64,000 nucleotides of DNA. Source: Kyrpidia sp. (lineage in GTDB: Bacteria > Bacillota > Bacilli > Kyrpidiales > Kyrpidiaceae). This document shows, piece by piece, positions 1 to 64,000 of this stretch. Below the pieces are notes generated by a model that saw only the letters and a program-made list of their open reading frames with translations, had not been told where the DNA came from and did no database searches. Position 1 is the first letter of the stretch. Each line of letters opens with the position of its first letter. A program made the position numbers and the translations under genes. Where the stretch lies: NCBI GenBank assembly GCA_029960885.1, contig JASBVV010000046.1:41895-105894 (forward strand), written 5' to 3'.

Positions 1-120
1 GTGGAGGTGCCTCTGGACGAAGTGACCCATCACATGAAAGAGGAGAAGCTCGGTTGGCGCAAAGGCGTGGCGGCTCGGTTGCGAATGTACTGGGACATTT
101 TGAAGGTGATGGCCAAATGA
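1..120 (+). CDS. C-terminal fragment of an unidentified protein (…VEVPLDEVTHHMKEEKLGWRKGVAARLRMYWDILKVMAK*)
   Basis: Frame 1 is open from the window edge to TGA at 118-120, overlapping the polC ATG (ATGA). Confidence 0.55.
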   Translation: MEVPLDEVTHHMKEEKLGWRKGVAARLRMYWDILKVMAK

Positions 121-3100
121 CACAACCAGCGGCACAGCGGGGGCCGCATGCGCAACGGCCATGGGCCGGACGTATCGGCTCCATGCGTCCGGAGCTCGTA
201 TCGGTGTTGAACGAATGTGATATAAGAAAGATTTCCGTATCGCCCAAGACGTTGTCCGGACACCTGTATGTCGAGCTCGCACGCCCATTGTCGCCCGATA
301 CCTGGGCCGCCCTGGAGGATGCGCTGGCGTCACTGGCGGCTTCCTGCGGAGGCTGGAGGCTCGAGGTTTGGACCCGGGTCATCGACCGGAAAAAGGCGGA
401 AGAGGCGGTAGAGGCGTATTTTCCGTTGTGCGCGAAAAGGGCGGGGTGCCCGGATGTGCTGTTCCGGCAGTTGACGGCCTCGTACGACGGGGACGACCGG
501 CTCCGGCTGACGGCTCCTCATGATGTCGTGTTGGCCGCGGTCCGAAATCGCGGTTTTGAGGAAACCATTCAGAGGTGGTATCACCGGACTCTCGGCCTGC
601 CGCTAAAGGTCCGGTGGGAGGTCGAGCGCCGGGACGATTGGTTCGGGGAAATCCGGGACCGGTGCCGGGAAGAGGAACGGGCCTTGGTGGAAGAGTTGAC
701 GGCGGCGCCAAAACCGGCAGACGCTCCCGACGAGCCAACGGATGAAGCGGAAGATCCGGTTCTCCTGGGCAAGCCCGTAACAGATCCACCGGTATCGCTG
801 CGCGCCATTGCCGAGGAAGCCCGGGACGTCACCGTGGAAGGAACGGTATTCTTTGTGGAAAACCGAGAGTTGTCCAGCGGACGGATTCTGTACCATTTCC
901 ACCTCACGGACCGCACCGATTCGATCTCGGTCAAGGCCTTCGCCAAACCCGACCGGCAAACCCAGGGATTGGAGCGCCTGAACAAAGGGAGCTGGGTCCG
1001 CGTGCGGGGGACGGTGACGTACGACACGTTCGCGAAGGAACTGGTCCTGATGGCTCAGGACATCATGATGGTCCCGCCCCGCAGGCGTCGCGACGCCAGC
1101 GAGATGAAACGCGTGGAACTGCACCTCCATACGCCGATGAGTGCCTTGGACGGGGTCAGTGCTCCGGCCGACTTGGTGCGGAGGGCGGCGGAGTGGGGAC
1201 ATCCCGCCTTGGCCGTGACCGACCACGGCGTCGCCCAAGCATTCCCGGATTTCTTCAAGGAAGCCCGGAAGGCGGGAATCAAGCCGATCCTGGGGATCGA
1301 AGCCTATCTGGTCGACGATGGGTCCCCGGTGGTGATCAATCCCGATCACCGGGCTTTGGAAGGGGCGGAGTTCGTGGTGTTCGACACCGAAACGACGGGT
1401 CTCAACGCCAGGGAGCACACCCTGATCGAGATCGCCGCGGTGAAAGTGCGCGGAGGAGAGCTGATCGATCAATACGCCACACTCATCGACCCCGGCGTGC
1501 CCATTTCGCCGAAGATCCAGGAGTTAACGGGAATTTCCGACGACATGGTCAAAGGTCAGCCGGGTGTCGCCGAGGCCGTGGAGCAATTCCGGCAGTTCGC
1601 GGGCGGAGCGGTGTTGGTGGCGCACAATGCCGAGTTTGACATGGGTTTTTTGCACGCGGCCGCCAGAAAGCTGGGACTGCCGGCCTGGGAACACCCGGTT
1701 TTGGACACGTTGGCCCTGGCCCGGATTTTATATCCGGCGGATCGCAATCACCGCCTCAAGACGCTCACCCAAAAATTTGGCGTCGAGTTGGTCCATCATC
1801 ACCGGGCTCTGGCGGACGCCGAGGCGACAGCGAAAGTGTTTCTGCACCTGTTGCGGGAGATCGAAAAGCGGGGCGTGCGGTTCCTGGATGAGTGCAACGG
1901 CCTGGAGCGGGGTATCGACGTGTCACATGCCCGACCCTACCACGCCACCATTCTGGTGAAAAACCGGACAGGGTTGAAAAATCTCTACAAACTGATCTCC
2001 TTGGCGCACACCCGGTATCTCCATCGCCAGCCCCGGATTCCCCGGAGCGAATGGGTCAAATACCGCGAAGGCCTGATGCTCGGGACGGCATGCCTTCACG
2101 GTGAGCTGTTCCAGGCCATGCTGCGCGGGAGAACCGATGACGAGCTCCTCGACATCATCCGGTTTTACGATTACGTGGAAATCCAGCCCCTCGATCAGTA
2201 CCGGCCGCTGCTCCACGATGAGCAGATTCGCGATCTCGAGACGGTGGCCGAGTACCATCGCCGAATCCTCGAACTGGCGGACCGGGCGGGAAGACCGGTG
2301 GTGGCCACCGGGGACGTTCATTACCTGGATCCGGAAGACCGGATTTTTCGGGACATCCTTCAGGCCGGTTCAAACATGGACCCCAGCGACCCGGATTCCG
2401 GATATCAATTTCGCACCACCGGGGAGATGCTCGAAGCGTTTCGCCATTTGGGCGAGCGGGCGTACGAGGTGGTTGTGGAGAACACGAACCGGATCGCCGA
2501 GGAGATCGAGATGGTCAAACCCATACCTGACGACCTGTATACGCCGGTCATCGACGGGGCCGAGGAGCAAATTCGGTCTTTGGCTTACGAGAAGGCCAAA
2601 CGTTTATATGGCGACCCCATGCCGGAATTGGTGCGCGCCCGGCTGGAAAAGGAATTGAACAGCATTATCAATCACGGTTACGCGGTAATCTACCTGATTG
2701 CCCATAAGCTGGTGACCAAATCCCTTGAAGACGGATATTTGGTCGGATCCCGGGGATCGGTGGGTTCGTCGTTTGTGGCCGCGATGACCGATATCACCGA
2801 GGTCAATCCCCTGCCCCCCCATTATCTGTGTCCGGGTTGTCAATTCAGTGAATTCGTCACGGACGGATCGGTGGGGTCGGGGTTCGATCTGCCCGATCGA
2901 AATTGTCCGCGGTGCGGGACAAAACTGCTCAAGGACGGACATGACATTCCCTTTGAAACGTTTATGGGCTTTAAAGGAGACAAGGTGCCGGATATCGACC
3001 TGAATTTTTCCGGAGAATATCAGAGCCGGGCCCACCGGCACACCGAGCAGTTGTTCGGGGCGGATCACGTGTTTCGGGCGGGCACCATCTCCACCGTGGC

Positions 3101-4412
3101 GGAGAAAACCGCCTACGGGTATGTTCGGAAGTTTGCCGAGGAGCGCGGGATGCAGTTGCGGAGTGCGGAGATGTCTCGATTGGTTCAGGGGTGTACGGGG
3201 ATCAAACGCACCACCGGACAACATCCCGGGGGCCTCATGGTGGTGCCGAGCAACAAGGAGATCTACGACTTCTGCCCGATTCAATATCCGGCCGACGACA
3301 AAAACGCCGGAACCCGGACCACCCATTTTGATTACCACTCCATTCACGACAATTTGCTGAAACTGGACTTGTTGGGCCACGACGATCCGACGGTCATCCG
3401 GATGCTCCAAGATCTGACCGGCCGATCGCCGAAAGAACTCCCGGTGGATGATCCCGAGACCATGGGGATTTTCAGCGGCACCGAAGTGCTCGGGGTGACC
3501 CCGGAACAGATCCGAAGCACCGTCGGTACGTACGGGATTCCGGAGTTCGGGACGAAATTCGTCCGTCAGATGCTGGAGGACACAAAGCCCAAGACCTTTG
3601 CCGAACTGGTCAGGATCTCGGGGCTGTCCCACGGCACGGACGTCTGGTTGAACAACGCCCAGGATCTGATTCGCAGCGGGACGGCAAGACTGTCCGAAGT
3701 GATCTCCACCCGGGACGACATCATGGTCTATCTGATTCAGAAGGGCCTTGAGCCGAGTCGCGCCTTTCGGATCATGGAATCGGTCAGAAAAGGGAAAGGA
3801 CTGACGGACGAGGACGAGGCCGAGATGAGGGCGCACGGGGTGCCGGATTGGTACATCGCTTCGTGCAAAAAGATCAAGTACATGTTTCCCAAGGCCCATG
3901 CCACCGCCTACGTCTTGATGGCGGTGCGGATCGCCTACTTCAAAGTGCACGATCCCCTGGCGTTTTATGCCACGTATTTCACCGTCCGGGCGGATGATTT
4001 TGACCTGGAGTTGGTTTTGCGCGGGTCCGATTCGGTTCTCCGGCGGATCGAGGCCATCGAAGCGAAAGGGGTACAGGCCACTGCCAAAGAGAAAGGGTTG
4101 CTCACCGTACTGGAAGTGGCGTTGGAAATGCTGGAAAGGGGATACCGGTTTACTCCTTTGGATTTGTACCGGTCGGATGCCACCCGGTTTTTGCCGGACG
4201 GTGAGCGCCGGCTCATTCCGCCGTTTTCCGCCGTTCCCGGAATTGGCGAGTCGGCGGCTCGCAATGTGGCGGCGGCCCGGGAAGAGGGCGAATTTCTCTC
4301 GGTACAGGATCTGCAGGAGAGAGCCCGCCTGTCCAGGCCGGTGGTGGAGTTGTTGGATCACATGGGATGCCTGAAGGATCTCCCGGAAACCAATCAACTG
4401 TCCCTGTTTTGA
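117..4412 (+). CDS. polC: DNA polymerase III PolC-type alpha subunit (Gram-positive, embedded exonuclease)
   Basis: Long ORF with OB domain, PHP (HLHTPMSALDG), DEDD exonuclease (FVVFDTETTGLN) and PolC polymerase motifs (KGDKVPDIDLNFSGEYQ). Confidence 0.97.
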   Translation: MTQPAAQRGPHAQRPWAGRIGSMRPELVSVLNECDIRKISVSPKTLSGHLYVELARPLSPDTWAALEDALASLAASCGGWRLEVWTRVIDRKKAEEAVEAYFPLCAKRAGCPDVLFRQLTASYDGDDRLRLTAPHDVVLAAVRNRGFEETIQRWYHRTLGLPLKVRWEVERRDDWFGEIRDRCREEERALVEELTAAPKPADAPDEPTDEAEDPVLLGKPVTDPPVSLRAIAEEARDVTVEGTVFFVENRELSSGRILYHFHLTDRTDSISVKAFAKPDRQTQGLERLNKGSWVRVRGTVTYDTFAKELVLMAQDIMMVPPRRRRDASEMKRVELHLHTPMSALDGVSAPADLVRRAAEWGHPALAVTDHGVAQAFPDFFKEARKAGIKPILGIEAYLVDDGSPVVINPDHRALEGAEFVVFDTETTGLNAREHTLIEIAAVKVRGGELIDQYATLIDPGVPISPKIQELTGISDDMVKGQPGVAEAVEQFRQFAGGAVLVAHNAEFDMGFLHAAARKLGLPAWEHPVLDTLALARILYPADRNHRLKTLTQKFGVELVHHHRALADAEATAKVFLHLLREIEKRGVRFLDECNGLERGIDVSHARPYHATILVKNRTGLKNLYKLISLAHTRYLHRQPRIPRSEWVKYREGLMLGTACLHGELFQAMLRGRTDDELLDIIRFYDYVEIQPLDQYRPLLHDEQIRDLETVAEYHRRILELADRAGRPVVATGDVHYLDPEDRIFRDILQAGSNMDPSDPDSGYQFRTTGEMLEAFRHLGERAYEVVVENTNRIAEEIEMVKPIPDDLYTPVIDGAEEQIRSLAYEKAKRLYGDPMPELVRARLEKELNSIINHGYAVIYLIAHKLVTKSLEDGYLVGSRGSVGSSFVAAMTDITEVNPLPPHYLCPGCQFSEFVTDGSVGSGFDLPDRNCPRCGTKLLKDGHDIPFETFMGFKGDKVPDIDLNFSGEYQSRAHRHTEQLFGADHVFRAGTISTVAEKTAYGYVRKFAEERGMQLRSAEMSRLVQGCTGIKRTTGQHPGGLMVVPSNKEIYDFCPIQYPADDKNAGTRTTHFDYHSIHDNLLKLDLLGHDDPTVIRMLQDLTGRSPKELPVDDPETMGIFSGTEVLGVTPEQIRSTVGTYGIPEFGTKFVRQMLEDTKPKTFAELVRISGLSHGTDVWLNNAQDLIRSGTARLSEVISTRDDIMVYLIQKGLEPSRAFRIMESVRKGKGLTDEDEAEMRAHGVPDWYIASCKKIKYMFPKAHATAYVLMAVRIAYFKVHDPLAFYATYFTVRADDFDLELVLRGSDSVLRRIEAIEAKGVQATAKEKGLLTVLEVALEMLERGYRFTPLDLYRSDATRFLPDGERRLIPPFSAVPGIGESAARNVAAAREEGEFLSVQDLQERARLSRPVVELLDHMGCLKDLPETNQLSLF

Positions 4413-4433
4413 CCGGGATCGCCTTTCGACTCC

Positions 4434-4462
4434 TTGCGACTTGTTCCGGACAGTGATATACT
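4434..4462 (+). promoter_or_regulatory. Candidate SigA promoter upstream of rimP
   Basis: TTGCGA-N17-TATACT. Confidence 0.55.
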
Positions 4463-4496
4463 TGTTTTGCTATGATGCGGATACCGTTGGTGACGT

Positions 4497-4518
4497 AAGA
4501 GTGGGGCAACCCACTCTT
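4497..4518 (+). promoter_or_regulatory. Leader hairpin/attenuator upstream of rimP-nusA
   Basis: AAGAGTGGG-GCAA-CCCACTCTT followed by T-rich sequence, between the candidate promoter and rimP. Confidence 0.5.
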
Positions 4519-4580
4519 TCGATTTGTTGGGAAGCGGACCTGGGGGTTGGAGACCCGGCGGGACGCACAGGGGGGGTTCG

Positions 4581-5045
4581 ATGGCAAGAAAACGGGTCAC
4601 CGCAGTGGTGGAGGAACTCGCCCGCCCGATTGTCGAGGGCGAGGGACTGGAACTGGTGGACGTGGAATATGTCAAAGAAGGTGCGAACTGGTTTTTGCGG
4701 GTGTTCATCGATCGCCCGGAAGGCGGGGTCGACATCGACGACTGCAGTCGGGTGAGCGAACGTTTGTCCGATCGCCTGGACGAGGTCGACCCCATCCCCA
4801 ACAGCTACTTCCTTGAGGTTTCCTCGCCCGGCGTCGAGCGGCCCCTTAAAAACATCGACGCCCTTCGCCGGGCCGTGGGCCAAACCGTGTCCGTGACCAC
4901 GTACGAACCGATCGATGGACGGAGGGCATTTCAGGGAGTGCTGACCGGGGTCGACGAGGATGAGCTCCTGGTGAAAGACGGGGATATCACATGGAACATC
5001 CCGTATCGCGCGGTGGCGTCTGCGCGCACGGTCTTTCTGCCGTGA
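4581..5045 (+). CDS. rimP: Ribosome maturation factor RimP
   Basis: [34 protein letters not shown]…; position upstream of nusA. Confidence 0.93.
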
Positions 5046-5083
5046 CCGGGGCATCGTGGAGGAAGGGGGAGGCACCGGCCGTC

Positions 5084-6241
5084 ATGAACCAAGATTTTAT
5101 TGAAGCGCTGGATCAGTTGGAGCGGGAGAAGGGCATTAGCAAAGATGTCCTGATCGAGGCCATCGAGGCCGCTTTGATTTCCGGATACAAGCGGAATTTC
5201 AACTCCGCGGCCAACGTGCGGGTGGACGTCAACCGGGAGACCGGCGACGTGAAGGTCTTTGCCAGAAAAACCGTCGTGGAGGAACCGGACGATCCCCGAT
5301 TGGAGATTTCCGTCGACGCGGCGGAGCAGATCAGTCCGCACTACACCGTGGGGGATGTCGTGGAAATCGAGGTCACTCCGAAAGACTTCGGTCGAATAGC
5401 CGCTCAAACGGCCAAGCAGGTCGTCACCCAGCGAATTCGCGAGGCCGAGCGGGGCCTGATTTACAACGAATATGTCGACCGGGAGGAAGACATCGTCACA
5501 GGGATCGTTCAGCGCCAAGACGCCCGGTACACGTACATTGATCTGGGAAAGGTCGAGGCGCTGCTGCCCTTTCATGAACAAATCCCCGGAGAAAAGCTCA
5601 AACAGGGCGACCGGGTGAAATGCTATATCACGAAGGTGGAGAAAACCACGAAGGGGCCTCAGGTGTTGTTGTCCAGAACGCACCCGGGCCTTCTTCGCCG
5701 GTTGTTTGAATTGGAAGTGCCCGAAATCTACGACGGTGTTGTGGAAATCAAATCGGTGGCCAGAGAGGCCGGGCATCGGTCCAAGATCGCCGTCCATTCC
5801 CGAAAACCCGAGGTCGATCCCGTGGGTGCCTGTGTCGGACCCCGGGGTATGCGGGTCCAGCACGTCGTGGCCGAATTGCACGGGGAGAAAATCGACATCG
5901 TCAAATGGAGTGAAGATCCGGGTGAATTTGTGAAACATGCCCTGAGCCCGGCCAAGGTGGTCAGCGTCGATGTGTCGGAGACCGAACGCCTCGCCCGGGT
6001 GGTCGTGCCGGACTACCAACTGTCCCTGGCCATTGGCAAGGAAGGTCAGAATGCCCGCCTTGCGGCCAAATTGACGGGGTGGAAAATCGACATTAAGAGC
6101 CAGTCCCAGGTCGAGTCGGCCGACGCCGCCGTCGTCCCGGAAGAGAGGGACGAGCGGGAGGGTCCGGAACCGGATTGGTCCGCCGCCGACGAAGGGTCCG
6201 AGATCCCGGAGAACGAGTGGGCCGCGGAGCGGCCGGAATGA
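5084..6241 (+). CDS. nusA: Transcription termination/antitermination factor NusA
   Basis: MNQDFIEALDQLEREKGISKDVLIEAIEAAL…; S1 and KH domain sequence. Confidence 0.97.
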   Translation: MNQDFIEALDQLEREKGISKDVLIEAIEAALISGYKRNFNSAANVRVDVNRETGDVKVFARKTVVEEPDDPRLEISVDAAEQISPHYTVGDVVEIEVTPKDFGRIAAQTAKQVVTQRIREAERGLIYNEYVDREEDIVTGIVQRQDARYTYIDLGKVEALLPFHEQIPGEKLKQGDRVKCYITKVEKTTKGPQVLLSRTHPGLLRRLFELEVPEIYDGVVEIKSVAREAGHRSKIAVHSRKPEVDPVGACVGPRGMRVQHVVAELHGEKIDIVKWSEDPGEFVKHALSPAKVVSVDVSETERLARVVVPDYQLSLAIGKEGQNARLAAKLTGWKIDIKSQSQVESADAAVVPEERDEREGPEPDWSAADEGSEIPENEWAAERPE

Positions 6242-6253
6242 GGAGGATCCACG

Positions 6254-6529
6254 ATGGGACCCAAGCGTGTGCCAATGCGAAAGTGCATCGGATGTCAGAA
6301 CATGAAAGGGAAGCGCGAACTCATCCGCATCGTGGCCACCCCTGACGGTCCGATCCGGTTGGATCCCACGGGAAAGCTGGCGGGCCGCGGTGCCTACCTC
6401 TGTCCTTCCGCGGATTGTTTTGAGCGGGCGCACAAGCGAAAAGCGTTGGAGAGGGCCCTGAAGCGCCCGGTCTCCGCCGAGGTGTGGGAGTTGGTGAAAC
6501 AGCAGTTGGAGGGGACAGTTCATGGATGA
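6254..6529 (+). CDS. YlxR family RNA-binding protein
   Basis: VPMRKCIGCQNMKGKRELIRIV motif; nusA-infB context. Confidence 0.92.
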   Translation: MGPKRVPMRKCIGCQNMKGKRELIRIVATPDGPIRLDPTGKLAGRGAYLCPSADCFERAHKRKALERALKRPVSAEVWELVKQQLEGTVHG

Positions 6530-6941
6530 TCCGCGCGCCGTGGGATTGATCGGTTTGGCGAAACGGGCCGGATGTCTGGCGGTGGGGGAGCGGGCGGTCT
6601 TGGATCGCATTCGAAGCGGCTGTGCCCACTTGGTGGTCTTGGCCGCGGATGCCGGTGCGAATACGAAGAAGCGGACCACGGATAAATGCCGTTCCCATGG
6701 GGTGCCTTGGGTGGTGCTGCAAGACCGGTACACTCTCGGCAGGGCCGTGGGAAGGGGGAACGCAGTGGTGGCGGCGGTGACAGAGCGGAGATTCGCCGAG
6801 AGCCTGCTGACCAAGTTGCGGCAACATCACGGAGGTGACAGATTTGAGTCAGAAGCTCCGCGTGTACGAATACGCCAAACAACTGAATATGTCGAGCAAG
6901 GAGATTATCACCATTCTCAAAGCGCCTCGGGGTGTCGGTGA
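6522..6941 (+). CDS. L7Ae/L30e-family ribosomal protein (YlxQ-like)
   Basis: [25 protein letters not shown]; operon position. C-terminal extension overlaps the infB start. Confidence 0.85.
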
Positions 6942-9355
6942 ACAACCATATGAGCGTGATGGACCAGGAGATGATCGATAAGGTGGAACAATTTTTCGCG
7001 GACGTCAAAGAGCGGGCCTCGCGCAAAAACGAAGAACAGGCCAAACGGACGGCCCGGGCCTCCACTCCCCCCGCGGCTCAGGCCGCCGGGCGGATGGCAT
7101 CCCCGGTGAACGGTTCGTCGAACTCGGAACCCTCCCGGAGAGAACACGGGGAGAGACCGCACCGGGGCCAGCGCGCCGACCACGGCCGGCGGCCTTCCCA
7201 GAGTTCCAAACGAAGCGGATCTGAAGGTCGCCCGGCGGCAGGCACCGGCTCGAATCGCGACCGGCGGTACGGGGATCGGCCGGCGGCCGGCTCCCAACGA
7301 ACGGCGGGACCGCGCAAGCCCGCGGCCGCGCCCCCCTCCTCCGGTGCCGGGAACGGAGGCGGATCACCGGGCCAGGCACATTCGGCCCGGAAAGGAACCC
7401 CGGCGGCCGGCCGGAGAGACACCACGGCGGCGATGGTGATCGATCAGTATGAGGACCTCGATGCCCCGGTGGTGCGGGGAGAGCGGATTGTTCGCAAATC
7501 CAAGCCGTCGCCCAAAAGTGAGAAGGACAGCAGGAAAGCGGCGCCGCCGTCCCGGTCCCAGCAGCGACGGGAGCGGCGCGTCCACCGGGAGGCGGCGGCC
7601 GATACGCCGAAACAGATTGTGGTCGAAGGCCCGATGACCGTCGGCGATTTCGCGAACCTGCTCAAAAAAGAGGCCAGCGATGTGATCAAGAAGTTGCTGT
7701 TCCTCGGGGTCATGGCGACGATCAACCAGGAGATCGACGTGGACGCCATGACTCTGGTCGCCCAAGAATACGGCATCGAACTCCAGTACAAAGAACCCCG
7801 GGACGAGGAATTGGAAGATCTCCTCTGGGAGGAAGACAACCCGAAGGATTTGGTTCCGCGTCCGCCGGTGGTGACGATCATGGGTCACGTGGATCACGGG
7901 AAAACCACGCTGCTTGACGCCATCCGCCAGACCAATGTCACCGCCCAAGAAGCCGGCGGGATCACCCAGCACATCGGCGCCTATCAGGTGGAGGCGGGCG
8001 TCAAACGGATTACGTTTCTCGATACGCCGGGCCATGAGGCGTTCACCAGCATGAGAGCCCGCGGCGCCCAGGTGACCGACATTTGCGTGTTGGTGGTGGC
8101 GGCGGACGACGGAGTGATGCCTCAAACGGTGGAAGCGATCAACCATGCCAAGGCGGCCGGCGTGCCCATTGTGGTGGCGGTGAACAAGATCGACAAACCG
8201 GATGCCAACCCCGATCGGGTCAAACAGGAGTTGACCGAACACGGCCTTGTGCCCGAGGAGTGGGGCGGGGACACGATTTTCGTGCCGGTCTCGGCTCTGC
8301 GCAAGCAGGGGATTGAAGATTTGCTGGAGATGATTCTGCTCGTGGCGGAGATGGCCGAACTCAAAGCCAATCCGTCCGCCCGGCCCCGGGGCACGGTGAT
8401 CGAGGCGGAATTGGATAAAGGACGCGGCCCGGTGGCCACGGTCTTGGTCCAAAACGGCACCTTGCGAGTGGGAGACATTGTGATCGCGGGGACCACTTTC
8501 GGCCGGGTGCGGGCCATGGTCAACGACCGCGGGCGCAGAGTCAAAGAGGCGGGGCCGTCCGCTCCGGTGGAAATCCTGGGGTTGAACGGAGTGCCGATGG
8601 CGGGCGACGCCTTCGTGGTTTATGACGATGAACGCAAAGCCAGGTTGGTGGCTGAGAAGAGGCACAATAAACAGCGGGCGGAGGAATTGAAGTCCCAGAC
8701 CAAAGTGACCCTGGACGACTTGTACAAGCAAATCCAGGAAGGGCAGGTCAAAGAACTCAATGTGGTGCTGAAGGCGGACGTCCAGGGATCGGTGGAGGCC
8801 CTGGTATCCGCATTGGAACGCATTGATATTGAAGGGGTGCGGGTCCGGGTGATCCACCACGGGGTCGGCGCCATCACCGAGACGGATATCCTGCTCGCCA
8901 CCGCGTCCAACGCCATCGTGATCGGTTTCAACGTCCGTCCGGAACCCGGCGCCCGGCAGATGGCCGAGGCGGAAAAGGTGGACATTCGGCTGTACCGGGT
9001 GATCTACAACGTCATTGAAGAAATTGAAGCGGCTCTCAAGGGCATGTTGGATCCCGAATACCGCGAGGTCATCCTCGGGCGGGCCGAAGTTCGGCAGACG
9101 TTCAAGGTATCCAAAATCGGCACCATCGCCGGCTGTTACGTGGTGGAAGGCAAGGTGCAGCGGGGCGCCAGCGCCCGGGTGGTCCGGGACGGGATCGTGA
9201 TCTATGAAGGGGCCGTCGATTCCCTGAAACGGTTCAAAGACGACGTTCGGGAAGTGGCGGAAGGATACGAATGCGGCATGACCCTGGAACGGTTCAACGA
9301 TATTAAAGAAGGCGACATCATTGAAGTGTTCACCATGCAGCCGGTCAAAGTTTGA
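6844..9355 (+). CDS. infB: Translation initiation factor IF-2, with an apparent +1 nt frame break near 6919-6921
   Basis: GTPase motifs ([26 protein letters not shown]). The N-terminal IF2N start (TTG 6844, [26 protein letters not shown]) is in a different frame from [16 protein letters not shown] onward. Confidence 0.92.
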
Positions 9356-9370
9356 GCCTCTGGGGGGAGC

Positions 9371-9733
9371 GTGTTGACAAAGGTTCGTCCCAATCGCGTG
9401 GCGGAGCAGATCAAAAAAGAGATCACCGACATTCTGTATCATGAACTCAAGGATCCGCGGATCGGATTCGTGACCATCACCGGTGTCGAAGTGTCCCGGG
9501 ACCTGCAGCACGCCAAGGTGTTCGCCAGCGTCATGGGCAGCGAGGAGGAAAAGGCTCTCTCTTTGGAAGCGCTGCATAAGGCCACGGGATTTATCCGAAG
9601 TGAAATCGGCCGGCGGATCCGGTTGCGCCATACCCCGGAGATCGTCTTTAAACTGGACACTTCGGTGGATTACAGCCAGCGCATCTCCCATGTGATCCGG
9701 GAGTTGCAAAATGAGGGGGGAGACCGGTCGTGA
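9371..9733 (+). CDS. rbfA: Ribosome-binding factor A
   Basis: [46 protein letters not shown]. Confidence 0.95.
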
Positions 9734-10710
9734 CCGAACTGGAGGAAGCGTACCGCCGGGCGGCGGCCTTTCTGCGGGAGAACGACGGTTTTCTCCTGTT
9801 GACCCATGTCCATCCGGATGGAGACGCCCTGGGTTCAGTGCTTGGGATGGCGTCGATCCTCCAAAAAATGGGCAAACGGGTGGTGATCGCCCATGAAGAA
9901 GAGATGCCCGAACGATTCGCTTATTTGCCCGGCATTGATCGGGTGGTGCGGGTTTCCGAGCTGACGGGGCGGTTTGCGGTGGGGATTTCACTGGATTGCG
10001 CGGATCGCCGGAGGCTGGGGAGGGCAGCCGAGGCGCTGATGCCGGAGGCGCGGTTGCTCAACATCGACCACCATGCGACCAACGATCGCTTCGGCGCCGA
10101 GAATCTCGTGGATTCCGGGGCCTCGGCCACATGCCAAATCGTCTGCCGTCTGGCCGGGCTGCTGGAGATTCCCCTCCGGGGCGATACGGCGGTTTGCCTG
10201 TACACGGGTCTCTTCACCGATACCGGAGGATTTCGCTACGGCAACACCACGGCGGATGTCCTGCGCTTGGCGGCGGAGATGATCGACGGCGGACTCGACC
10301 CGTACCCCATCGCGCTGCAGGCGGTGGAAACGGTGACCGAAAAGCAACTGCGCTTGTTGTCCGCCGCGTTGGCCGGCCTGCGGACCGCGGCGGAAGGCAG
10401 GGCGGCCTACATCACGGTCACCCGAAACCTGTTGGAGGAGACGGGGACCACCGTGGAGGATACCCAGGAATTGGTTAATTATGCCCGGAATTTGGCGGGG
10501 GTTGAAGTGGGCCTGATGTTTCGGGAAGAGGGAGAAAACGAGGTCAAGGTGAGCCTGCGGTCCAAACACCGCGTGGATGTCTCGGGGATTGCCGCTCAGT
10601 TCGGGGGCGGCGGACATCCCCGGGCGGCCGGATGCACGGTGGAGGGGCCGCTCCGTCAGGTGATCGACCGGGTGATGGGTGTCGTGGCGGCCCGCATCGG
10701 CCGGGGATGA
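9730..10710 (+). CDS. nrnA: DHH/DHHA1 family phosphoesterase (NrnA-like oligoribonuclease/pAp phosphatase)
   Basis: [32 protein letters not shown] motifs. Confidence 0.92.
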
Positions 10711-10713
10711 GCG

Positions 10714-11616
10714 GTGGACGGGATTCTCATCATCGATAAACCCTCCGGGCTGACGTCCCATGACGTCGTGCAACGGATTCGGCGCTGGTTGGGCCAAGGC
10801 CGGGTGGGCCACGCCGGCACTCTGGACCCCGACGCCACCGGTGTTCTGGTGTTGTGCCTGGGACGCGCCACCCGGTTGGCGGAGTACCTGAGCGGAGAGA
10901 ACAAGGAATATGCGGGTGTGATGGCTTTGGGGGCGGCCACCGATACCCAAGATGCTTCCGGGACGGTGATCGGGCGGGTGCCGAGTCCCTCGGTGTGCCG
11001 GGACGATCTCGAGAAAGCCGCCAGGTCGCTGACGGGTTCCATCCTTCAACGTCCGCCGTCCTTCTCGGCGGTCAGAATCCGCGGGAAGCGAGCGTACGAA
11101 CTGGCCCGGGCCGGCAGGGCCGTCGATCTGCCCGCGCGGCCGGTTTCTGTGTACCGGTTTGACGTGGGTCAGCCCACCCCCCGCGGCGAGCTGGTCGACG
11201 TGCCCTTTCATGTCCAATGCTCGAAAGGCACTTATGTTCGAACACTGTGTCACGATCTCGGGGTTCGTATCGGGGTCCCCGCACACATGGTGTCTTTGCG
11301 GCGCGTTCGGCAAGGCCCATTTCACGTGGAAGAAGCCCTTTCATGGCGGGAAGTGGAAGAGGAGGGATCACTTGGGAGGCTTGCCGATCGCGTGAAACCG
11401 ATGTTCTGGGCCCTGAGGGATTGGCCGCAGATTCCCCTGAGCGCGGAAGAAGCAGAAGCCTTGCGCAACGGGAGGGATTTGCCAATCGAGGCCGGGCGAA
11501 TCGGCGAGGGCCGCAGTCCGGAATCGTTGTTGGCCGCGGTGTACCGGGATGAAGTGGCCGCCGTCTGCCGCCGGGAAGGTGAGCGAATCCGGCCGCTCAA
11601 AGTGTTTCTCACGTAG
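10714..11616 (+). CDS. truB: tRNA pseudouridine(55) synthase
   Basis: GILIIDKPSGLTSHDVV, GHAGTLDPDATGVLVLC. Confidence 0.96.
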   Translation: MDGILIIDKPSGLTSHDVVQRIRRWLGQGRVGHAGTLDPDATGVLVLCLGRATRLAEYLSGENKEYAGVMALGAATDTQDASGTVIGRVPSPSVCRDDLEKAARSLTGSILQRPPSFSAVRIRGKRAYELARAGRAVDLPARPVSVYRFDVGQPTPRGELVDVPFHVQCSKGTYVRTLCHDLGVRIGVPAHMVSLRRVRQGPFHVEEALSWREVEEEGSLGRLADRVKPMFWALRDWPQIPLSAEEAEALRNGRDLPIEAGRIGEGRSPESLLAAVYRDEVAAVCRREGERIRPLKVFLT

Positions 11617-11625
11617 GAGGTTGCC

Positions 11626-12573
11626 ATGGAGACGATCCGACTGACTTTGAACCAAAAGCCGCCGAGCCCCTCTCCGTGTGTCATGGCACTGGGTACTTTC
11701 GACGGTGTGCACATCGGTCACCGGGAAATTTTGTCCGGGGGAAAAGAAGAAGCCGAGCGGAGGGGCGTGCCTTTCGCGGTGTTTTTGTGCGACCCCCATC
11801 CTCGTCAAGTGCTGGGCATGGGGACCGATTACGACGTCCTGCTGACCCCCCTGCCGGAAAAATTGCGCCTTCTCGGCCAACATGGTGCGGATCTGGTGTA
11901 CATACTGACTTTTACCCGGGAAGTGGCGGCCGTACCGCCCGAACAGTTTGTTCTGGATCTGCTCCTCCCCTTGGCTCCTCTGGCTTTGGTGGCCGGATTC
12001 GATTACACGTTCGGGGCGGGCGGCCGGGGGGACGCCGCACTGTTGCGCGCCATGGGAGAAACGAGAAACATCCCGGTGCTGATCATGCCCGCCGTGAATC
12101 GGTACGGGGAAAAGGTGAGCAGTACGTTGATCAGGGAAAAACTGCGGTACGGGGACGTGGCCGTGGTCCGCGAACTGCTGGGGCGCCCCTATGCGCTGAC
12201 CGGACGGGTGGTCACCGGGGACGGCCGGGGCGCACAACTCGGGTTTCCCACGGCGAATCTCCGCCTGGACGAAGGATTCCTGATTCCCGCCCCGGGGGTG
12301 TATCTCGTCCGCGCGTCCTGGAGGGACGAGGCGGGCCCCGGGGTCATGAACATCGGGGTGCGGCCCACGTTTCACGATCGCGGACGGCTTTCGTTGGAAG
12401 TTCATCTCTTGGATCGGAAGGTCGAGCTGTACGGTGAGGAACTGCGGGTGGAATTTCTCGACTACCTGCGCCCGGAACAGCGTTTTGCCTCGGTGGAAGA
12501 CCTTGCGGATCAGATCGGCCGGGACGTGGAAGAAGCCCGTCGCAGATGGCCGTGTGGAGCGGACACCCGGTGA
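11626..12573 (+). CDS. ribF: Bifunctional riboflavin kinase/FAD synthetase
   Basis: ALGTFDGVHIGHREIL; GRVVTGDGRGAQLGFPTANL. Confidence 0.95.
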   Translation: METIRLTLNQKPPSPSPCVMALGTFDGVHIGHREILSGGKEEAERRGVPFAVFLCDPHPRQVLGMGTDYDVLLTPLPEKLRLLGQHGADLVYILTFTREVAAVPPEQFVLDLLLPLAPLALVAGFDYTFGAGGRGDAALLRAMGETRNIPVLIMPAVNRYGEKVSSTLIREKLRYGDVAVVRELLGRPYALTGRVVTGDGRGAQLGFPTANLRLDEGFLIPAPGVYLVRASWRDEAGPGVMNIGVRPTFHDRGRLSLEVHLLDRKVELYGEELRVEFLDYLRPEQRFASVEDLADQIGRDVEEARRRWPCGADTR

Positions 12574-12603
12574 TTGATTTCTCTCGAACGAATATGCTAT
12601 ACT
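12574..12603 (+). promoter_or_regulatory. Candidate SigA promoter for rpsO
   Basis: TTGATT-N18-TATACT with an extended TG motif before the -10. Confidence 0.55.
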
Positions 12604-12707
12604 TCAGCATGGTTTTTTTCTGCCACTTGGAACCGATGGCGCGGATTTCCGTTCTGCCGGCGGAATTCTGGGCGATCGGCGATTTTGGAATGAGGAGGTG
12701 AAGGCAG

Positions 12708-12977
12708 GTGGCGCTCACCCAAGAGCGAAAAAAGGAATTGATCGACACCTTCAAGGTTCACGAAACCGACACCGGTTCCCCCGAGGTGCAGGTGGCGTTG
12801 TTGACGGAAAAGATCAACAGCCTCAATGAACATTTGAAAGTCCACAGAAAAGATTTCCATTCCCGTCGCGGGTTGTTGAAGATGGTGGGACAGCGGCGGA
12901 GCCTGCTCAACTACCTGCGCAAAAAGGATGCCGCCAGGTACCGTGTGTTGATAGACAAGCTCGGTCTGCGGAAGTGA
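12708..12977 (+). CDS. rpsO: 30S ribosomal protein S15
   Basis: [35 protein letters not shown]; 89 aa. Confidence 0.98.
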
Positions 12978-13006
12978 AGGAAGCGGGGTTGCCCGCTTCC
13001 ATTTTC
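12978..13006 (+). terminator. Intergenic hairpin between rpsO and pnp
   Basis: GGAAGCGGG-GTTG-CCCGCTTCC-ATTTT. Confidence 0.6.
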
Positions 13007-13087
13007 GTATTTCCCCGAGCGAGGCCGGGGGGCGGGCAAGGGGACAAGCCCGGGAAGACGGGACTGGAAGGAGGATTCAGCGAATCC

Positions 13088-15268
13088 ATGCACCAAATTT
13101 TCGAGACTGTGCTTGGCGGTCGACGTCTCGTTCTGGAGACGGGCAAGCTGGCCAAACAGGCCACTTCCGCCGTGACGGTGCGTTACGGGGACACCGTGGT
13201 TCTGGCGACGGTGACCATGTCCAAGGAGCCGAAGGAGATCGATTTCTTTCCCCTCACGGTGAATTACGAGGAGCGGCTGTATGCCGTGGGCAAGATACCC
13301 GGCGGATTTATTAAGCGCGAGGGTCGGCCCAGCGAAAAGGCGATTTTGGCCAGCCGGCTCATTGACCGCCCGATTCGGCCGTTGTTCCCCGACGGCTTCC
13401 GGCACGAGGTACAGGTGGTGGTCCTGGTGCTCTCGGTGGATCAGGACTGTTCTCCGGAGATTGCCGGCATGATCGGAACCTCCGCTGCGCTGACCATTTC
13501 GTCCATCCCGTTCGACGGTCCGATTGCCGGCGTGGCGGTGGGCCGGGTGGACGGCGAGTTTGTGGTGAATCCCACCGTGGCCCAATTGGAGAAAAGCGAC
13601 ATCCATCTGGTTGTCGCCGGATCCAGGGGAGCGGTGGTGATGGTGGAGGCCGGGGCGAAGGAAGTTCCGGAGTCGGTGATGCTTGATGCGATCATGTTCG
13701 GCCATGAGCAACTGCAGCCTTTGATCGACCTGCAGGAGCGCATGCGCCGGGAAGTCGGTCAAGAGAAGATGGAACCGGAGCTGCACGCGCCGGACGAACA
13801 GATCGCCCTGGCGGTGCGGGAGTACGCGACGGAGAAACTGAAAGCCGCCATCCGCACTCCGGAAAAGTTGGCCCGGGAAGAGGCGATCAACGCCGTTCAG
13901 GAGGAAACCCTGGAACATTTCTCCGAACAGTTTCCGGAAGGGGCGGCAGACATCGCCGAAGTGCTCCACGACATCGTGAAAGAGGAAGTGCGCAGCGCCA
14001 TCCTCGATGAAGGCATTCGCCCCGACGGCCGGGCACTCGACGAAGTCCGCCCCATTTCGTGCGAGGTCGGGATTTTGCCCCGCACTCACGGATCCGGACT
14101 GTTCACCCGGGGGCAGACCCAGGCGTTGTCCGTGTGCACCCTGGGGGCGCTCGGAGATGTACAGATTCTGGACGGTTTGGACCTCGAAGAATCGAAGCGA
14201 TTCATGCACCACTACAATTTTCCCCCGTTCAGCGTGGGGGAGGCGCGGCCCATCCGGGCGCCGAGCCGTCGGGACATCGGCCACGGGGCGCTCGGGGAAC
14301 GCGCGTTGGAACCGGTGATTCCCGGCGAGGAGGAGTTCCCGTACACCATCCGCCTGGTGTCCGAAGTGCTGGAGTCCAACGGATCCACCTCCCAGGCCAG
14401 CATCTGCGGGAGCACGTTGGCGCTCATGGATGCCGGGGTGCCCATCAGGGCGCCGGTGGCCGGGGTGGCCATGGGCTTGGTCAAGGAAGGGGATCGGGTG
14501 GCCATCCTGACGGACATCCAAGGGATGGAGGACCATCTCGGGGATATGGATTTTAAAGTGGCGGGGTCGGCCAAGGGCGTCACCGCGCTCCAAATGGATA
14601 TCAAAATCAAGGGGTTGACCAGGGATATTCTAGAAAAAGCCCTGGAACAGGCCCACCGCGGGCGGATGTTCATTCTGGACAAGATGCTGGAAGTGATCCG
14701 GCAACCGCGGCAACAGTTGTCACCCTATGCGCCGCGCATCATCACCATGCGGATTCACCCGGATAAGATTCGCGAGGTCATCGGCCCGGGCGGCCGGGTG
14801 ATCAACAAGATCATCGACGACACCGGAGTCAAGATCGATATTGAACAAGACGGGCGGATCTTCATTGCGGCGGTGGACCGGGAGGCGGGCGAACGGGCCC
14901 GGCAGATGATTGAAGGCATCGTTCGTGACGTGGAGGTCGGGCAGACGTACCACGGCAAGGTGACGCGGGTGGAGAAGTACGGAGCGTTCGTGGAGATCCT
15001 TCCCGGAAAAGAAGGGCTTGTGCACATCTCCCAATTGGCCGAAGAACGGGTGGCGCGAACCGAGGATGTCGTTCACGTCGGCGACGACATCGACGTCAAG
15101 GTGACCGAGATCGACGCCCAGGGACGGATCAACCTGTCCCGCCGCGAGGTGCTTCGCGAGCGACGGGCGGCGACCGGGGACATTCGCCCGGAGGATCCGA
15201 ATCGGCAGATGGGCAGGTTGATCGGCGGAGCGGCCCGGGGAGGGCGCGGCGCCCGGCGGCGGACGTAA
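13088..15268 (+). CDS. pnp: Polyribonucleotide nucleotidyltransferase
   Basis: [25 protein letters not shown]… with KH and S1 domains. Confidence 0.97.
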
Positions 15269-15353
15269 GGAGCGGTACTTCAGGAAACGGTACCTTCTCC
15301 CCGGCGGGCTGCGACCTGCTGTAAGGCTGAAACCCCAATCGAGGTCGGAAAAA

Positions 15354-15378
15354 GTAGGCGTGCACCCACGCCTTTTTC
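15354..15378 (+). terminator. Rho-independent terminator after pnp
   Basis: AGGCGTG-CACC-CACGCCT-TTTTC. Confidence 0.75.
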
Positions 15379-15405
15379 TATGCCGAAGGCAGTGGTTTGG
15401 ATATT

Positions 15406-15421
15406 TGGCATCAAATTTGCT
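15406..15421 (+). promoter_or_regulatory. Sigma-54-type -24/-12 promoter upstream of the DUF4242-like gene
   Basis: TGGCATCAAATTTGCT (TGGCAT-N5-TTGCT; GG-N10-GC spacing). Confidence 0.75.
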
Positions 15422-15477
15422 TGTGTGTGGGAATAGGTCTTTCAGAGGCCGAAATATGCATTCAAGGAGGTTTTACA

Positions 15478-15741
15478 ATGCCAAAGTATCTTGTTGAACG
15501 AAACTTGGGCGGACCCATTTCCGACGAAGATTTGAAACAAGCTGTGGCTCGTTCCATGGAGGTCATGGCGGAAATTCCGGGAATGACTTGGCTGCACAGC
15601 AACCTGACCACCGATCGGTCGACCATTGTCTGCGAATATATTGCACCGAATCGGGAGACCATCCAAGAACACTCCCAACGCGCCAACCTGCCCTGTACCA
15701 AGATCATCGAGGTTACGGAATTGGACCGTCATTCATTTTAA
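15478..15741 (+). CDS. DUF4242-like small protein
   Basis: MPKYLVERNLGGPISDEDLKQAVARSMEVMAEIPGMTWLHSNLTTDRSTIVCEYIAPNRETIQEHSQRANLP; RBS AAGGAGG. Confidence 0.8.
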   Translation: MPKYLVERNLGGPISDEDLKQAVARSMEVMAEIPGMTWLHSNLTTDRSTIVCEYIAPNRETIQEHSQRANLPCTKIIEVTELDRHSF

Positions 15742-15751
15742 GGATCTCGAA

Positions 15752-15813
15752 TTGTTCACAGTGTGTACAAAGTGTTCACTTCGGACATCCAAATCATTGA
15801 ACAGATTGTTCAA
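15752..15813. promoter_or_regulatory. Candidate activator-binding array upstream of adh
   Basis: TTGTTCAC-AGT-GTGTACAA (15752-15770, one mismatch), GTGTTCAC (15772-15779), TTGAACA-GAT-TGTTCAA (15797-15813, perfect). Confidence 0.55.
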
Positions 15814-15874
15814 CACGCACACGTCTCGACCGGCGAAAGCCGAAATATCGAACCGCTCCTGCCGAGGCAAGCCT

Positions 15875-15890
15875 TGGCACGTTTTGTGCT
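15875..15890 (+). promoter_or_regulatory. Sigma-54-type -24/-12 promoter upstream of adh
   Basis: TGGCACGTTTTGTGCT (GG-N10-GC spacing; one mismatch in the -12 block). Confidence 0.65.
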
Positions 15891-15972
15891 TCATTTCTTT
15901 TCGGAGGCTGCCGAACGATTTTGTCGTACTGCTCGGTTGCTCCAAAACAGATAAGGAGGTCTTTGGGGAATT

Positions 15973-17028
15973 ATGAGAGCTGCTCGATTGATTGAACACA
16001 AGAAACCCCTCCCTGTCATCGAAGTCCCCGATCCAAACCCCGGCCCCGGAGATGCGGTGCTTCGTGTGGAGGCCTGCGGAATTTGCCGCAGCGACTGGCA
16101 CGCATGGCAAGGCGACTGGTCGTGGATCGGACTTTCCCCGGAACTCCCCATTACACCCGGGCACGAGTTTGGGGGCGTGGTGGAAGAGGTCGGAAAGGAT
16201 GTGAAGAATTTTCGAAGAGGGGACCGGGCCACTGTACCCTTTCATGCCGGTTGCGGTCATTGCGAGTATTGTTTGAGCGGGGTTCCCAATCTGTGTGAGA
16301 ATATCATGATCTACGGATTGGTGTCCGGATTCGACGGCGGATATGCTCAATACGTTCTGGTGAAAAATGCCGACTTCAATCTCATCCCTCTTCCGGAGAA
16401 TGTGGATGGGGTTACGGCGGCCGCGATTGGCTGTCGTTACATGACGGGGTACCACGGTGTGGTTCGAGGCCGCGTTCAGCCGGGAGAATGGGTCGCGATT
16501 CAAGGGGCGGGGGGCGTCGGCCTGTCCGCCGTGCAGGTGGCCACGGCGTTGGGTGCCCAAGTGATCGCCGTGGACATCGATGACGAAAAACTCGAAAAGG
16601 CGCGGCAAGAAGGTGCCGCGGCCACGATCAATGCAAAACGGGAAAACGTGCCGGAGGCCGTCAAAGAGATCACCAAGGGTGGGGCTCACGTGGGAATTGA
16701 TGCGCTGGGGGTCCGGGATACGGTGCTCAACTCCGTTCTCTCCCTGCGGAAGGGTGGCCGGCATGTCCAGGTTGGACTGACCACCTCGGAAGAGGGAGGG
16801 ATGGTTTCGCTGCCCGTGGACATGATCACGGCAATGGAGTTGGAGTTTGTGGGCAGCCTGGGCAATCCGCATCCTGCGTATCGGGGGCTCCTGAACCTGG
16901 TGTCCTCCGGGCGACTGAATCCCAAGTCCTTGGTGAGCAAGGAAGTCGGTCTGGATGATGTGTCTCAAACTTTTGAAGATATGAACCAGTTCCGCACCAA
17001 GGGTTTTCATGTCATCACGAAGTTTTGA
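15973..17028 (+). CDS. Zinc-dependent medium-chain alcohol dehydrogenase
   Basis: CGICRSDWHAWQGDW, GHEFGGVVEEVG, structural Zn site CGHCEYCLSGVPNLC, Rossmann GAGGVGLSAVQ. Confidence 0.93.
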   Translation: MRAARLIEHKKPLPVIEVPDPNPGPGDAVLRVEACGICRSDWHAWQGDWSWIGLSPELPITPGHEFGGVVEEVGKDVKNFRRGDRATVPFHAGCGHCEYCLSGVPNLCENIMIYGLVSGFDGGYAQYVLVKNADFNLIPLPENVDGVTAAAIGCRYMTGYHGVVRGRVQPGEWVAIQGAGGVGLSAVQVATALGAQVIAVDIDDEKLEKARQEGAAATINAKRENVPEAVKEITKGGAHVGIDALGVRDTVLNSVLSLRKGGRHVQVGLTTSEEGGMVSLPVDMITAMELEFVGSLGNPHPAYRGLLNLVSSGRLNPKSLVSKEVGLDDVSQTFEDMNQFRTKGFHVITKF

Positions 17029-17148
17029 AGTGATGTGACCATACAGCACGGACCTCATCGTGTTTCACCAATCGGGGTCCGCCGTGCATGGGCGTGATAA
17101 GCGTACGCAGTAACGGGCCGACGGTGTACCTGTTGGATTGGAATCCAG

Positions 17149-17188
17149 GGCCGCTTTGGGGAGACGGATACTCCGAGCGGCTCTTTTT
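17149..17188 (+). terminator. Terminator between adh and the sDIMO genes
   Basis: GGCCGCTTTGGGGA…TCCGAGCGGCTC-TTTTT hairpin. Confidence 0.65.
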
Positions 17189-17274
17189 GTATCCCCGTCC
17201 GTGCTGCCCGCTTCTTCCAATGTCCCGCTTTTCTTGTACTGACTGCCGGGTGCCGGGACGAAAACTCCTCATGA

Positions 17275-17330
17275 TGTTCACCATATACAACCTGTTCATG
17301 AACAAGGTGTGTTCCGTTGCACAGTGTTCA
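17275..17330. promoter_or_regulatory. Candidate activator-binding array upstream of the sDIMO genes
   Basis: TGTTCAC (17275), perfect palindrome TGTTCATGAACA (17293-17304), TGTTCC (17310), TGTTCA (17325). Confidence 0.55.
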
Positions 17331-17471
17331 GCCGCGGGGACAGGAAGAAGTCCCCAGATAAGGGGAACGGATCTGCTTAAAGACGGAATTAATCAAGACT
17401 TTTCTTGATTCCTGTGTATCCGTCCATTTCTATATGATTCTATGATTCGAGAAAGACGGCCAATGCAGAGT

Positions 17472-17487
17472 TGGCATATTTCATGCT
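17472..17487 (+). promoter_or_regulatory. Sigma-54-type -24/-12 promoter upstream of sDIMO alpha
   Basis: TGGCATATTTCATGCT (GG-N10-GC spacing; -12 ATGCT vs TTGCT). Confidence 0.65.
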
Positions 17488-17622
17488 TATAAGGTGAAGT
17501 GTTCACAAACCCGTCACCACTTTCATACGGAAGGGGGGATCTCCTCTTCAAAGGAACGGAGGCGGTTGGCTTGTGCCGATTCTTGGGTTCAACGGAAAAA
17601 TCTCTTGTTGGGAGGGGAACTG

Positions 17623-19247
17623 ATGGCTTCACCCGCAGCGTTTATCAACAAAGTTCATGAGCGGATTCCGGCGTTGGACTGGGATCCCCAGTATGCCGGC
17701 CGTCCTGAGAAGTACCCCACTGCCTATCGTTTTCCAAAGAAATCGTCCAAAGACCCCATGAAACAAATCCTTCCTCGTATTTTCCGATGCAAGCGGAGAA
17801 AGACACCCGGGTCTTTGGGGGTCTCGACGCGGCGCTCCGGGGCAACATGTTCCAGAAACTTTCCCCGCGGTATACGGAGTGGCTCAAACCGTTTCTCGCT
17901 GTCTTTCCGTTTATTGAACTGCAGGCCGCCCACGCCATGTCCAATCTGGTCAACGCCGTTCACGCCCCGGAATTGCACAACGGGTACGCCCATCAGATGA
18001 TCGATGAATTTCGCCATGCCAACATTCAGCAGAATCTGGCGCGGTATTACATGGAGCATTACGTGGACCCGTGGGGATTTAACAACAACAACCTGATGAA
18101 TGTCACCACCCCGGTGGGCGCCATCGGTCGACAGTTTGCCGAGGGGTTCACCGCCGGAGACGCCGTGAGCGGTGCGAACATCTTCTTGCAGGTGGTGGCG
18201 GAGACCGCCTTCACCAATGTCTTGTTTGTGGCGAACCCGTCCGAAGCGGCGGCCAACGGCGACATCGCACTGCCTTCGGTGTTCCTGTCCGTTCAATCGG
18301 ACGAAGCGCGGCACATCAACAATGGCTTTGCCACCTTGTCCCTGGCACTGGAAAACCCGGACAATCACCCGCTGATCGAACGGGATCTGCGGTACGCCTT
18401 TTGGCTGCTTCACACCGCAGTGGACGGCATCATGAGTGTCATCCTGGAGTACGGGGACGAAACCCGGCGGCCCGACAAGCCCGCGTACTATGAGCTGTGG
18501 AAGCGGTGGATCTATGACGACTACTATCGCACCTATCTGCTTCCGCTGGAGAAGTACGGCATCCGGGTGCCCACCGATTTGGTGCAGGAGATCTGGGAGC
18601 GCTTTACCGTGAAGGATTGGCACCACAAACTCGCGATCGAACTGTCGGCCATGTGGATGTTCAATTCCTGGCGGTTCGATCCGTTGAACGAACGGGACTT
18701 CGAATGGTTTGAGAAAAAATATCCCGGGTGGTATTCGAAGTTCGGCACCTATTGGGAGAATTATCGCCGGCTCTCGGTGCCCGGTCCCGGGCAAAGCCCT
18801 CCTTGCCTGGCGGGCATCGGCCACGTCTTGCCCTACACGTGCTACACCTGCCTGGAGCCCATTGCCATCCGCGAAGAGTTGCAGATCGCGGAACACGACG
18901 GTCAAGTGTACACGTACTGCTCGGACGCGTGCAGGTGGATTCACGAAACCACCTTGACGGACCCGACGCCCATGGTGCGCTTGTCTCCGCCCGAGTCCCG
19001 CATCTTCACGGAGATTCATGCGGGTGAGTCTTTGGAAGAGGCGCTTCGTTCCAGCGGGTTGGTGCGCAGTGACGGGCAGACGTTGGTGGCTCAGCCCCAC
19101 CTGTTATTTGACGACAAATACATGTGGCGTCTGGAGCACCTTCCGAACATCGAGCTGCCCCGCCAGTTGGGGGACTTGACCCGGATGAGCCCTGAACAGC
19201 GGACCCAAGTGGTGAACGAATATCGCAAGGGCATCCAATTTCACTGA
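17623..19247 (+). CDS. Soluble di-iron monooxygenase hydroxylase alpha subunit (propane/methane monooxygenase-like), frame-broken near 17770-17780
   Basis: DEFRH and DEARH di-iron motifs; C-terminal Cys motif (CYTCLEP…YCSDACRWI). N-terminus MASPAAFINKVHERIPALDWDPQY… with RBS is in a different frame from MQAEKDTRVFGGLDAALRGNMF (17787). Confidence 0.9.
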
Positions 19248-19335
19248 GGGATGACGGAGGTGTCCTGCCTGTCCCGAAGCGGGAGGGGGCGCGGCCCCCT
19301 TCCCGCGGGACTTCGCGACACCCATCGGAGACCAC

Positions 19336-20391
19336 GTGGGCGGGGAGTGGGGATCGGCCGTGACCTATAAAGTGAAATTCCTTCCGGTGAATGTGGAAAT
19401 CGAGATCGAAGAAGGAGAAAAGGTGTTGGACGCGGCGTTCCGGCAGGGGGTGCTGTTGGCTCACGGCTGCCGGGAGGGCCAGTGTTCGGCCTGCAAGTCC
19501 GTCATGGTGGACGGGGACTTCGATCTGGATCGCTATTCCACCTTCGCCTTGCCGGATTATGAAGCGGAACAAGGATATGTCCTTCTTTGTCAAACGCTCG
19601 CGTACAGTGATCTGACCATCGAACTGCTCAACTACAACGAGGAGCACATGTTCCTGGATCATCCCATCCGAACCGTTCTCGCCACCGTGACGGAGATCCG
19701 CCGTCTGACCCGCGATATCACCCGCCTCCGGTTGCGCCTGAAGGAAGGGGCCTCCTTTGCGTTTAAAGCGGGGCAGTATGTCGATATCCGGCTCCCCGGC
19801 GTCGACCCGGCGCGGTCGTTCTCCATGTCCTCCCTCCCGAGTCGACCCGAAGAGCTGGAATTCATGATCAAAATCATTCCGGGAGGATATTTTTCCACGC
19901 TGCTCGACCAACGGCTCCAGGTCGGGGATGAACTGGAGATCACCGGACCTTTCGGGAACTTCTATTACAGGGATGGGCGCGAAGACATGTACGTGATCGG
20001 CGGAGGGGCGGGGATGGCGCCGCTGTGGTCCCTGATGTGCGAGATGGCGGAGAAGGGAATCGACCGGAAGATTCGCTTCTTTTACGGGGCCCGCACCACC
20101 CGGGATCTGTTCTACCTGGATGAGATTCGGGAGCTGCAGGGCCGCTTTTCAGATTTCGTTTTTGTTCCGGCCCTTTCCGAACCCGCCGAAGACGAGGCCT
20201 GGTCGGGTCCCACCGGGCTGATTACGGATGTGCTGGAGGAGTACCTGGAAAAACATCCGTCCTCCGCGGGGATTCAGGGGTATCTGTGCGGTCCGCCCCC
20301 CATGATTGACGCGGCCATCCGGGTGCTGAAGCACCACGGGGCCGACGATCGCAATCTTTTTTACGACAAATTCACGGCCTCCACCCGATAA
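19336..20391 (+). CDS. sDIMO reductase component ([2Fe-2S] ferredoxin + FAD/NAD domains)
   Basis: HGCREGQCSACKSVMVDG…LLCQT Fe-S motif; RSFSMSS FAD motif; GGGAGMAPLWSL. Confidence 0.93.
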   Translation: MGGEWGSAVTYKVKFLPVNVEIEIEEGEKVLDAAFRQGVLLAHGCREGQCSACKSVMVDGDFDLDRYSTFALPDYEAEQGYVLLCQTLAYSDLTIELLNYNEEHMFLDHPIRTVLATVTEIRRLTRDITRLRLRLKEGASFAFKAGQYVDIRLPGVDPARSFSMSSLPSRPEELEFMIKIIPGGYFSTLLDQRLQVGDELEITGPFGNFYYRDGREDMYVIGGGAGMAPLWSLMCEMAEKGIDRKIRFFYGARTTRDLFYLDEIRELQGRFSDFVFVPALSEPAEDEAWSGPTGLITDVLEEYLEKHPSSAGIQGYLCGPPPMIDAAIRVLKHHGADDRNLFYDKFTASTR

Positions 20392-20422
20392 GGCGGTGGC
20401 GGCGGCAAGAAGACGGGAGGGG

Positions 20423-21517
20423 ATGAAGATGGCTCAAGCGGAACAAACCGAACAGAGGGTTCGAACCGCGGAGGCGGGGGCGTTCAAGTTCGCCGGCTCG
20501 GAAGACCGCCGATTCGTGTATTTTCAGCCTCGGAAGCGCCGGCCCACGACCTATGAAGACGTCACCATCGACATTCAACCTTATGAAGGGCGCTATCTCA
20601 AACAGGGGTTTCTCATGAGAATGTTGGACGCCTCTCCCAACTACACCGAGGAACGGACCCGGTTGCGCTGTTCGGATTGGAATCGGATTATCGACGTCAA
20701 TGAAGAGTACGAGCGGGTCTTTTATCAGAGACAACAAGCCGTGGAAGAACAGTTTCGCCGCACCCTGAATGCGGCGAAATCCCGCCAGGTGTTTGAAACC
20801 TTCGATCCGGCGTGGGTGCGTGTGTTGGAGAATCATCTGTCGGCGTTCAAACATGCGGAGTACGGACTGGGCATGCACAGTTTCGCCGTCATGCAGCGGG
20901 AAGCCTTGACCATCATGCTCAACAACATCTTCACCGTCCAATCGGCGGAAAAGCTGCGCTTTGCCCAGGACCTGACGATTTACATGATGGAACTGGCCGA
21001 ACAGATCCGGGGATTTGACGAAGGGCGCGGCCGGGAAGCGTGGCTGTCGGCGCCGGAGTGGCAAGGGGTGCGAAAAACTGTCGAGCACATCAACGCCGCC
21101 GCCGACTGGGGAGAGCAGTGGTTTGCCGTCAATCTGTTGTACGAGCCGTTGGTCGGCGAGTTGTTCCGCAGCCGGTTCATCATGCTGTTCGGGGCGCAAA
21201 ACGGCGACTTCGTGACCCCGGTTCTCGTCTCCACCGCGGAAGCGGACTATGATCGCAATCTGCGCACCACGGTGGAAGCCTTCAAAGTGCTCTTGGCCGA
21301 CGATCGGCACGGGGCGGCGAACCGGGCGCGGGTCGACGAGTGGGTGAAACAGTACCTGCCCCTGTGCATCGAGGCCGCCAAAGGGCTGGAACCTCTGTGG
21401 GAGATGCCCAAGGTGCAGGTGGCCGCGTTCTCGGACAGTTACGAACGGGCGGCGGGGAAATGTTTGCACAGCCTGGGGGCGTTGGGGATCACCTTGCCGA
21501 AAGGGGTGCGCGTATGA
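20423..21517 (+). CDS. sDIMO hydroxylase beta subunit
   Basis: FQPRKRRPTTYEDVTIDIQPY…YGLGMHSFAVMQREALTIMLNN; follows alpha and reductase. Confidence 0.92.
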   Translation: MKMAQAEQTEQRVRTAEAGAFKFAGSEDRRFVYFQPRKRRPTTYEDVTIDIQPYEGRYLKQGFLMRMLDASPNYTEERTRLRCSDWNRIIDVNEEYERVFYQRQQAVEEQFRRTLNAAKSRQVFETFDPAWVRVLENHLSAFKHAEYGLGMHSFAVMQREALTIMLNNIFTVQSAEKLRFAQDLTIYMMELAEQIRGFDEGRGREAWLSAPEWQGVRKTVEHINAAADWGEQWFAVNLLYEPLVGELFRSRFIMLFGAQNGDFVTPVLVSTAEADYDRNLRTTVEAFKVLLADDRHGAANRARVDEWVKQYLPLCIEAAKGLEPLWEMPKVQVAAFSDSYERAAGKCLHSLGALGITLPKGVRV

Positions 21518-21834
21518 ACCCAAAACTGGAATCGGGCGTGTTGAACGGTTGCGGCATCTCGATGAACGACAGCGAACAGGCGAGGATCATCGCCGAGGTG
21601 ATGCGCGGCAAGCCCGGAGTGAGAGTTTCGGAAGAACCGGCGTTGATCAATATCGACGCCGACCGCAATCTGGTGTTCGACATGGCGGAGATCTCCGAGG
21701 CCATGGGCACCGCGTTTGACGTCTACCAATTCCAGATTGAAGTCACGGCCTACTACGGACGGCTGGTTGTGCAGGATGACCAGGTGATCCTGTTCGCCAA
21801 CCAGGAAGAAGCCATGAAATATTATCGAGGTTAG
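21514..21834 (+). CDS. sDIMO coupling/effector protein (MmoB/DmpM-like)
   Basis: ATGA overlap with beta; PALINIDADRNLVFDMAEISEAMGTAFDVYQFQIEVTAYYGRLVV. Confidence 0.9.
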   Translation: MNPKLESGVLNGCGISMNDSEQARIIAEVMRGKPGVRVSEEPALINIDADRNLVFDMAEISEAMGTAFDVYQFQIEVTAYYGRLVVQDDQVILFANQEEAMKYYRG

Positions 21835-21865
21835 GCCGGCCGCGATGATGAGACGGGGGATGAAG

Positions 21866-21886
21866 AGCCGGGCGTTCCCGGCTTTT
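21866..21886 (+). terminator. Rho-independent terminator of the sDIMO operon
   Basis: AGCCGGG-CGTT-CCCGGCT-TTT. Confidence 0.75.
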
Positions 21887-21899
21887 CACCCACCTAACC

Positions 21900-22235
21900 A
21901 CGGAGTCAGTGCCCCTGGTTCCCGCCGGGACGTGAACCACATGGCAGCCTCCGAGCGCCGCATGGGCCAACAGACGTTCTTTCTGCCACTGGAGATGGCC
22001 CGATTCCGCCTCATTGCGTGTGGGCAGCCGGGCGTAAATCGCTGTCCTCATCCGTTCCCCGGTCCCCGGGGGTTCCTGCAGAATCCTCCGCGCCTCTTCC
22101 CCCTACCCGGACGGCAACCCAATGCACCGGATTTTTCCCCTGTCTTTCCCACGCTCGAATGCGATCCACCGACACACCGAGCCATATTGCCACTTGGCCG
22201 ATCGAGTAGCGGTCATCCCGGCCATCCGGTGCCCG
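21900..22235 (-). pseudogene. Degraded IS607-type serine recombinase (MerR-like HTH + resolvase N-terminus in different frames)
   Basis: Minus strand: RYSIGQVAIWLGVSVDRIRAWERQGK (HTH), then in another frame RMRTAIYARLPTRNEAESGHLQWQKERLLAHAALGG (resolvase N-terminus). Confidence 0.6.
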
Positions 22236-22436
22236 GAAGGATGATCATGAACAGGGAATCCGGGACTCTCGGGGAATTTTGCGTAACCGTGCTGTCCCCG
22301 GCAGAAAATGAGGGCGGCTGTGCCGCGCACATCTGGTAAAATTTAAAGGTGCGGGACCCGTTCACGGCCCGCCCGGATTCTGGACCGGCACGGCAGTCCG
22401 GATCGTCCGGGACCATCAGAAAGGAAGGGATACGGG

Positions 22437-25277
22437 ATGCCCATCGTTCCATCATCGCGGCCCATTTCCTCCTGGGCGGATTTTTACGGACCCAATCTCG
22501 GGTATGTGATGGATTTGTACGACCGGTATGTCCAAGATCCCCGGTCGGTAGACGAGGACACCCGGACTCTGTTCGAGCGGCTCGGGCCGCCCCCGGCCGC
22601 CGCGGCCCCCGGCGCGCCCGCCTCCGGGGAGGCGGCCTGGGAAGGGATCGTCTCCCCGGGTGTCATCGGCAAACTCACGGCGGCGATGCGCCTGATCGGC
22701 AACATTCGGATCTATGGGCATTTGGCGGCCCGGATCAACCCCCTGGTGGACGAACCGGCCCGGGTGCCGTTTCTTGAACCCGAGGCATACGGGCTGACCG
22801 AAGCAGACCTGGCGGCGCTCCCCGCCCGTTGGGTCTGGCCGGAAGCGCCGCCCGAGGCGCAGACCGCCCTGGATGCGGTGCGCATCCTGCGCAGCCGGTA
22901 CACCGGAACCATCGCCTATGAATTCGCCCACGTGTTCCACGAAGACGAACGCCGCTGGTTGATGGCCAAAGCGGAATCCGGGAACCTGCTCGCCCCCCGC
23001 TCTCCGGAGGAGCAAAAAGCCCTGCTGCGCCGGCTGATCGAAGTGGAAGAGTTCGAAACCTTCCTGCACCGCACCTTCGTCGGGCAAAAGCGATTTTCTA
23101 TCGAGGGCGTGGACATGCTCGTGCCCATGATCGACGGGCTCATCCGCGACGCGGTCCGGGCGGGCGCCAGGCAGGTGCTCATCGGAATGGCCCACCGGGG
23201 ACGGCTCAACGTGCTCGCCCACGTGCTGGATAAGCCCTACGCCAAAATTTTCGCCGAGTTCCACACCTCGCCGAACAAGGATTTGGTGCCCTCGGAGGGC
23301 TCGATGGGGATCAATTACGGATGGACGGGAGATGTCCGGTATCACTTGGGCGCCCGATATGAAGACGGGGCGGTTCACGTCCGCCTGACGTTGGCCAACA
23401 ATCCCAGCCATTTGGAATTCGTCAATCCCGTGGTGGAGGGATTCGCCAGGGCCGCCCAAGAGGACCGCGGTCAATCCGGGCCGCCGCACCAAGACGTCGA
23501 CGCCGCCGCGGCCCTTCTTATTCATGGCGACGCTGCCTTTCCCGGAGAAGGGGTGGTGGCGGAAACGCTGAATCTTTCCCGCCTGGCCGGTTACCGAACC
23601 GGAGGCACGATCCATTTGATCACCAACAACCTCCTCGGGTTCACCACCGAACCCGAGGACAATCGCTCCACCCGTTACGCCAGCGATTTGGCGAAAGGGT
23701 TCGAGATCCCCGTGGTTCATGTCTGCGCCGACGATCCCTTGGCCTGTTTGGCCGCGGTGGACTTGGCCATGGAGTATCGCCGAACGTTCCACAAAGATTT
23801 TCTCATCGATCTGGTGGGATATCGGCGGTGGGGACACAACGAGACGGATGACCCGGTCATGACCCAACCCCTTTTGTACGGCAACATCGCGTCCCACCCC
23901 TCGGTGCGCACCCTGTACGCCCGGAAACTGACCGACGCCGGCGTGGTCCGGCCCGAAGAGGTCCGGGAGATGGTTTCCGCGGTCCAGGACAAGTTGCGCA
24001 AAGCCTATGCCGAAGTGACCTCCGCGGGCGCTCACCCCGATATCCCGGATCCCGCCGGCGCGAGTGACGAAACGCCCGGAGACACCGCCGTGCCCGAGGG
24101 AACCCTGGCGGCGATCAACGACGCCCTCGCAAATTATCCCGACGGGTTTCACGTTTACCCGAAAATCGACCGGATTTTGAAGCGGCGGCGGGATCATTTC
24201 CGGGAAAACCGGACCATCGACTGGGGACACGCCGAGGCCCTGGCTTTGGGAAGTATCTTGCTGGACGGCGTCCCGGTCCGGATGAGCGGCCAGGACACCC
24301 AGCGGGGGACATTCGGCCATCGTTTGGCCGTGTTGCACGATATGCGGACTGGGGAGACATTCGTGCCTCTGCAGCACATCCCCGGGGCAAAAGCTTCCTT
24401 TGCGATCTACAACAGCCCGCTCACCGAGACGGCGGTGATCGGGTTCGAGTACGGATACAGTGTCCAAGCCCCCGAAACCATGGTGATCTGGGAGGCCCAG
24501 TTCGGCGATTTTGCCAACGTCGGCCAGGTGATGTTCGATCAGTTCCTGGCCTCGGGGCGGGCGAAGTGGGGCCAGACCTGCGGCCTGGTGGTGCTGCTGC
24601 CCCACGGGTACGAGGGCCAGGGGCCCGAGCACTCCAGCGCGCGGCTGGAACGGTTTCTGCAGTTGTCCGCCGAACACAACTGGACCGTCGCGAATGTGAC
24701 CACTTCGGCCCAATATTTTCATCTGCTGCGCCTGCAGGCCGCCCGGTTGAAGCGGACACCCCGGCCCCTGGTGATCATGACGCCGAAGAGTTTGCTGCGC
24801 CATCCCCGGGCGGCCTCTCCACGAAGCGATTTTACCGAAGGGCGTTTTCAGCCGGTGCTGGACGACCCGCGCCGGGATCTGGCCAAACCCGAGGTCCGGC
24901 GGCTGCTCCTGTGCTCGGGGAAGGTGGCCGTGGATCTGTTCGCCGCCCTGGAGAACGATCCGGCCGCGGCAAAATCCACGGCGGTGATCCGGGTGGAGCA
25001 GTTGTATCCGTTGCCCGAAGAGGCGCTGGCCGATGTTCTCGGCCGCTACCCGAACGCCAAAGAGGTGAATTGGGTACAGGAGGAACCGAAAAATATGGGG
25101 GCGTGGACCTATATGGCGTCCCGATTATCGGCCGTTTTACCGGCGGGGACGCACGGGCGGTATGTGGGTCGCCCCGAGCGGTCCAGCCCGGCGGAGGGCA
25201 TCGCCGACGCGCACGGCGCCGCCCAGGCGGAGATTGTCCGCCGGGCCATTCGAGACAAAGAGGCCGTTGGCGGTTAG
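22437..25277 (+). CDS. odhA: 2-oxoglutarate dehydrogenase E1 component
   Basis: SWADFYGPNLGYVMDLYDRYVQDP…; IGMAHRGRLNVLAHV; GDAAFPGEGVVAETLNLS. Confidence 0.96.
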   Translation: MPIVPSSRPISSWADFYGPNLGYVMDLYDRYVQDPRSVDEDTRTLFERLGPPPAAAAPGAPASGEAAWEGIVSPGVIGKLTAAMRLIGNIRIYGHLAARINPLVDEPARVPFLEPEAYGLTEADLAALPARWVWPEAPPEAQTALDAVRILRSRYTGTIAYEFAHVFHEDERRWLMAKAESGNLLAPRSPEEQKALLRRLIEVEEFETFLHRTFVGQKRFSIEGVDMLVPMIDGLIRDAVRAGARQVLIGMAHRGRLNVLAHVLDKPYAKIFAEFHTSPNKDLVPSEGSMGINYGWTGDVRYHLGARYEDGAVHVRLTLANNPSHLEFVNPVVEGFARAAQEDRGQSGPPHQDVDAAAALLIHGDAAFPGEGVVAETLNLSRLAGYRTGGTIHLITNNLLGFTTEPEDNRSTRYASDLAKGFEIPVVHVCADDPLACLAAVDLAMEYRRTFHKDFLIDLVGYRRWGHNETDDPVMTQPLLYGNIASHPSVRTLYARKLTDAGVVRPEEVREMVSAVQDKLRKAYAEVTSAGAHPDIPDPAGASDETPGDTAVPEGTLAAINDALANYPDGFHVYPKIDRILKRRRDHFRENRTIDWGHAEALALGSILLDGVPVRMSGQDTQRGTFGHRLAVLHDMRTGETFVPLQHIPGAKASFAIYNSPLTETAVIGFEYGYSVQAPETMVIWEAQFGDFANVGQVMFDQFLASGRAKWGQTCGLVVLLPHGYEGQGPEHSSARLERFLQLSAEHNWTVANVTTSAQYFHLLRLQAARLKRTPRPLVIMTPKSLLRHPRAASPRSDFTEGRFQPVLDDPRRDLAKPEVRRLLLCSGKVAVDLFAALENDPAAAKSTAVIRVEQLYPLPEEALADVLGRYPNAKEVNWVQEEPKNMGAWTYMASRLSAVLPAGTHGRYVGRPERSSPAEGIADAHGAAQAEIVRRAIRDKEAVGG

Positions 25278-25427
25278 TGCCCGGGCCCCTGGCCCGCTCC
25301 GGGACGCCTCCTTCCGTGTGGAAGGAGAAAAAAGATCAGGCCGGCACGGTTGCCGGGCGGGTTTGCATAGATATTCCGGCAACTGTGGATCCCACAGAAG
25401 ACCCGTTTGAGAGACAGTGAGGAGGGT

Positions 25428-26795
25428 GTGTACTTGAGTGACATCAAGGTGCCGGAACTGGGCGAGTCGATTGTCGAAGCCACGATCTTGAATTGGTTAA
25501 AGAAGGAAGGCGACCCCGTGACCAAGGGAGAGGCGGTGGCCGAGCTGGAAACGGATAAAGTGAATGTCGAGGTGGCGGCCGAAGAGGACGGAGTGTTGGA
25601 GTCCATTGTGAAGCAGGCGGGAGAAACCGTGAAGGTGGGTGAAACCATCGCCCGGGTGGCGGCGGGGGCGACACCGGGGGCCGGGAACGCCGCGGCGACC
25701 CTCGCCTCCTCCGCGGAACAGCCGGGGCAAACGGCTCCTTCCGCATCCCCCGAACAAGCGGCTCCCCCGTCTCCGACTGCGCCCTCGGCGTCCGCGGCCC
25801 GGCAGGCCGCAACGGCCGAAACCGGCACCGCTCCCGAGCGTCCCGCCCAGCCCGCGCATCCGGCGGGACCGCCCTCTCGGCCGCAACAGCCCCCTCGAGC
25901 GACAACCCCGTCCCAGAGGCGAAAAGCCCTCGCCCAAGGAACCGCGCCGGTGGAGGGAGCCGCCACCGTCTCGAAAGAAGCGCCTTCGCCCGCCGCGGTG
26001 ACCCCGCCCCCTGCCACACGGACCCCGTCCGCCCCGCCCGGAGCCGCATCTTCCGCTGCTCGGACCGCCCAGGACGCGAACGGCGACCTCGGGCGGGCGG
26101 ACGAAGAACGAATCCCGATGACCCGCCGCCGGCTGACCATCGCCCGGCGGCTCGTCGAGGCCAAACAGGCGACCGCCATGCTCACCACGTTCAACGAGAT
26201 CGACATGTCCGCCGTCCTGGATATCCGCCGGCGGCGCAGGGAGCGGTTCCAAGAGCAACACGGCGTGGGCCTCGGGTTCATGTCCTTTTTCACGAAAGCG
26301 GCGGTCGGCGCTTTGAAAGCCTTCCCGCTGCTCAACGCCGAGATCCGGGGCACCGACATCGTGGTCAAACACCATTATGACATCGGAATCGCTGTGGCGA
26401 CGCCCGCAGGCTTGGTGGTGCCGGTGGTGCGGGATGTGGATCGCCTGAGTTTCGCCGAAATCGAGAAACGGATCGCCGATCTCGCCGGGCGGGCCAGGAC
26501 GGGCGCCCTGCATCCCCAGGAACTCCAGGGCGGTACCTTCACCATCACCAACGGCGGCGTCTTCGGTTCGCTCTTTTCCACGCCGATTTTGAACCCGCCC
26601 CAGGTGGGCATCCTCGGGATGCACGCCATCAAAGAGCGGCCGGTGGCGGCGGACGGCCAAATCGTCCTGCGCCCGATGATGTACGTGGCTTTGTCTTACG
26701 ACCACCGGATTGTGGACGGTGCCGAAGCGGTCCAGTTCTTGGTCAAAGTCAAAGAGTTGATCGAGGATCCCGAATCCCTGTTGCTCGAAGGATAA
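25428..26795 (+). CDS. odhB: 2-oxoglutarate dehydrogenase E2 (dihydrolipoyl succinyltransferase)
   Basis: Lipoyl domain ([17 protein letters not shown]), Pro/Ala linker, catalytic domain ending [19 protein letters not shown]. Confidence 0.95.
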
Positions 26796-26919
26796 CGCAT
26801 CATCACGAGGTGGTTAGCGTTCCGCTCACCAGTGTCAACATCGCCAAAGGTCGAACGATCCAGAGGCCGTAGGCCCACACGGACCCTGAGCCATGGCGAC
26901 CGTCGCCCCGGCTCCTTTT

Positions 26920-28302
26920 TCACACCGGCCGCACCAAACGCCCGACGGGGTCCCCCACCGGCCGGCCGTCTTCCATCACCTGGACACCCCGGACGAAGGC
27001 GGCCACAGGTGCCCCTTGGCCCGTGAGGCCCTCGTAGGGCTGAACCCGGCTTTTGGAATACAGATCCTCGCCCCGGATGGTCCAGGTCCGCTTGAGATCC
27101 ACCACGGTGAAATCGGCGTCGGCCCCGGGGCGGATCACCCCTTTCACCCCGTAAAGTCCCCAGATCCGGGCGGGGTTCTCCGCCATGAGCCCGACGAGGC
27201 GGTTCAGGCTGAGCCGCCCCCGGACCACGGCATCGAGCATCAGGGGCACCGAGGTTTGCACCCCGCAAAAGCCGGCGGGTACGCTCCAGATGTCCCCGGT
27301 TTTCTCCGCTTCGGTGTGAGGGGAATGGTCCGATCCGACAGCCTGCAACTCCCCGTTGCGAAGAGCCTCCCAGAGTCGATTCTGATGCGCCTGCTCCCGA
27401 ATCGGCGGCAAGATCTTCATTCGCACCCCCGCCCGCTCCCAGTCCCGATCGGTCAGAGTCAAATATTGCGGACAGGTCTCGCCGGTCACCGCCCACCCCC
27501 GCCTCCGGGCCTCGACCACCGCTTCGACCCCGTCCGCCGAGGTCATGTGCAAAATGTGCACGTGCACACCCGCCGCCCGGGCCAAGGAAATGGCCGCCCG
27601 GGTGGTCACCGCCTCGTTCACCGCCGGCCTGGAGCGCAAAAAAGCGGCATAGTCGGCTCCCCCCGCCGCCTTCTCCCGCCGGGTGAGCCGCCCGATCATC
27701 TCCCGGTTCTCGGCGTGCACCGCCACGGGTCGGCCCAGCCGGCCGATGATCTGAAAGGCCTCATAAATCTGTCCCTCATCCGGTGGCGGCAGGATCTCCT
27801 CGCCGGCCGCCGCATCATACACCAACGCCCGGGTCTTTCGGTTGAGCGCGTACCCCCAAAACAGCTTGAACCCGACCACCCCCGCCTCGGCGAGGCCCGG
27901 GAGCGCCCCGGCATTTTCATCCCCGAGCACCATGCCGTACAGACCAAAGTCCACAAACGCCTTCGGCGCGATCTCCCACACCCGGCTTTGAAAACTCTCG
28001 GCGTCCACCACCGGGGGGATGCAGTTGGGCATCTCCAGGACCGTGGTGATCCCCCCGGCCGCCGCCGCCCGGGTGGCATGGGCAAAATCTTCTTTGTGCG
28101 TCAAGCCCGGATCCCGGCTGTGCACGTGTTCATCGATGAGCCCCGGGAGCACGTATTTGCCCGAGGCGTCATACACCCGGGACGCGGAGGCCCCGGCGAG
28201 ATGCCCCAGCACCGAGATTTTTCCGTCCACAACCCCCACATCGCCGGCAAACGTCTCCCGGGGCGTGACGATCCGCCCGCCCCGAAGAATGAGATCAAAC
28301 AT
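26920..28302 (-). CDS. pyrC: Dihydroorotase / dihydroorotase-family cyclic amidohydrolase (allantoinase-like sequence)
   Basis: PGLIDEHVHSRDPGLTHKEDF, AVGSDHSPHT; terminal gene of the pyr cluster. Confidence 0.75.
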   Translation of the reverse strand: MFDLILRGGRIVTPRETFAGDVGVVDGKISVLGHLAGASASRVYDASGKYVLPGLIDEHVHSRDPGLTHKEDFAHATRAAAAGGITTVLEMPNCIPPVVDAESFQSRVWEIAPKAFVDFGLYGMVLGDENAGALPGLAEAGVVGFKLFWGYALNRKTRALVYDAAAGEEILPPPDEGQIYEAFQIIGRLGRPVAVHAENREMIGRLTRREKAAGGADYAAFLRSRPAVNEAVTTRAAISLARAAGVHVHILHMTSADGVEAVVEARRRGWAVTGETCPQYLTLTDRDWERAGVRMKILPPIREQAHQNRLWEALRNGELQAVGSDHSPHTEAEKTGDIWSVPAGFCGVQTSVPLMLDAVVRGRLSLNRLVGLMAENPARIWGLYGVKGVIRPGADADFTVVDLKRTWTIRGEDLYSKSRVQPYEGLTGQGAPVAAFVRGVQVMEDGRPVGDPVGRLVRPV

Positions 28303-28321
28303 CGTACTCGGCCTCCTCAGG

Positions 28322-28489
28322 TCAACTCTGCCCCACCCGGCCGATGGCGTCGGCCAACATCCCGAATCCGATACCGCCGATCACCGCACCGAACAGGGTC
28401 ACCGTCGCGATGCCGCCGGCCCGGGCGGTTTCGCCTCCGCCGGCTCCGCCGCCGCCCGCGCCACCGATGCCGAGATTCCCATGGGACAA
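28322..28489 (-). CDS. Candidate small Gly-rich membrane peptide between pyrF and pyrC
   Basis: Frame encodes (TTG)SHGNLGIGGAGGGGAGGGETARAGGIATVTLFGAVIGGIGFGMLADAIGRVGQS*; a good SD (GGAGGAG) precedes an ATG at 28482 that lies in another frame. Confidence 0.4.
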   Translation of the reverse strand: MSHGNLGIGGAGGGGAGGGETARAGGIATVTLFGAVIGGIGFGMLADAIGRVGQS

Positions 28490-28513
28490 CTCCTCCAATC
28501 TGTTACAGCTTTG

Positions 28514-29374
28514 TTATTTTTCTTTACTTAATCTTGAAGAATATATCCGCTGCACCCTCATCTTGTCTGTTAGATTATCGGCCAAAACCGCCGGCTTCGG
28601 TTTGTCGGTGTTCGACAAAGCCGGCTCCAGGTTCGCGCATTCCTTCAGCACCGCCTCCGCCGCCCGGCGCCAATCGAGGCTGCGCAGAATCGGCCGGCCG
28701 ATGACCAGATATCCGGCGCCCCGAAGCAGGGCCTCCCGGGGGGTGGCCACCCGCCGTTGGTCGTCGCCCTCGGAGCGGTAAAAGTCCGGCCGAATCCCCG
28801 GAACCACCGTGAGAAAGTCCGGGCCGCACACCTCCCGGATCAGGGGGACCTCGTCCGCCGAGGCCACCACCCCGTCCAATCCCGCCCGCCGGGCCAGAAG
28901 GGCGTATCGCCGCACCACCTCGGCCATCGACCCCGGAATCCCGAGCTCTTCGTTCAACATGGGCCGGTCCGTGCTGGTCAACTGGGTGACCGCCACCACC
29001 CGGGGCCGGGGAATCCCCACCTCCGCCGCCTTGTCCGCCACAGCCCGGAGCACCGTCTCCATCATCCGCCGGCCGCCGGCGGCGTGCACCGTCATCACGT
29101 CCACCCCGGCCCCGGTGAGCACCGTCGCCGCCCGGGCCACGGTGTTGGGAATATCGTGCAATTTCAGGTCGAGAAAAATACGCTTCGCCCCGGCCTCTTT
29201 CAGTTCCCGCACAATATCCGGGCCAAAACAGTAGAACAATTCCATCCCCACTTTGAAACTCGGCAGCACCGGAGAAACCGCCCGAACCACCTCCAGGGCC
29301 CGCTCCCGGGTGTTCACGTCCAGGGCCACGTAGATCCGGTCCGCCAATGAAAGATGATGTGCTTGCTCCATCAT
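28514..29374 (-). CDS. pyrF: Orotidine-5'-phosphate decarboxylase
   Basis: [30 protein letters not shown]. Confidence 0.94.
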
Positions 29375-30348
29375 TTCGCCCTCCACGCCGCTCCGATCAG
29401 CTCCCTCACCGCCCGGACCCCGTGACGCCGGCACCAATCGGTCAGTTCCTCAATGATGTCCACACAGGCGGTGGGATTCATAAAATTGGCCGTGCCCACC
29501 GCCACGGCGCTGGCCCCGGCCATGAGAAATTCCACGGCGTCCTCGCCGCCCGCAATGCCGCCCATGCCGATGACCGGCAAACGGACGGCCTGACTCACTT
29601 CATAAACCATCCGCAGAGCGACGGGCTTGACGGCGGGACCGGAGAGCCCCCCGAAGCCGTTGGCCAGTACCGGCCGGCGCCGCTCCGGGTCGATCCGCAT
29701 CCCCACCAGGGTGTTGATCATAGACAATCCGTCCGCCCCCGCCCGCTCCACCGCCCGGGCCAGAGCCACCACATCGGTCACATTGGGAGAGAGTTTGACA
29801 AACACGGGATGGCGGCTGACCGCTTTGACGGCCGACGTGACTTCGGCGGCCATGGCCGGGTCGGTGCCGAAATGCATCCCCCCGCACCGCACGTTGGGAC
29901 AGGAGATGTTCAACTCCAGCGCCGCCACGTCGGGGGATGCCGCCAGCCGCCGGGCCACCTCCACGTACTCCTCGACGGTGGAACCGGCGACATTCACGAT
30001 CACCGGCACCCCGTACGGCCGAAGGGCCGGCAGCTCCTCGGCGATCACCCGGTCCACCCCCGGATTTTGAAGGCCGATGGCGTTGAGCATCCCGGCGGGG
30101 GTCTCGGCCACCCGGGGCGGCGGATTCCCCGGCATCGCCTCCAGGGTGGTGCCTTTGACAACGATGGCGCCGAGCCGGGAGAGATCGTACCACCGGGCCA
30201 TTTCCCGGCCGTAGGAAAAACATCCGGATGCCGGCATCACCGGGTTTTTCAGGCGAATCCCCGCCACCTCCGCCGACAGGTCGACCACGGGGGCGTCGTG
30301 GTGGAGCTCCTGCCCTTTTCCCTTGCTCCGCGGGTCCGCGTCTTTCAC
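29371..30348 (-). CDS. pyrD: Dihydroorotate dehydrogenase catalytic subunit (PyrDB type)
   Basis: [46 protein letters not shown]. Confidence 0.94.
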
Positions 30349-31133
30349 GAAAAGACCACCTCCTCCACCGGAAACACCGGACCGTCGGTGCACACCCGGC
30401 GATACGCCGTGCCGCCGTCCGGGGTGCGGCACAGGTGCGCGCAACCCATGCACACCCCGATCCCGCACCCCATGCGCTCCTCCAGGGAGACGTACCCGGG
30501 CATCCGGCGGCCGAGCCGCTCCTGCAGGGCCCGAAGCATCGGGGTCGGCCCGCAGGCATAAAAACGGTCCGCTCCGTCCACCACGTCGTTGGTCAGGGCG
30601 TCGGTCACCCGCCCCCTCGTCCCGGCACTGCCGTCTTCGGTGACCACCCGGACCTGGCCACGGGCCGCGAGCTCCTCCACCAGCATCACATCCGCCGCCT
30701 CGCGAAACCCCACCACGGAGATCACCGCGGTCCCCTGTCTCCGCAGTTCCCGGGCCAATTGAACCAACGGGGGGACCCCCACCCCTCCGCCCACCAGCAG
30801 GGCCCGCCGGTCTCCGGAATGCAGAGGGAATCCCTTCCCCAGCGGGCCCAGCACATCCAAGGGTTCGCCCGGCCTCCGGTCGGCGAGCCACCGGGTGCCC
30901 GCTCCGATCACGCGGTACACCAGGGCAAATCGCCGATCGTCCGCCGCCTCGCACAGGCTGATGGGCCGCCGCAGCACATGCTCCGTCCCCTCCCCGACCC
31001 GGATATGGAAAAACTGCCCGGGTGTCCAGGAAACAGGGCTCTCCGCTTCGATCCACAATCGACATACATTCCGGGCCACCGAATGCTGATCCACCACTCG
31101 GACCCGCACCCGCCTCACCCTCTCTCTCCCCAT
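30345..31133 (-). CDS. pyrK: Dihydroorotate dehydrogenase electron transfer subunit
   Basis: [23 protein letters not shown]-terminal Fe-[18 protein letters not shown]. Confidence 0.93.
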
Positions 31134-34100
31134 GTTTCGCCGGGCAGGGGTTCCACGGCCACCCGCAGCGATTCCAGGACCTCCACCAGCGCCCGGGCCG
31201 TGTCGAGGGACGTCAAACAAGGGATGCCCCGCTCCACCGCCTCCCGACGGATGCGAAACCCGTCCCGGCGGGGTTCTCGACCCCGGGTCATGGTGTTGAT
31301 CACCAAATCCGCCCCGCCGTCCCGGATCATGTCGAGAATGCTCGGAGACCCTTCTTCGACTTTGTTCACCGGGGTCACGGCCACCCCCCGCTTGCGTAAA
31401 AACGCCGCGGTTCCGGCGGTGGCAATGAGGGTGAATCCCATCTCGGCCAGCCGCCGGAGAATCGGCCAGGCCTCCTCCTTGTCTTTGTCGGCGATGGTGG
31501 CCACCACCCTGCCGCCCGCCGGCACCCGGACCCCCGCCCCGGCGAGACCCTTATACAAGGCCCGGGCAAACGTGGTATCCCTGCCCATCACCTCCCCGGT
31601 GGATTTCATCTCCGGCCCGAGGGTCACATCCACCCGGCGCAGCTTCGCGAAGGAAAAGACAGGCACTTTCACCGCCACCTCCGGCCGGTCCGGAACCAAC
31701 CCCGGCCGGTAGCCCTGGGAGCGCAGCGATTCCCCGAGAATCGCCCGGACCGCCGCCTCCACCATGGGAACGCCGGTCACTTTGCTCAAAAACGGGACCG
31801 TGCGCGAGGACCGGGGGTTGACCTCCAGCACGTACAATTCTTCTCCGCGCATCACAAACTGGATATTGATCAGCCCCCTCACCGCCAAGGCCCGGGCCAT
31901 ACGCCGGGTGGCCTCGACAATGCGGGCTCTCATGGCCGGAGATAGCGACCTGGCGGGATAAACGGCGATGGAGTCTCCGGAATGGACCCCCGCCCGCTCG
32001 ACGTGTTCCATGATTCCCGGAATCAGCACGTCTTCACCATCGCAGACGGCGTCCACCTCCACCTCGGTCCCCTGGATGTACCGATCGATCCACACCGGGC
32101 GATCCGGCGCGGCGCGGAACGCGTCCCGGAGGTACCCCACCAGCTCGTCGGGCTGATCCACGATCTGCATCGCCCGCCCGCCGAGCACATAGGAAGGGCG
32201 GACCAACAAGGGGTACCCCAGCGCCTCCGCCGCCTCCCGGGCCTGGGACATACTCCAGGCTGTGCGTCCCTCCGGCCGGGAAAGCCCCAGATCCGCCAGG
32301 AGTGCGTCGAACTTTTCCCGGTCCTCGGCCCGGTCGATTTGCTCCGGATCCGCACCCAGGATCGGCACCCCGCGCTCGGACAGAGCGGACGCCAGATTGA
32401 TCGCCGTCTGCCCCCCGAACTGCACCAATACCCCCGCCGGCTTCTCCCGGCGGATCACGTGCATCACATCCTCGATGTGCAAAGGCTCGAAATACAGCCG
32501 ATTTGCGGTGTTAAAATCGGTGGATACCGTCTCCGGGTTGTTGTTGACGATCACCGCCTGGTACCCTGCCTTTTGGAGCGCCCAGACGGCATGAACCGAA
32601 CCATAGTCGAACTCAATGCCCTGTCCGATCCGGATGGGCCCGGAACCGAGCACCAGCACCGTCCGGCCTCCTGCGGCCGGCGCCTCGTCCTCGGCCTCCC
32701 AGGCCGAGTAATAGTAGGGCGTGACCACTTCAAACTCCGCCGCGCAGGTGTCCACGATTTTGTACGACGGGAACAGTCCGAGATCCTCCCGCCATCCCTC
32801 GATGTCCCGGCCGGGAACCCCGGCGTACCGGGCCACGGCCGCATCCGGCAGTCCCATCGTTTTGGCCCGGCGCAGACGATCCTCGGTCAGCCCCTCGGCC
32901 AACTCCGCCTCCATGCCCACGATGTTGCGGATTTTGGCGAGAAAAAAACGGTCGATTCCCGTCTCCCGGTGCACCTGGTCGTCGCTCCATCCCCGGCGCA
33001 GCGCCTCAGCGATCACAAACAACCGCTCATCGTCCGCCGCCCGCAGCCGACACCGCAGCTCGTCGTCCGAAAGCTCTTCCGTCCCCGGCAAATCCAACCC
33101 GTCGACCCCGATTTCCAGAGAGCGCACCGCCTTGAGCAGTGAAGACTCGAAGGTCCTCCCGATGGCCATCACTTCGCCGGTGGATTTCATCTGGGTGCCG
33201 AGCCGGCGGTTGGCCGTTCCGAATTTGTCGAAGGGCCAGCGGGGGATCTTGGTCACCACATAGTCCAGAGCCGGCTCAAAACAGGCAAACGTGCGGCCGG
33301 TCACCGGATTGACGATCTCATCCAGGTCGTACCCCGCCGCGATCCTGGCGGCCACCCGGGCGATGGGGTAGCCCGTGGCTTTCGACGCCAGCGCGCTGGA
33401 GCGGCTCACCCGCGGATTAACCTCGATGACATAATACCGATCGCCGGCCGGGTCCAGGGCGAACTGAACGTTGCACCCCCCCTGGATCCCCAGGGCGCGG
33501 ATAATCCGCAGGGAGGCGTTGCGCAGCCGCTGGTAGTCCCTTTCCGAAAGGGTCTGGCTCGGGGCCACGACCATGCTGTCCCCGGTGTGAATCCCCACCG
33601 GATCAACATTTTCCATGTTGCAGACGACGATACAGGTGTCCCGGCCGTCCCGCATGACCTCGTACTCGATTTCTTTAAAGCCGGCCACACTCCGCTCCAC
33701 CAGGATTTGGCGAATCGGGCTCGCCTCCAGGCCGAGCATGGCCACCTCGGCGAGCTCATCCGGGCCGCCGGCCAGACCGCCGCCGGTGCCTCCGAGGGTG
33801 TACGCCGGGCGCACGATCACCGGATAGCCGATCCGGCCGGCAAACGCCAGCGCTTCCTCCACCCGGGTGACGATGGCGCTTTCGGGCACCGGCTCCCCGA
33901 TGTCCGCCATGAGCGCCCGAAATTGTTCCCGGTCTTCCGCCTTCTCGATGGACGCCAGAGGGGTGCCCAACAGCTCGATCCCCAGTTCGTCCAGCACCCC
34001 TTCCCGGGCCAACTCCACCGCCAGATTGAGGCCGGTCTGGCCTCCCAGGGTGGCCAGCAGCCCGTCCGGACGCTCCCTGCGGGCCACCGCCGCCACGGTC

Positions 34101-34315
34101 TCCGGGGTGAGGGGCTCGATGTACACCCGATCGGCCATGTGCGGGTCGGTCATGATGGTGGCCGGGTTGCTGTTGACCAGCACCACCTCATACCCTTCTT
34201 CTCTCAACGCCTGGCAGGCCTGGGTCCCGGCATAATCGAACTCCGCCGCTTGGCCGATCACGATGGGTCCTGAACCGATGACGAGGATTTTGCGGATGTC
34301 CGTTCGTTTAGGCAT
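31115..34315 (-). CDS. carB: Carbamoyl-phosphate synthase large subunit
   Basis: 1066 aa with duplicated ATP-grasp domains; [26 protein letters not shown]. Confidence 0.97.
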
Positions 34316-35429
34316 GGATGATCTCCTTTCGGGCCGCTGCGGTCCACGCGTCGATCATCTGAAGATACCGGTCGAACAGCTCGGCGGCATCGTCGGGCCC
34401 CGGATGGGCCTCGGGGTGAAATTGCACCGAAAAGGCCGGCAGATCCCGATGGCGAAGGCCCTCCACGGTCCCGTCGTTCTGGTTGAGGTGGGTCAACTCG
34501 AGCGACTCGGGCAGGCCATCCCTGGACACCACATAGCCGTGATTTTGCGCGGTAATCATGATCCGTCCGGTGGCCAGATCTTTCACCGGATGATTGCACC
34601 CCCGATGGCCGAATCGCATTTTCTCCGTCTCCCCTCCGCAGGCCAGGGCAAGCACCTGATGACCGAGACAAATGCCGAACAACGGGACCCGCCCGAGCAA
34701 CCTCCGCACTATCTCCACAGCCTCGGAGATATCCCGGGGATCGCCGGGTCCGTTGGACAGGACCACGCCTTCGGGACGCAGAGCGAGGATCTCCTCGGCG
34801 GACGTGAAGGCGGGCACCACGTACAGGTCGCAATTCCGGCGCAAGAGGGACTCGAGGATGCCGTGCTTCAGTCCGTAATCCACCACCGCCACCCGCCGTC
34901 CCCGGCCCGGCAAGCGGTACGGCTCGCGGGCGGTCACCCGGCTCACGTGATCCCCGGGGGCGGGGGTGCGGAGCCGCTGTTCCATGCTCTCCAGGTCGAG
35001 CGCCCTCTCTCCGGGCGCCTGGGCGATGAGAACTCCTTTCATCGTGCCGTGGACCCGGATGTGACGCACCAAGCTCCGGGTGTCGACCCCATCCATGCCC
35101 GGGATTCCCTGGCGCCGCAGATACTCGTCCAGCGTTTCCGCCGAGCGCCAGTGGCTGGGCGCCGCCGCCTCGCGAACGATCACCCCGGCCGCCCGGACCC
35201 GCCAGGACTGGCCGACCCCGGGAGCCAGGCCGTAATTCCCGATCAGGGGATAGGTGAAGGTCACGATCTGCCGGAAGTAGGAAGGATCGGTCAGGGTCTC
35301 CTGATAACCGGTCATTCCGGTGGTGAACACCACCTCTCCCACGGTCGAACCCTCGGCTCCGAAAGCTCGTCCTTCCACAAGGGTGCCGTCCTCCAGAAAC
35401 AAATACGCCCGTCTCTCACCGTGTTTCAC
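34308..35429 (-). CDS. carA: Carbamoyl-phosphate synthase small subunit
   Basis: [33 protein letters not shown]; glutaminase [13 protein letters not shown]. Confidence 0.96.
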
Positions 35430-36406
35430 GCCAGGGGCACCCCTTTCCGCCAGGACCCGGCAGGCTTCCCCAGTTCTGTACCGAGCGCCGCTCCCAGACA
35501 CCGGCACAACAGAGCCATCCGCACATACAGTCCGCCCGCCGCCTGGCGAAAATACGCCGCTCTGGGATCGGCATCCACGGCGGGATCAATCTCCCCGGCC
35601 CGGGGCAGGGGATGCATGATCACCGCGTCCGCCCTCATCCGCGACAGCAGCCCGGAGTCCACCACGTACCGGCCGTAGGCCCGTTCATAGAGCTCTCGCG
35701 AGGGGAAACGTTCTTTCTGGATCCGGGTCTGATAGAGTACATCCGCCTGGGCCGCCGCCCGCTCCAAATCCGTTTCCCGGGACCAGGAGACTCCCCGCTG
35801 TTCGAGATATTCCAGCACATGGTCCGGAACCGGCGTCTCCGGGGGAGAGACGAAATCGATGTGGATTTCGCGGAAGAGCGAGAGGAGGTACGTTAGGGAG
35901 TGGACCGTGCGGCCGTAGGCGAGATCCCCGACCATGGCCACCCGCAGCCCGTCGATACGCCCTTTTTCGCGATAGATGGCATACAGATCGAGCAGCGCCT
36001 GGGTGGGATGCTCCCCCGGTCCGTCCCCGGCATTGATCACCGGCACCGAGGAGACCGCCGCCGCCCGGGCCGCCGCACCCTCCTCGTGGTGACGGAGCAC
36101 GATCACATCGGCGTAGGCCCCGATCACCCGAATGGAATCCTCCAGAGTCTCCCCTTTGATGGCCGAGGAAAACTGCGCCGCGTTCTCGGTGCTGATGACC
36201 TGACCGCCCAAGCGCAGCATCGCCGCCTCAAACGACAGCCTCGTCCGGGTGCTGGGTTCAAAAAACACCGTCGCCATGATCCGGCCGCGCAACAGATCGA
36301 GGCCTCCTCGTTTCACCCGCTCCTCCAGCCGGCGGGCCGACGCAAACAGATCTTCCACTTCCCGGCGCACAAACTGTTTGGCTCCCAACACGTGAATCAT
36401 GGCCAC
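35426..36406 (-). CDS. pyrB: Aspartate carbamoyltransferase
   Basis: FFEPSTRTRLSFE; GDGPGEHPTQALLDL; HPLPR. Confidence 0.95.
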   Translation of the reverse strand: MAMIHVLGAKQFVRREVEDLFASARRLEERVKRGGLDLLRGRIMATVFFEPSTRTRLSFEAAMLRLGGQVISTENAAQFSSAIKGETLEDSIRVIGAYADVIVLRHHEEGAAARAAAVSSVPVINAGDGPGEHPTQALLDLYAIYREKGRIDGLRVAMVGDLAYGRTVHSLTYLLSLFREIHIDFVSPPETPVPDHVLEYLEQRGVSWSRETDLERAAAQADVLYQTRIQKERFPSRELYERAYGRYVVDSGLLSRMRADAVIMHPLPRAGEIDPAVDADPRAAYFRQAAGGLYVRMALLCRCLGAALGTELGKPAGSWRKGVPLA

Positions 36407-36538
36407 CCCGCCCTTTCCGTCGATCTCGTCGTATTGCCGGATCCCGACTCTCCAACCGTATCGCCCAAAGGACCCCGGGCGTCCGCGGAAACCGGGATCC
36501 GCCGGGTTTCTCGGCTCGAAGGATCCGCGCCGAATGGA

Positions 36539-37849
36539 TTATCTCGGCACACACGGCTCCTCGGCCGCCGGCGTCCCGGGCACCTCTTCCTTCCAGGGGC
36601 CGGCGTGCCTCCCCGGCCCGCCGGAAGGGCCGCCTTCCCGCCGTTCCGGGAAGATCGCGTTCAAGATCATGCCGCCGAAAGTCGCCAGAGCCAGCCCGCC
36701 GATCTCCAGGCCTCCCAGGTGCAGCACCGTGTCGCCGACCACCCCGACCCCCAGCACCATGATCACGCTGGCAATGGCCAAATTTCGGGGGTTGGAGAAG
36801 TCCACGCGGTGTTCCACCACCATCCGCACTCCCGCAGCGGCGATGGTCCCGAACAAAAGCACGCTGATCCCGCCCATCACCGGCACGGGGATGGAATGGA
36901 CCAGAGCACCCAGTTTGCCGATGAACGCAAACATCACGGCGATCACCGCCGCGCCGCCGATCACCCACACGCTGTACACCCGGGTGATGGCCATGACCCC
37001 GATGTTCTCCCCGTAGGTGGTGGTGGGCGGACCTCCCATGAGTCCCGCCACCGCCGTGGCCACCCCGTCACCCAGAAGGGACCGGTGCAGCCCCGGATCC
37101 CGCATCAGGGGCCGTCCAACAATATTTTCCGTAACCAACAGGTGTCCAATGTGCTCGGCGATGGTCACCAGGGCCACCGGGGCAATGGTCCAAACCGCCG
37201 ACATCGAAGGCCTGGGGGTTACAAAATCCGGCGGGGAGAACCAGGGTGCCTGAACCACCGGCCGCCAGTCCACCTGCCCCGTGATCGCACTGTACAGGTA
37301 GCCCGCGGCGATCCCGAAGAGAATGGGGACGACGTTCAAAAATCCCCGGAAGAACACCATAGCGGCCATGGCTGCACCCAAGGCGACCCATGCCGCCCCG
37401 TATCCCTTGGCGGCCATGGAGACGGCCGTCCCCGCCAGGCTGAGGCCGATGACCACCACCACCGGCCCGACCACAATGGGAGGCAGGAGCTTCTCCAACC
37501 AGCGGGTGCCGAACCGGGCGATGACCAGGGCCACCACGATATACACCACTCCGGACATCGCCGCCCCGAACAACGCCTCCCCCTGCCCCTGGCTCTTGGA
37601 CACGGCGAGGATCGGGGCGATAAAGGCGAACGACGACCCCAGATACGCCGGGATTTTCCCCCGGGTCATCAACAGGTACAGAAGCGTCCCGAGCCCGCCG
37701 GTGAACAGGGCCACCGAAGGATCCAACCCCGTCAAGAACGGGACCAACACTGTGGAACCGAACATGGCAAACATGTGCTGCAAACTGAGGGGCAGCGCTT
37801 GACCGAACGGAAGCCGCTCTCCCACATCGACAATCCGCCGCATCGTCAT
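36539..37849 (-). CDS. pyrP: Uracil/uracil-xanthine permease
   Basis: NCS2 family: LPFGQALPLSLQHMFAMFGSTVLVPFLTGLDPSVALFTGG; position between pyrR and pyrB. Confidence 0.92.
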   Translation of the reverse strand: MTMRRIVDVGERLPFGQALPLSLQHMFAMFGSTVLVPFLTGLDPSVALFTGGLGTLLYLLMTRGKIPAYLGSSFAFIAPILAVSKSQGQGEALFGAAMSGVVYIVVALVIARFGTRWLEKLLPPIVVGPVVVVIGLSLAGTAVSMAAKGYGAAWVALGAAMAAMVFFRGFLNVVPILFGIAAGYLYSAITGQVDWRPVVQAPWFSPPDFVTPRPSMSAVWTIAPVALVTIAEHIGHLLVTENIVGRPLMRDPGLHRSLLGDGVATAVAGLMGGPPTTTYGENIGVMAITRVYSVWVIGGAAVIAVMFAFIGKLGALVHSIPVPVMGGISVLLFGTIAAAGVRMVVEHRVDFSNPRNLAIASVIMVLGVGVVGDTVLHLGGLEIGGLALATFGGMILNAIFPERREGGPSGGPGRHAGPWKEEVPGTPAAEEPCVPR

Positions 37850-37920
37850 CCTGTTTCGATCCTCCTGTTCGAGCCCTTGGGCAAACGTTTCCCGCTCCGC
37901 CGGCGCCGGCATCGCCCCAC

Positions 37921-38041
37921 AAAAAAACCCCTGCGTTCCGGCGCAGAGGTTCCCGGCGCACGGGGAGATCCCTGTGAATCGAATCCCCGGCCCCCGATTG
38001 AACCCCCTTGCCGGCCTCGCCGGACCGACTTAAAGGGAGCC
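37921..38041 (-). promoter_or_regulatory. PyrR-dependent attenuator between pyrR and pyrP
   Basis: Minus strand: TCGGTCCGGCGAGGCCGG PyrR-binding-loop-like sequence, then terminator AACCTCTGCG-CCGGAA-CGCAGGGGTTTTTTT. Confidence 0.8.
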
Positions 38042-38085
38042 TGTCTCGTGTTTGTTCCAAGTCGCTTTCGTCGCGATTTCCCCGC

Positions 38086-38824
<739 letters not shown>

Positions 38825-38871
38825 CTCCATCCTTGAGTCATGCCCATCATACTCCCTGCGCCCGCCCCCCG

Positions 38872-39798
38872 TCAACCCCTCAATCGGGCCATGAGCGCCC
38901 GCATGTCGTCGGGCAACGGAGAGGTAAAGCGCAGTCGGCTTCCGGTGGCCGGGTGGTCAAAACCGAGAACGGCGGCATGCAACGCCTGGCCCTTCATGCC
39001 CATGGACCGCCTCGGCCCGTATTTCGGATCCCCGATCACCGGAAACCCGATGAACTCCATGTGCACCCGGATCTGATGGGTACGCCCGGTCTGCAGCCGC
39101 AGCCGCAAGAGCGTCGCCCGGGAGAACCTCTCCACCACGGTAAAATGGGTCACCGCGGGCCGGCCGCCCCGCACCACGGCCATCTGCTGGCGCAGGAGAG
39201 GATGCCGTCCCACCGGGGCATCCACCGTCCCATGATCGTGGGGAACCACCCCGTGGACCAGGGCCAGGTACTCCCGATCCACGGTATGATCGTGAAACTG
39301 CTTGGCCAGCCACGCATACGCCGCGTCCGTCTTGGCCGCCACCAAAAGCCCCGAGGTGTCCCGGTCGATCCGGTGCACGATGCCGGGACGCACCCCCCCG
39401 CCCAACGTGGACAACGAACCGCAGTGGGCGAGCAGGCCGTTCACCAGGGTCCCCCGGGGATGCCCGGGCGCCGGATGCACCACCATCCCCCGGGGTTTGT
39501 CCACCACCACCTGATCCCCGTCCTCGAACACAATGTTCAACTCCATCGGCTCGGGCACGACATCGACCGGCTCCGGTTCGGGCGGTTCGACCAGCACGTC
39601 CTCCCCGGGACGCACCCGGTGGTTGGCCTTGACCGTCCGCTCCCCGACCTGGACCCGCCCTTCCTCAATCCACCCCTGAATCCGAGACCGAGACACATCC
39701 TCCATCCGCCGGGCCAAAAACCGGTCGATTCGCTCCCCCGCCTCCTCGTCAGCCACCACAAACCAAAGCGCATCCCGCGCCTGTTCCTCTTCGTTCAC
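38872..39798 (-). CDS. rluD: RluA-family pseudouridine synthase (RluD-like)
   Basis: S4 domain; GIVHRIDRDTSGLLVAAKTDAAY. Confidence 0.93.
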   Translation of the reverse strand: MNEEEQARDALWFVVADEEAGERIDRFLARRMEDVSRSRIQGWIEEGRVQVGERTVKANHRVRPGEDVLVEPPEPEPVDVVPEPMELNIVFEDGDQVVVDKPRGMVVHPAPGHPRGTLVNGLLAHCGSLSTLGGGVRPGIVHRIDRDTSGLLVAAKTDAAYAWLAKQFHDHTVDREYLALVHGVVPHDHGTVDAPVGRHPLLRQQMAVVRGGRPAVTHFTVVERFSRATLLRLRLQTGRTHQIRVHMEFIGFPVIGDPKYGPRRSMGMKGQALHAAVLGFDHPATGSRLRFTSPLPDDMRALMARLRG

Positions 39799-40250
39799 AA
39801 CTCCCTCTCCCTATGCGATCCGCGCCCAGCCAGGAGGGCTTCGACCACCATCCAGGCCACGGCGACGGTGATACAACTGTCCGCCACATTAAAAATCGGA
39901 AAATGGATGATCCGCACGTCGATAAAATCCACCACCTGCCCCGTCACCAACCGATCCCACAAATTTCCCACGGCCCCCCCGAGCAGCAGGGCCAGTGCCG
40001 CAAGGGTGGAATGGCGGTGCGTCCGGCGTTTGGCGGACAGGATGCCCGCGATCACCACCAGGGTCACCGCGACAAACAACCATCGCTGATTCTGCAAGAT
40101 GCTGAACGCTGCCCCGGCATTTAAATGATACGTAATGTGAAGGACTCCGGGCCAGATCGGAATGGTCTGACCCAGCTCCATGGCGTGGCTCACCCAATAT
40201 TTGGTCAACCAATCCACCAGCCATACGACGGCCGCCCATACATAAAACAT
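39795..40250 (-). CDS. lspA: Lipoprotein signal peptidase II
   Basis: LVDWLTKYWVSHAM; NLWDRLVTGQVVDFIDV; FNVADSCI. Confidence 0.94.
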   Translation of the reverse strand: MFYVWAAVVWLVDWLTKYWVSHAMELGQTIPIWPGVLHITYHLNAGAAFSILQNQRWLFVAVTLVVIAGILSAKRRTHRHSTLAALALLLGGAVGNLWDRLVTGQVVDFIDVRIIHFPIFNVADSCITVAVAWMVVEALLAGRGSHREREL

Positions 40251-40352
40251 GACGTCACCTCGTCCCACAACTGAGCGCCCCCAGTGTACCACAGGCAAAA
40301 TGCCCGGGGCAACGCCGGGCGGGCGCCGTCCGGACAAGCCGTCGGGAACCGG

Positions 40353-40907
40353 TTATCCTTCGTCGTCATCATCGTCGGACTGCGGGCCGGCCGTGCGCAC
40401 CACGTCGCTGGACGTCCCGTACAGGGCCACGTCCTGCCAGGCATCCTCCCCGTCGTATCCCGTCTGATCCTGCCCATCCATCGACGTGCGTCCGAAGCCC
40501 GGGCTCAAGAACGGCTCTTCCGCCGGGCGGTTGTCATCCCCTTCCCGGAGGTCTTCCCGCCGCCGGCACGCGAGACACAACGCAGCCGCCGGCTCGGCGA
40601 TAAGCCGGTCCCGGCCGATGGGCGATCCGCACCGCTCGCAACGGCCGTAACTCCCATCGCGCAAACGCTGCAATGCGCTCTCCACTTGATCCAGGCGCAG
40701 GTAAGCCCCTTCCCGCAGCGCCACATCCTTTCCCCGTTCAAACATTTCGCTTCCCAGATCCGCCGGATGGTTGTCGTAACCGGACAACTCCCCCACCGAA
40801 TCGTTCATCGAGCGATTCAAGCCAAATCCGCCATGTTGTCGCAAACGGGCCCTCAAATCGGCCGCTTCGGCCTCCAATTGGCGTCGTTGCTCCTCCCAGT
40901 TTTCCAC
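40353..40907 (-). CDS. TraR/DksA C4-type zinc-finger protein (YteA-like)
   Basis: Zn finger CERCGSPIGRDRLIAEPAAALCLAC. Confidence 0.88.
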   Translation of the reverse strand: MENWEEQRRQLEAEAADLRARLRQHGGFGLNRSMNDSVGELSGYDNHPADLGSEMFERGKDVALREGAYLRLDQVESALQRLRDGSYGRCERCGSPIGRDRLIAEPAAALCLACRRREDLREGDDNRPAEEPFLSPGFGRTSMDGQDQTGYDGEDAWQDVALYGTSSDVVRTAGPQSDDDDDEG

Positions 40908-41319
40908 CGTGCCCCTCCTTCTTCCTGAGACTGTCTCGCGGCCGGTCCCCAGACCTGCGGACAGGGATCGACGGCCGCCGTCGGATCGACAAGCGGCTCT
41001 TCCGGCTTGAAAATCCGGTCTGCGGGCCACGCGGGACTTTGTTTTCGCTCCGCCCCCCTCGCCCGCCATCGGGCTGGAAGCCGCTGGTCCGTCCGGCGGG
41101 CGAACGGCCCGAGACCCGGGACAAGGCGAACCCTTTGCGCGGGGCCGGAAAGAGCGCCCGGCGCCCGGTGCGTCCCGTCCTCTTTCGAATAGTGTTTGTG
41201 GGCCTGGCCAACGGCATACCCCCCGCCGATATCGCTGGCCCGCCCGATTCTCATCTTGACAAGGATTTTATAATAGGAGTAACGCCGATAAATATTTCGC
41301 GGGACGAAGGGATAGCCGG

Positions 41320-42537
41320 ATGATGATATGGAAACGCAATCTTTTGATCTGCTGGATCGGATCCTTTGCCACGACGGCGGGCATGAGTCTGGTCATCCCG
41401 TTTCTGCCTCTGTACATCGAACAACTCGGGGTTCGCACCACGGCGGAGGTGGAACAATGGGCGGGACTCGCTTTTGGCTCCACCTTCCTCATGTCCGCCG
41501 TCGTCTCCCCGCTGTGGGGGCAGTTGGCCGACCGCCGGGGAAGGAAACTGATGTTGCTCCGGGCCAGCCTGGGGATGGCCATTGTGATGACCTTGATGGG
41601 CTTTGTGACCAGCGTCTACCAATTGGTGGGGCTGAGATTGTTGATGGGAGCCGTGTCGGGATATATCGCGGCGGCCATCACGTTGGTGGCCGCCCAGACG
41701 CCGAAGGAGCATTCGGGGTGGGCTCTGGGGACCCTCTCCACCGGCACGGTGGGCGGAAACCTCATGGGGCCTCTCGTCGGGGGATATTTGGCAGAGACCA
41801 TCGGACTTCGGCACGTGTTTTTCGTCACCGGCGGCTTTATGCTCCTGGCTTTTTTTGTGACCCTGATGTTCATCCGCGAGCATTTTACCCCGCCGGCGCC
41901 GTCACCGGCCGCGAACGGGCGAAGATTCTGGTCCCGGGTGCCCAACCGCCGCACCCTGTGGGCGCTGTTTTTGACCACCTTCATGCTGCAGTTGGCGAAC
42001 ATGTCCATCGAACCGATCGTCACCGTGTACGTCAAACAGTTGGCCGGAGACTCGACGCACATCGCCCTGATCTCCGGCGCCGTGGTGGCCGCCGCGGGGT
42101 TTGCCAACGCCCTGACCGCTTCGCCGCTGGGCAGAATCTCCGACCGGATCGGGCCGCAAAAGGTCCTCTTTGCCGCCCTGTTGCTGGGCGGCCTGGTGTT
42201 CATCCCCCAGGCCTACGTCCGGACACCCTGGCAACTGCTCGTGCTACGCCTCCTGCTCGGCATGTTCATGGCCGGCATGTTGCCGTCGATCAATTCGTTG
42301 ATCAAACGCAATGTCCCCCAGGACATGGCCGGACGCGTTTTCGGCTACAACCAGTCCGCCCAGTATCTGGGCAACATCGCCGGACCACTGCTCGGCAGCC
42401 AGACCGCCGCACACCTCGGAATCCGTTACGTCTTTTTCTCGACCAGTTTCCTGTTGCTCTTCAATGCCCTGTGGATTCGCCGCACCGACAAGCGAGCCGG
42501 CCTGGCCTCGGACTCTCGGACGCCCGAAGCCGAGTAA
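41320..42537 (+). CDS. MFS drug/multidrug transporter
   Basis: 12-TM-like hydrophobic pattern; GQLADRRGRKLMLLR MFS motif A. Confidence 0.92.
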   Translation: MMIWKRNLLICWIGSFATTAGMSLVIPFLPLYIEQLGVRTTAEVEQWAGLAFGSTFLMSAVVSPLWGQLADRRGRKLMLLRASLGMAIVMTLMGFVTSVYQLVGLRLLMGAVSGYIAAAITLVAAQTPKEHSGWALGTLSTGTVGGNLMGPLVGGYLAETIGLRHVFFVTGGFMLLAFFVTLMFIREHFTPPAPSPAANGRRFWSRVPNRRTLWALFLTTFMLQLANMSIEPIVTVYVKQLAGDSTHIALISGAVVAAAGFANALTASPLGRISDRIGPQKVLFAALLLGGLVFIPQAYVRTPWQLLVLRLLLGMFMAGMLPSINSLIKRNVPQDMAGRVFGYNQSAQYLGNIAGPLLGSQTAAHLGIRYVFFSTSFLLLFNALWIRRTDKRAGLASDSRTPEAE

Positions 42538-42562
42538 CATCCACCCGGATCCACCCGGGTAC

Positions 42563-43042
42563 TCACGGCACCCGCGGAGTATGCAACTGAGCTTGGACGA
42601 TCTTCACCAGGTCGGCGATGAATCCCCCGATCACAGGGAGGTTGTACACCGCCAGAGCCTGCAGAACATAAACCAGAAGTGCGGCGATCAAGGTGAATCC
42701 GACCCCGATACCCACCCCCCGGGACAGCCCGCTGATGAGATTGATCCAGATCAGCCGGGAGGGCCGGGTGATCATATAGACATATTCCGCAAAATTCCCC
42801 TTTTCCAAATAAGCCGCCAGCGTGCGAAGCGGCTCTTCGATTCGCGCCGCTGTGTCGGCCACTCGCCTGGATGCATCCTCCGGGCGATCCGGGCGCCCGC
42901 ACGCCGGTTCTTTCCCCGGAGTTCGATCGTCCGACCCCTTGCGCGTGTCCCGCCCGTCGGCGGGTCCGGCCGGCGCCGCCGACGGCGGCCGATCCGCACT
43001 TCCCTTGTTTCCGATGCCGGCGACTCCCACGCGAATGCGCAT
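42563..43042 (-). CDS. DUF5665-like membrane protein
   Basis: LEKGNFAEYVYMITRPSRLIWINLISGLSRGVGIGVGFTLIAALLVYVL. Confidence 0.75.
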   Translation of the reverse strand: MRIRVGVAGIGNKGSADRPPSAAPAGPADGRDTRKGSDDRTPGKEPACGRPDRPEDASRRVADTAARIEEPLRTLAAYLEKGNFAEYVYMITRPSRLIWINLISGLSRGVGIGVGFTLIAALLVYVLQALAVYNLPVIGGFIADLVKIVQAQLHTPRVP

Positions 43043-43149
43043 GATTCCCCCTCCCCATCCACATCTACGCATCCGAAACCGGGGTTATGCATCGCCAAGT
43101 TCCCGCCGCTCTGTTATGATGAGGGGTGGACAGACAGGAGGGAACCGCG

Positions 43150-43338
43150 GTGTTGCGCAAACTTTCCGTCGCCCTGATTTGGGTCGGGGGGATCGCCATC
43201 GGGGCGGGTTTCGTGGCCCGAGTGGCTTTTCAGCTCGACCCCAGCCCGGTCTCCGTCTTTTTATCGGCCGCCTTTGCCGTATTCCTGACCGGTATGGTGC
43301 TGTTCATCGTGAGCAACCTATTTCCCCCCAAGCCGTGA
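43150..43338 (+). CDS. Small two-TM membrane protein of unknown function
   Basis: VLRKLSVALIWVGGIAIGAGFVARVAFQLDPSPVSVFLSAAFAVFLTGMVLFIVSNLF; GGAGGGAACC RBS. Confidence 0.5.
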   Translation: MLRKLSVALIWVGGIAIGAGFVARVAFQLDPSPVSVFLSAAFAVFLTGMVLFIVSNLFPPKP

Positions 43339-43445
43339 ACGGGATCCGGTCGGCCGGGTGCGGATCAAAACCGAACGATCGGACGGCGGCGCGGTTTTCC
43401 CGACCGGCCAAGAGGCGGGCCGACGCGGGCACCAAAGCCCGGCGC

Positions 43446-44672
43446 TCACGGAGTTCCGCCCAGCCACTGCCGGCACGTGCGCTCAAAAAGCGCCCACCAA
43501 CCGGCCCGACGCACGTCCTCGGCGAGATACAGCGGGGTTTCCCCGGTGGGCTTCCCGCCCCGGTACACCACCACTTTGCCGACCGCCGCCCCATTCTTTT
43601 TCGGCGCGCCCCCGGGGTCCGCGGTGATCTCGGCACGGATGCCTTCCTTGGACTCTCCTCGCCGGAGCAACGCCCCCACGATCTCCCTCACCGTCACCTG
43701 CGCCCGCTCGGGATCCCCTTTGTCCAGGTGCACCCGGCCCACGATGTCCCCGGGACCGTACAGTTTCACGAACTGAAATTGCCCGAACGCCCAATCGAGC
43801 ATCTGTGAAACTTCGGCATTCCGCTGTTTGGACGTCGGCTCGCCCATCACCACGGCAATCACCCGAAAATCTCCTTTTTTCGCCGTGGCACTCAAGCAGT
43901 ACCGCGCTTCTTCGGTGAATCCGGTCTTCAATCCGTCCACACCCGGGTAAAACCGCACCAACTTGTTGGTGTTCACCAGCCAGAACGGCCGATCGGTGTC
44001 TTTGCGCAAATAATCCTCATACAACGAGGTCCACCGCAGCACCCGAGGATGCTTAAGAAGCTCCCGGGACATGACCGCGATGTCGAACGCAGAGGTATAA
44101 TGGCCGGACGCGGGCAGTCCGTTGCAATTGACAAAATGCGTATCCCTCATTCCAAGTTCTTCCGCACGCCTGTTCATCATGTTGACGAACTCCGCCTCGG
44201 ATCCGGCCAAGAATTCGGCGATCGCCACCGATGCATCGTTGGCCGAGGCCACAGCAATGCCCTTCATCATGTCGTCAAAGGTCATCTCTTCGCCGGGCTT
44301 GAGAAAAATCTGCGACCCGCCCATACCGGCCGCCCGCTCGCTGGTCCGCACCCGGTCGGTCAGCTTCACCTTGCCCTGCTCTAGCGCCTCGACGGCCAAA
44401 AGCATCGTCATGATCTTCGTGATGCTGGCCGGAGGGAGTTTTTCGTGGCTATTTTTCTCCACCAACACCGTACCCGTGGCGGCATCCATGAGTACGGCGG
44501 ACACGGCGTGTTCCGCCAGCGTGGCTCCCGTGTGTGCCCGCTCCCGGGCTGCGACCGCTTTCATCGAGGGCCCTGATCCCAAGGCCGACCCGGCTCCTGC
44601 GGCACCGGCCGCAGCCGGCGCCGCCAGAAGCACCCCGGCGCACAAACCGGCGAGTCCTGCGCGAAGGTTCAT
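43446..44672 (-). CDS. dacF: D-alanyl-D-alanine carboxypeptidase (DacF-like)
   Basis: Signal peptide; PPASITKIMTMLLAVEALE (SxxK), KTGFT. Confidence 0.93.
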   Translation of the reverse strand: MNLRAGLAGLCAGVLLAAPAAAGAAGAGSALGSGPSMKAVAARERAHTGATLAEHAVSAVLMDAATGTVLVEKNSHEKLPPASITKIMTMLLAVEALEQGKVKLTDRVRTSERAAGMGGSQIFLKPGEEMTFDDMMKGIAVASANDASVAIAEFLAGSEAEFVNMMNRRAEELGMRDTHFVNCNGLPASGHYTSAFDIAVMSRELLKHPRVLRWTSLYEDYLRKDTDRPFWLVNTNKLVRFYPGVDGLKTGFTEEARYCLSATAKKGDFRVIAVVMGEPTSKQRNAEVSQMLDWAFGQFQFVKLYGPGDIVGRVHLDKGDPERAQVTVREIVGALLRRGESKEGIRAEITADPGGAPKKNGAAVGKVVVYRGGKPTGETPLYLAEDVRRAGWWALFERTCRQWLGGTP

Positions 44673-44676
44673 CCTC

Positions 44677-44724
44677 GCTTCCCTCCTTCACACTGCTTTT
44701 GTAGTGTGTGTCGGGGAGGGAAGC
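44677..44724 (-). promoter_or_regulatory. Hairpin sequestering the dacF Shine-Dalgarno
   Basis: Minus strand: GCTTCCCTCC-CCGACACACACT-ACAAAAGC-AGTGTGAA-GGAGGGAAGC immediately upstream of the dacF ATG. Confidence 0.6.
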
Positions 44725-44775
44725 TTTATCCGGCGCTGGAAACGGCAGCTCGTTTGCCATCACAGATAGTGGGTG

Positions 44776-45594
44776 TCACAGGCGCCGGACGATCTCGCCC
44801 ACCAATCGTCCAAACGTGTTCCCGATGCGCTGACCGGTTTCGATCACCTCTTCGTGGGAAAGAGGCTGGTTCAGAATCCCCGCCGCCATGTTGGTGATAC
44901 ACGAGATGCCCAGCACCCGCATGCCCGCGTGCCGGGCGGCGATCACCTCGGCAACCGTGGACATCCCCACAGCATCCGCCCCGAGTATGCGCAACATGCG
45001 GATCTCCGCCGGGGTTTCAAACGTCGGCCCGAGAAGCCCGGCGTACACCCCTTCCCGCAACGGAATGCCCAGATCGCGGCCCACCCGGCGGGCCAGGGCG
45101 AGCAGTTCGCGATCATACGCCGCCGACATATCGGGAAACCGAGGCCCAAGCTCTTCATCGTTGGGGCCGACCAGGGGATTTTTCCCGGTCAAATTGAGAT
45201 GATCGCGGATCAACATCAGATCCCCGGGTTGAAAACCCCGATGCACCCCGCCCGAAGCGTTGGTCACAATCAGCACGTCCGCCCCGAGGAGCCGAAACAC
45301 CCGCACGGGAAAGGCCACCTGTTCCGCCGTGTACCCTTCATACAGATGAAACCTTCCCTGCATGGCCACCACCGGCACTCCGCTCAACCGGCCAAACACC
45401 AGGCGACCGGCGTGTCCGATCACGGTCGACACGGGAAACTCCGGAATCTCTTCGTAAGGGACCGCCCGGATGTCTTCGAAGGTCTCCGCCAATTCCCCCA
45501 GTCCCGATCCCAGAATCAACGCCACCCGCGGCCGCTGGGCCAACCCGGCGTCCAGGCGTTCAGCCACTTGGCGAACCCATTCTGCCTTCATCGC
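44776..45594 (-). CDS. punA: Purine-nucleoside phosphorylase
   Basis: [32 protein letters not shown]. Confidence 0.95.
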
Positions 45595-46535
45595 TGCACC
45601 TCGCTCCAAAAACTGTTTCCCACCGACGGCGGGGAGACGCCGAACGCCTCCACCGCCCGGGCAAACCCGACCGGATCGTTGCGATGCCCGTACAAAGAGT
45701 CAAAATCCACCAGATTCCCGTAGACGAGGCCCCGATCCAGGGTGCGCCCCCAGCGGACGATCTGATCGACCGCATCCATGTTGTCTTTGGTATGTACCTT
45801 CTCGGTGACCCCATGTCCGCCGTAGATATCGGGGATCTTCCCGATCCCCACCACCGGCCACCCCGATTCCGTCAGCTCGTCCAGCACCGTCCGACCGAAC
45901 CGGAGCGAATAATCCCGGCGGCGGTCGGTCCGGACGAATTGTCCGTGGCGTCCCACGAAAGGCCGGGCGATCACCCGGCCCACGGCATGCTCCCCACGAA
46001 GCAGCTCCCGGGCGATCTCGCACATCCGGTACAGCGATTCCGGCGGGATCACGTCCTCGTGAGCGGCGATCTGGAACACGCTGTCCCCCGACGTGTACAC
46101 AATGGGTCGCCCCGTCCGCATGTGCTCGTCGCCGAGTTCCTTCAGAATCTCCGTACCCGAAGCCGGCCGGTTTCCAAGCACCCGGCGTCCGATAGCCCGC
46201 TCGAAGGGTTCGATGACTTCTGGAGGGAATCCATGTGGATACACCGGAAGGGCCCGGTCGAGGACCACGCCGACAAACTCCCAGTGGCCATTGGTGGTAT
46301 CCTTGCCCACCGAACGTTCCCGCATCTTTCCGTAACAGCCGATCACCTCGGCCGGAGCCGGCGTCCCCAGTTCCACCACCCGCCCGAGCCCCAGCCGTGC
46401 CAGGTGCGGCACTCGAAGGCCGCCCGCCGCCTCGGCGATATGGCCGAGGGTATTCGCCCCTTCGTCTCCGTACCGTTCCGCGTCCGGCGCCGCCCCCACT
46501 CCGCAGCTGTCCAGGACGATCCATATCCAGCGCAT
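45588..46535 (-). CDS. deoB: Phosphopentomutase with an internal C-terminal-region deletion
   Basis: [47 protein letters not shown] present, DHGND and TDHTRE motifs absent. Confidence 0.9.
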
Positions 46536-46594
46536 GACGTTCGTGCTTCAACCCCTTTCGCCGTCCCGCGACCGCCCCCACCCCGCCCCCGCAT

Positions 46595-47482
46595 TCAGGC
46601 CCGGGGATGGGTGCGCAGATACACATCCTTGAGGCGGGTTTGGGTCACATGGGTATAAATCTGGGTCGTCGAGATGTCCGCATGGCCGAGCATCTCCTGA
46701 ACCGCCCGCAAATCCGCACCGTTCTCCAGCAAATGCGTGGCAAACGAGTGCCGCAGGGTATGCGGCGTGATCACCTTCTGAATTCCCGCCGTCCGGGCGT
46801 GTTTTTTCAAGATCTTCCAAAACCCCTGCCGGGTCAGCCTCCGGCCCTGATGATTGAGAAAGAGGGCCCCCGGGTCTCCGTTCTTGAGGAGCCTGGGACG
46901 CCCATGGGTCAAATACCGATGGGCCGCGTCCAGCGCCGCCGATCCCAACGGAACAATGCGCTCTTTCGATCCCTTTCCGTAGCACTTGACATAGCCCATA
47001 TTTAAATTGACGTCCGCCACGTCAAGAAACACCAACTCGGACACCCGAATGCCCGTGGCGTACAGGAGTTCCAACATCGCCCGGTCCCGGAGTCCCATGG
47101 GCGTTCGCCCTTCCGGCGCGGCCAGCAGCCGTTCCACCTCATCCACGTTCAGCACCCGGGGCAATCGCTTATCCGCTTTGGGGGAATCGAGCTGCCCCGT
47201 CGGATTGGCCTCCATCAGCCCTTCTCTCTCCAGAAACTGGTAGAATGACCGCATGCTGGCCAGGTGTCTGGAAACCGTGGCCGGCGCTCGCCCCAGTTTC
47301 TGGAGGTGCGCCAAATACGCCACGATATGGCGCCGGGAGGAGTCCGGCCAATCCCGACATCCGCTGTGTTCGAGAAAGTCCGCATAGCGCACCAAATCAC
47401 TTTGATACGATCCCAGGGTGCTCGGCGCCAGTCCTTTTTCGATGGCCAAATAGCGAATAAACCGCTCGATCATCGTTTTCAT
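46595..47482 (-). CDS. xerD: Site-specific tyrosine recombinase XerD
   Basis: SAM-like N-terminal; LLYATGIRVSEL, HTLRHSFATHLLENGADLRAVQEMLGHADISTTQIYTHV. Confidence 0.94.
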   Translation of the reverse strand: MKTMIERFIRYLAIEKGLAPSTLGSYQSDLVRYADFLEHSGCRDWPDSSRRHIVAYLAHLQKLGRAPATVSRHLASMRSFYQFLEREGLMEANPTGQLDSPKADKRLPRVLNVDEVERLLAAPEGRTPMGLRDRAMLELLYATGIRVSELVFLDVADVNLNMGYVKCYGKGSKERIVPLGSAALDAAHRYLTHGRPRLLKNGDPGALFLNHQGRRLTRQGFWKILKKHARTAGIQKVITPHTLRHSFATHLLENGADLRAVQEMLGHADISTTQIYTHVTQTRLKDVYLRTHPRA

Positions 47483-47570
47483 GCGATGGACCCCTTTGCC
47501 CCCGTCCGGGCGTCGACTCACTCCTTCGGTGCCTAGAAATATTCTACAAAAACATCGGAAATCCTTCTGA

Positions 47571-47819
47571 TTATTCGCCGGCCCGGTAAAACTCCTGCAG
47601 CCGCTGCCAAACGGTCTCCCATGAAAAATCCGTTTCCCCCGGTCCGTGTACCTTCACCGCGGGGCCCCGGGGTTCCCGGTAAGGATCCCGGGCTTGGTGT
47701 TGTTCATTCCACAACAGCCACCCCTGAAAGAGAAGAAAAGCCAGGGCCACGGCGGTGCCCACATACCACAGGCTGTCCCTCCGACGGGTTGGACGGTGGT
47801 CCACCTGCATCCCCTCCAC
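47571..47819 (-). CDS. DUF4227-like small membrane protein
   Basis: Single TM plus FSWETVWQRLQEFYRAGE; upstream of xerD. Confidence 0.7.
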   Translation of the reverse strand: MEGMQVDHRPTRRRDSLWYVGTAVALAFLLFQGWLLWNEQHQARDPYREPRGPAVKVHGPGETDFSWETVWQRLQEFYRAGE

Positions 47820-47860
47820 CTCACTCTATGCCCGCCGCTCCCGGTTCATGCCCCGTCCCT

Positions 47861-48982
47861 TCACCTGGCGATCGCTTCCTCCAGCGGCGTGTACGGCAGC
47901 CCCACCGACGAGGCCACGGCGGCATTGGTGACACACCCGTGCACCACGTTCACTCCCTTGGCCAGGGCAGGATTGCGATGAACCGCCGCGAGATACCCGT
48001 CCTCAGCCAGCGCCATGACGTACGGAAGGGTTGCGCCGGTCAGGGCCAGGGTCGATGTCCGGGGAACCGCACCGGGAATATTGGCCACCGCGTAGTGGAT
48101 AACTCCATATTTGACGTAGGTGGGATCGCTGTGGGTGGTGACCCGGTCCACCGTTTCGATGGAGCCGCCCTGGTCGATGGCCACGTCGACGATCACCGAG
48201 CCCGGGGACATCTGTTTGACCATCGCTTCGGTCACCAGTTTCGGGGCACGGGCTCCCGGATTCAAGACGGCTCCGATCAACAGATCCGCCCTCCGCACCT
48301 CCTGTTCAATGGCGTAAGCATTGGACATCACCGTTTTCACGCGGCCGCCGAACAGATCGTCCAATTGCCGCAGGCGATCCGGGCTCTTATCGAGAATCAC
48401 CACGTCCGCCCCGAGACCCACGGCCATTTTGGCCGCATGGGTTCCCACCGTTCCCCCGCCGACGATCACCACCCGGGCCGGAGGTACACCGGGAACACCG
48501 CCGATCAGCACTCCCTTGCCGCCGTTCGTTTTTTCCAGAAACTGCGCGCCGATCTGGACGGACATTCGGCCCGCCACCTCGCTCATGGGCGTCAGCAGAG
48601 GGAGAGCGCCTCCGGGCAGTTGGATGGTCTCATAAGCGATGGCCGTCACCCCTTTTTTCTGAAGGGTCTCGGTCAGTTCCGGGGCGGCGGCCAGATGCAG
48701 ATATGCAAACAATACTAATCCATCCCGAAAAAACCGAAATTCCTCGGGTTCCGGCTCTTTGACTTTCACGATCATCTCCGACCGGTCCCACACCCCGGCA
48801 GCCCCGGACACCACCTCGCCTCCGACGGACCGATATTCCTCATCGGGAAATCCGCTGCCCGCGCCCGCGCCGGCTTCGATCAACACCCGGTGCCCCGCAT
48901 CGACCAGGGCGTGAACCCCCGCCGGCGTCATGGCCACCCGATTCTCGTTGTTTTTGATCTCTTTCGGAACGCCGATCACCAC
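47861..48982 (-). CDS. ald: Alanine dehydrogenase
   Basis: [47 protein letters not shown]. Confidence 0.96.
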
Positions 48983-49170
48983 TGTGCCTCGCCCCTCTCA
49001 CGTATGCGGATCATTCCATCCACCGGTCAGATTTCCCCTTGAATCCACCGGGTATGTCCCGACCCCGGGCTCCGTCTCGTCCGCCGCGGCCCGGATCTCT
49101 CACCCGCCCGAATAGACAAAAAGACAGATAGCCGCGCTACCTGTCTTCCGATCCGGAATCTATGAAGCCC

Positions 49171-49629
49171 TTACGCCGGACCTTTTCCCCGGCATCGTGA
49201 ACAGTAGCCGAGAAAACTGACCCGATGATCGGTAATCTGAAACCCATGCCGCTCCTCAATCTTTTTTTCGAGATCTCCGAGAAGATCTTCGATCTCCGAC
49301 ACCCTCCCGCAGTTGAGACAAATCAGGTGATGGTGATGATGGGGCTGATCGTTTTCCCGAAATTCATAGCGGGCGACGCCGTCGCCAAAATTGAGCTTCT
49401 CGATCACCCGCAGATCGACCAAAAGTTCCAGGGTCCGGTACACCGTGGCCAGTCCGATGTCCGGCGCTTTCTGCTTGACGAGCATGAACACCTCTTCGGC
49501 GCTGAGATGCCCTTCTTGGTTTTCCAGTAGAACTCGCACAGTCGCTTCCCGCTGGGGTGTCAACTTCAACTGTTCGGCGTGCAAGAGTTTCCTGATCTGC
49601 TGCAGCCGTTCCATCAGCTTCTCGTCCAC
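49171..49629 (-). CDS. fur: Fur-family transcriptional regulator
   Basis: LKLTPQREATVRVLLENQEGHLSAEEVFMLVK; HHHHHLICLNCGRV. Confidence 0.92.
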   Translation of the reverse strand: MDEKLMERLQQIRKLLHAEQLKLTPQREATVRVLLENQEGHLSAEEVFMLVKQKAPDIGLATVYRTLELLVDLRVIEKLNFGDGVARYEFRENDQPHHHHHLICLNCGRVSEIEDLLGDLEKKIEERHGFQITDHRVSFLGYCSRCRGKGPA

Positions 49630-49688
49630 CCTTGCACCCCCTTTGTCTTGCGACCCTGTCCCATTATAGTCGCCGAAGTTTTCCCTTG

Positions 49689-50015
49689 TCAAACTTTCCC
49701 TCGCATCAAATCCAGGGCCGTTTCCAGGGAATCCGGCTGTATCCGAGCTTCGAAAAACAATTTGTTCCGGGTCTCTTTGCCGCATCGCCGGCAGCGATGG
49801 ACGACCATGTAGCCCTTTTTCCCATCGTACTCCACCGCCACCGGTTCCATGAGTCCCCCGCACCCGGCCGCCCGGTCGCCGGGCAGCTCATCCACATGGC
49901 GGGACCACAGGCACCGGGGGCAGTGGTTTCGGCAGCTTCCGGGCAGCGGCGCCACCGGCAACCCGCACCGCGCACAAATGAAACCTTCGTTGCGCACGGT
50001 AAATCGTTTGGCCAC
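49689..50015 (-). CDS. RNHCP-domain protein
   Basis: GFICARCGLPVAPLPGSCRNHCPRCLWSRHVD. Confidence 0.9.
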   Translation of the reverse strand: MAKRFTVRNEGFICARCGLPVAPLPGSCRNHCPRCLWSRHVDELPGDRAAGCGGLMEPVAVEYDGKKGYMVVHRCRRCGKETRNKLFFEARIQPDSLETALDLMRGKV

Positions 50016-50074
50016 CGCACCTCGCCTCCCGCCCCTTTTCCCTACTCGGTCGAGCCGCCGGTTTCCCTCGAAAA

Positions 50075-50737
50075 CTAGTGGATCCAGCGGCTCACCGCCA
50101 GCTTCATGAGCCGGGCGGACACAAACCCCTCCACCCCGGCCGACACCAGAAGGACCCCTGCCATCGCCACCACCACCCATGAATACGCCGTCAGATGTCC
50201 GGCGAGATTCGTCCGGATTTGCCGGGCGAATCCCGCGCGCAGCAGCTCGAGGGAAAAAGCCAGCCCCGCCGTGGCGCAGGCCATCAACGCGGGCACGGCG
50301 AGCAGGTTCTGTGGCAACATCCCGGCCATCGACACAACAAAACCCGGCCACGCATATTGTTCCACAAAAAACGCCACCGAGAACCCCATCACAAAGCCTT
50401 TCAGAAACACCAGCCCGACGATGAGGGGCAGGCCGATGATCGACAAGCCGAATATCCAGATGAACGCCACCCATTTCATGTACACGCCCGCCGTGTGCCG
50501 AACGATGTCCGCCGGCGACGCCCCTTGGCCGGCGGCCAACACCGTGAGAAAACTGGCGACCTCGTCAGCCAGGATCTGTTTCTGGGCTCCCCCCAGGGAG
50601 TCCTCGATCAGGGCGCCGAAGAAGACCCCCACCAGAAACAGAACGGCCACGAACCGATAGAGCCCTCTGCGGGTTTGGATGTGCAGGTTGGCGGTTTGAC
50701 GCCATCTGGAGTTCACCTCCGCCCCCTCCTTGTCCAA
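50075..50737 (-). CDS. spoIIM: Stage II sporulation protein M
   Basis: LYRFVAVLFLVGVFFGALIEDSLG and multi-TM pattern; adjacent to fur/xerD. Confidence 0.88.
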   Translation of the reverse strand: MDKEGAEVNSRWRQTANLHIQTRRGLYRFVAVLFLVGVFFGALIEDSLGGAQKQILADEVASFLTVLAAGQGASPADIVRHTAGVYMKWVAFIWIFGLSIIGLPLIVGLVFLKGFVMGFSVAFFVEQYAWPGFVVSMAGMLPQNLLAVPALMACATAGLAFSLELLRAGFARQIRTNLAGHLTAYSWVVVAMAGVLLVSAGVEGFVSARLMKLAVSRWIH

Positions 50738-50783
50738 GATGTTCCATACTTATGCCGGACAAGGAGATCCTATGAAACCCTTT

Positions 50784-52001
50784 CTACTGAACCACCCGGC
50801 CGTAGCGCCCGCCTCCCCCGGTGCGCACCGCCAGGCGCCCCTCCCGGGCCCGAACCACGAGGTCGGCCAACGCCTCTCCCACCACCTCGGTGAGTGCCTC
50901 CCGGGGTGCCCTGTGGAGCACGCCCATTTCACTGCCGAAGGCGCGCAGAAGGGCCGCCCTCCGCTTCGGTCCCAGACCGGGAATGAACTCCAGCGGCACT
51001 TGATGGACATACGGGGGGCGGCCGGGAGGATGATGAGGTCGCGGGAGATCCGCCACCTGCGCCAGTCGGTCGAGAACGCCCATCACCACCCGGTCGTTCC
51101 CGCAGACCGGACACGCCGTCACCGGCGGCGCCCCGGCGGCCACCGTCCCGCACCGCGGACAGGCCGTGCGGTGGTATTTACCCAGGGACGGGTCTAGGCC
51201 GAAGTTTCCGGTTACCGCTCGCCCGTTCCGGGCTTTGAGGGCGAGGGACAGTTCCCGGAAACTGGGTTCCCGGAGGCGCAGGCGGTTGTACTCCCTTGCG
51301 ATCCGGTCCACCGAGTGGGCATCGGAGTTGCTGACAAAAGAAAACGGCCCGAGTTCCGAGATTCGATCCGCCATCTCCGTGTCGGCGCTCAGCCCCAGTT
51401 CCACGGCATCCACCCCGCCCGGATCCACCATCTCCGCCATCCGGGCCGCGCAGCAGCCGTACAACCCCTTGTGAGGAGTGAAGGCATGGTGAATGATAAA
51501 CAGCCCGCCCAGCCGCCGGCACACCTCCTGCAATTCCACCGCATTCCCCCGGATTCGCTGGGAGCTGAGCCCGGGGTTCGTCACCCGGGTCGCCAACCAT
51601 TCGGAAAACGCCCGAAGTTCGTCCAAACCCGGCAGCCACACGCCAAAATGCGCCGCTCCGCCGTGAGGGCCTCCCACCTCCACCTCGGCCCCGGTCAGAA
51701 CCAGGGTATTCTCCCCGTAGACCAGCCCTCCGTCCGGATGGGGGCGCAGCCGCCGTTGCGCGACGAGATCGTCGATCTCCTCGAGCACGCCGGTACAGGC
51801 GGCATCGACGATGCCGATCAGATCGAGACCTTTGCGCCGGGTGGCCTCTTCGAGGACCGCCCGGACGGTCATGGCCGAGGAAGCGGCCATTTTGACCGGC
51901 CGGCCCGCCGCCGTGCGCCCGATATGGATATGAAGGTCGGCGAACCATTCCCTCAGGCCGTCTCTCGCCCCTTCCGCCGGCCGCTCACCGCCCGTCACCA
52001 T
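50784..52001 (-). CDS. PHP-domain endonuclease Q family protein
   Basis: WFADLHIHIGRTAAGRPVKMAASSAMTV; C4 zinc segment (CPRCG…CPVCG) and C-terminal HhH-like IPGLGPKRRAALL. Confidence 0.85.
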   Translation of the reverse strand: MVTGGERPAEGARDGLREWFADLHIHIGRTAAGRPVKMAASSAMTVRAVLEEATRRKGLDLIGIVDAACTGVLEEIDDLVAQRRLRPHPDGGLVYGENTLVLTGAEVEVGGPHGGAAHFGVWLPGLDELRAFSEWLATRVTNPGLSSQRIRGNAVELQEVCRRLGGLFIIHHAFTPHKGLYGCCAARMAEMVDPGGVDAVELGLSADTEMADRISELGPFSFVSNSDAHSVDRIAREYNRLRLREPSFRELSLALKARNGRAVTGNFGLDPSLGKYHRTACPRCGTVAAGAPPVTACPVCGNDRVVMGVLDRLAQVADLPRPHHPPGRPPYVHQVPLEFIPGLGPKRRAALLRAFGSEMGVLHRAPREALTEVVGEALADLVVRAREGRLAVRTGGGGRYGRVVQ

Positions 52002-52066
52002 CCGAACTCCTTCCGAGTCTCCGCCGGTTCCGGCAAGCCGGGAGGACTCCGGGGGGCGCTCCGGGC

Positions 52067-52618
52067 TCATCGGCCCTTCTCCAGGCAGCCCAACCACCAC
52101 TGCAGAGCCACCAGGGTTTTCCCGTCGCAGAACAGCCCGTCCGCCAAACCTCGTTTCACCTCATCGGCGGTCATGCCGGACACCTCGAGAAATTCATCCT
52201 CATCCGGGTGGTTCGCCCCGGCGGTCAGCCCGGTGGCGTAATAGAGATGCATGATCTCATTGGAGAATCCGGGGGATGTAAAAAAACGGACCACGAATTC
52301 CCAGTGCTCCGCACGATACCCTGTCTCTTCCTCCAATTCGCGCTTGGCGCAGGCCAGGGGGTCCTCGCCGGCCTCCAGTTTCCCCGCCGGCACCTCCTTG
52401 GACATGCGCCCGATCGCGTACCGAAATTGATCCACCAGCACCACCCGGCCGTCCCGGGTCTCAGCCACCACCGCCACGGCACCGGGGTGACGGACCACCT
52501 CTCTGGTGGTGCGGCCCCCGTCCGGCAGTTCCACCTCATGCACTTCCACGGTGACCACTCGGCCGGAAAACATCGTTTTCACCCCAACCGTTCGCTCGAC
52601 GGTTCCAGGTCCTGACAT
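52067..52618 (-). CDS. NUDIX hydrolase (ADP-ribose pyrophosphatase-like)
   Basis: VPAGKLEAGEDPLACAKRELEEETGYRAE Nudix box. Confidence 0.93.
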   Translation of the reverse strand: MSGPGTVERTVGVKTMFSGRVVTVEVHEVELPDGGRTTREVVRHPGAVAVVAETRDGRVVLVDQFRYAIGRMSKEVPAGKLEAGEDPLACAKRELEEETGYRAEHWEFVVRFFTSPGFSNEIMHLYYATGLTAGANHPDEDEFLEVSGMTADEVKRGLADGLFCDGKTLVALQWWLGCLEKGR

Positions 52619-52659
52619 CCTGCCTCCTCCTGTCCATGTCCTTCTGTCCCGCCCGGCCT

Positions 52660-53751
52660 CTACCCCTCTTGAACCGCCAGCGACAGGGCCAGGCGGACAG
52701 CGTCCCCCAGCGCCCGAACGCCGACCGATTCCCGAGGGGAATGACTGTGTTCGTATCCGACCCCCAGGGTAATCGCCGGAAGGCCCCGGCTGTTCAACAC
52801 ATTCGCGTCACTGCCGCCCATCGCCTCCCTGTACCGCACCGTAACCCCGATATCTTCGGCCGCCCGCCGAAACAGTGCGACCACCGGATCCGAAGGGGTC
52901 AACTCCATGGCCGGATACAGCACAGACGCCCTCACCTCGGCGTCGATGCGATGGGTTTGCGCCGACATCCGCACACAGAGGCCCATGCGCTCCATCTGTT
53001 TCCAAAGCCGTCCCGGATTGTAGCCCAGTGCTTCTGCCGTCAGATACATCGTGCCGCCGTCCCGGCCCCGGGTCCCCCCCAGTCCCACGATCCGGGCCCG
53101 AATGCCGGGCTCCGGCCGCCCGAGCCGCATGGCGGAAACGGCTTCGGCGGCCGCCCTCCCAGGATCCCCCGCAGGTCCCGGCCACCGCCCGGCCAACCCC
53201 GCGAACGCCCCCCGGACCACCGCTTGGGCGGGCGAGCGGAGCACCGCCGTACCCACCGGACCCGCCGCGTCAAACACAAACCCATAACGGGCTTGAAGTT
53301 GTCCCGTGTCAAAATGCCTGGCTCCCAACAGCCCCTCTTCCTCACAGACGGTGAACAGCAATTCCAACGGGGCATGAGAGATGTTCCCCTCCCGGAGCAC
53401 CCGAACCGTCTCAAGCAGCACGGCCACGCCGGCTTTGTCGTCCGCTCCCAAAGGGTGGATGCCGTCTCCGACGATGCGGTCTCCCTGGACTCTCGGACGC
53501 ACCCGGTGTCCGCCGCCCACGGTGTCCAGATGGGCGACGAACAGGAGCGGAGCGCGGTCGCGATCCCCCGGGATCCGGGCCATCACGTTGCCCGCATTGC
53601 CCCTGATCCGCCAACCGGCTTTGTCCTCCGTCACCTGCGCTCCAAGACCCCGGAGTCGCCTGCGCACATAATCGGCCATTCTCCGTTCGCCCCGGGACGG
53701 GCTGCGAATGCCCACCAACTGCAGGAACTCCTTCACCACCCGGTCTTCCAC
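52660..53751 (-). CDS. M20-family metallopeptidase (PepT-like)
   Basis: LLFVAHLDTV; GADDKAGVAVLLE; CEEEGLLGARHFD. Confidence 0.92.
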   Translation of the reverse strand: MEDRVVKEFLQLVGIRSPSRGERRMADYVRRRLRGLGAQVTEDKAGWRIRGNAGNVMARIPGDRDRAPLLFVAHLDTVGGGHRVRPRVQGDRIVGDGIHPLGADDKAGVAVLLETVRVLREGNISHAPLELLFTVCEEEGLLGARHFDTGQLQARYGFVFDAAGPVGTAVLRSPAQAVVRGAFAGLAGRWPGPAGDPGRAAAEAVSAMRLGRPEPGIRARIVGLGGTRGRDGGTMYLTAEALGYNPGRLWKQMERMGLCVRMSAQTHRIDAEVRASVLYPAMELTPSDPVVALFRRAAEDIGVTVRYREAMGGSDANVLNSRGLPAITLGVGYEHSHSPRESVGVRALGDAVRLALSLAVQEG

Positions 53752-53773
53752 CGCCGCCGGACCTCGCCACCTT

Positions 53774-55321
53774 TCACAAGGGAATGTTGCCGTGTTTTTT
53801 CCCGGGTCGGGATTCCTCCTTGCCCTCGAGAATTTCCAGGGACTCTTTTAGTTTACGCCGAGTTTCCCGGGGATCGATCACATCGTCGACCATGCCGTAG
53901 GAGGCCGCGACATAAGGATTCGAGAATCGCTCGCGGTATTCGGCAATTTTCTGGGCCCGGGTGGCCGCGGGATCGGGACTTTCTTCGATTTCCTTGGCAA
54001 AAATGATGTTCGCCGCCCCTTCGGGCCCCATCACCGCCACCTCGGCGATGGGCCAAGCGTAGACCAGGTCCGCCCCGATGGCCTTGCTGTTGAGAGCCAC
54101 ATACGCTCCGCCGAACGCTTTGCGCAGAATCACCGTGATCTTCGGCACCGTGGCTTCGGAATAGGCGTACAGAATCTTGGCCCCGTGCCGGATAATCCCG
54201 CCGTGCTCCTGTTTGACCCCGGGAATGAATCCGGTGACATCCTCGAATGTGATGATGGGAATGTTGAAACAATCGCAAAACCGGATGAACCGGGCGATTT
54301 TGTCCGACGAATTGATGTCCAGACCCCCGGCCATGAATTTCGGATTGTTGGCCACAATCCCCACGGGCCGGCCGTCGATCCGGGCGAAGCCCACCACCGC
54401 ATTTTTCGCGAACTGGGCGTGAACCTCCATGAAATCCCCGTCGTCCACCACCCGCTCGATAACCCTGCGGACGTCGTACACCTTCGTCCCGTCCACCGGC
54501 ACGAGGTCGATCATCTCCTCGTCCCACCCGTCGTCATTCCGAACCGGACGCCGGGGCGGCCGTTCCCGGCTGCTCGACGGCAGAAAATCCAGAAGCCGCC
54601 TGACCTGACCGAGCACCTCTGCCTCATCCGGCCCGGTGAAATGGGCCACTCCGCTGAGGGACCCGTGCACCCGGGCCCCACCGAGATTCTCCGAGCTGAT
54701 CGACTCTCCGGTAACCGCCTCGATCACCTTGGGCCCGGTGATAAACATCTGGCTCGTCCCTTCAACCATAAAGATAAAATCCGTGATCGCCGGGGAATAC
54801 ACGGCGCCCCCGGCACACGGCCCCATGATCACCGAGATTTGCGGCACCACCCCGGAATAGATGGAATTCCGGTAGAAAATCTGTCCATATCCGTCCAGGG
54901 ACACCACCCCTTCCTGGATGCGGGCGCCCCCGGAGTCGTTCAGCCCAAGGATGGGACAGCCGTTTTTCGCCGCCAGATCCATGATCTTGGCGATCTTTTG
55001 CGCGTGCATCTCCCCCAGGGCCCCTCCGAACACCGTGAAATCCTGGGCGAAAATGTACACCGTCCGGCCGTTGATTTTCCCGTAACCGGTCACCACTCCT
55101 TCGCCGGGCGCGTCCATCTGATCCATGCCGAAGAGGGTTCCCCGGTGTTCGATAAACGGATTTAACTCCCGAAAGGTCCCGGGATCCAGAAGAAGGTCAA
55201 TCCGCTCCCGTGCGGTGAGTTTGCCGCGGTCATGCTGTTGGGCAATCCGCCGGTCTCCGCCGCCCAGTTCCACCTTCCTCCGGCGCTCTTCCATATCGAG
55301 GATTTTTTCGATCAACGACAA
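53774..55321 (-). CDS. Acyl-CoA (propionyl/methylmalonyl-CoA) carboxyltransferase subunit
   Basis: LTARERIDLLLDPGTFRE; LGLNDSGGARIQEGV; FIPGVKQEHGGIIRHGAKILYAYSEATVPKITVI. Confidence 0.93.
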   Translation of the reverse strand: MSLIEKILDMEERRRKVELGGGDRRIAQQHDRGKLTARERIDLLLDPGTFRELNPFIEHRGTLFGMDQMDAPGEGVVTGYGKINGRTVYIFAQDFTVFGGALGEMHAQKIAKIMDLAAKNGCPILGLNDSGGARIQEGVVSLDGYGQIFYRNSIYSGVVPQISVIMGPCAGGAVYSPAITDFIFMVEGTSQMFITGPKVIEAVTGESISSENLGGARVHGSLSGVAHFTGPDEAEVLGQVRRLLDFLPSSSRERPPRRPVRNDDGWDEEMIDLVPVDGTKVYDVRRVIERVVDDGDFMEVHAQFAKNAVVGFARIDGRPVGIVANNPKFMAGGLDINSSDKIARFIRFCDCFNIPIITFEDVTGFIPGVKQEHGGIIRHGAKILYAYSEATVPKITVILRKAFGGAYVALNSKAIGADLVYAWPIAEVAVMGPEGAANIIFAKEIEESPDPAATRAQKIAEYRERFSNPYVAASYGMVDDVIDPRETRRKLKESLEILEGKEESRPGKKHGNIPL

Positions 55322-55344
55322 TAGACCTCCTTGCGTCGGTTCGA

Positions 55345-56175
55345 CTATTCATCCACGCGCTGGCAAAACTCGGTCAACACGCCGCCGGTGCTCTTGGGGT
55401 GCACAAAAGCGATCAATTTCCCGTGTCCGCCCGGACGGGGCTCCTCATCAATCAACCGGCATCCCGCTTCCCGGGCCCTTCGCAGGCGCTCGGCCACGTC
55501 CTTCACTCGGTAGGCCACGTGGTGAATCCCCGGCCCGCGCTTGTCCAAAAACTTGGCAATCGGGCTGTCCGGAGCGGTGGGTTCAAGCAGTTCGACGGTG
55601 CTTTCCCCAACGGCCAGAAAGGCTGCGGTCACCTGCTGGTCCTCAATGACCTCTTGGTGAATCACCCGCATGCCGAGCTGTTCCGTATAAAACGGCAAAG
55701 CCTCCCGCAGGGACGGGACCGCGATCCCGATGTGGTCGATCCGATCCGGGGGCTCCGGAATGTCCTGCGGCACCTCTTTCCTTCGAACGTGGGTCCGGAT
55801 AAACTCCACCGTCTCCTGAATCGACGTCCCCGGTGTGAATACCTCGGCAATTCCCGCCTCTTTGAGGGCCGGGATATCCTCCCGGGGGATGACGCCGCCG
55901 CCCACCACCAGGATGTCGTCCGCCCCCTGTGCCCGAAGCAGGCGAACCACTTCGGGAAACAGCTCCATGTGGGCGCCGGACAAAGACGACAGACCGATAC
56001 AGTCCACATCCTCCTGGAGCGCCGCCGCCACGATCTGTTCCGGCGTCTGCCGCAATCCGGAGTAGACGACCTCCATACCGGCATCCCGCAGGCCCTGGGC
56101 GATCACCAGGGCGCCCCGGTCATGACCGTCGAGACCGGGTTTAGCCACCAACACGCGAATTGTCCGTTCCGCCAC
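55345..56175 (-). CDS. Fusion: methylmalonyl-CoA mutase B12-binding subunit + methylmalonyl-CoA epimerase
   Basis: N-terminal [32 protein letters not shown] (DxHxxG); C-terminal [24 protein letters not shown]…GIHHVAYRV glyoxalase fold. Confidence 0.92.
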
Positions 56176-56233
56176 GGCATGTCACCCTTTCTCCTTCGTC
56201 ACCGCCGACCGACCGGCCGGTTCAAATCTGTGT

Positions 56234-57898
56234 TCACCACTGTGCGGGCCGATACTCGCCAAAGACATCGCGCAACACGCCGCAGATCTCTCCCAGGGTC
56301 GCGTACCCCCGCACCGCATCCACAATGTACGGCATCAGATTGTCGGTTCCCTGCGCCGCTTCTTTCAACCGGGCCAGCGCCGTTTCAACCTCCGCGGCGC
56401 TGCGGCCGGCGCGGAGGTCCGCCAGTTCCTTCCTTCGCCGTTCTCCCAGTCGGGGATCCACCCGCAAGAGTTCCGGTTCGGGCTCGTCCTCCACCCGGAA
56501 TGCGTTGACCCCGACCACGATCTCTTCACCGTTCTCCACGGCCATCTGGGTTCGGTAGGCGGCATCCCGGATTTCCCGCTGCATATATCCCGCCTCGATG
56601 GCCTGAACCGCGCCGCCCATCTCGTCGATCTTTTCAATGTATTCCATGGCCCTGCGTTCAATCTCATCGGTCAACTCCTCGACATAATACGAACCGGCCA
56701 ACGGATCCACCGTGTCCGCCACGCCGCTTTCAAACGCGATAATCTGCTGCGTCCGCAGCGCGATCCGCGCCGACTCCTCGGTGGGCAACGCCAGGGCCTC
56801 GTCCCGGCTGTTCGTGTGGAGGCTCTGGGTGCCGCCGAGCACCGCCGCCAGGGCCTGGATCGTCACCCGTACAATGTTGTTATCCGGCTGCTGGGCGGTC
56901 AGGGTCGATCCGCCGGTCTGCGTGTGGAAACGCAGTTGCCACGATTTGGGATTTTTCGCTCCAAAGCGCTCCCGCATAATCCGGGCCCAAAGCCGCCGGG
57001 CCGCCCGGAACTTGGCGATCTCCTCGAAAAAGTGATTATGCGCGTTAAAAAAGAAGGAGAGCCGCGGCCCGAACGTATCCACATCGAGCCCCCGCTTCAC
57101 CGCCGCCTCGACGTAGGCGATGGCGTTGGCCAGTGTAAAGGCCACCTCCTGCACCGCCGTGGAGCCGGCCTCCCGGATGTGATACCCGCTGATGCTGATG
57201 GTATTCCATTGGGGCACTTTTTCACTGCAGTAGGCGAAAATATCGGTGATCAGCCGCATGGAAGGCTTCGGCGGAAAAATATATGTTCCCCTGGCCACGT
57301 ATTCTTTCAGGATATCGTTCTGGGTCGTCCCGCCCAGTTTTTCGGACGGGACTCCCTGCTTTTCTCCGACAACGATGTACATCGCCAACAGCACCGCGGC
57401 CGGAGCGTTGATCGTCATCGACGTCGTGACCTTGTCCAGTGGGATCCCGTCAAACAACTGCTCCATGTCCGCCAACGAGGAGATGGCCACCCCCACTTTG
57501 CCGACTTCGCCCCGGGCCATGGGGTGATCGGAATCGTACCCGATCTGTGTCGGCAGATCGAACGCCGTGGAGAGCCCGGTCTGCCCTTGTTCCAACAGAT
57601 ACCGAAACCGCCGGTTCGTCTCCTCCGCCGTTCCGAACCCGGCGTATTGACGCATCGTCCAGAATCTTCCGCGATACATGGTCCGCTGAACCCCTCGGGT
57701 GAAGGGGTACTCCCCGGGAAACCCGACGTTTTCCATGTAGCGTTTGAGTTCCTTTTTGTCGCCGCAGCGGGGGACGTACAGCCGCCTGACGACAATGCCC
57801 GACGAGGTCACAAAGGATTCCTTCCGTTCGGGTCGCTTTTTCACCGTCTGTTCCGTTTTCTTTTCCCATTCTTCATACCGCTGCTCAAAATCGGACAC
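56234..57898 (-). CDS. Methylmalonyl-CoA mutase large (catalytic) subunit
   Basis: [62 protein letters not shown] start 57898. Confidence 0.93.
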
Positions 57899-58130
57899 CC
57901 TTCTCACTCCTCTTTCCCAGCCCGCCGTAACCCATTCGATTATAGCATCCGGCGTTAGGATGCGCACCGGCGGAAAAGGCAAAGCCCGCCGAATCGACGG
58001 GCCGACATCGTGGGCCTCGGACACCTCCAGACGCAGGGACGCTACGACCATCGCGTGTCCGCCACCGGCGGGGCCGTGCATACCGCCCGCCGCGAGAGCG
58101 TCGCGGCGCCCCGTATCGTTTTCAGGCGGA

Positions 58131-59054
58131 TCAGCGGCGGGCCTCCGCACGGTCCCGAACCCCCCGCACCTGTTCGTGGGCGTGATAGGAACTGCGGACC
58201 AGCGGTCCCGACTCGACATGTCGAAACCCTCGTTTGAATGCCTCGTCGCGAAGCCGGTCGAACTCCTCCGGAGTGTAATACCGATGGACTGCCAGATGTT
58301 TCCGGGTCGGCTGCAGGTACTGACCCACGGTGAGGATGTCGCAATCCACCGCCCGGAGGTCGTCCATCGTTTCCAGGATCTCCTCCCAGGTCTCCCCGAC
58401 GCCGACCATGATGCTCGACTTGGTGGGAATGCCCGGCGCCAGCGATTTCGAGCGCCGCAGCAGCTCCAGGGACCGATCGTATTTCGCGCGGGAACGCACC
58501 CGGTCCGAGAGCCGCCGGACCGTTTCCACGTTGTGATTGAGGATGTCCGGCTCGGCCGCAAGCACCGTCCGGAGCGATTCTTCCCTGCCCTGAAAATCCG
58601 GAATGAGCACTTCCACCGAGCATTCCGGCGCCCGCCGGCGGATCGCCCGGATGGTGGCGGCAAACACCTCGGCCCCCCCGTCCTCCAGATCATCCCGGGC
58701 CACCGAGGTCACCACCACATGGCGCAGCCCCATGGCCACCACCACCTCGGCCACCCGTTCCGGCTCCTCCAGGTCCAGCTCCGTCGGCCGGCCGCTGGTC
58801 ACCGCACAGAACCGGCAGGCCCGGGTGCAGATTCGCCCGAGGATCATGAACGTGGCCGTCCGATGGGACCAGCACTCATAGATATTCGGGCAGCGGGCCT
58901 CTTCGCAGACCGTGTGAAGAGTCTGCCCCCGCATCAACGATTTGAGTTCGCGGAAATTCTCGTTGGTCCGCAAATGGATTTTAAGCCAATCGGGACGGTG
59001 AGCCGGCCGCCCGGCCGTTTCCTCCGTTCCGGAAAGCACCCGCAATTCCTCCAT
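58131..59054 (-). CDS. lipA: Lipoyl synthase
   Basis: [13 protein letters not shown] and radical [11 protein letters not shown] motifs. Confidence 0.95.
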
Positions 59055-59080
59055 GCAACCCCCACCTCACCCCGCTCAGA

Positions 59081-60439
59081 CTAGATCCCGATGTCCTCCC
59101 GGTAGGCTTCCAGCCGCCCTTTGATGCTCTGCAGGAATCTCCCGCAAATCCATCCGTCCAACACCCGATGGTCCAAAGACAAACAGAGGTTTACCATGGA
59201 TCGGACGGCGAGCATGTCGCCGGGCATCACCACCGGGCGCTTCGCGATGGCTTCCACGCTGAGGATCGCCGCCTGGCCCCCGTTGAGAATGGGTTGGGAC
59301 AATACCGACCCGAATGCCCCGGTGTTGTTCACCGTAAAGGTCCCTCCCTCCACATCCTCCATGCGGAGCCTGCCCCGGCGGGCCTTGGAGGCCAGATCGT
59401 GCACCGCGTGAGCCAATCCGGTCACCGACAGCCGGTCGGCGTCGCGGATCACAGGCACCCACAGAGCATCCTCGCTCGCCACCGCCACCGAAAGATGGAT
59501 CCGTTTTTTTATTATAATCCGATTGTCCGCCCAGGTGGAGTTCAGGATCGGGTATTCCCTCAGGGTATCCGCCACCGCTTTGAGGAAGAAGGGTAGGTAT
59601 GTCAGAGGAATGCCCTCCCGGCGGCGAAACTCCTCCTTCAACCGCTCGCGCAGGCGGACCAACCCGGTGACATCCGCCTCTACCATGGTCCAGGCGTGGG
59701 GCGCCGCATGCACGCTTTCCACCATGTGCCGGGCGATGGCCCGGCGAATCGGCGAAGCCTCGACGATCTCGACATCCTCTTCAGGGGAAACGTCCGAAAC
59801 CTGCGGCCCACCCGGCGCGGTCCCCCCGGCGGTTCGCACCGGATTCCCGGTCCGCTGCGCCGACTCCGGCCCGAAGGCCGGCCGCGCCAACCAGGCCAGC
59901 ACATCACGCCGGGTTACCCGCCCGCCGGCCCCGGTGCCGGGAATCTGCTCCAGCCGTAAGCCGTACTCCCTGGCCAGTTTCCGGACGGCCGGCGAATAGC
60001 GTCCTCTCAGGGAATCCATTCCGACGTGCGACAGGGCGAACCCTGCTTCCCGGCGCCTCCGGTTCCCTGCCGCTTCCCGGGCGGCAACCCCGTGCGGCAG
60101 CCCGGACCCCGCCTCCGGAGCGGCCCATGACGATTCGGCCGCCCCGGCCGCCGTCTCTGCGGCGGGGGCGGAGGAGATCTCCGCCCCCCCGGCGGCGGCC
60201 GTCTCAAACGCTTCGATCAAGGCGACCGGCGTACCCGCCGGCACCGTTTCTCCTTCCCGCACGAGGCATTGCATCAGGATGCCCCCGGTGTCGGCGGGCA
60301 GTTCCGCCGTCACCTTATCGGTGATCACTTCGGCGATCGGTTCATATTTATGCACCGTCTCTCCGACCTTTTTGAGCCAGCGGGACAACATTCCCTCGGT
60401 GACACTCTCCCCCAACTGGGGCATTTTGATTTGGATCAT
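59081..60439 (-). CDS. Branched-chain 2-oxoacid dehydrogenase E2
   Basis: Lipoyl domain (AEVITDKVTAELPAD), PSBD, catalytic C-terminus LSLDHRVLDGWICGRFLQ. Confidence 0.92.
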   Translation of the reverse strand: MIQIKMPQLGESVTEGMLSRWLKKVGETVHKYEPIAEVITDKVTAELPADTGGILMQCLVREGETVPAGTPVALIEAFETAAAGGAEISSAPAAETAAGAAESSWAAPEAGSGLPHGVAAREAAGNRRRREAGFALSHVGMDSLRGRYSPAVRKLAREYGLRLEQIPGTGAGGRVTRRDVLAWLARPAFGPESAQRTGNPVRTAGGTAPGGPQVSDVSPEEDVEIVEASPIRRAIARHMVESVHAAPHAWTMVEADVTGLVRLRERLKEEFRRREGIPLTYLPFFLKAVADTLREYPILNSTWADNRIIIKKRIHLSVAVASEDALWVPVIRDADRLSVTGLAHAVHDLASKARRGRLRMEDVEGGTFTVNNTGAFGSVLSQPILNGGQAAILSVEAIAKRPVVMPGDMLAVRSMVNLCLSLDHRVLDGWICGRFLQSIKGRLEAYREDIGI

Positions 60440-60451
60440 TTCGCCCCCTCC

Positions 60452-61435
60452 TCAAAACCGGGCCAACTCCCGCATCGCCCGGGCCATGCGGGGAACCGTT
60501 AACACATATTCTTTTTCCAGGTCGGGGTTAAACGGCATGGCCGGAACCTCCGGTCCCGCCAAGCGCATCACCGGGGCATCCAGGGAAAAGAGGGCCTTCT
60601 CGGCGATGAGGGCCGCCACCTCCGCTCCAACCCCGCCCACTTTGTTATCCTCGTGAACAATCATGACCTTCCCGGTTTTTTCGGCCGCCTCGAGGATCGC
60701 CGACTCGTCCAGCGGGCGCAGACTTCGCAGGTCCAGGACATGCGCGGAAATTCCCTCGCCCTGCACGACGTTCGCCGCCTCGAGGACCGTGTGGAGCGTC
60801 ATCCCGTAGGAAATGACCGTGATGTCCGTCCCCTCCCGGGCCACCCGGGCTGTGCCGATGGGCACCGTATAATCCGCCTCGGGCACCTCGCCCCTGATGG
60901 ACCGATAACATTTTTTGTGTTCGAAAAACAGCACCGGATCATCGTCCCGGATCGCCGCCTTGAGCAGCCCCTTGACATCGTACGGAGTGGCCGGCGCCAC
61001 CACTTTGAGGCCAGGAATGTGATAGAACAAGGCCTCCACGCTTTGAGAGTGGTACAGGCCGCCGTGCACACCGCCGCCGTAGGGCGCCCGGATCACCAGC
61101 GGGCAATACCAGTCGTTGTTCGATCGATAACGCATTTTGGCCGCCTCACTGATGATCTGGTTCACCGCCGGCAGGATGAAATCGGCAAACTGGATCTCTG
61201 CCACAGGCCGCATGCCGTACAAAGACGCCCCGATCGCCACGCCCACAATGGCCGACTCCGCCAGCGGCGCATCCAGCACCCGCTCCGCTCCAAACTCCTC
61301 CAAAAGGCCCAGGGTGGCCCGGAACACGCCGCCCCGGACGCCCACATCCTCACCGAGGACGAAAACCGACGAATCCCTAGCCATTTCCTCCCTCAGCGCG
61401 TCCCGCACCGCTTCGATATACGTTTTCAGCGCCAT
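60452..61435 (-). CDS. Branched-chain 2-oxoacid dehydrogenase E1 beta
   Basis: MALKTYIEAVRDALREEMARDSSVFVLGEDVGVRGGVFRATLGL. Confidence 0.94.
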   Translation of the reverse strand: MALKTYIEAVRDALREEMARDSSVFVLGEDVGVRGGVFRATLGLLEEFGAERVLDAPLAESAIVGVAIGASLYGMRPVAEIQFADFILPAVNQIISEAAKMRYRSNNDWYCPLVIRAPYGGGVHGGLYHSQSVEALFYHIPGLKVVAPATPYDVKGLLKAAIRDDDPVLFFEHKKCYRSIRGEVPEADYTVPIGTARVAREGTDITVISYGMTLHTVLEAANVVQGEGISAHVLDLRSLRPLDESAILEAAEKTGKVMIVHEDNKVGGVGAEVAALIAEKALFSLDAPVMRLAGPEVPAMPFNPDLEKEYVLTVPRMARAMRELARF

Positions 61436-61463
61436 GGCCCTCACCTCCGCCCCGGTTTTCCGC

Positions 61464-62468
61464 TCATCCTTCCCGGTACACGTAACGCAGCAGTTCGTCC
61501 GGATCGGGGCCTTTCGCCCGCTCGGCGTACGCCGTCGCCTCGTCCACTTCCATTTGCACCTCGTGGTCAATAGCCCGCAACTCGGCCTCGCCGGCAACCC
61601 CCGTCTCCGTCAGATATTGTCCGAAACGGAGAATCGGATCGTTTTTTCGGGCCTCCTCCATCTCTTCCCGGGACCGGTAGGCGCGGTCGTCATCATCGCT
61701 GGAATGCGGGGTCAATCGCACCGTTCTCGCTTCGACCAGAGTCGGGCCTTCCCCCCGCCGAGCCCGGTCCGTCGCCGCTTTCATCGCCCGGTACACTTCC
61801 AGCACGTCTCCGCCGTCCACGGCGATCCCCGGCATGCCGTAGCCGGACGCCCGGTCGGCCACACGGGCGGCGGCCAGTTGTTTCCCGGCGGGAACCGAGA
61901 TGGCGTATCCGTTGTTCTGGCAGAAGAACACCACGGGCAGCCGGTGCACCCCCGCAAAATTCAGTCCTTCGTGAAAATCCCCCTGGTTGCTGGAACCTTC
62001 CCCGAACGAGACGTAGGCCACCACATCGTCGCCCCGCATCCGCGCGGCAAGAGCGATCCCGACGGCATGGGGGATCTGCGTGGACACCGGACTCGAGCCG
62101 GAGACGATCCGGTGCCGCCGACTGCCGAAATGGTTCGGCATTTGACGTCCGCCGCTGTTGGGATCCTCGGCCTTGGCGAACGCCGCCAGGAGCAAATCCC
62201 GAACCGTCTGGCCAAAAGCCAGCGCCACGGCCGTATCCCGATAATACGGCAGGACATAATCTTTCGACCGGTCCAAGGCGTACGCGGCTCCGACCTGGGC
62301 CCCTTCGTGGCCTTGACAGGAGATGACAAAAGGAATTTTCCCGGCGCGATTCAGGACCCACATCCGCTCATCCGCCCGGCGCGCCAACAGCATGAGCCGG
62401 TACATGGCCAGGACATCCTCTCGGGAGAGTCCCAGGGCCTCATGGCGATTCCGCATTTCCACACTCAT
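61464..62468 (-). CDS. Branched-chain 2-oxoacid dehydrogenase E1 alpha
   Basis: LYRLMLLARRADERMWVLNRAGKIPFVISCQGHEGAQVGAA; TPP motif GDVLEVYRAMK…HSSDDDDRAYR. Confidence 0.94.
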   Translation of the reverse strand: MSVEMRNRHEALGLSREDVLAMYRLMLLARRADERMWVLNRAGKIPFVISCQGHEGAQVGAAYALDRSKDYVLPYYRDTAVALAFGQTVRDLLLAAFAKAEDPNSGGRQMPNHFGSRRHRIVSGSSPVSTQIPHAVGIALAARMRGDDVVAYVSFGEGSSNQGDFHEGLNFAGVHRLPVVFFCQNNGYAISVPAGKQLAAARVADRASGYGMPGIAVDGGDVLEVYRAMKAATDRARRGEGPTLVEARTVRLTPHSSDDDDRAYRSREEMEEARKNDPILRFGQYLTETGVAGEAELRAIDHEVQMEVDEATAYAERAKGPDPDELLRYVYREG

Positions 62469-62521
62469 CTCCGATGCCTCCTTTGCTCCGAACGCCGTCC
62501 GGGTGATTCCGCCCACGCGGA

Positions 62522-63595
62522 TCAATGGTGAACCACGTATGTGCTGCGCACCTGCCTCAAGACGGCGATCCGCTCCTCTGCCAACCGATCCGCCGCCTGG
62601 TTGGCCGGTATGCCCTTCTTTCTGGCCATCGCCAGGACGTCCCGCACCCGGTCGTAGATCTGGTCCACCCGGGTCCGCACCCGCTCCGGGCTGTAGCCCT
62701 GCATTTCATCGGCCACATGGATGACCCCGCCGGCATTCGCGACGTAATCGGGCACGTACAGAATTCCCCGGGCTTCCAGTTCGGACCCGTGCCGATCTTC
62801 CGCCAGTTGATTGTTCGCCGATCCCGCCACGATCCGGCAGTGCAGCCGGGAGATCGTCCGGTCGTTGATGACCCCGCCCAAGGCACAGGGCGCAAATACA
62901 TCGCAGTCGACATCAACAATCCCGTCCGGATCCGCGCGTCCGGCTCCAAACGCGTGAATGGCCCGCGCGACCGCCTCTTCCCGAAGGTCCGCGACCACCA
63001 GATTCGCCCCGGCGCCGTGCAGAAGCTCGCACAATCGAAACCCCACGCTACCGAGCCCTTGCACCGCCACCGTCCGTCCCGCCGGGTCCTCGCTCCCAAA
63101 GACCTCTTTTAAAGCCGCCTGGATGCTGCGAAACACCCCCAGCGCCGTCATCGGACTGGGATCACCGCCGCCTCCTGAGGATGGAGACACCCCGGTGACG
63201 TAAGGGGTTTCCAGCCGGATCCAATCCATCTCCCGGGTGCCGGTGCCGACATCCTCGGCGGTGATGTACCGGCCGGCCAGACTCTGCACATACCGGCCGA
63301 ACGCCCGAAAGAGGGCTTCGTTTTTGTCCGTCAGGGGATCTCCGATGATCACCGCTTTCCCGCCGCCGTAATTCAGCCCGGCCACCGCCGCTTTGTACGT
63401 CATGCCCCTGGCCAAACGCAGGGCATCGACCACCGCCTCGGACTCGGTCGCATACGTCCACATCCGGCAGCCGCCCAGGGCCGGCCCCAGGGTGGTATCG
63501 TGGATGGCAATGACCGCCCTGAGTCCCGAAGACGCATCCTGACAGAACACCACCTGTTCGTAATCGAACGACGCCATGGTCTTGAAAATATCCAT
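62522..63595 (-). CDS. Leucine/valine dehydrogenase
   Basis: GPALGGCRMWTYATESEAVVDALRLARGMTYKAAVAGLNYGGGKAVI; VQGLGSVG. Confidence 0.94.
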   Translation of the reverse strand: MDIFKTMASFDYEQVVFCQDASSGLRAVIAIHDTTLGPALGGCRMWTYATESEAVVDALRLARGMTYKAAVAGLNYGGGKAVIIGDPLTDKNEALFRAFGRYVQSLAGRYITAEDVGTGTREMDWIRLETPYVTGVSPSSGGGGDPSPMTALGVFRSIQAALKEVFGSEDPAGRTVAVQGLGSVGFRLCELLHGAGANLVVADLREEAVARAIHAFGAGRADPDGIVDVDCDVFAPCALGGVINDRTISRLHCRIVAGSANNQLAEDRHGSELEARGILYVPDYVANAGGVIHVADEMQGYSPERVRTRVDQIYDRVRDVLAMARKKGIPANQAADRLAEERIAVLRQVRSTYVVHH

Positions 63596-63673
63596 GTCCG
63601 CTCCTCCGTTTCATCCCGGACGAGCTCGTCTCGACCGGTCATCGCCTCACCGACATTCTGCACGAAGAATCGG

Positions 63674-63689
63674 AGCAAAAATCATGCCA
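63674..63689 (-). promoter_or_regulatory. Sigma-54-type -24/-12 promoter for the leucine dehydrogenase/BCKDH operon
   Basis: Minus strand TGGCATGATTTTTGCT (TGGCAT-N5-TTGCT, GG-N10-GC). Confidence 0.82.
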
Positions 63690-63753
63690 TAAAAAACGGC
63701 GCCGCAGCCACAATCCCGACGCCGAAGGGGACTCCATGAAACGCCCCGGAACG

Positions 63754-63786
63754 TGCAATAAATTTCATTGTATGAAATTTATTGCA
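63754..63786. promoter_or_regulatory. Candidate enhancer (UAS) palindrome for a sigma-54 activator
   Basis: TGCAATAAATTTCAT-TGT-ATGAAATTTATTGCA: perfect 15-bp arms, 65-112 bp upstream of the -24/-12 element. Confidence 0.75.
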
Positions 63787-63857
63787 GGCAAGATCGTTCG
63801 CTCCCTCCCCCTGTCGAGATTCAGGCACCGCAAGCGGAGCGGGGTGAGAGTGCCCCT

Positions 63858-64000
63858 TCACCCCGCCCGGTGGTCTATCCCAAGTTTCTCCAATTTGTAA
63901 TATAAATTACGCACCGAAATCCCCAAGCGCCTGGCCGCCTCTGTCTTGTTGCCCGCGACACCGGCCAGGACCCGCTCGATGTGGGCCCGTTCCGCGGCCC
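63858..64000 (-). CDS. C-terminal Fis-type HTH of a probable sigma-54-dependent activator (BkdR-like), partial
   Basis: Minus strand: AAERAHIERVLAGVAGNKTEAARRLGISVRNLYYKLEKLGIDHRAG*. Confidence 0.85.
   Translation of the reverse strand, partial: AAERAHIERVLAGVAGNKTEAARRLGISVRNLYYKLEKLGIDHRAG

Follow-up and report, generated by a model that had tools for sequence, protein, structure and literature searches.

The region between the activator gene bkdR and a leucine dehydrogenase gene, near the end of the 64,000-nt stretch of Kyrpidia sp. DNA analyzed here (the window), very probably combines a BkdR enhancer with a sigma-54 promoter for an operon of branched-chain amino acid catabolism. The 33-bp palindrome in this region consists of two adjoining copies of a putative BkdR operator that is widely conserved. 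We envisage that BkdR, produced from the gene just upstream, would bind two side-by-side 14-bp dyads through its Fis-type helix-turn-helix (HTH) and thereby be positioned about 70–90 bp upstream of the -24 element. From there its AAA+ ring, via the GAFTGA loop and ATP hydrolysis, would directly drive opening of the sigma-54 polymerase complex at TGGCATGATTTTTGCT, after which bcd-bkdAA-bkdAB-bkdB-lipA-mutase-epimerase-carboxyltransferase would be transcribed. Two PAS domains and an N-terminal Rossmann domain are the probable sensors of the signal, and isoleucine and valine, or their products, are the presumed inducers.

The Activator Gene bkdR

The window ends within bkdR, whose 3' end (63858–64000, minus strand) encodes the Fis-type HTH NLYYKLEKLGIDHRAG and terminates in a stop codon at 63858–63860. 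The gene extends beyond the window to about position 65912 in window numbering and in its entirety (L003:5753–7807, minus strand) encodes a protein of 684 aa. Its domains are a PAS domain (residues 119–218), a second PAS domain (~243–341), Sigma54_activat (368–535), an AAA lid and HTH_8 (638–677), and the sigma-54 interaction domain scored 237.6 bits. The preliminary description of this DNA had recognized the HTH from the 3' end, a call borne out by the whole protein, and had proposed that the lack of a GAFTGA-bearing AAA+ domain past position 64000 would count against an activator. The domain is there and its GAFTGA loop is intact (ESELFGYEEGAFTGAKRGG), so that this objection does not arise, and the two PAS domains precede it.

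Full-length matches to bkdR, with E values up to 1e-130, were found in 167 of the 301 genomes of the class. These orthologues are from many families and have 57–67% identity to the Kyrpidia protein across nearly the full length, including the N-terminal region. A leucine dehydrogenase gene lies downstream of bkdR in all of the named relatives in which the gene end was located (78/78), and an rpoN gene was found here as well as in the genomes of both congeners. By these comparisons, the 684-aa activator is a BkdR orthologue. The likeness to the BkdR/SigL system noted earlier was therefore correct as to the kind of system, but was understated, as the gene is an orthologue of bkdR and not merely similar to it. 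Proteins such as that of L082, which align only from residue 228, could be activators akin to BkdR and not BkdR itself. The BkdR of Pseudomonas is an Lrp-type regulator controlling BCKDH genes that is unrelated in sequence and mechanism, and the two have only the name in common.

The Palindrome Comprises Two Dyads

The palindrome, TGCAATAAATTTCAT-TGT-ATGAAATTTATTGCA, was placed exactly at 63754–63786 (no strand assigned), where it is predicted to act as a composite upstream activating sequence whose position and spacing are kept in relatives. No other inverted repeat of at least 13 nt in the window (arms up to 40 bp apart) has fully complementary arms, and the number of matches with up to three mismatches expected by chance was 0 (100 dinucleotide shuffles). 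Its perfection, as first described, holds, and it is unique in the window and also in the genome assembly (2.04 Mb, 86% complete), in which there is one copy; a repeated element is ruled out by this single copy.

Each 15-nt arm of the palindrome is in itself an imperfect dyad, TGCA-N6-TKCA, and the palindrome resolves into two 14-bp dyads with the consensus TGCAA-N4-TTGCA and centers 19 bp apart. The promoter-distal putative BkdR dyad, TGCAATAAATTTCA (63773–63786, minus strand), is centered 91 bp from the GG of the -24 element, and the promoter-proximal one, TGAAATTTATTGCA (63754–63767, minus strand), 72 bp from it. When the ~64,000 positions of the window were scored with a position weight matrix trained on 78 dyads, all from families outside the window's own, these two sites ranked first and second, with 20.1 and 19.8 bits, respectively, and the next best site scored 10.8 bits. 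Both are 9/10 matches to the consensus, based on the fact that their inner TGCA is replaced by TTCA or TGAA. A possible, weak and degenerate third dyad, CGAACGATCTTGCC (63787–63800, minus strand; 6/10 consensus positions), is situated at the 14-bp step that a third dyad occupies in many relatives. In the congener L169 this position is occupied by TGAATGATTTTGCC, which is the third-best site of that locus at 8.7 bits.

Conservation of the Dyads in Relatives

In the two congeners the pattern TGCA-N6-TGCA-N5-TGCA-N6-TGCA occurs at the same place with no mismatches, while the N6 segments have diverged, and the same dyad element was found in 28 relatives. Once the consensus had been fixed, regions from approximately one genome per further family were added, and a strong dyad was present in 21 of the 23 that had a recognizable promoter. 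Of the 51 regions in all, 48 had dyads in the interval from bkdR to the -24/-12 element, compared to 1.9 expected from dinucleotide shuffles, and 38 had dyad pairs with centers 19–21 bp apart, compared to 0.0 expected; such dyad counts are from related, and hence non-independent, genomes, although these span more than 20 families. A second set, that of the named relatives, had a strong dyad in 71 of 78 members and lacked one in the other seven. The usual arrangement in relatives is two or three dyads at spacings of 14 and 19–21 bp; in the named set the commonest distances between dyad centers are 14, 19, and 20 bp, and in triples the outer two dyads are 33–34 bp apart. The distance from the proximal strong dyad to the GG of the -24 element is mostly 50–52 or 69–76 bp and less often 83–100 bp. 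Two loci of family f3 (L059 and L060) have dyads that match the consensus at 10/10 positions directly after the bkdR stop codon and no -24/-12 element within 450 bp.

These comparisons bear on whether the palindrome might act as RNA, that is, as a terminator or attenuator hairpin of the bkdR transcript, with a promoter that is independent of it. The palindrome is just 3' of the bkdR stop codon, its RNA form would pair over 15 bp around a loop of 3 nt, and the fold of the region is more stable than that of shuffled sequences (z -2.8). However, the stem is AT-rich and is not followed by a run of T, as had been remarked when the palindrome was initially judged not to be terminator-like, and the region has no match in Rfam. 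Pairing in the stem decays in relatives, often to 7–12 of 16–17 pairs, yet the TGCA boxes persist with their spacing, which argues for selection on the DNA dyads and not on an RNA stem. Since the pairing is not kept, we rejected the terminator or attenuator, which we regard as highly improbable, in favor of DNA sites for BkdR.

The same data address the perfect symmetry of the 33 bp, which the preliminary description had treated, with its 15-bp arms, as the functional unit. A functional role for the symmetry itself would imply that BkdR binds as a tetramer or higher oligomer facing both ways, beyond what two dyads provide. Near-perfect composites do recur among Bacillus relatives, with 15 of 16 pairs in L131, L144, and L155. 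Elsewhere the symmetry is not conserved, as 10–12 of 16 pairs are retained in the congeners and 7–11 in many relatives. Nor did cross-arm symmetry exceed that of shuffled pairings in a permutation test of low power (12 dereplicated pairs at each spacing), the values being 118 vs. 115.6 at 19 bp (p 0.31) and 112 vs. 109.3 at 20 bp (p 0.27). The symmetry across both dyads is therefore probably incidental, the result of two good dyads being nearly mirror images by chance, and we consider an oligomer that requires it to be unlikely. The unit that we favor in place of the palindrome is a pair of TGCAA-N4-TTGCA dyads 19 bp apart.

Motif Specificity

AT-rich palindromic sites are typical of many repressors, and the dyads to which we predict that BkdR binds might instead belong to some other dimeric regulator, such as one that represses bkdR or bcd. 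Against this, in one family after another the dyads keep to the interval that separates bkdR from the -24/-12 element, at fixed spacings, and they are upstream of the promoter and not over it. A pattern scan of the window's own genome (assembly 86% complete) returned no second match to the paired motif at up to two mismatches, as expected for the sites of a local activator, and the four other strong sigma-54 activator loci of the genome had no site above 9.5 bits. Among the 78 named loci of 11 kb, the best site was inside the bkdR-promoter interval, which represents 1.3% of the locus, in 59. When three mismatches were allowed, one congener had 8 matches vs. 5 in the control, which is close to the control level, and the other two genomes exceeded it, with 5 vs. 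1 and 10 vs. 1. We consider a regulator other than BkdR to be a very unlikely owner of these sites. Based on the lack of a second paired motif at up to two mismatches in the pattern scan of the 86% complete assembly, BkdR looks like a one-operon activator in this genome.

The Predicted Sigma-54 Promoter and the Putative Downstream Operon

The predicted -24/-12 sigma-54 promoter element, TGGCATGATTTTTGCT, is situated at 63674–63689 (minus strand) and is directed at the leucine dehydrogenase gene. The -24/-12 pattern with up to one mismatch has five matches in the window vs. 2.6 expected, and a lone match is therefore near the chance level. A -24/-12 element is found 3' of bkdR in all 78 of the named relatives in which the end of bkdR was identified. 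The earlier prediction of a sigma-54 promoter upstream of leucine dehydrogenase is upheld by the quality of the element, its conserved position and the presence of rpoN.

The first gene of the putative operon, on the minus strand like all that follow, is bcd (62522–63595), which encodes a leucine dehydrogenase family protein (Glu/Leu/Phe/Val dehydrogenase) and is 83–84% identical to the first operon gene of the congeners. It overlaps by a few bases the next gene, bkdAA (2-oxoacid dehydrogenase E1 alpha, 61464–62525), which is followed by bkdAB (E1 beta of the same enzyme, 60452–61438), bkdB (E2, 59081–60439), lipA (lipoyl synthase, 58131–59054), and genes for the methylmalonyl-CoA mutase large subunit (56234–58000), a B12-binding mutase domain fused to methylmalonyl-CoA epimerase (55345–56175), and a carboxyltransferase subunit of the propionyl-CoA carboxylase beta or MmdA type (53774–55321). 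These eight genes are closely packed on one strand, and based on this spacing we infer that they are co-transcribed; an M20/M28-type peptidase gene is next. Both congeners share this gene order. In these, as in the window, lipA is inside the BCKDH operon, directly after the gene for the lipoyl-bearing E2. The one-frame fusion of the B12 domain and epimerase is widespread in the class, while in other families the two are encoded by separate neighboring genes.

Judged by established biochemistry, the enzymes of this operon would process valine and isoleucine at the BCKDH stage and again at the propionyl-CoA end, where succinyl-CoA is the product. Absent from the gene run are the acyl-CoA beta-oxidation steps that connect these two stages. 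In B. subtilis the bkd operon is ptb-bcd-buk-lpdV-bkdAA-bkdAB-bkdB, and bcd thus belongs to that operon. The two operons are alike in having bcd, E1 alpha, E1 beta, and E2 after one predicted sigma-54 promoter. They differ in that ptb, buk, and lpdV are absent from the window's operon, which has lipA, the mutase, the epimerase fusion, and the carboxyltransferase instead. The preliminary statement that this was a different operon was right with respect to these contents.

Comparison with Known Systems

The arrangement in Kyrpidia resembles the BkdR/SigL systems of B. subtilis and B. thuringiensis in that the activator gene is directly upstream of its target and in the same direction, the activator has two PAS domains, an AAA+ domain and a Fis-type HTH, and a -24/-12 promoter is followed by bcd and the genes for BCKDH E1 and E2. 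In B. thuringiensis HD73, the bkd promoter is TTGGCACGGTATTTGCT, and BkdR has two PAS/PAC domains and is encoded in the same orientation; expression of bkd is sigma-54 dependent and markedly reduced in a bkdR mutant (PMC4428206). An upstream activating sequence has been reported for the control of bkd by BkdR/SigL in B. subtilis (PMC6461809). Brevibacillus, Tumebacillus, Aneurinibacillus, and Alicyclobacillus resemble the window in that bkdR is followed directly by bcd, with the same dyads and a -24/-12 element; they differ in having ~1.4–1.7 kb of other sequence between bcd and E1 alpha, where the window genes overlap. At the B. thuringiensis sox locus, a single inverted repeat upstream of a sigma-54 promoter has been demonstrated by footprinting and mutation to be the site of the sigma-54 activator SoxR (PMC4941409). 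That operator has 11-bp arms that are 7 bp apart and of unrelated sequence, and it serves another regulator and pathway.

In the literature searched, a scope that excluded the original 1999 paper on B. subtilis bkdR, we found no published sequence of a BkdR site motif, and a paper on clostridial sigma-54 regulons had nothing on bkd. The BkdR/SigL mechanism is already known, and we do not claim the operator motif derived here as the first. Our analysis replaces a vaguely defined upstream activating sequence with a specific putative operator, TGCAA-N4-TTGCA, which occurs two or three times at spacings of 14 and 19–21 bp. The operator holds in most of the BkdR-bearing families sampled in the class and should permit BkdR targets to be called from sequence. 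It is displaced relative to the promoter mainly by steps of ~10 or 20 bp, and the spacing between dyad and promoter offers a clean system for the effects of enhancer spacing on sigma-54 activation. In Kyrpidia, the switch would govern an operon whose enzymes appear to bring the carbon of valine and isoleucine through most of the route to succinyl-CoA.

The N-Terminal Domain of BkdR

The part of BkdR that precedes the PAS domains is predicted to be a conserved NAD(P)-type Rossmann domain (L003:7500–7807, minus strand, beyond the window; the equivalent in L088 is 5001–5366). A predicted structure of residues 1–122 of the Tumebacillus orthologue (L088) has a confident Rossmann fold (mean pLDDT 90), and its best matches among solved structures are NAD-dependent dehydrogenases, including a PheF-type aldehyde dehydrogenase with an E value of 2.2e-5. 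The N-terminus of the window's own BkdR has no Pfam family at the default threshold; the family GFO_IDH_MocA was found in 22 of 25 BkdR members at E values up to 1 (best 2.3e-7), and the GxGxxG glycines are largely invariant. Judging from the modeled fold, the domain is a possible redox or ligand input. A more specific proposal, which we advance only tentatively as it is on the doubtful side, is that this domain (residues ~1–90), alongside the PAS domains, makes BkdR responsive to NAD(H) redox state or an NAD-linked ligand. If so, both substrate and redox state would switch branched-chain breakdown via the TGCAA-N4-TTGCA enhancer.

Other -24/-12-Like Sites in the Window

Three further -24/-12-like sites are on the plus strand at 15406–15421, 15875–15890, and 17472–17487. 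Their sequences are TGGCATCAAATTTGCT, which has no mismatches, TGGCACGTTTTGTGCT, which is 83 bp before the start of the zinc alcohol dehydrogenase gene, and TGGCATATTTCATGCT. A clear activator palindrome was not detected next to any of these. The sites are grouped ahead of the genes for this zinc alcohol dehydrogenase (15973–17028) and the large subunit of a methane/phenol/alkene monooxygenase hydroxylase (17787–19247), which suggests a candidate sigma-54-controlled di-iron monooxygenase cluster.
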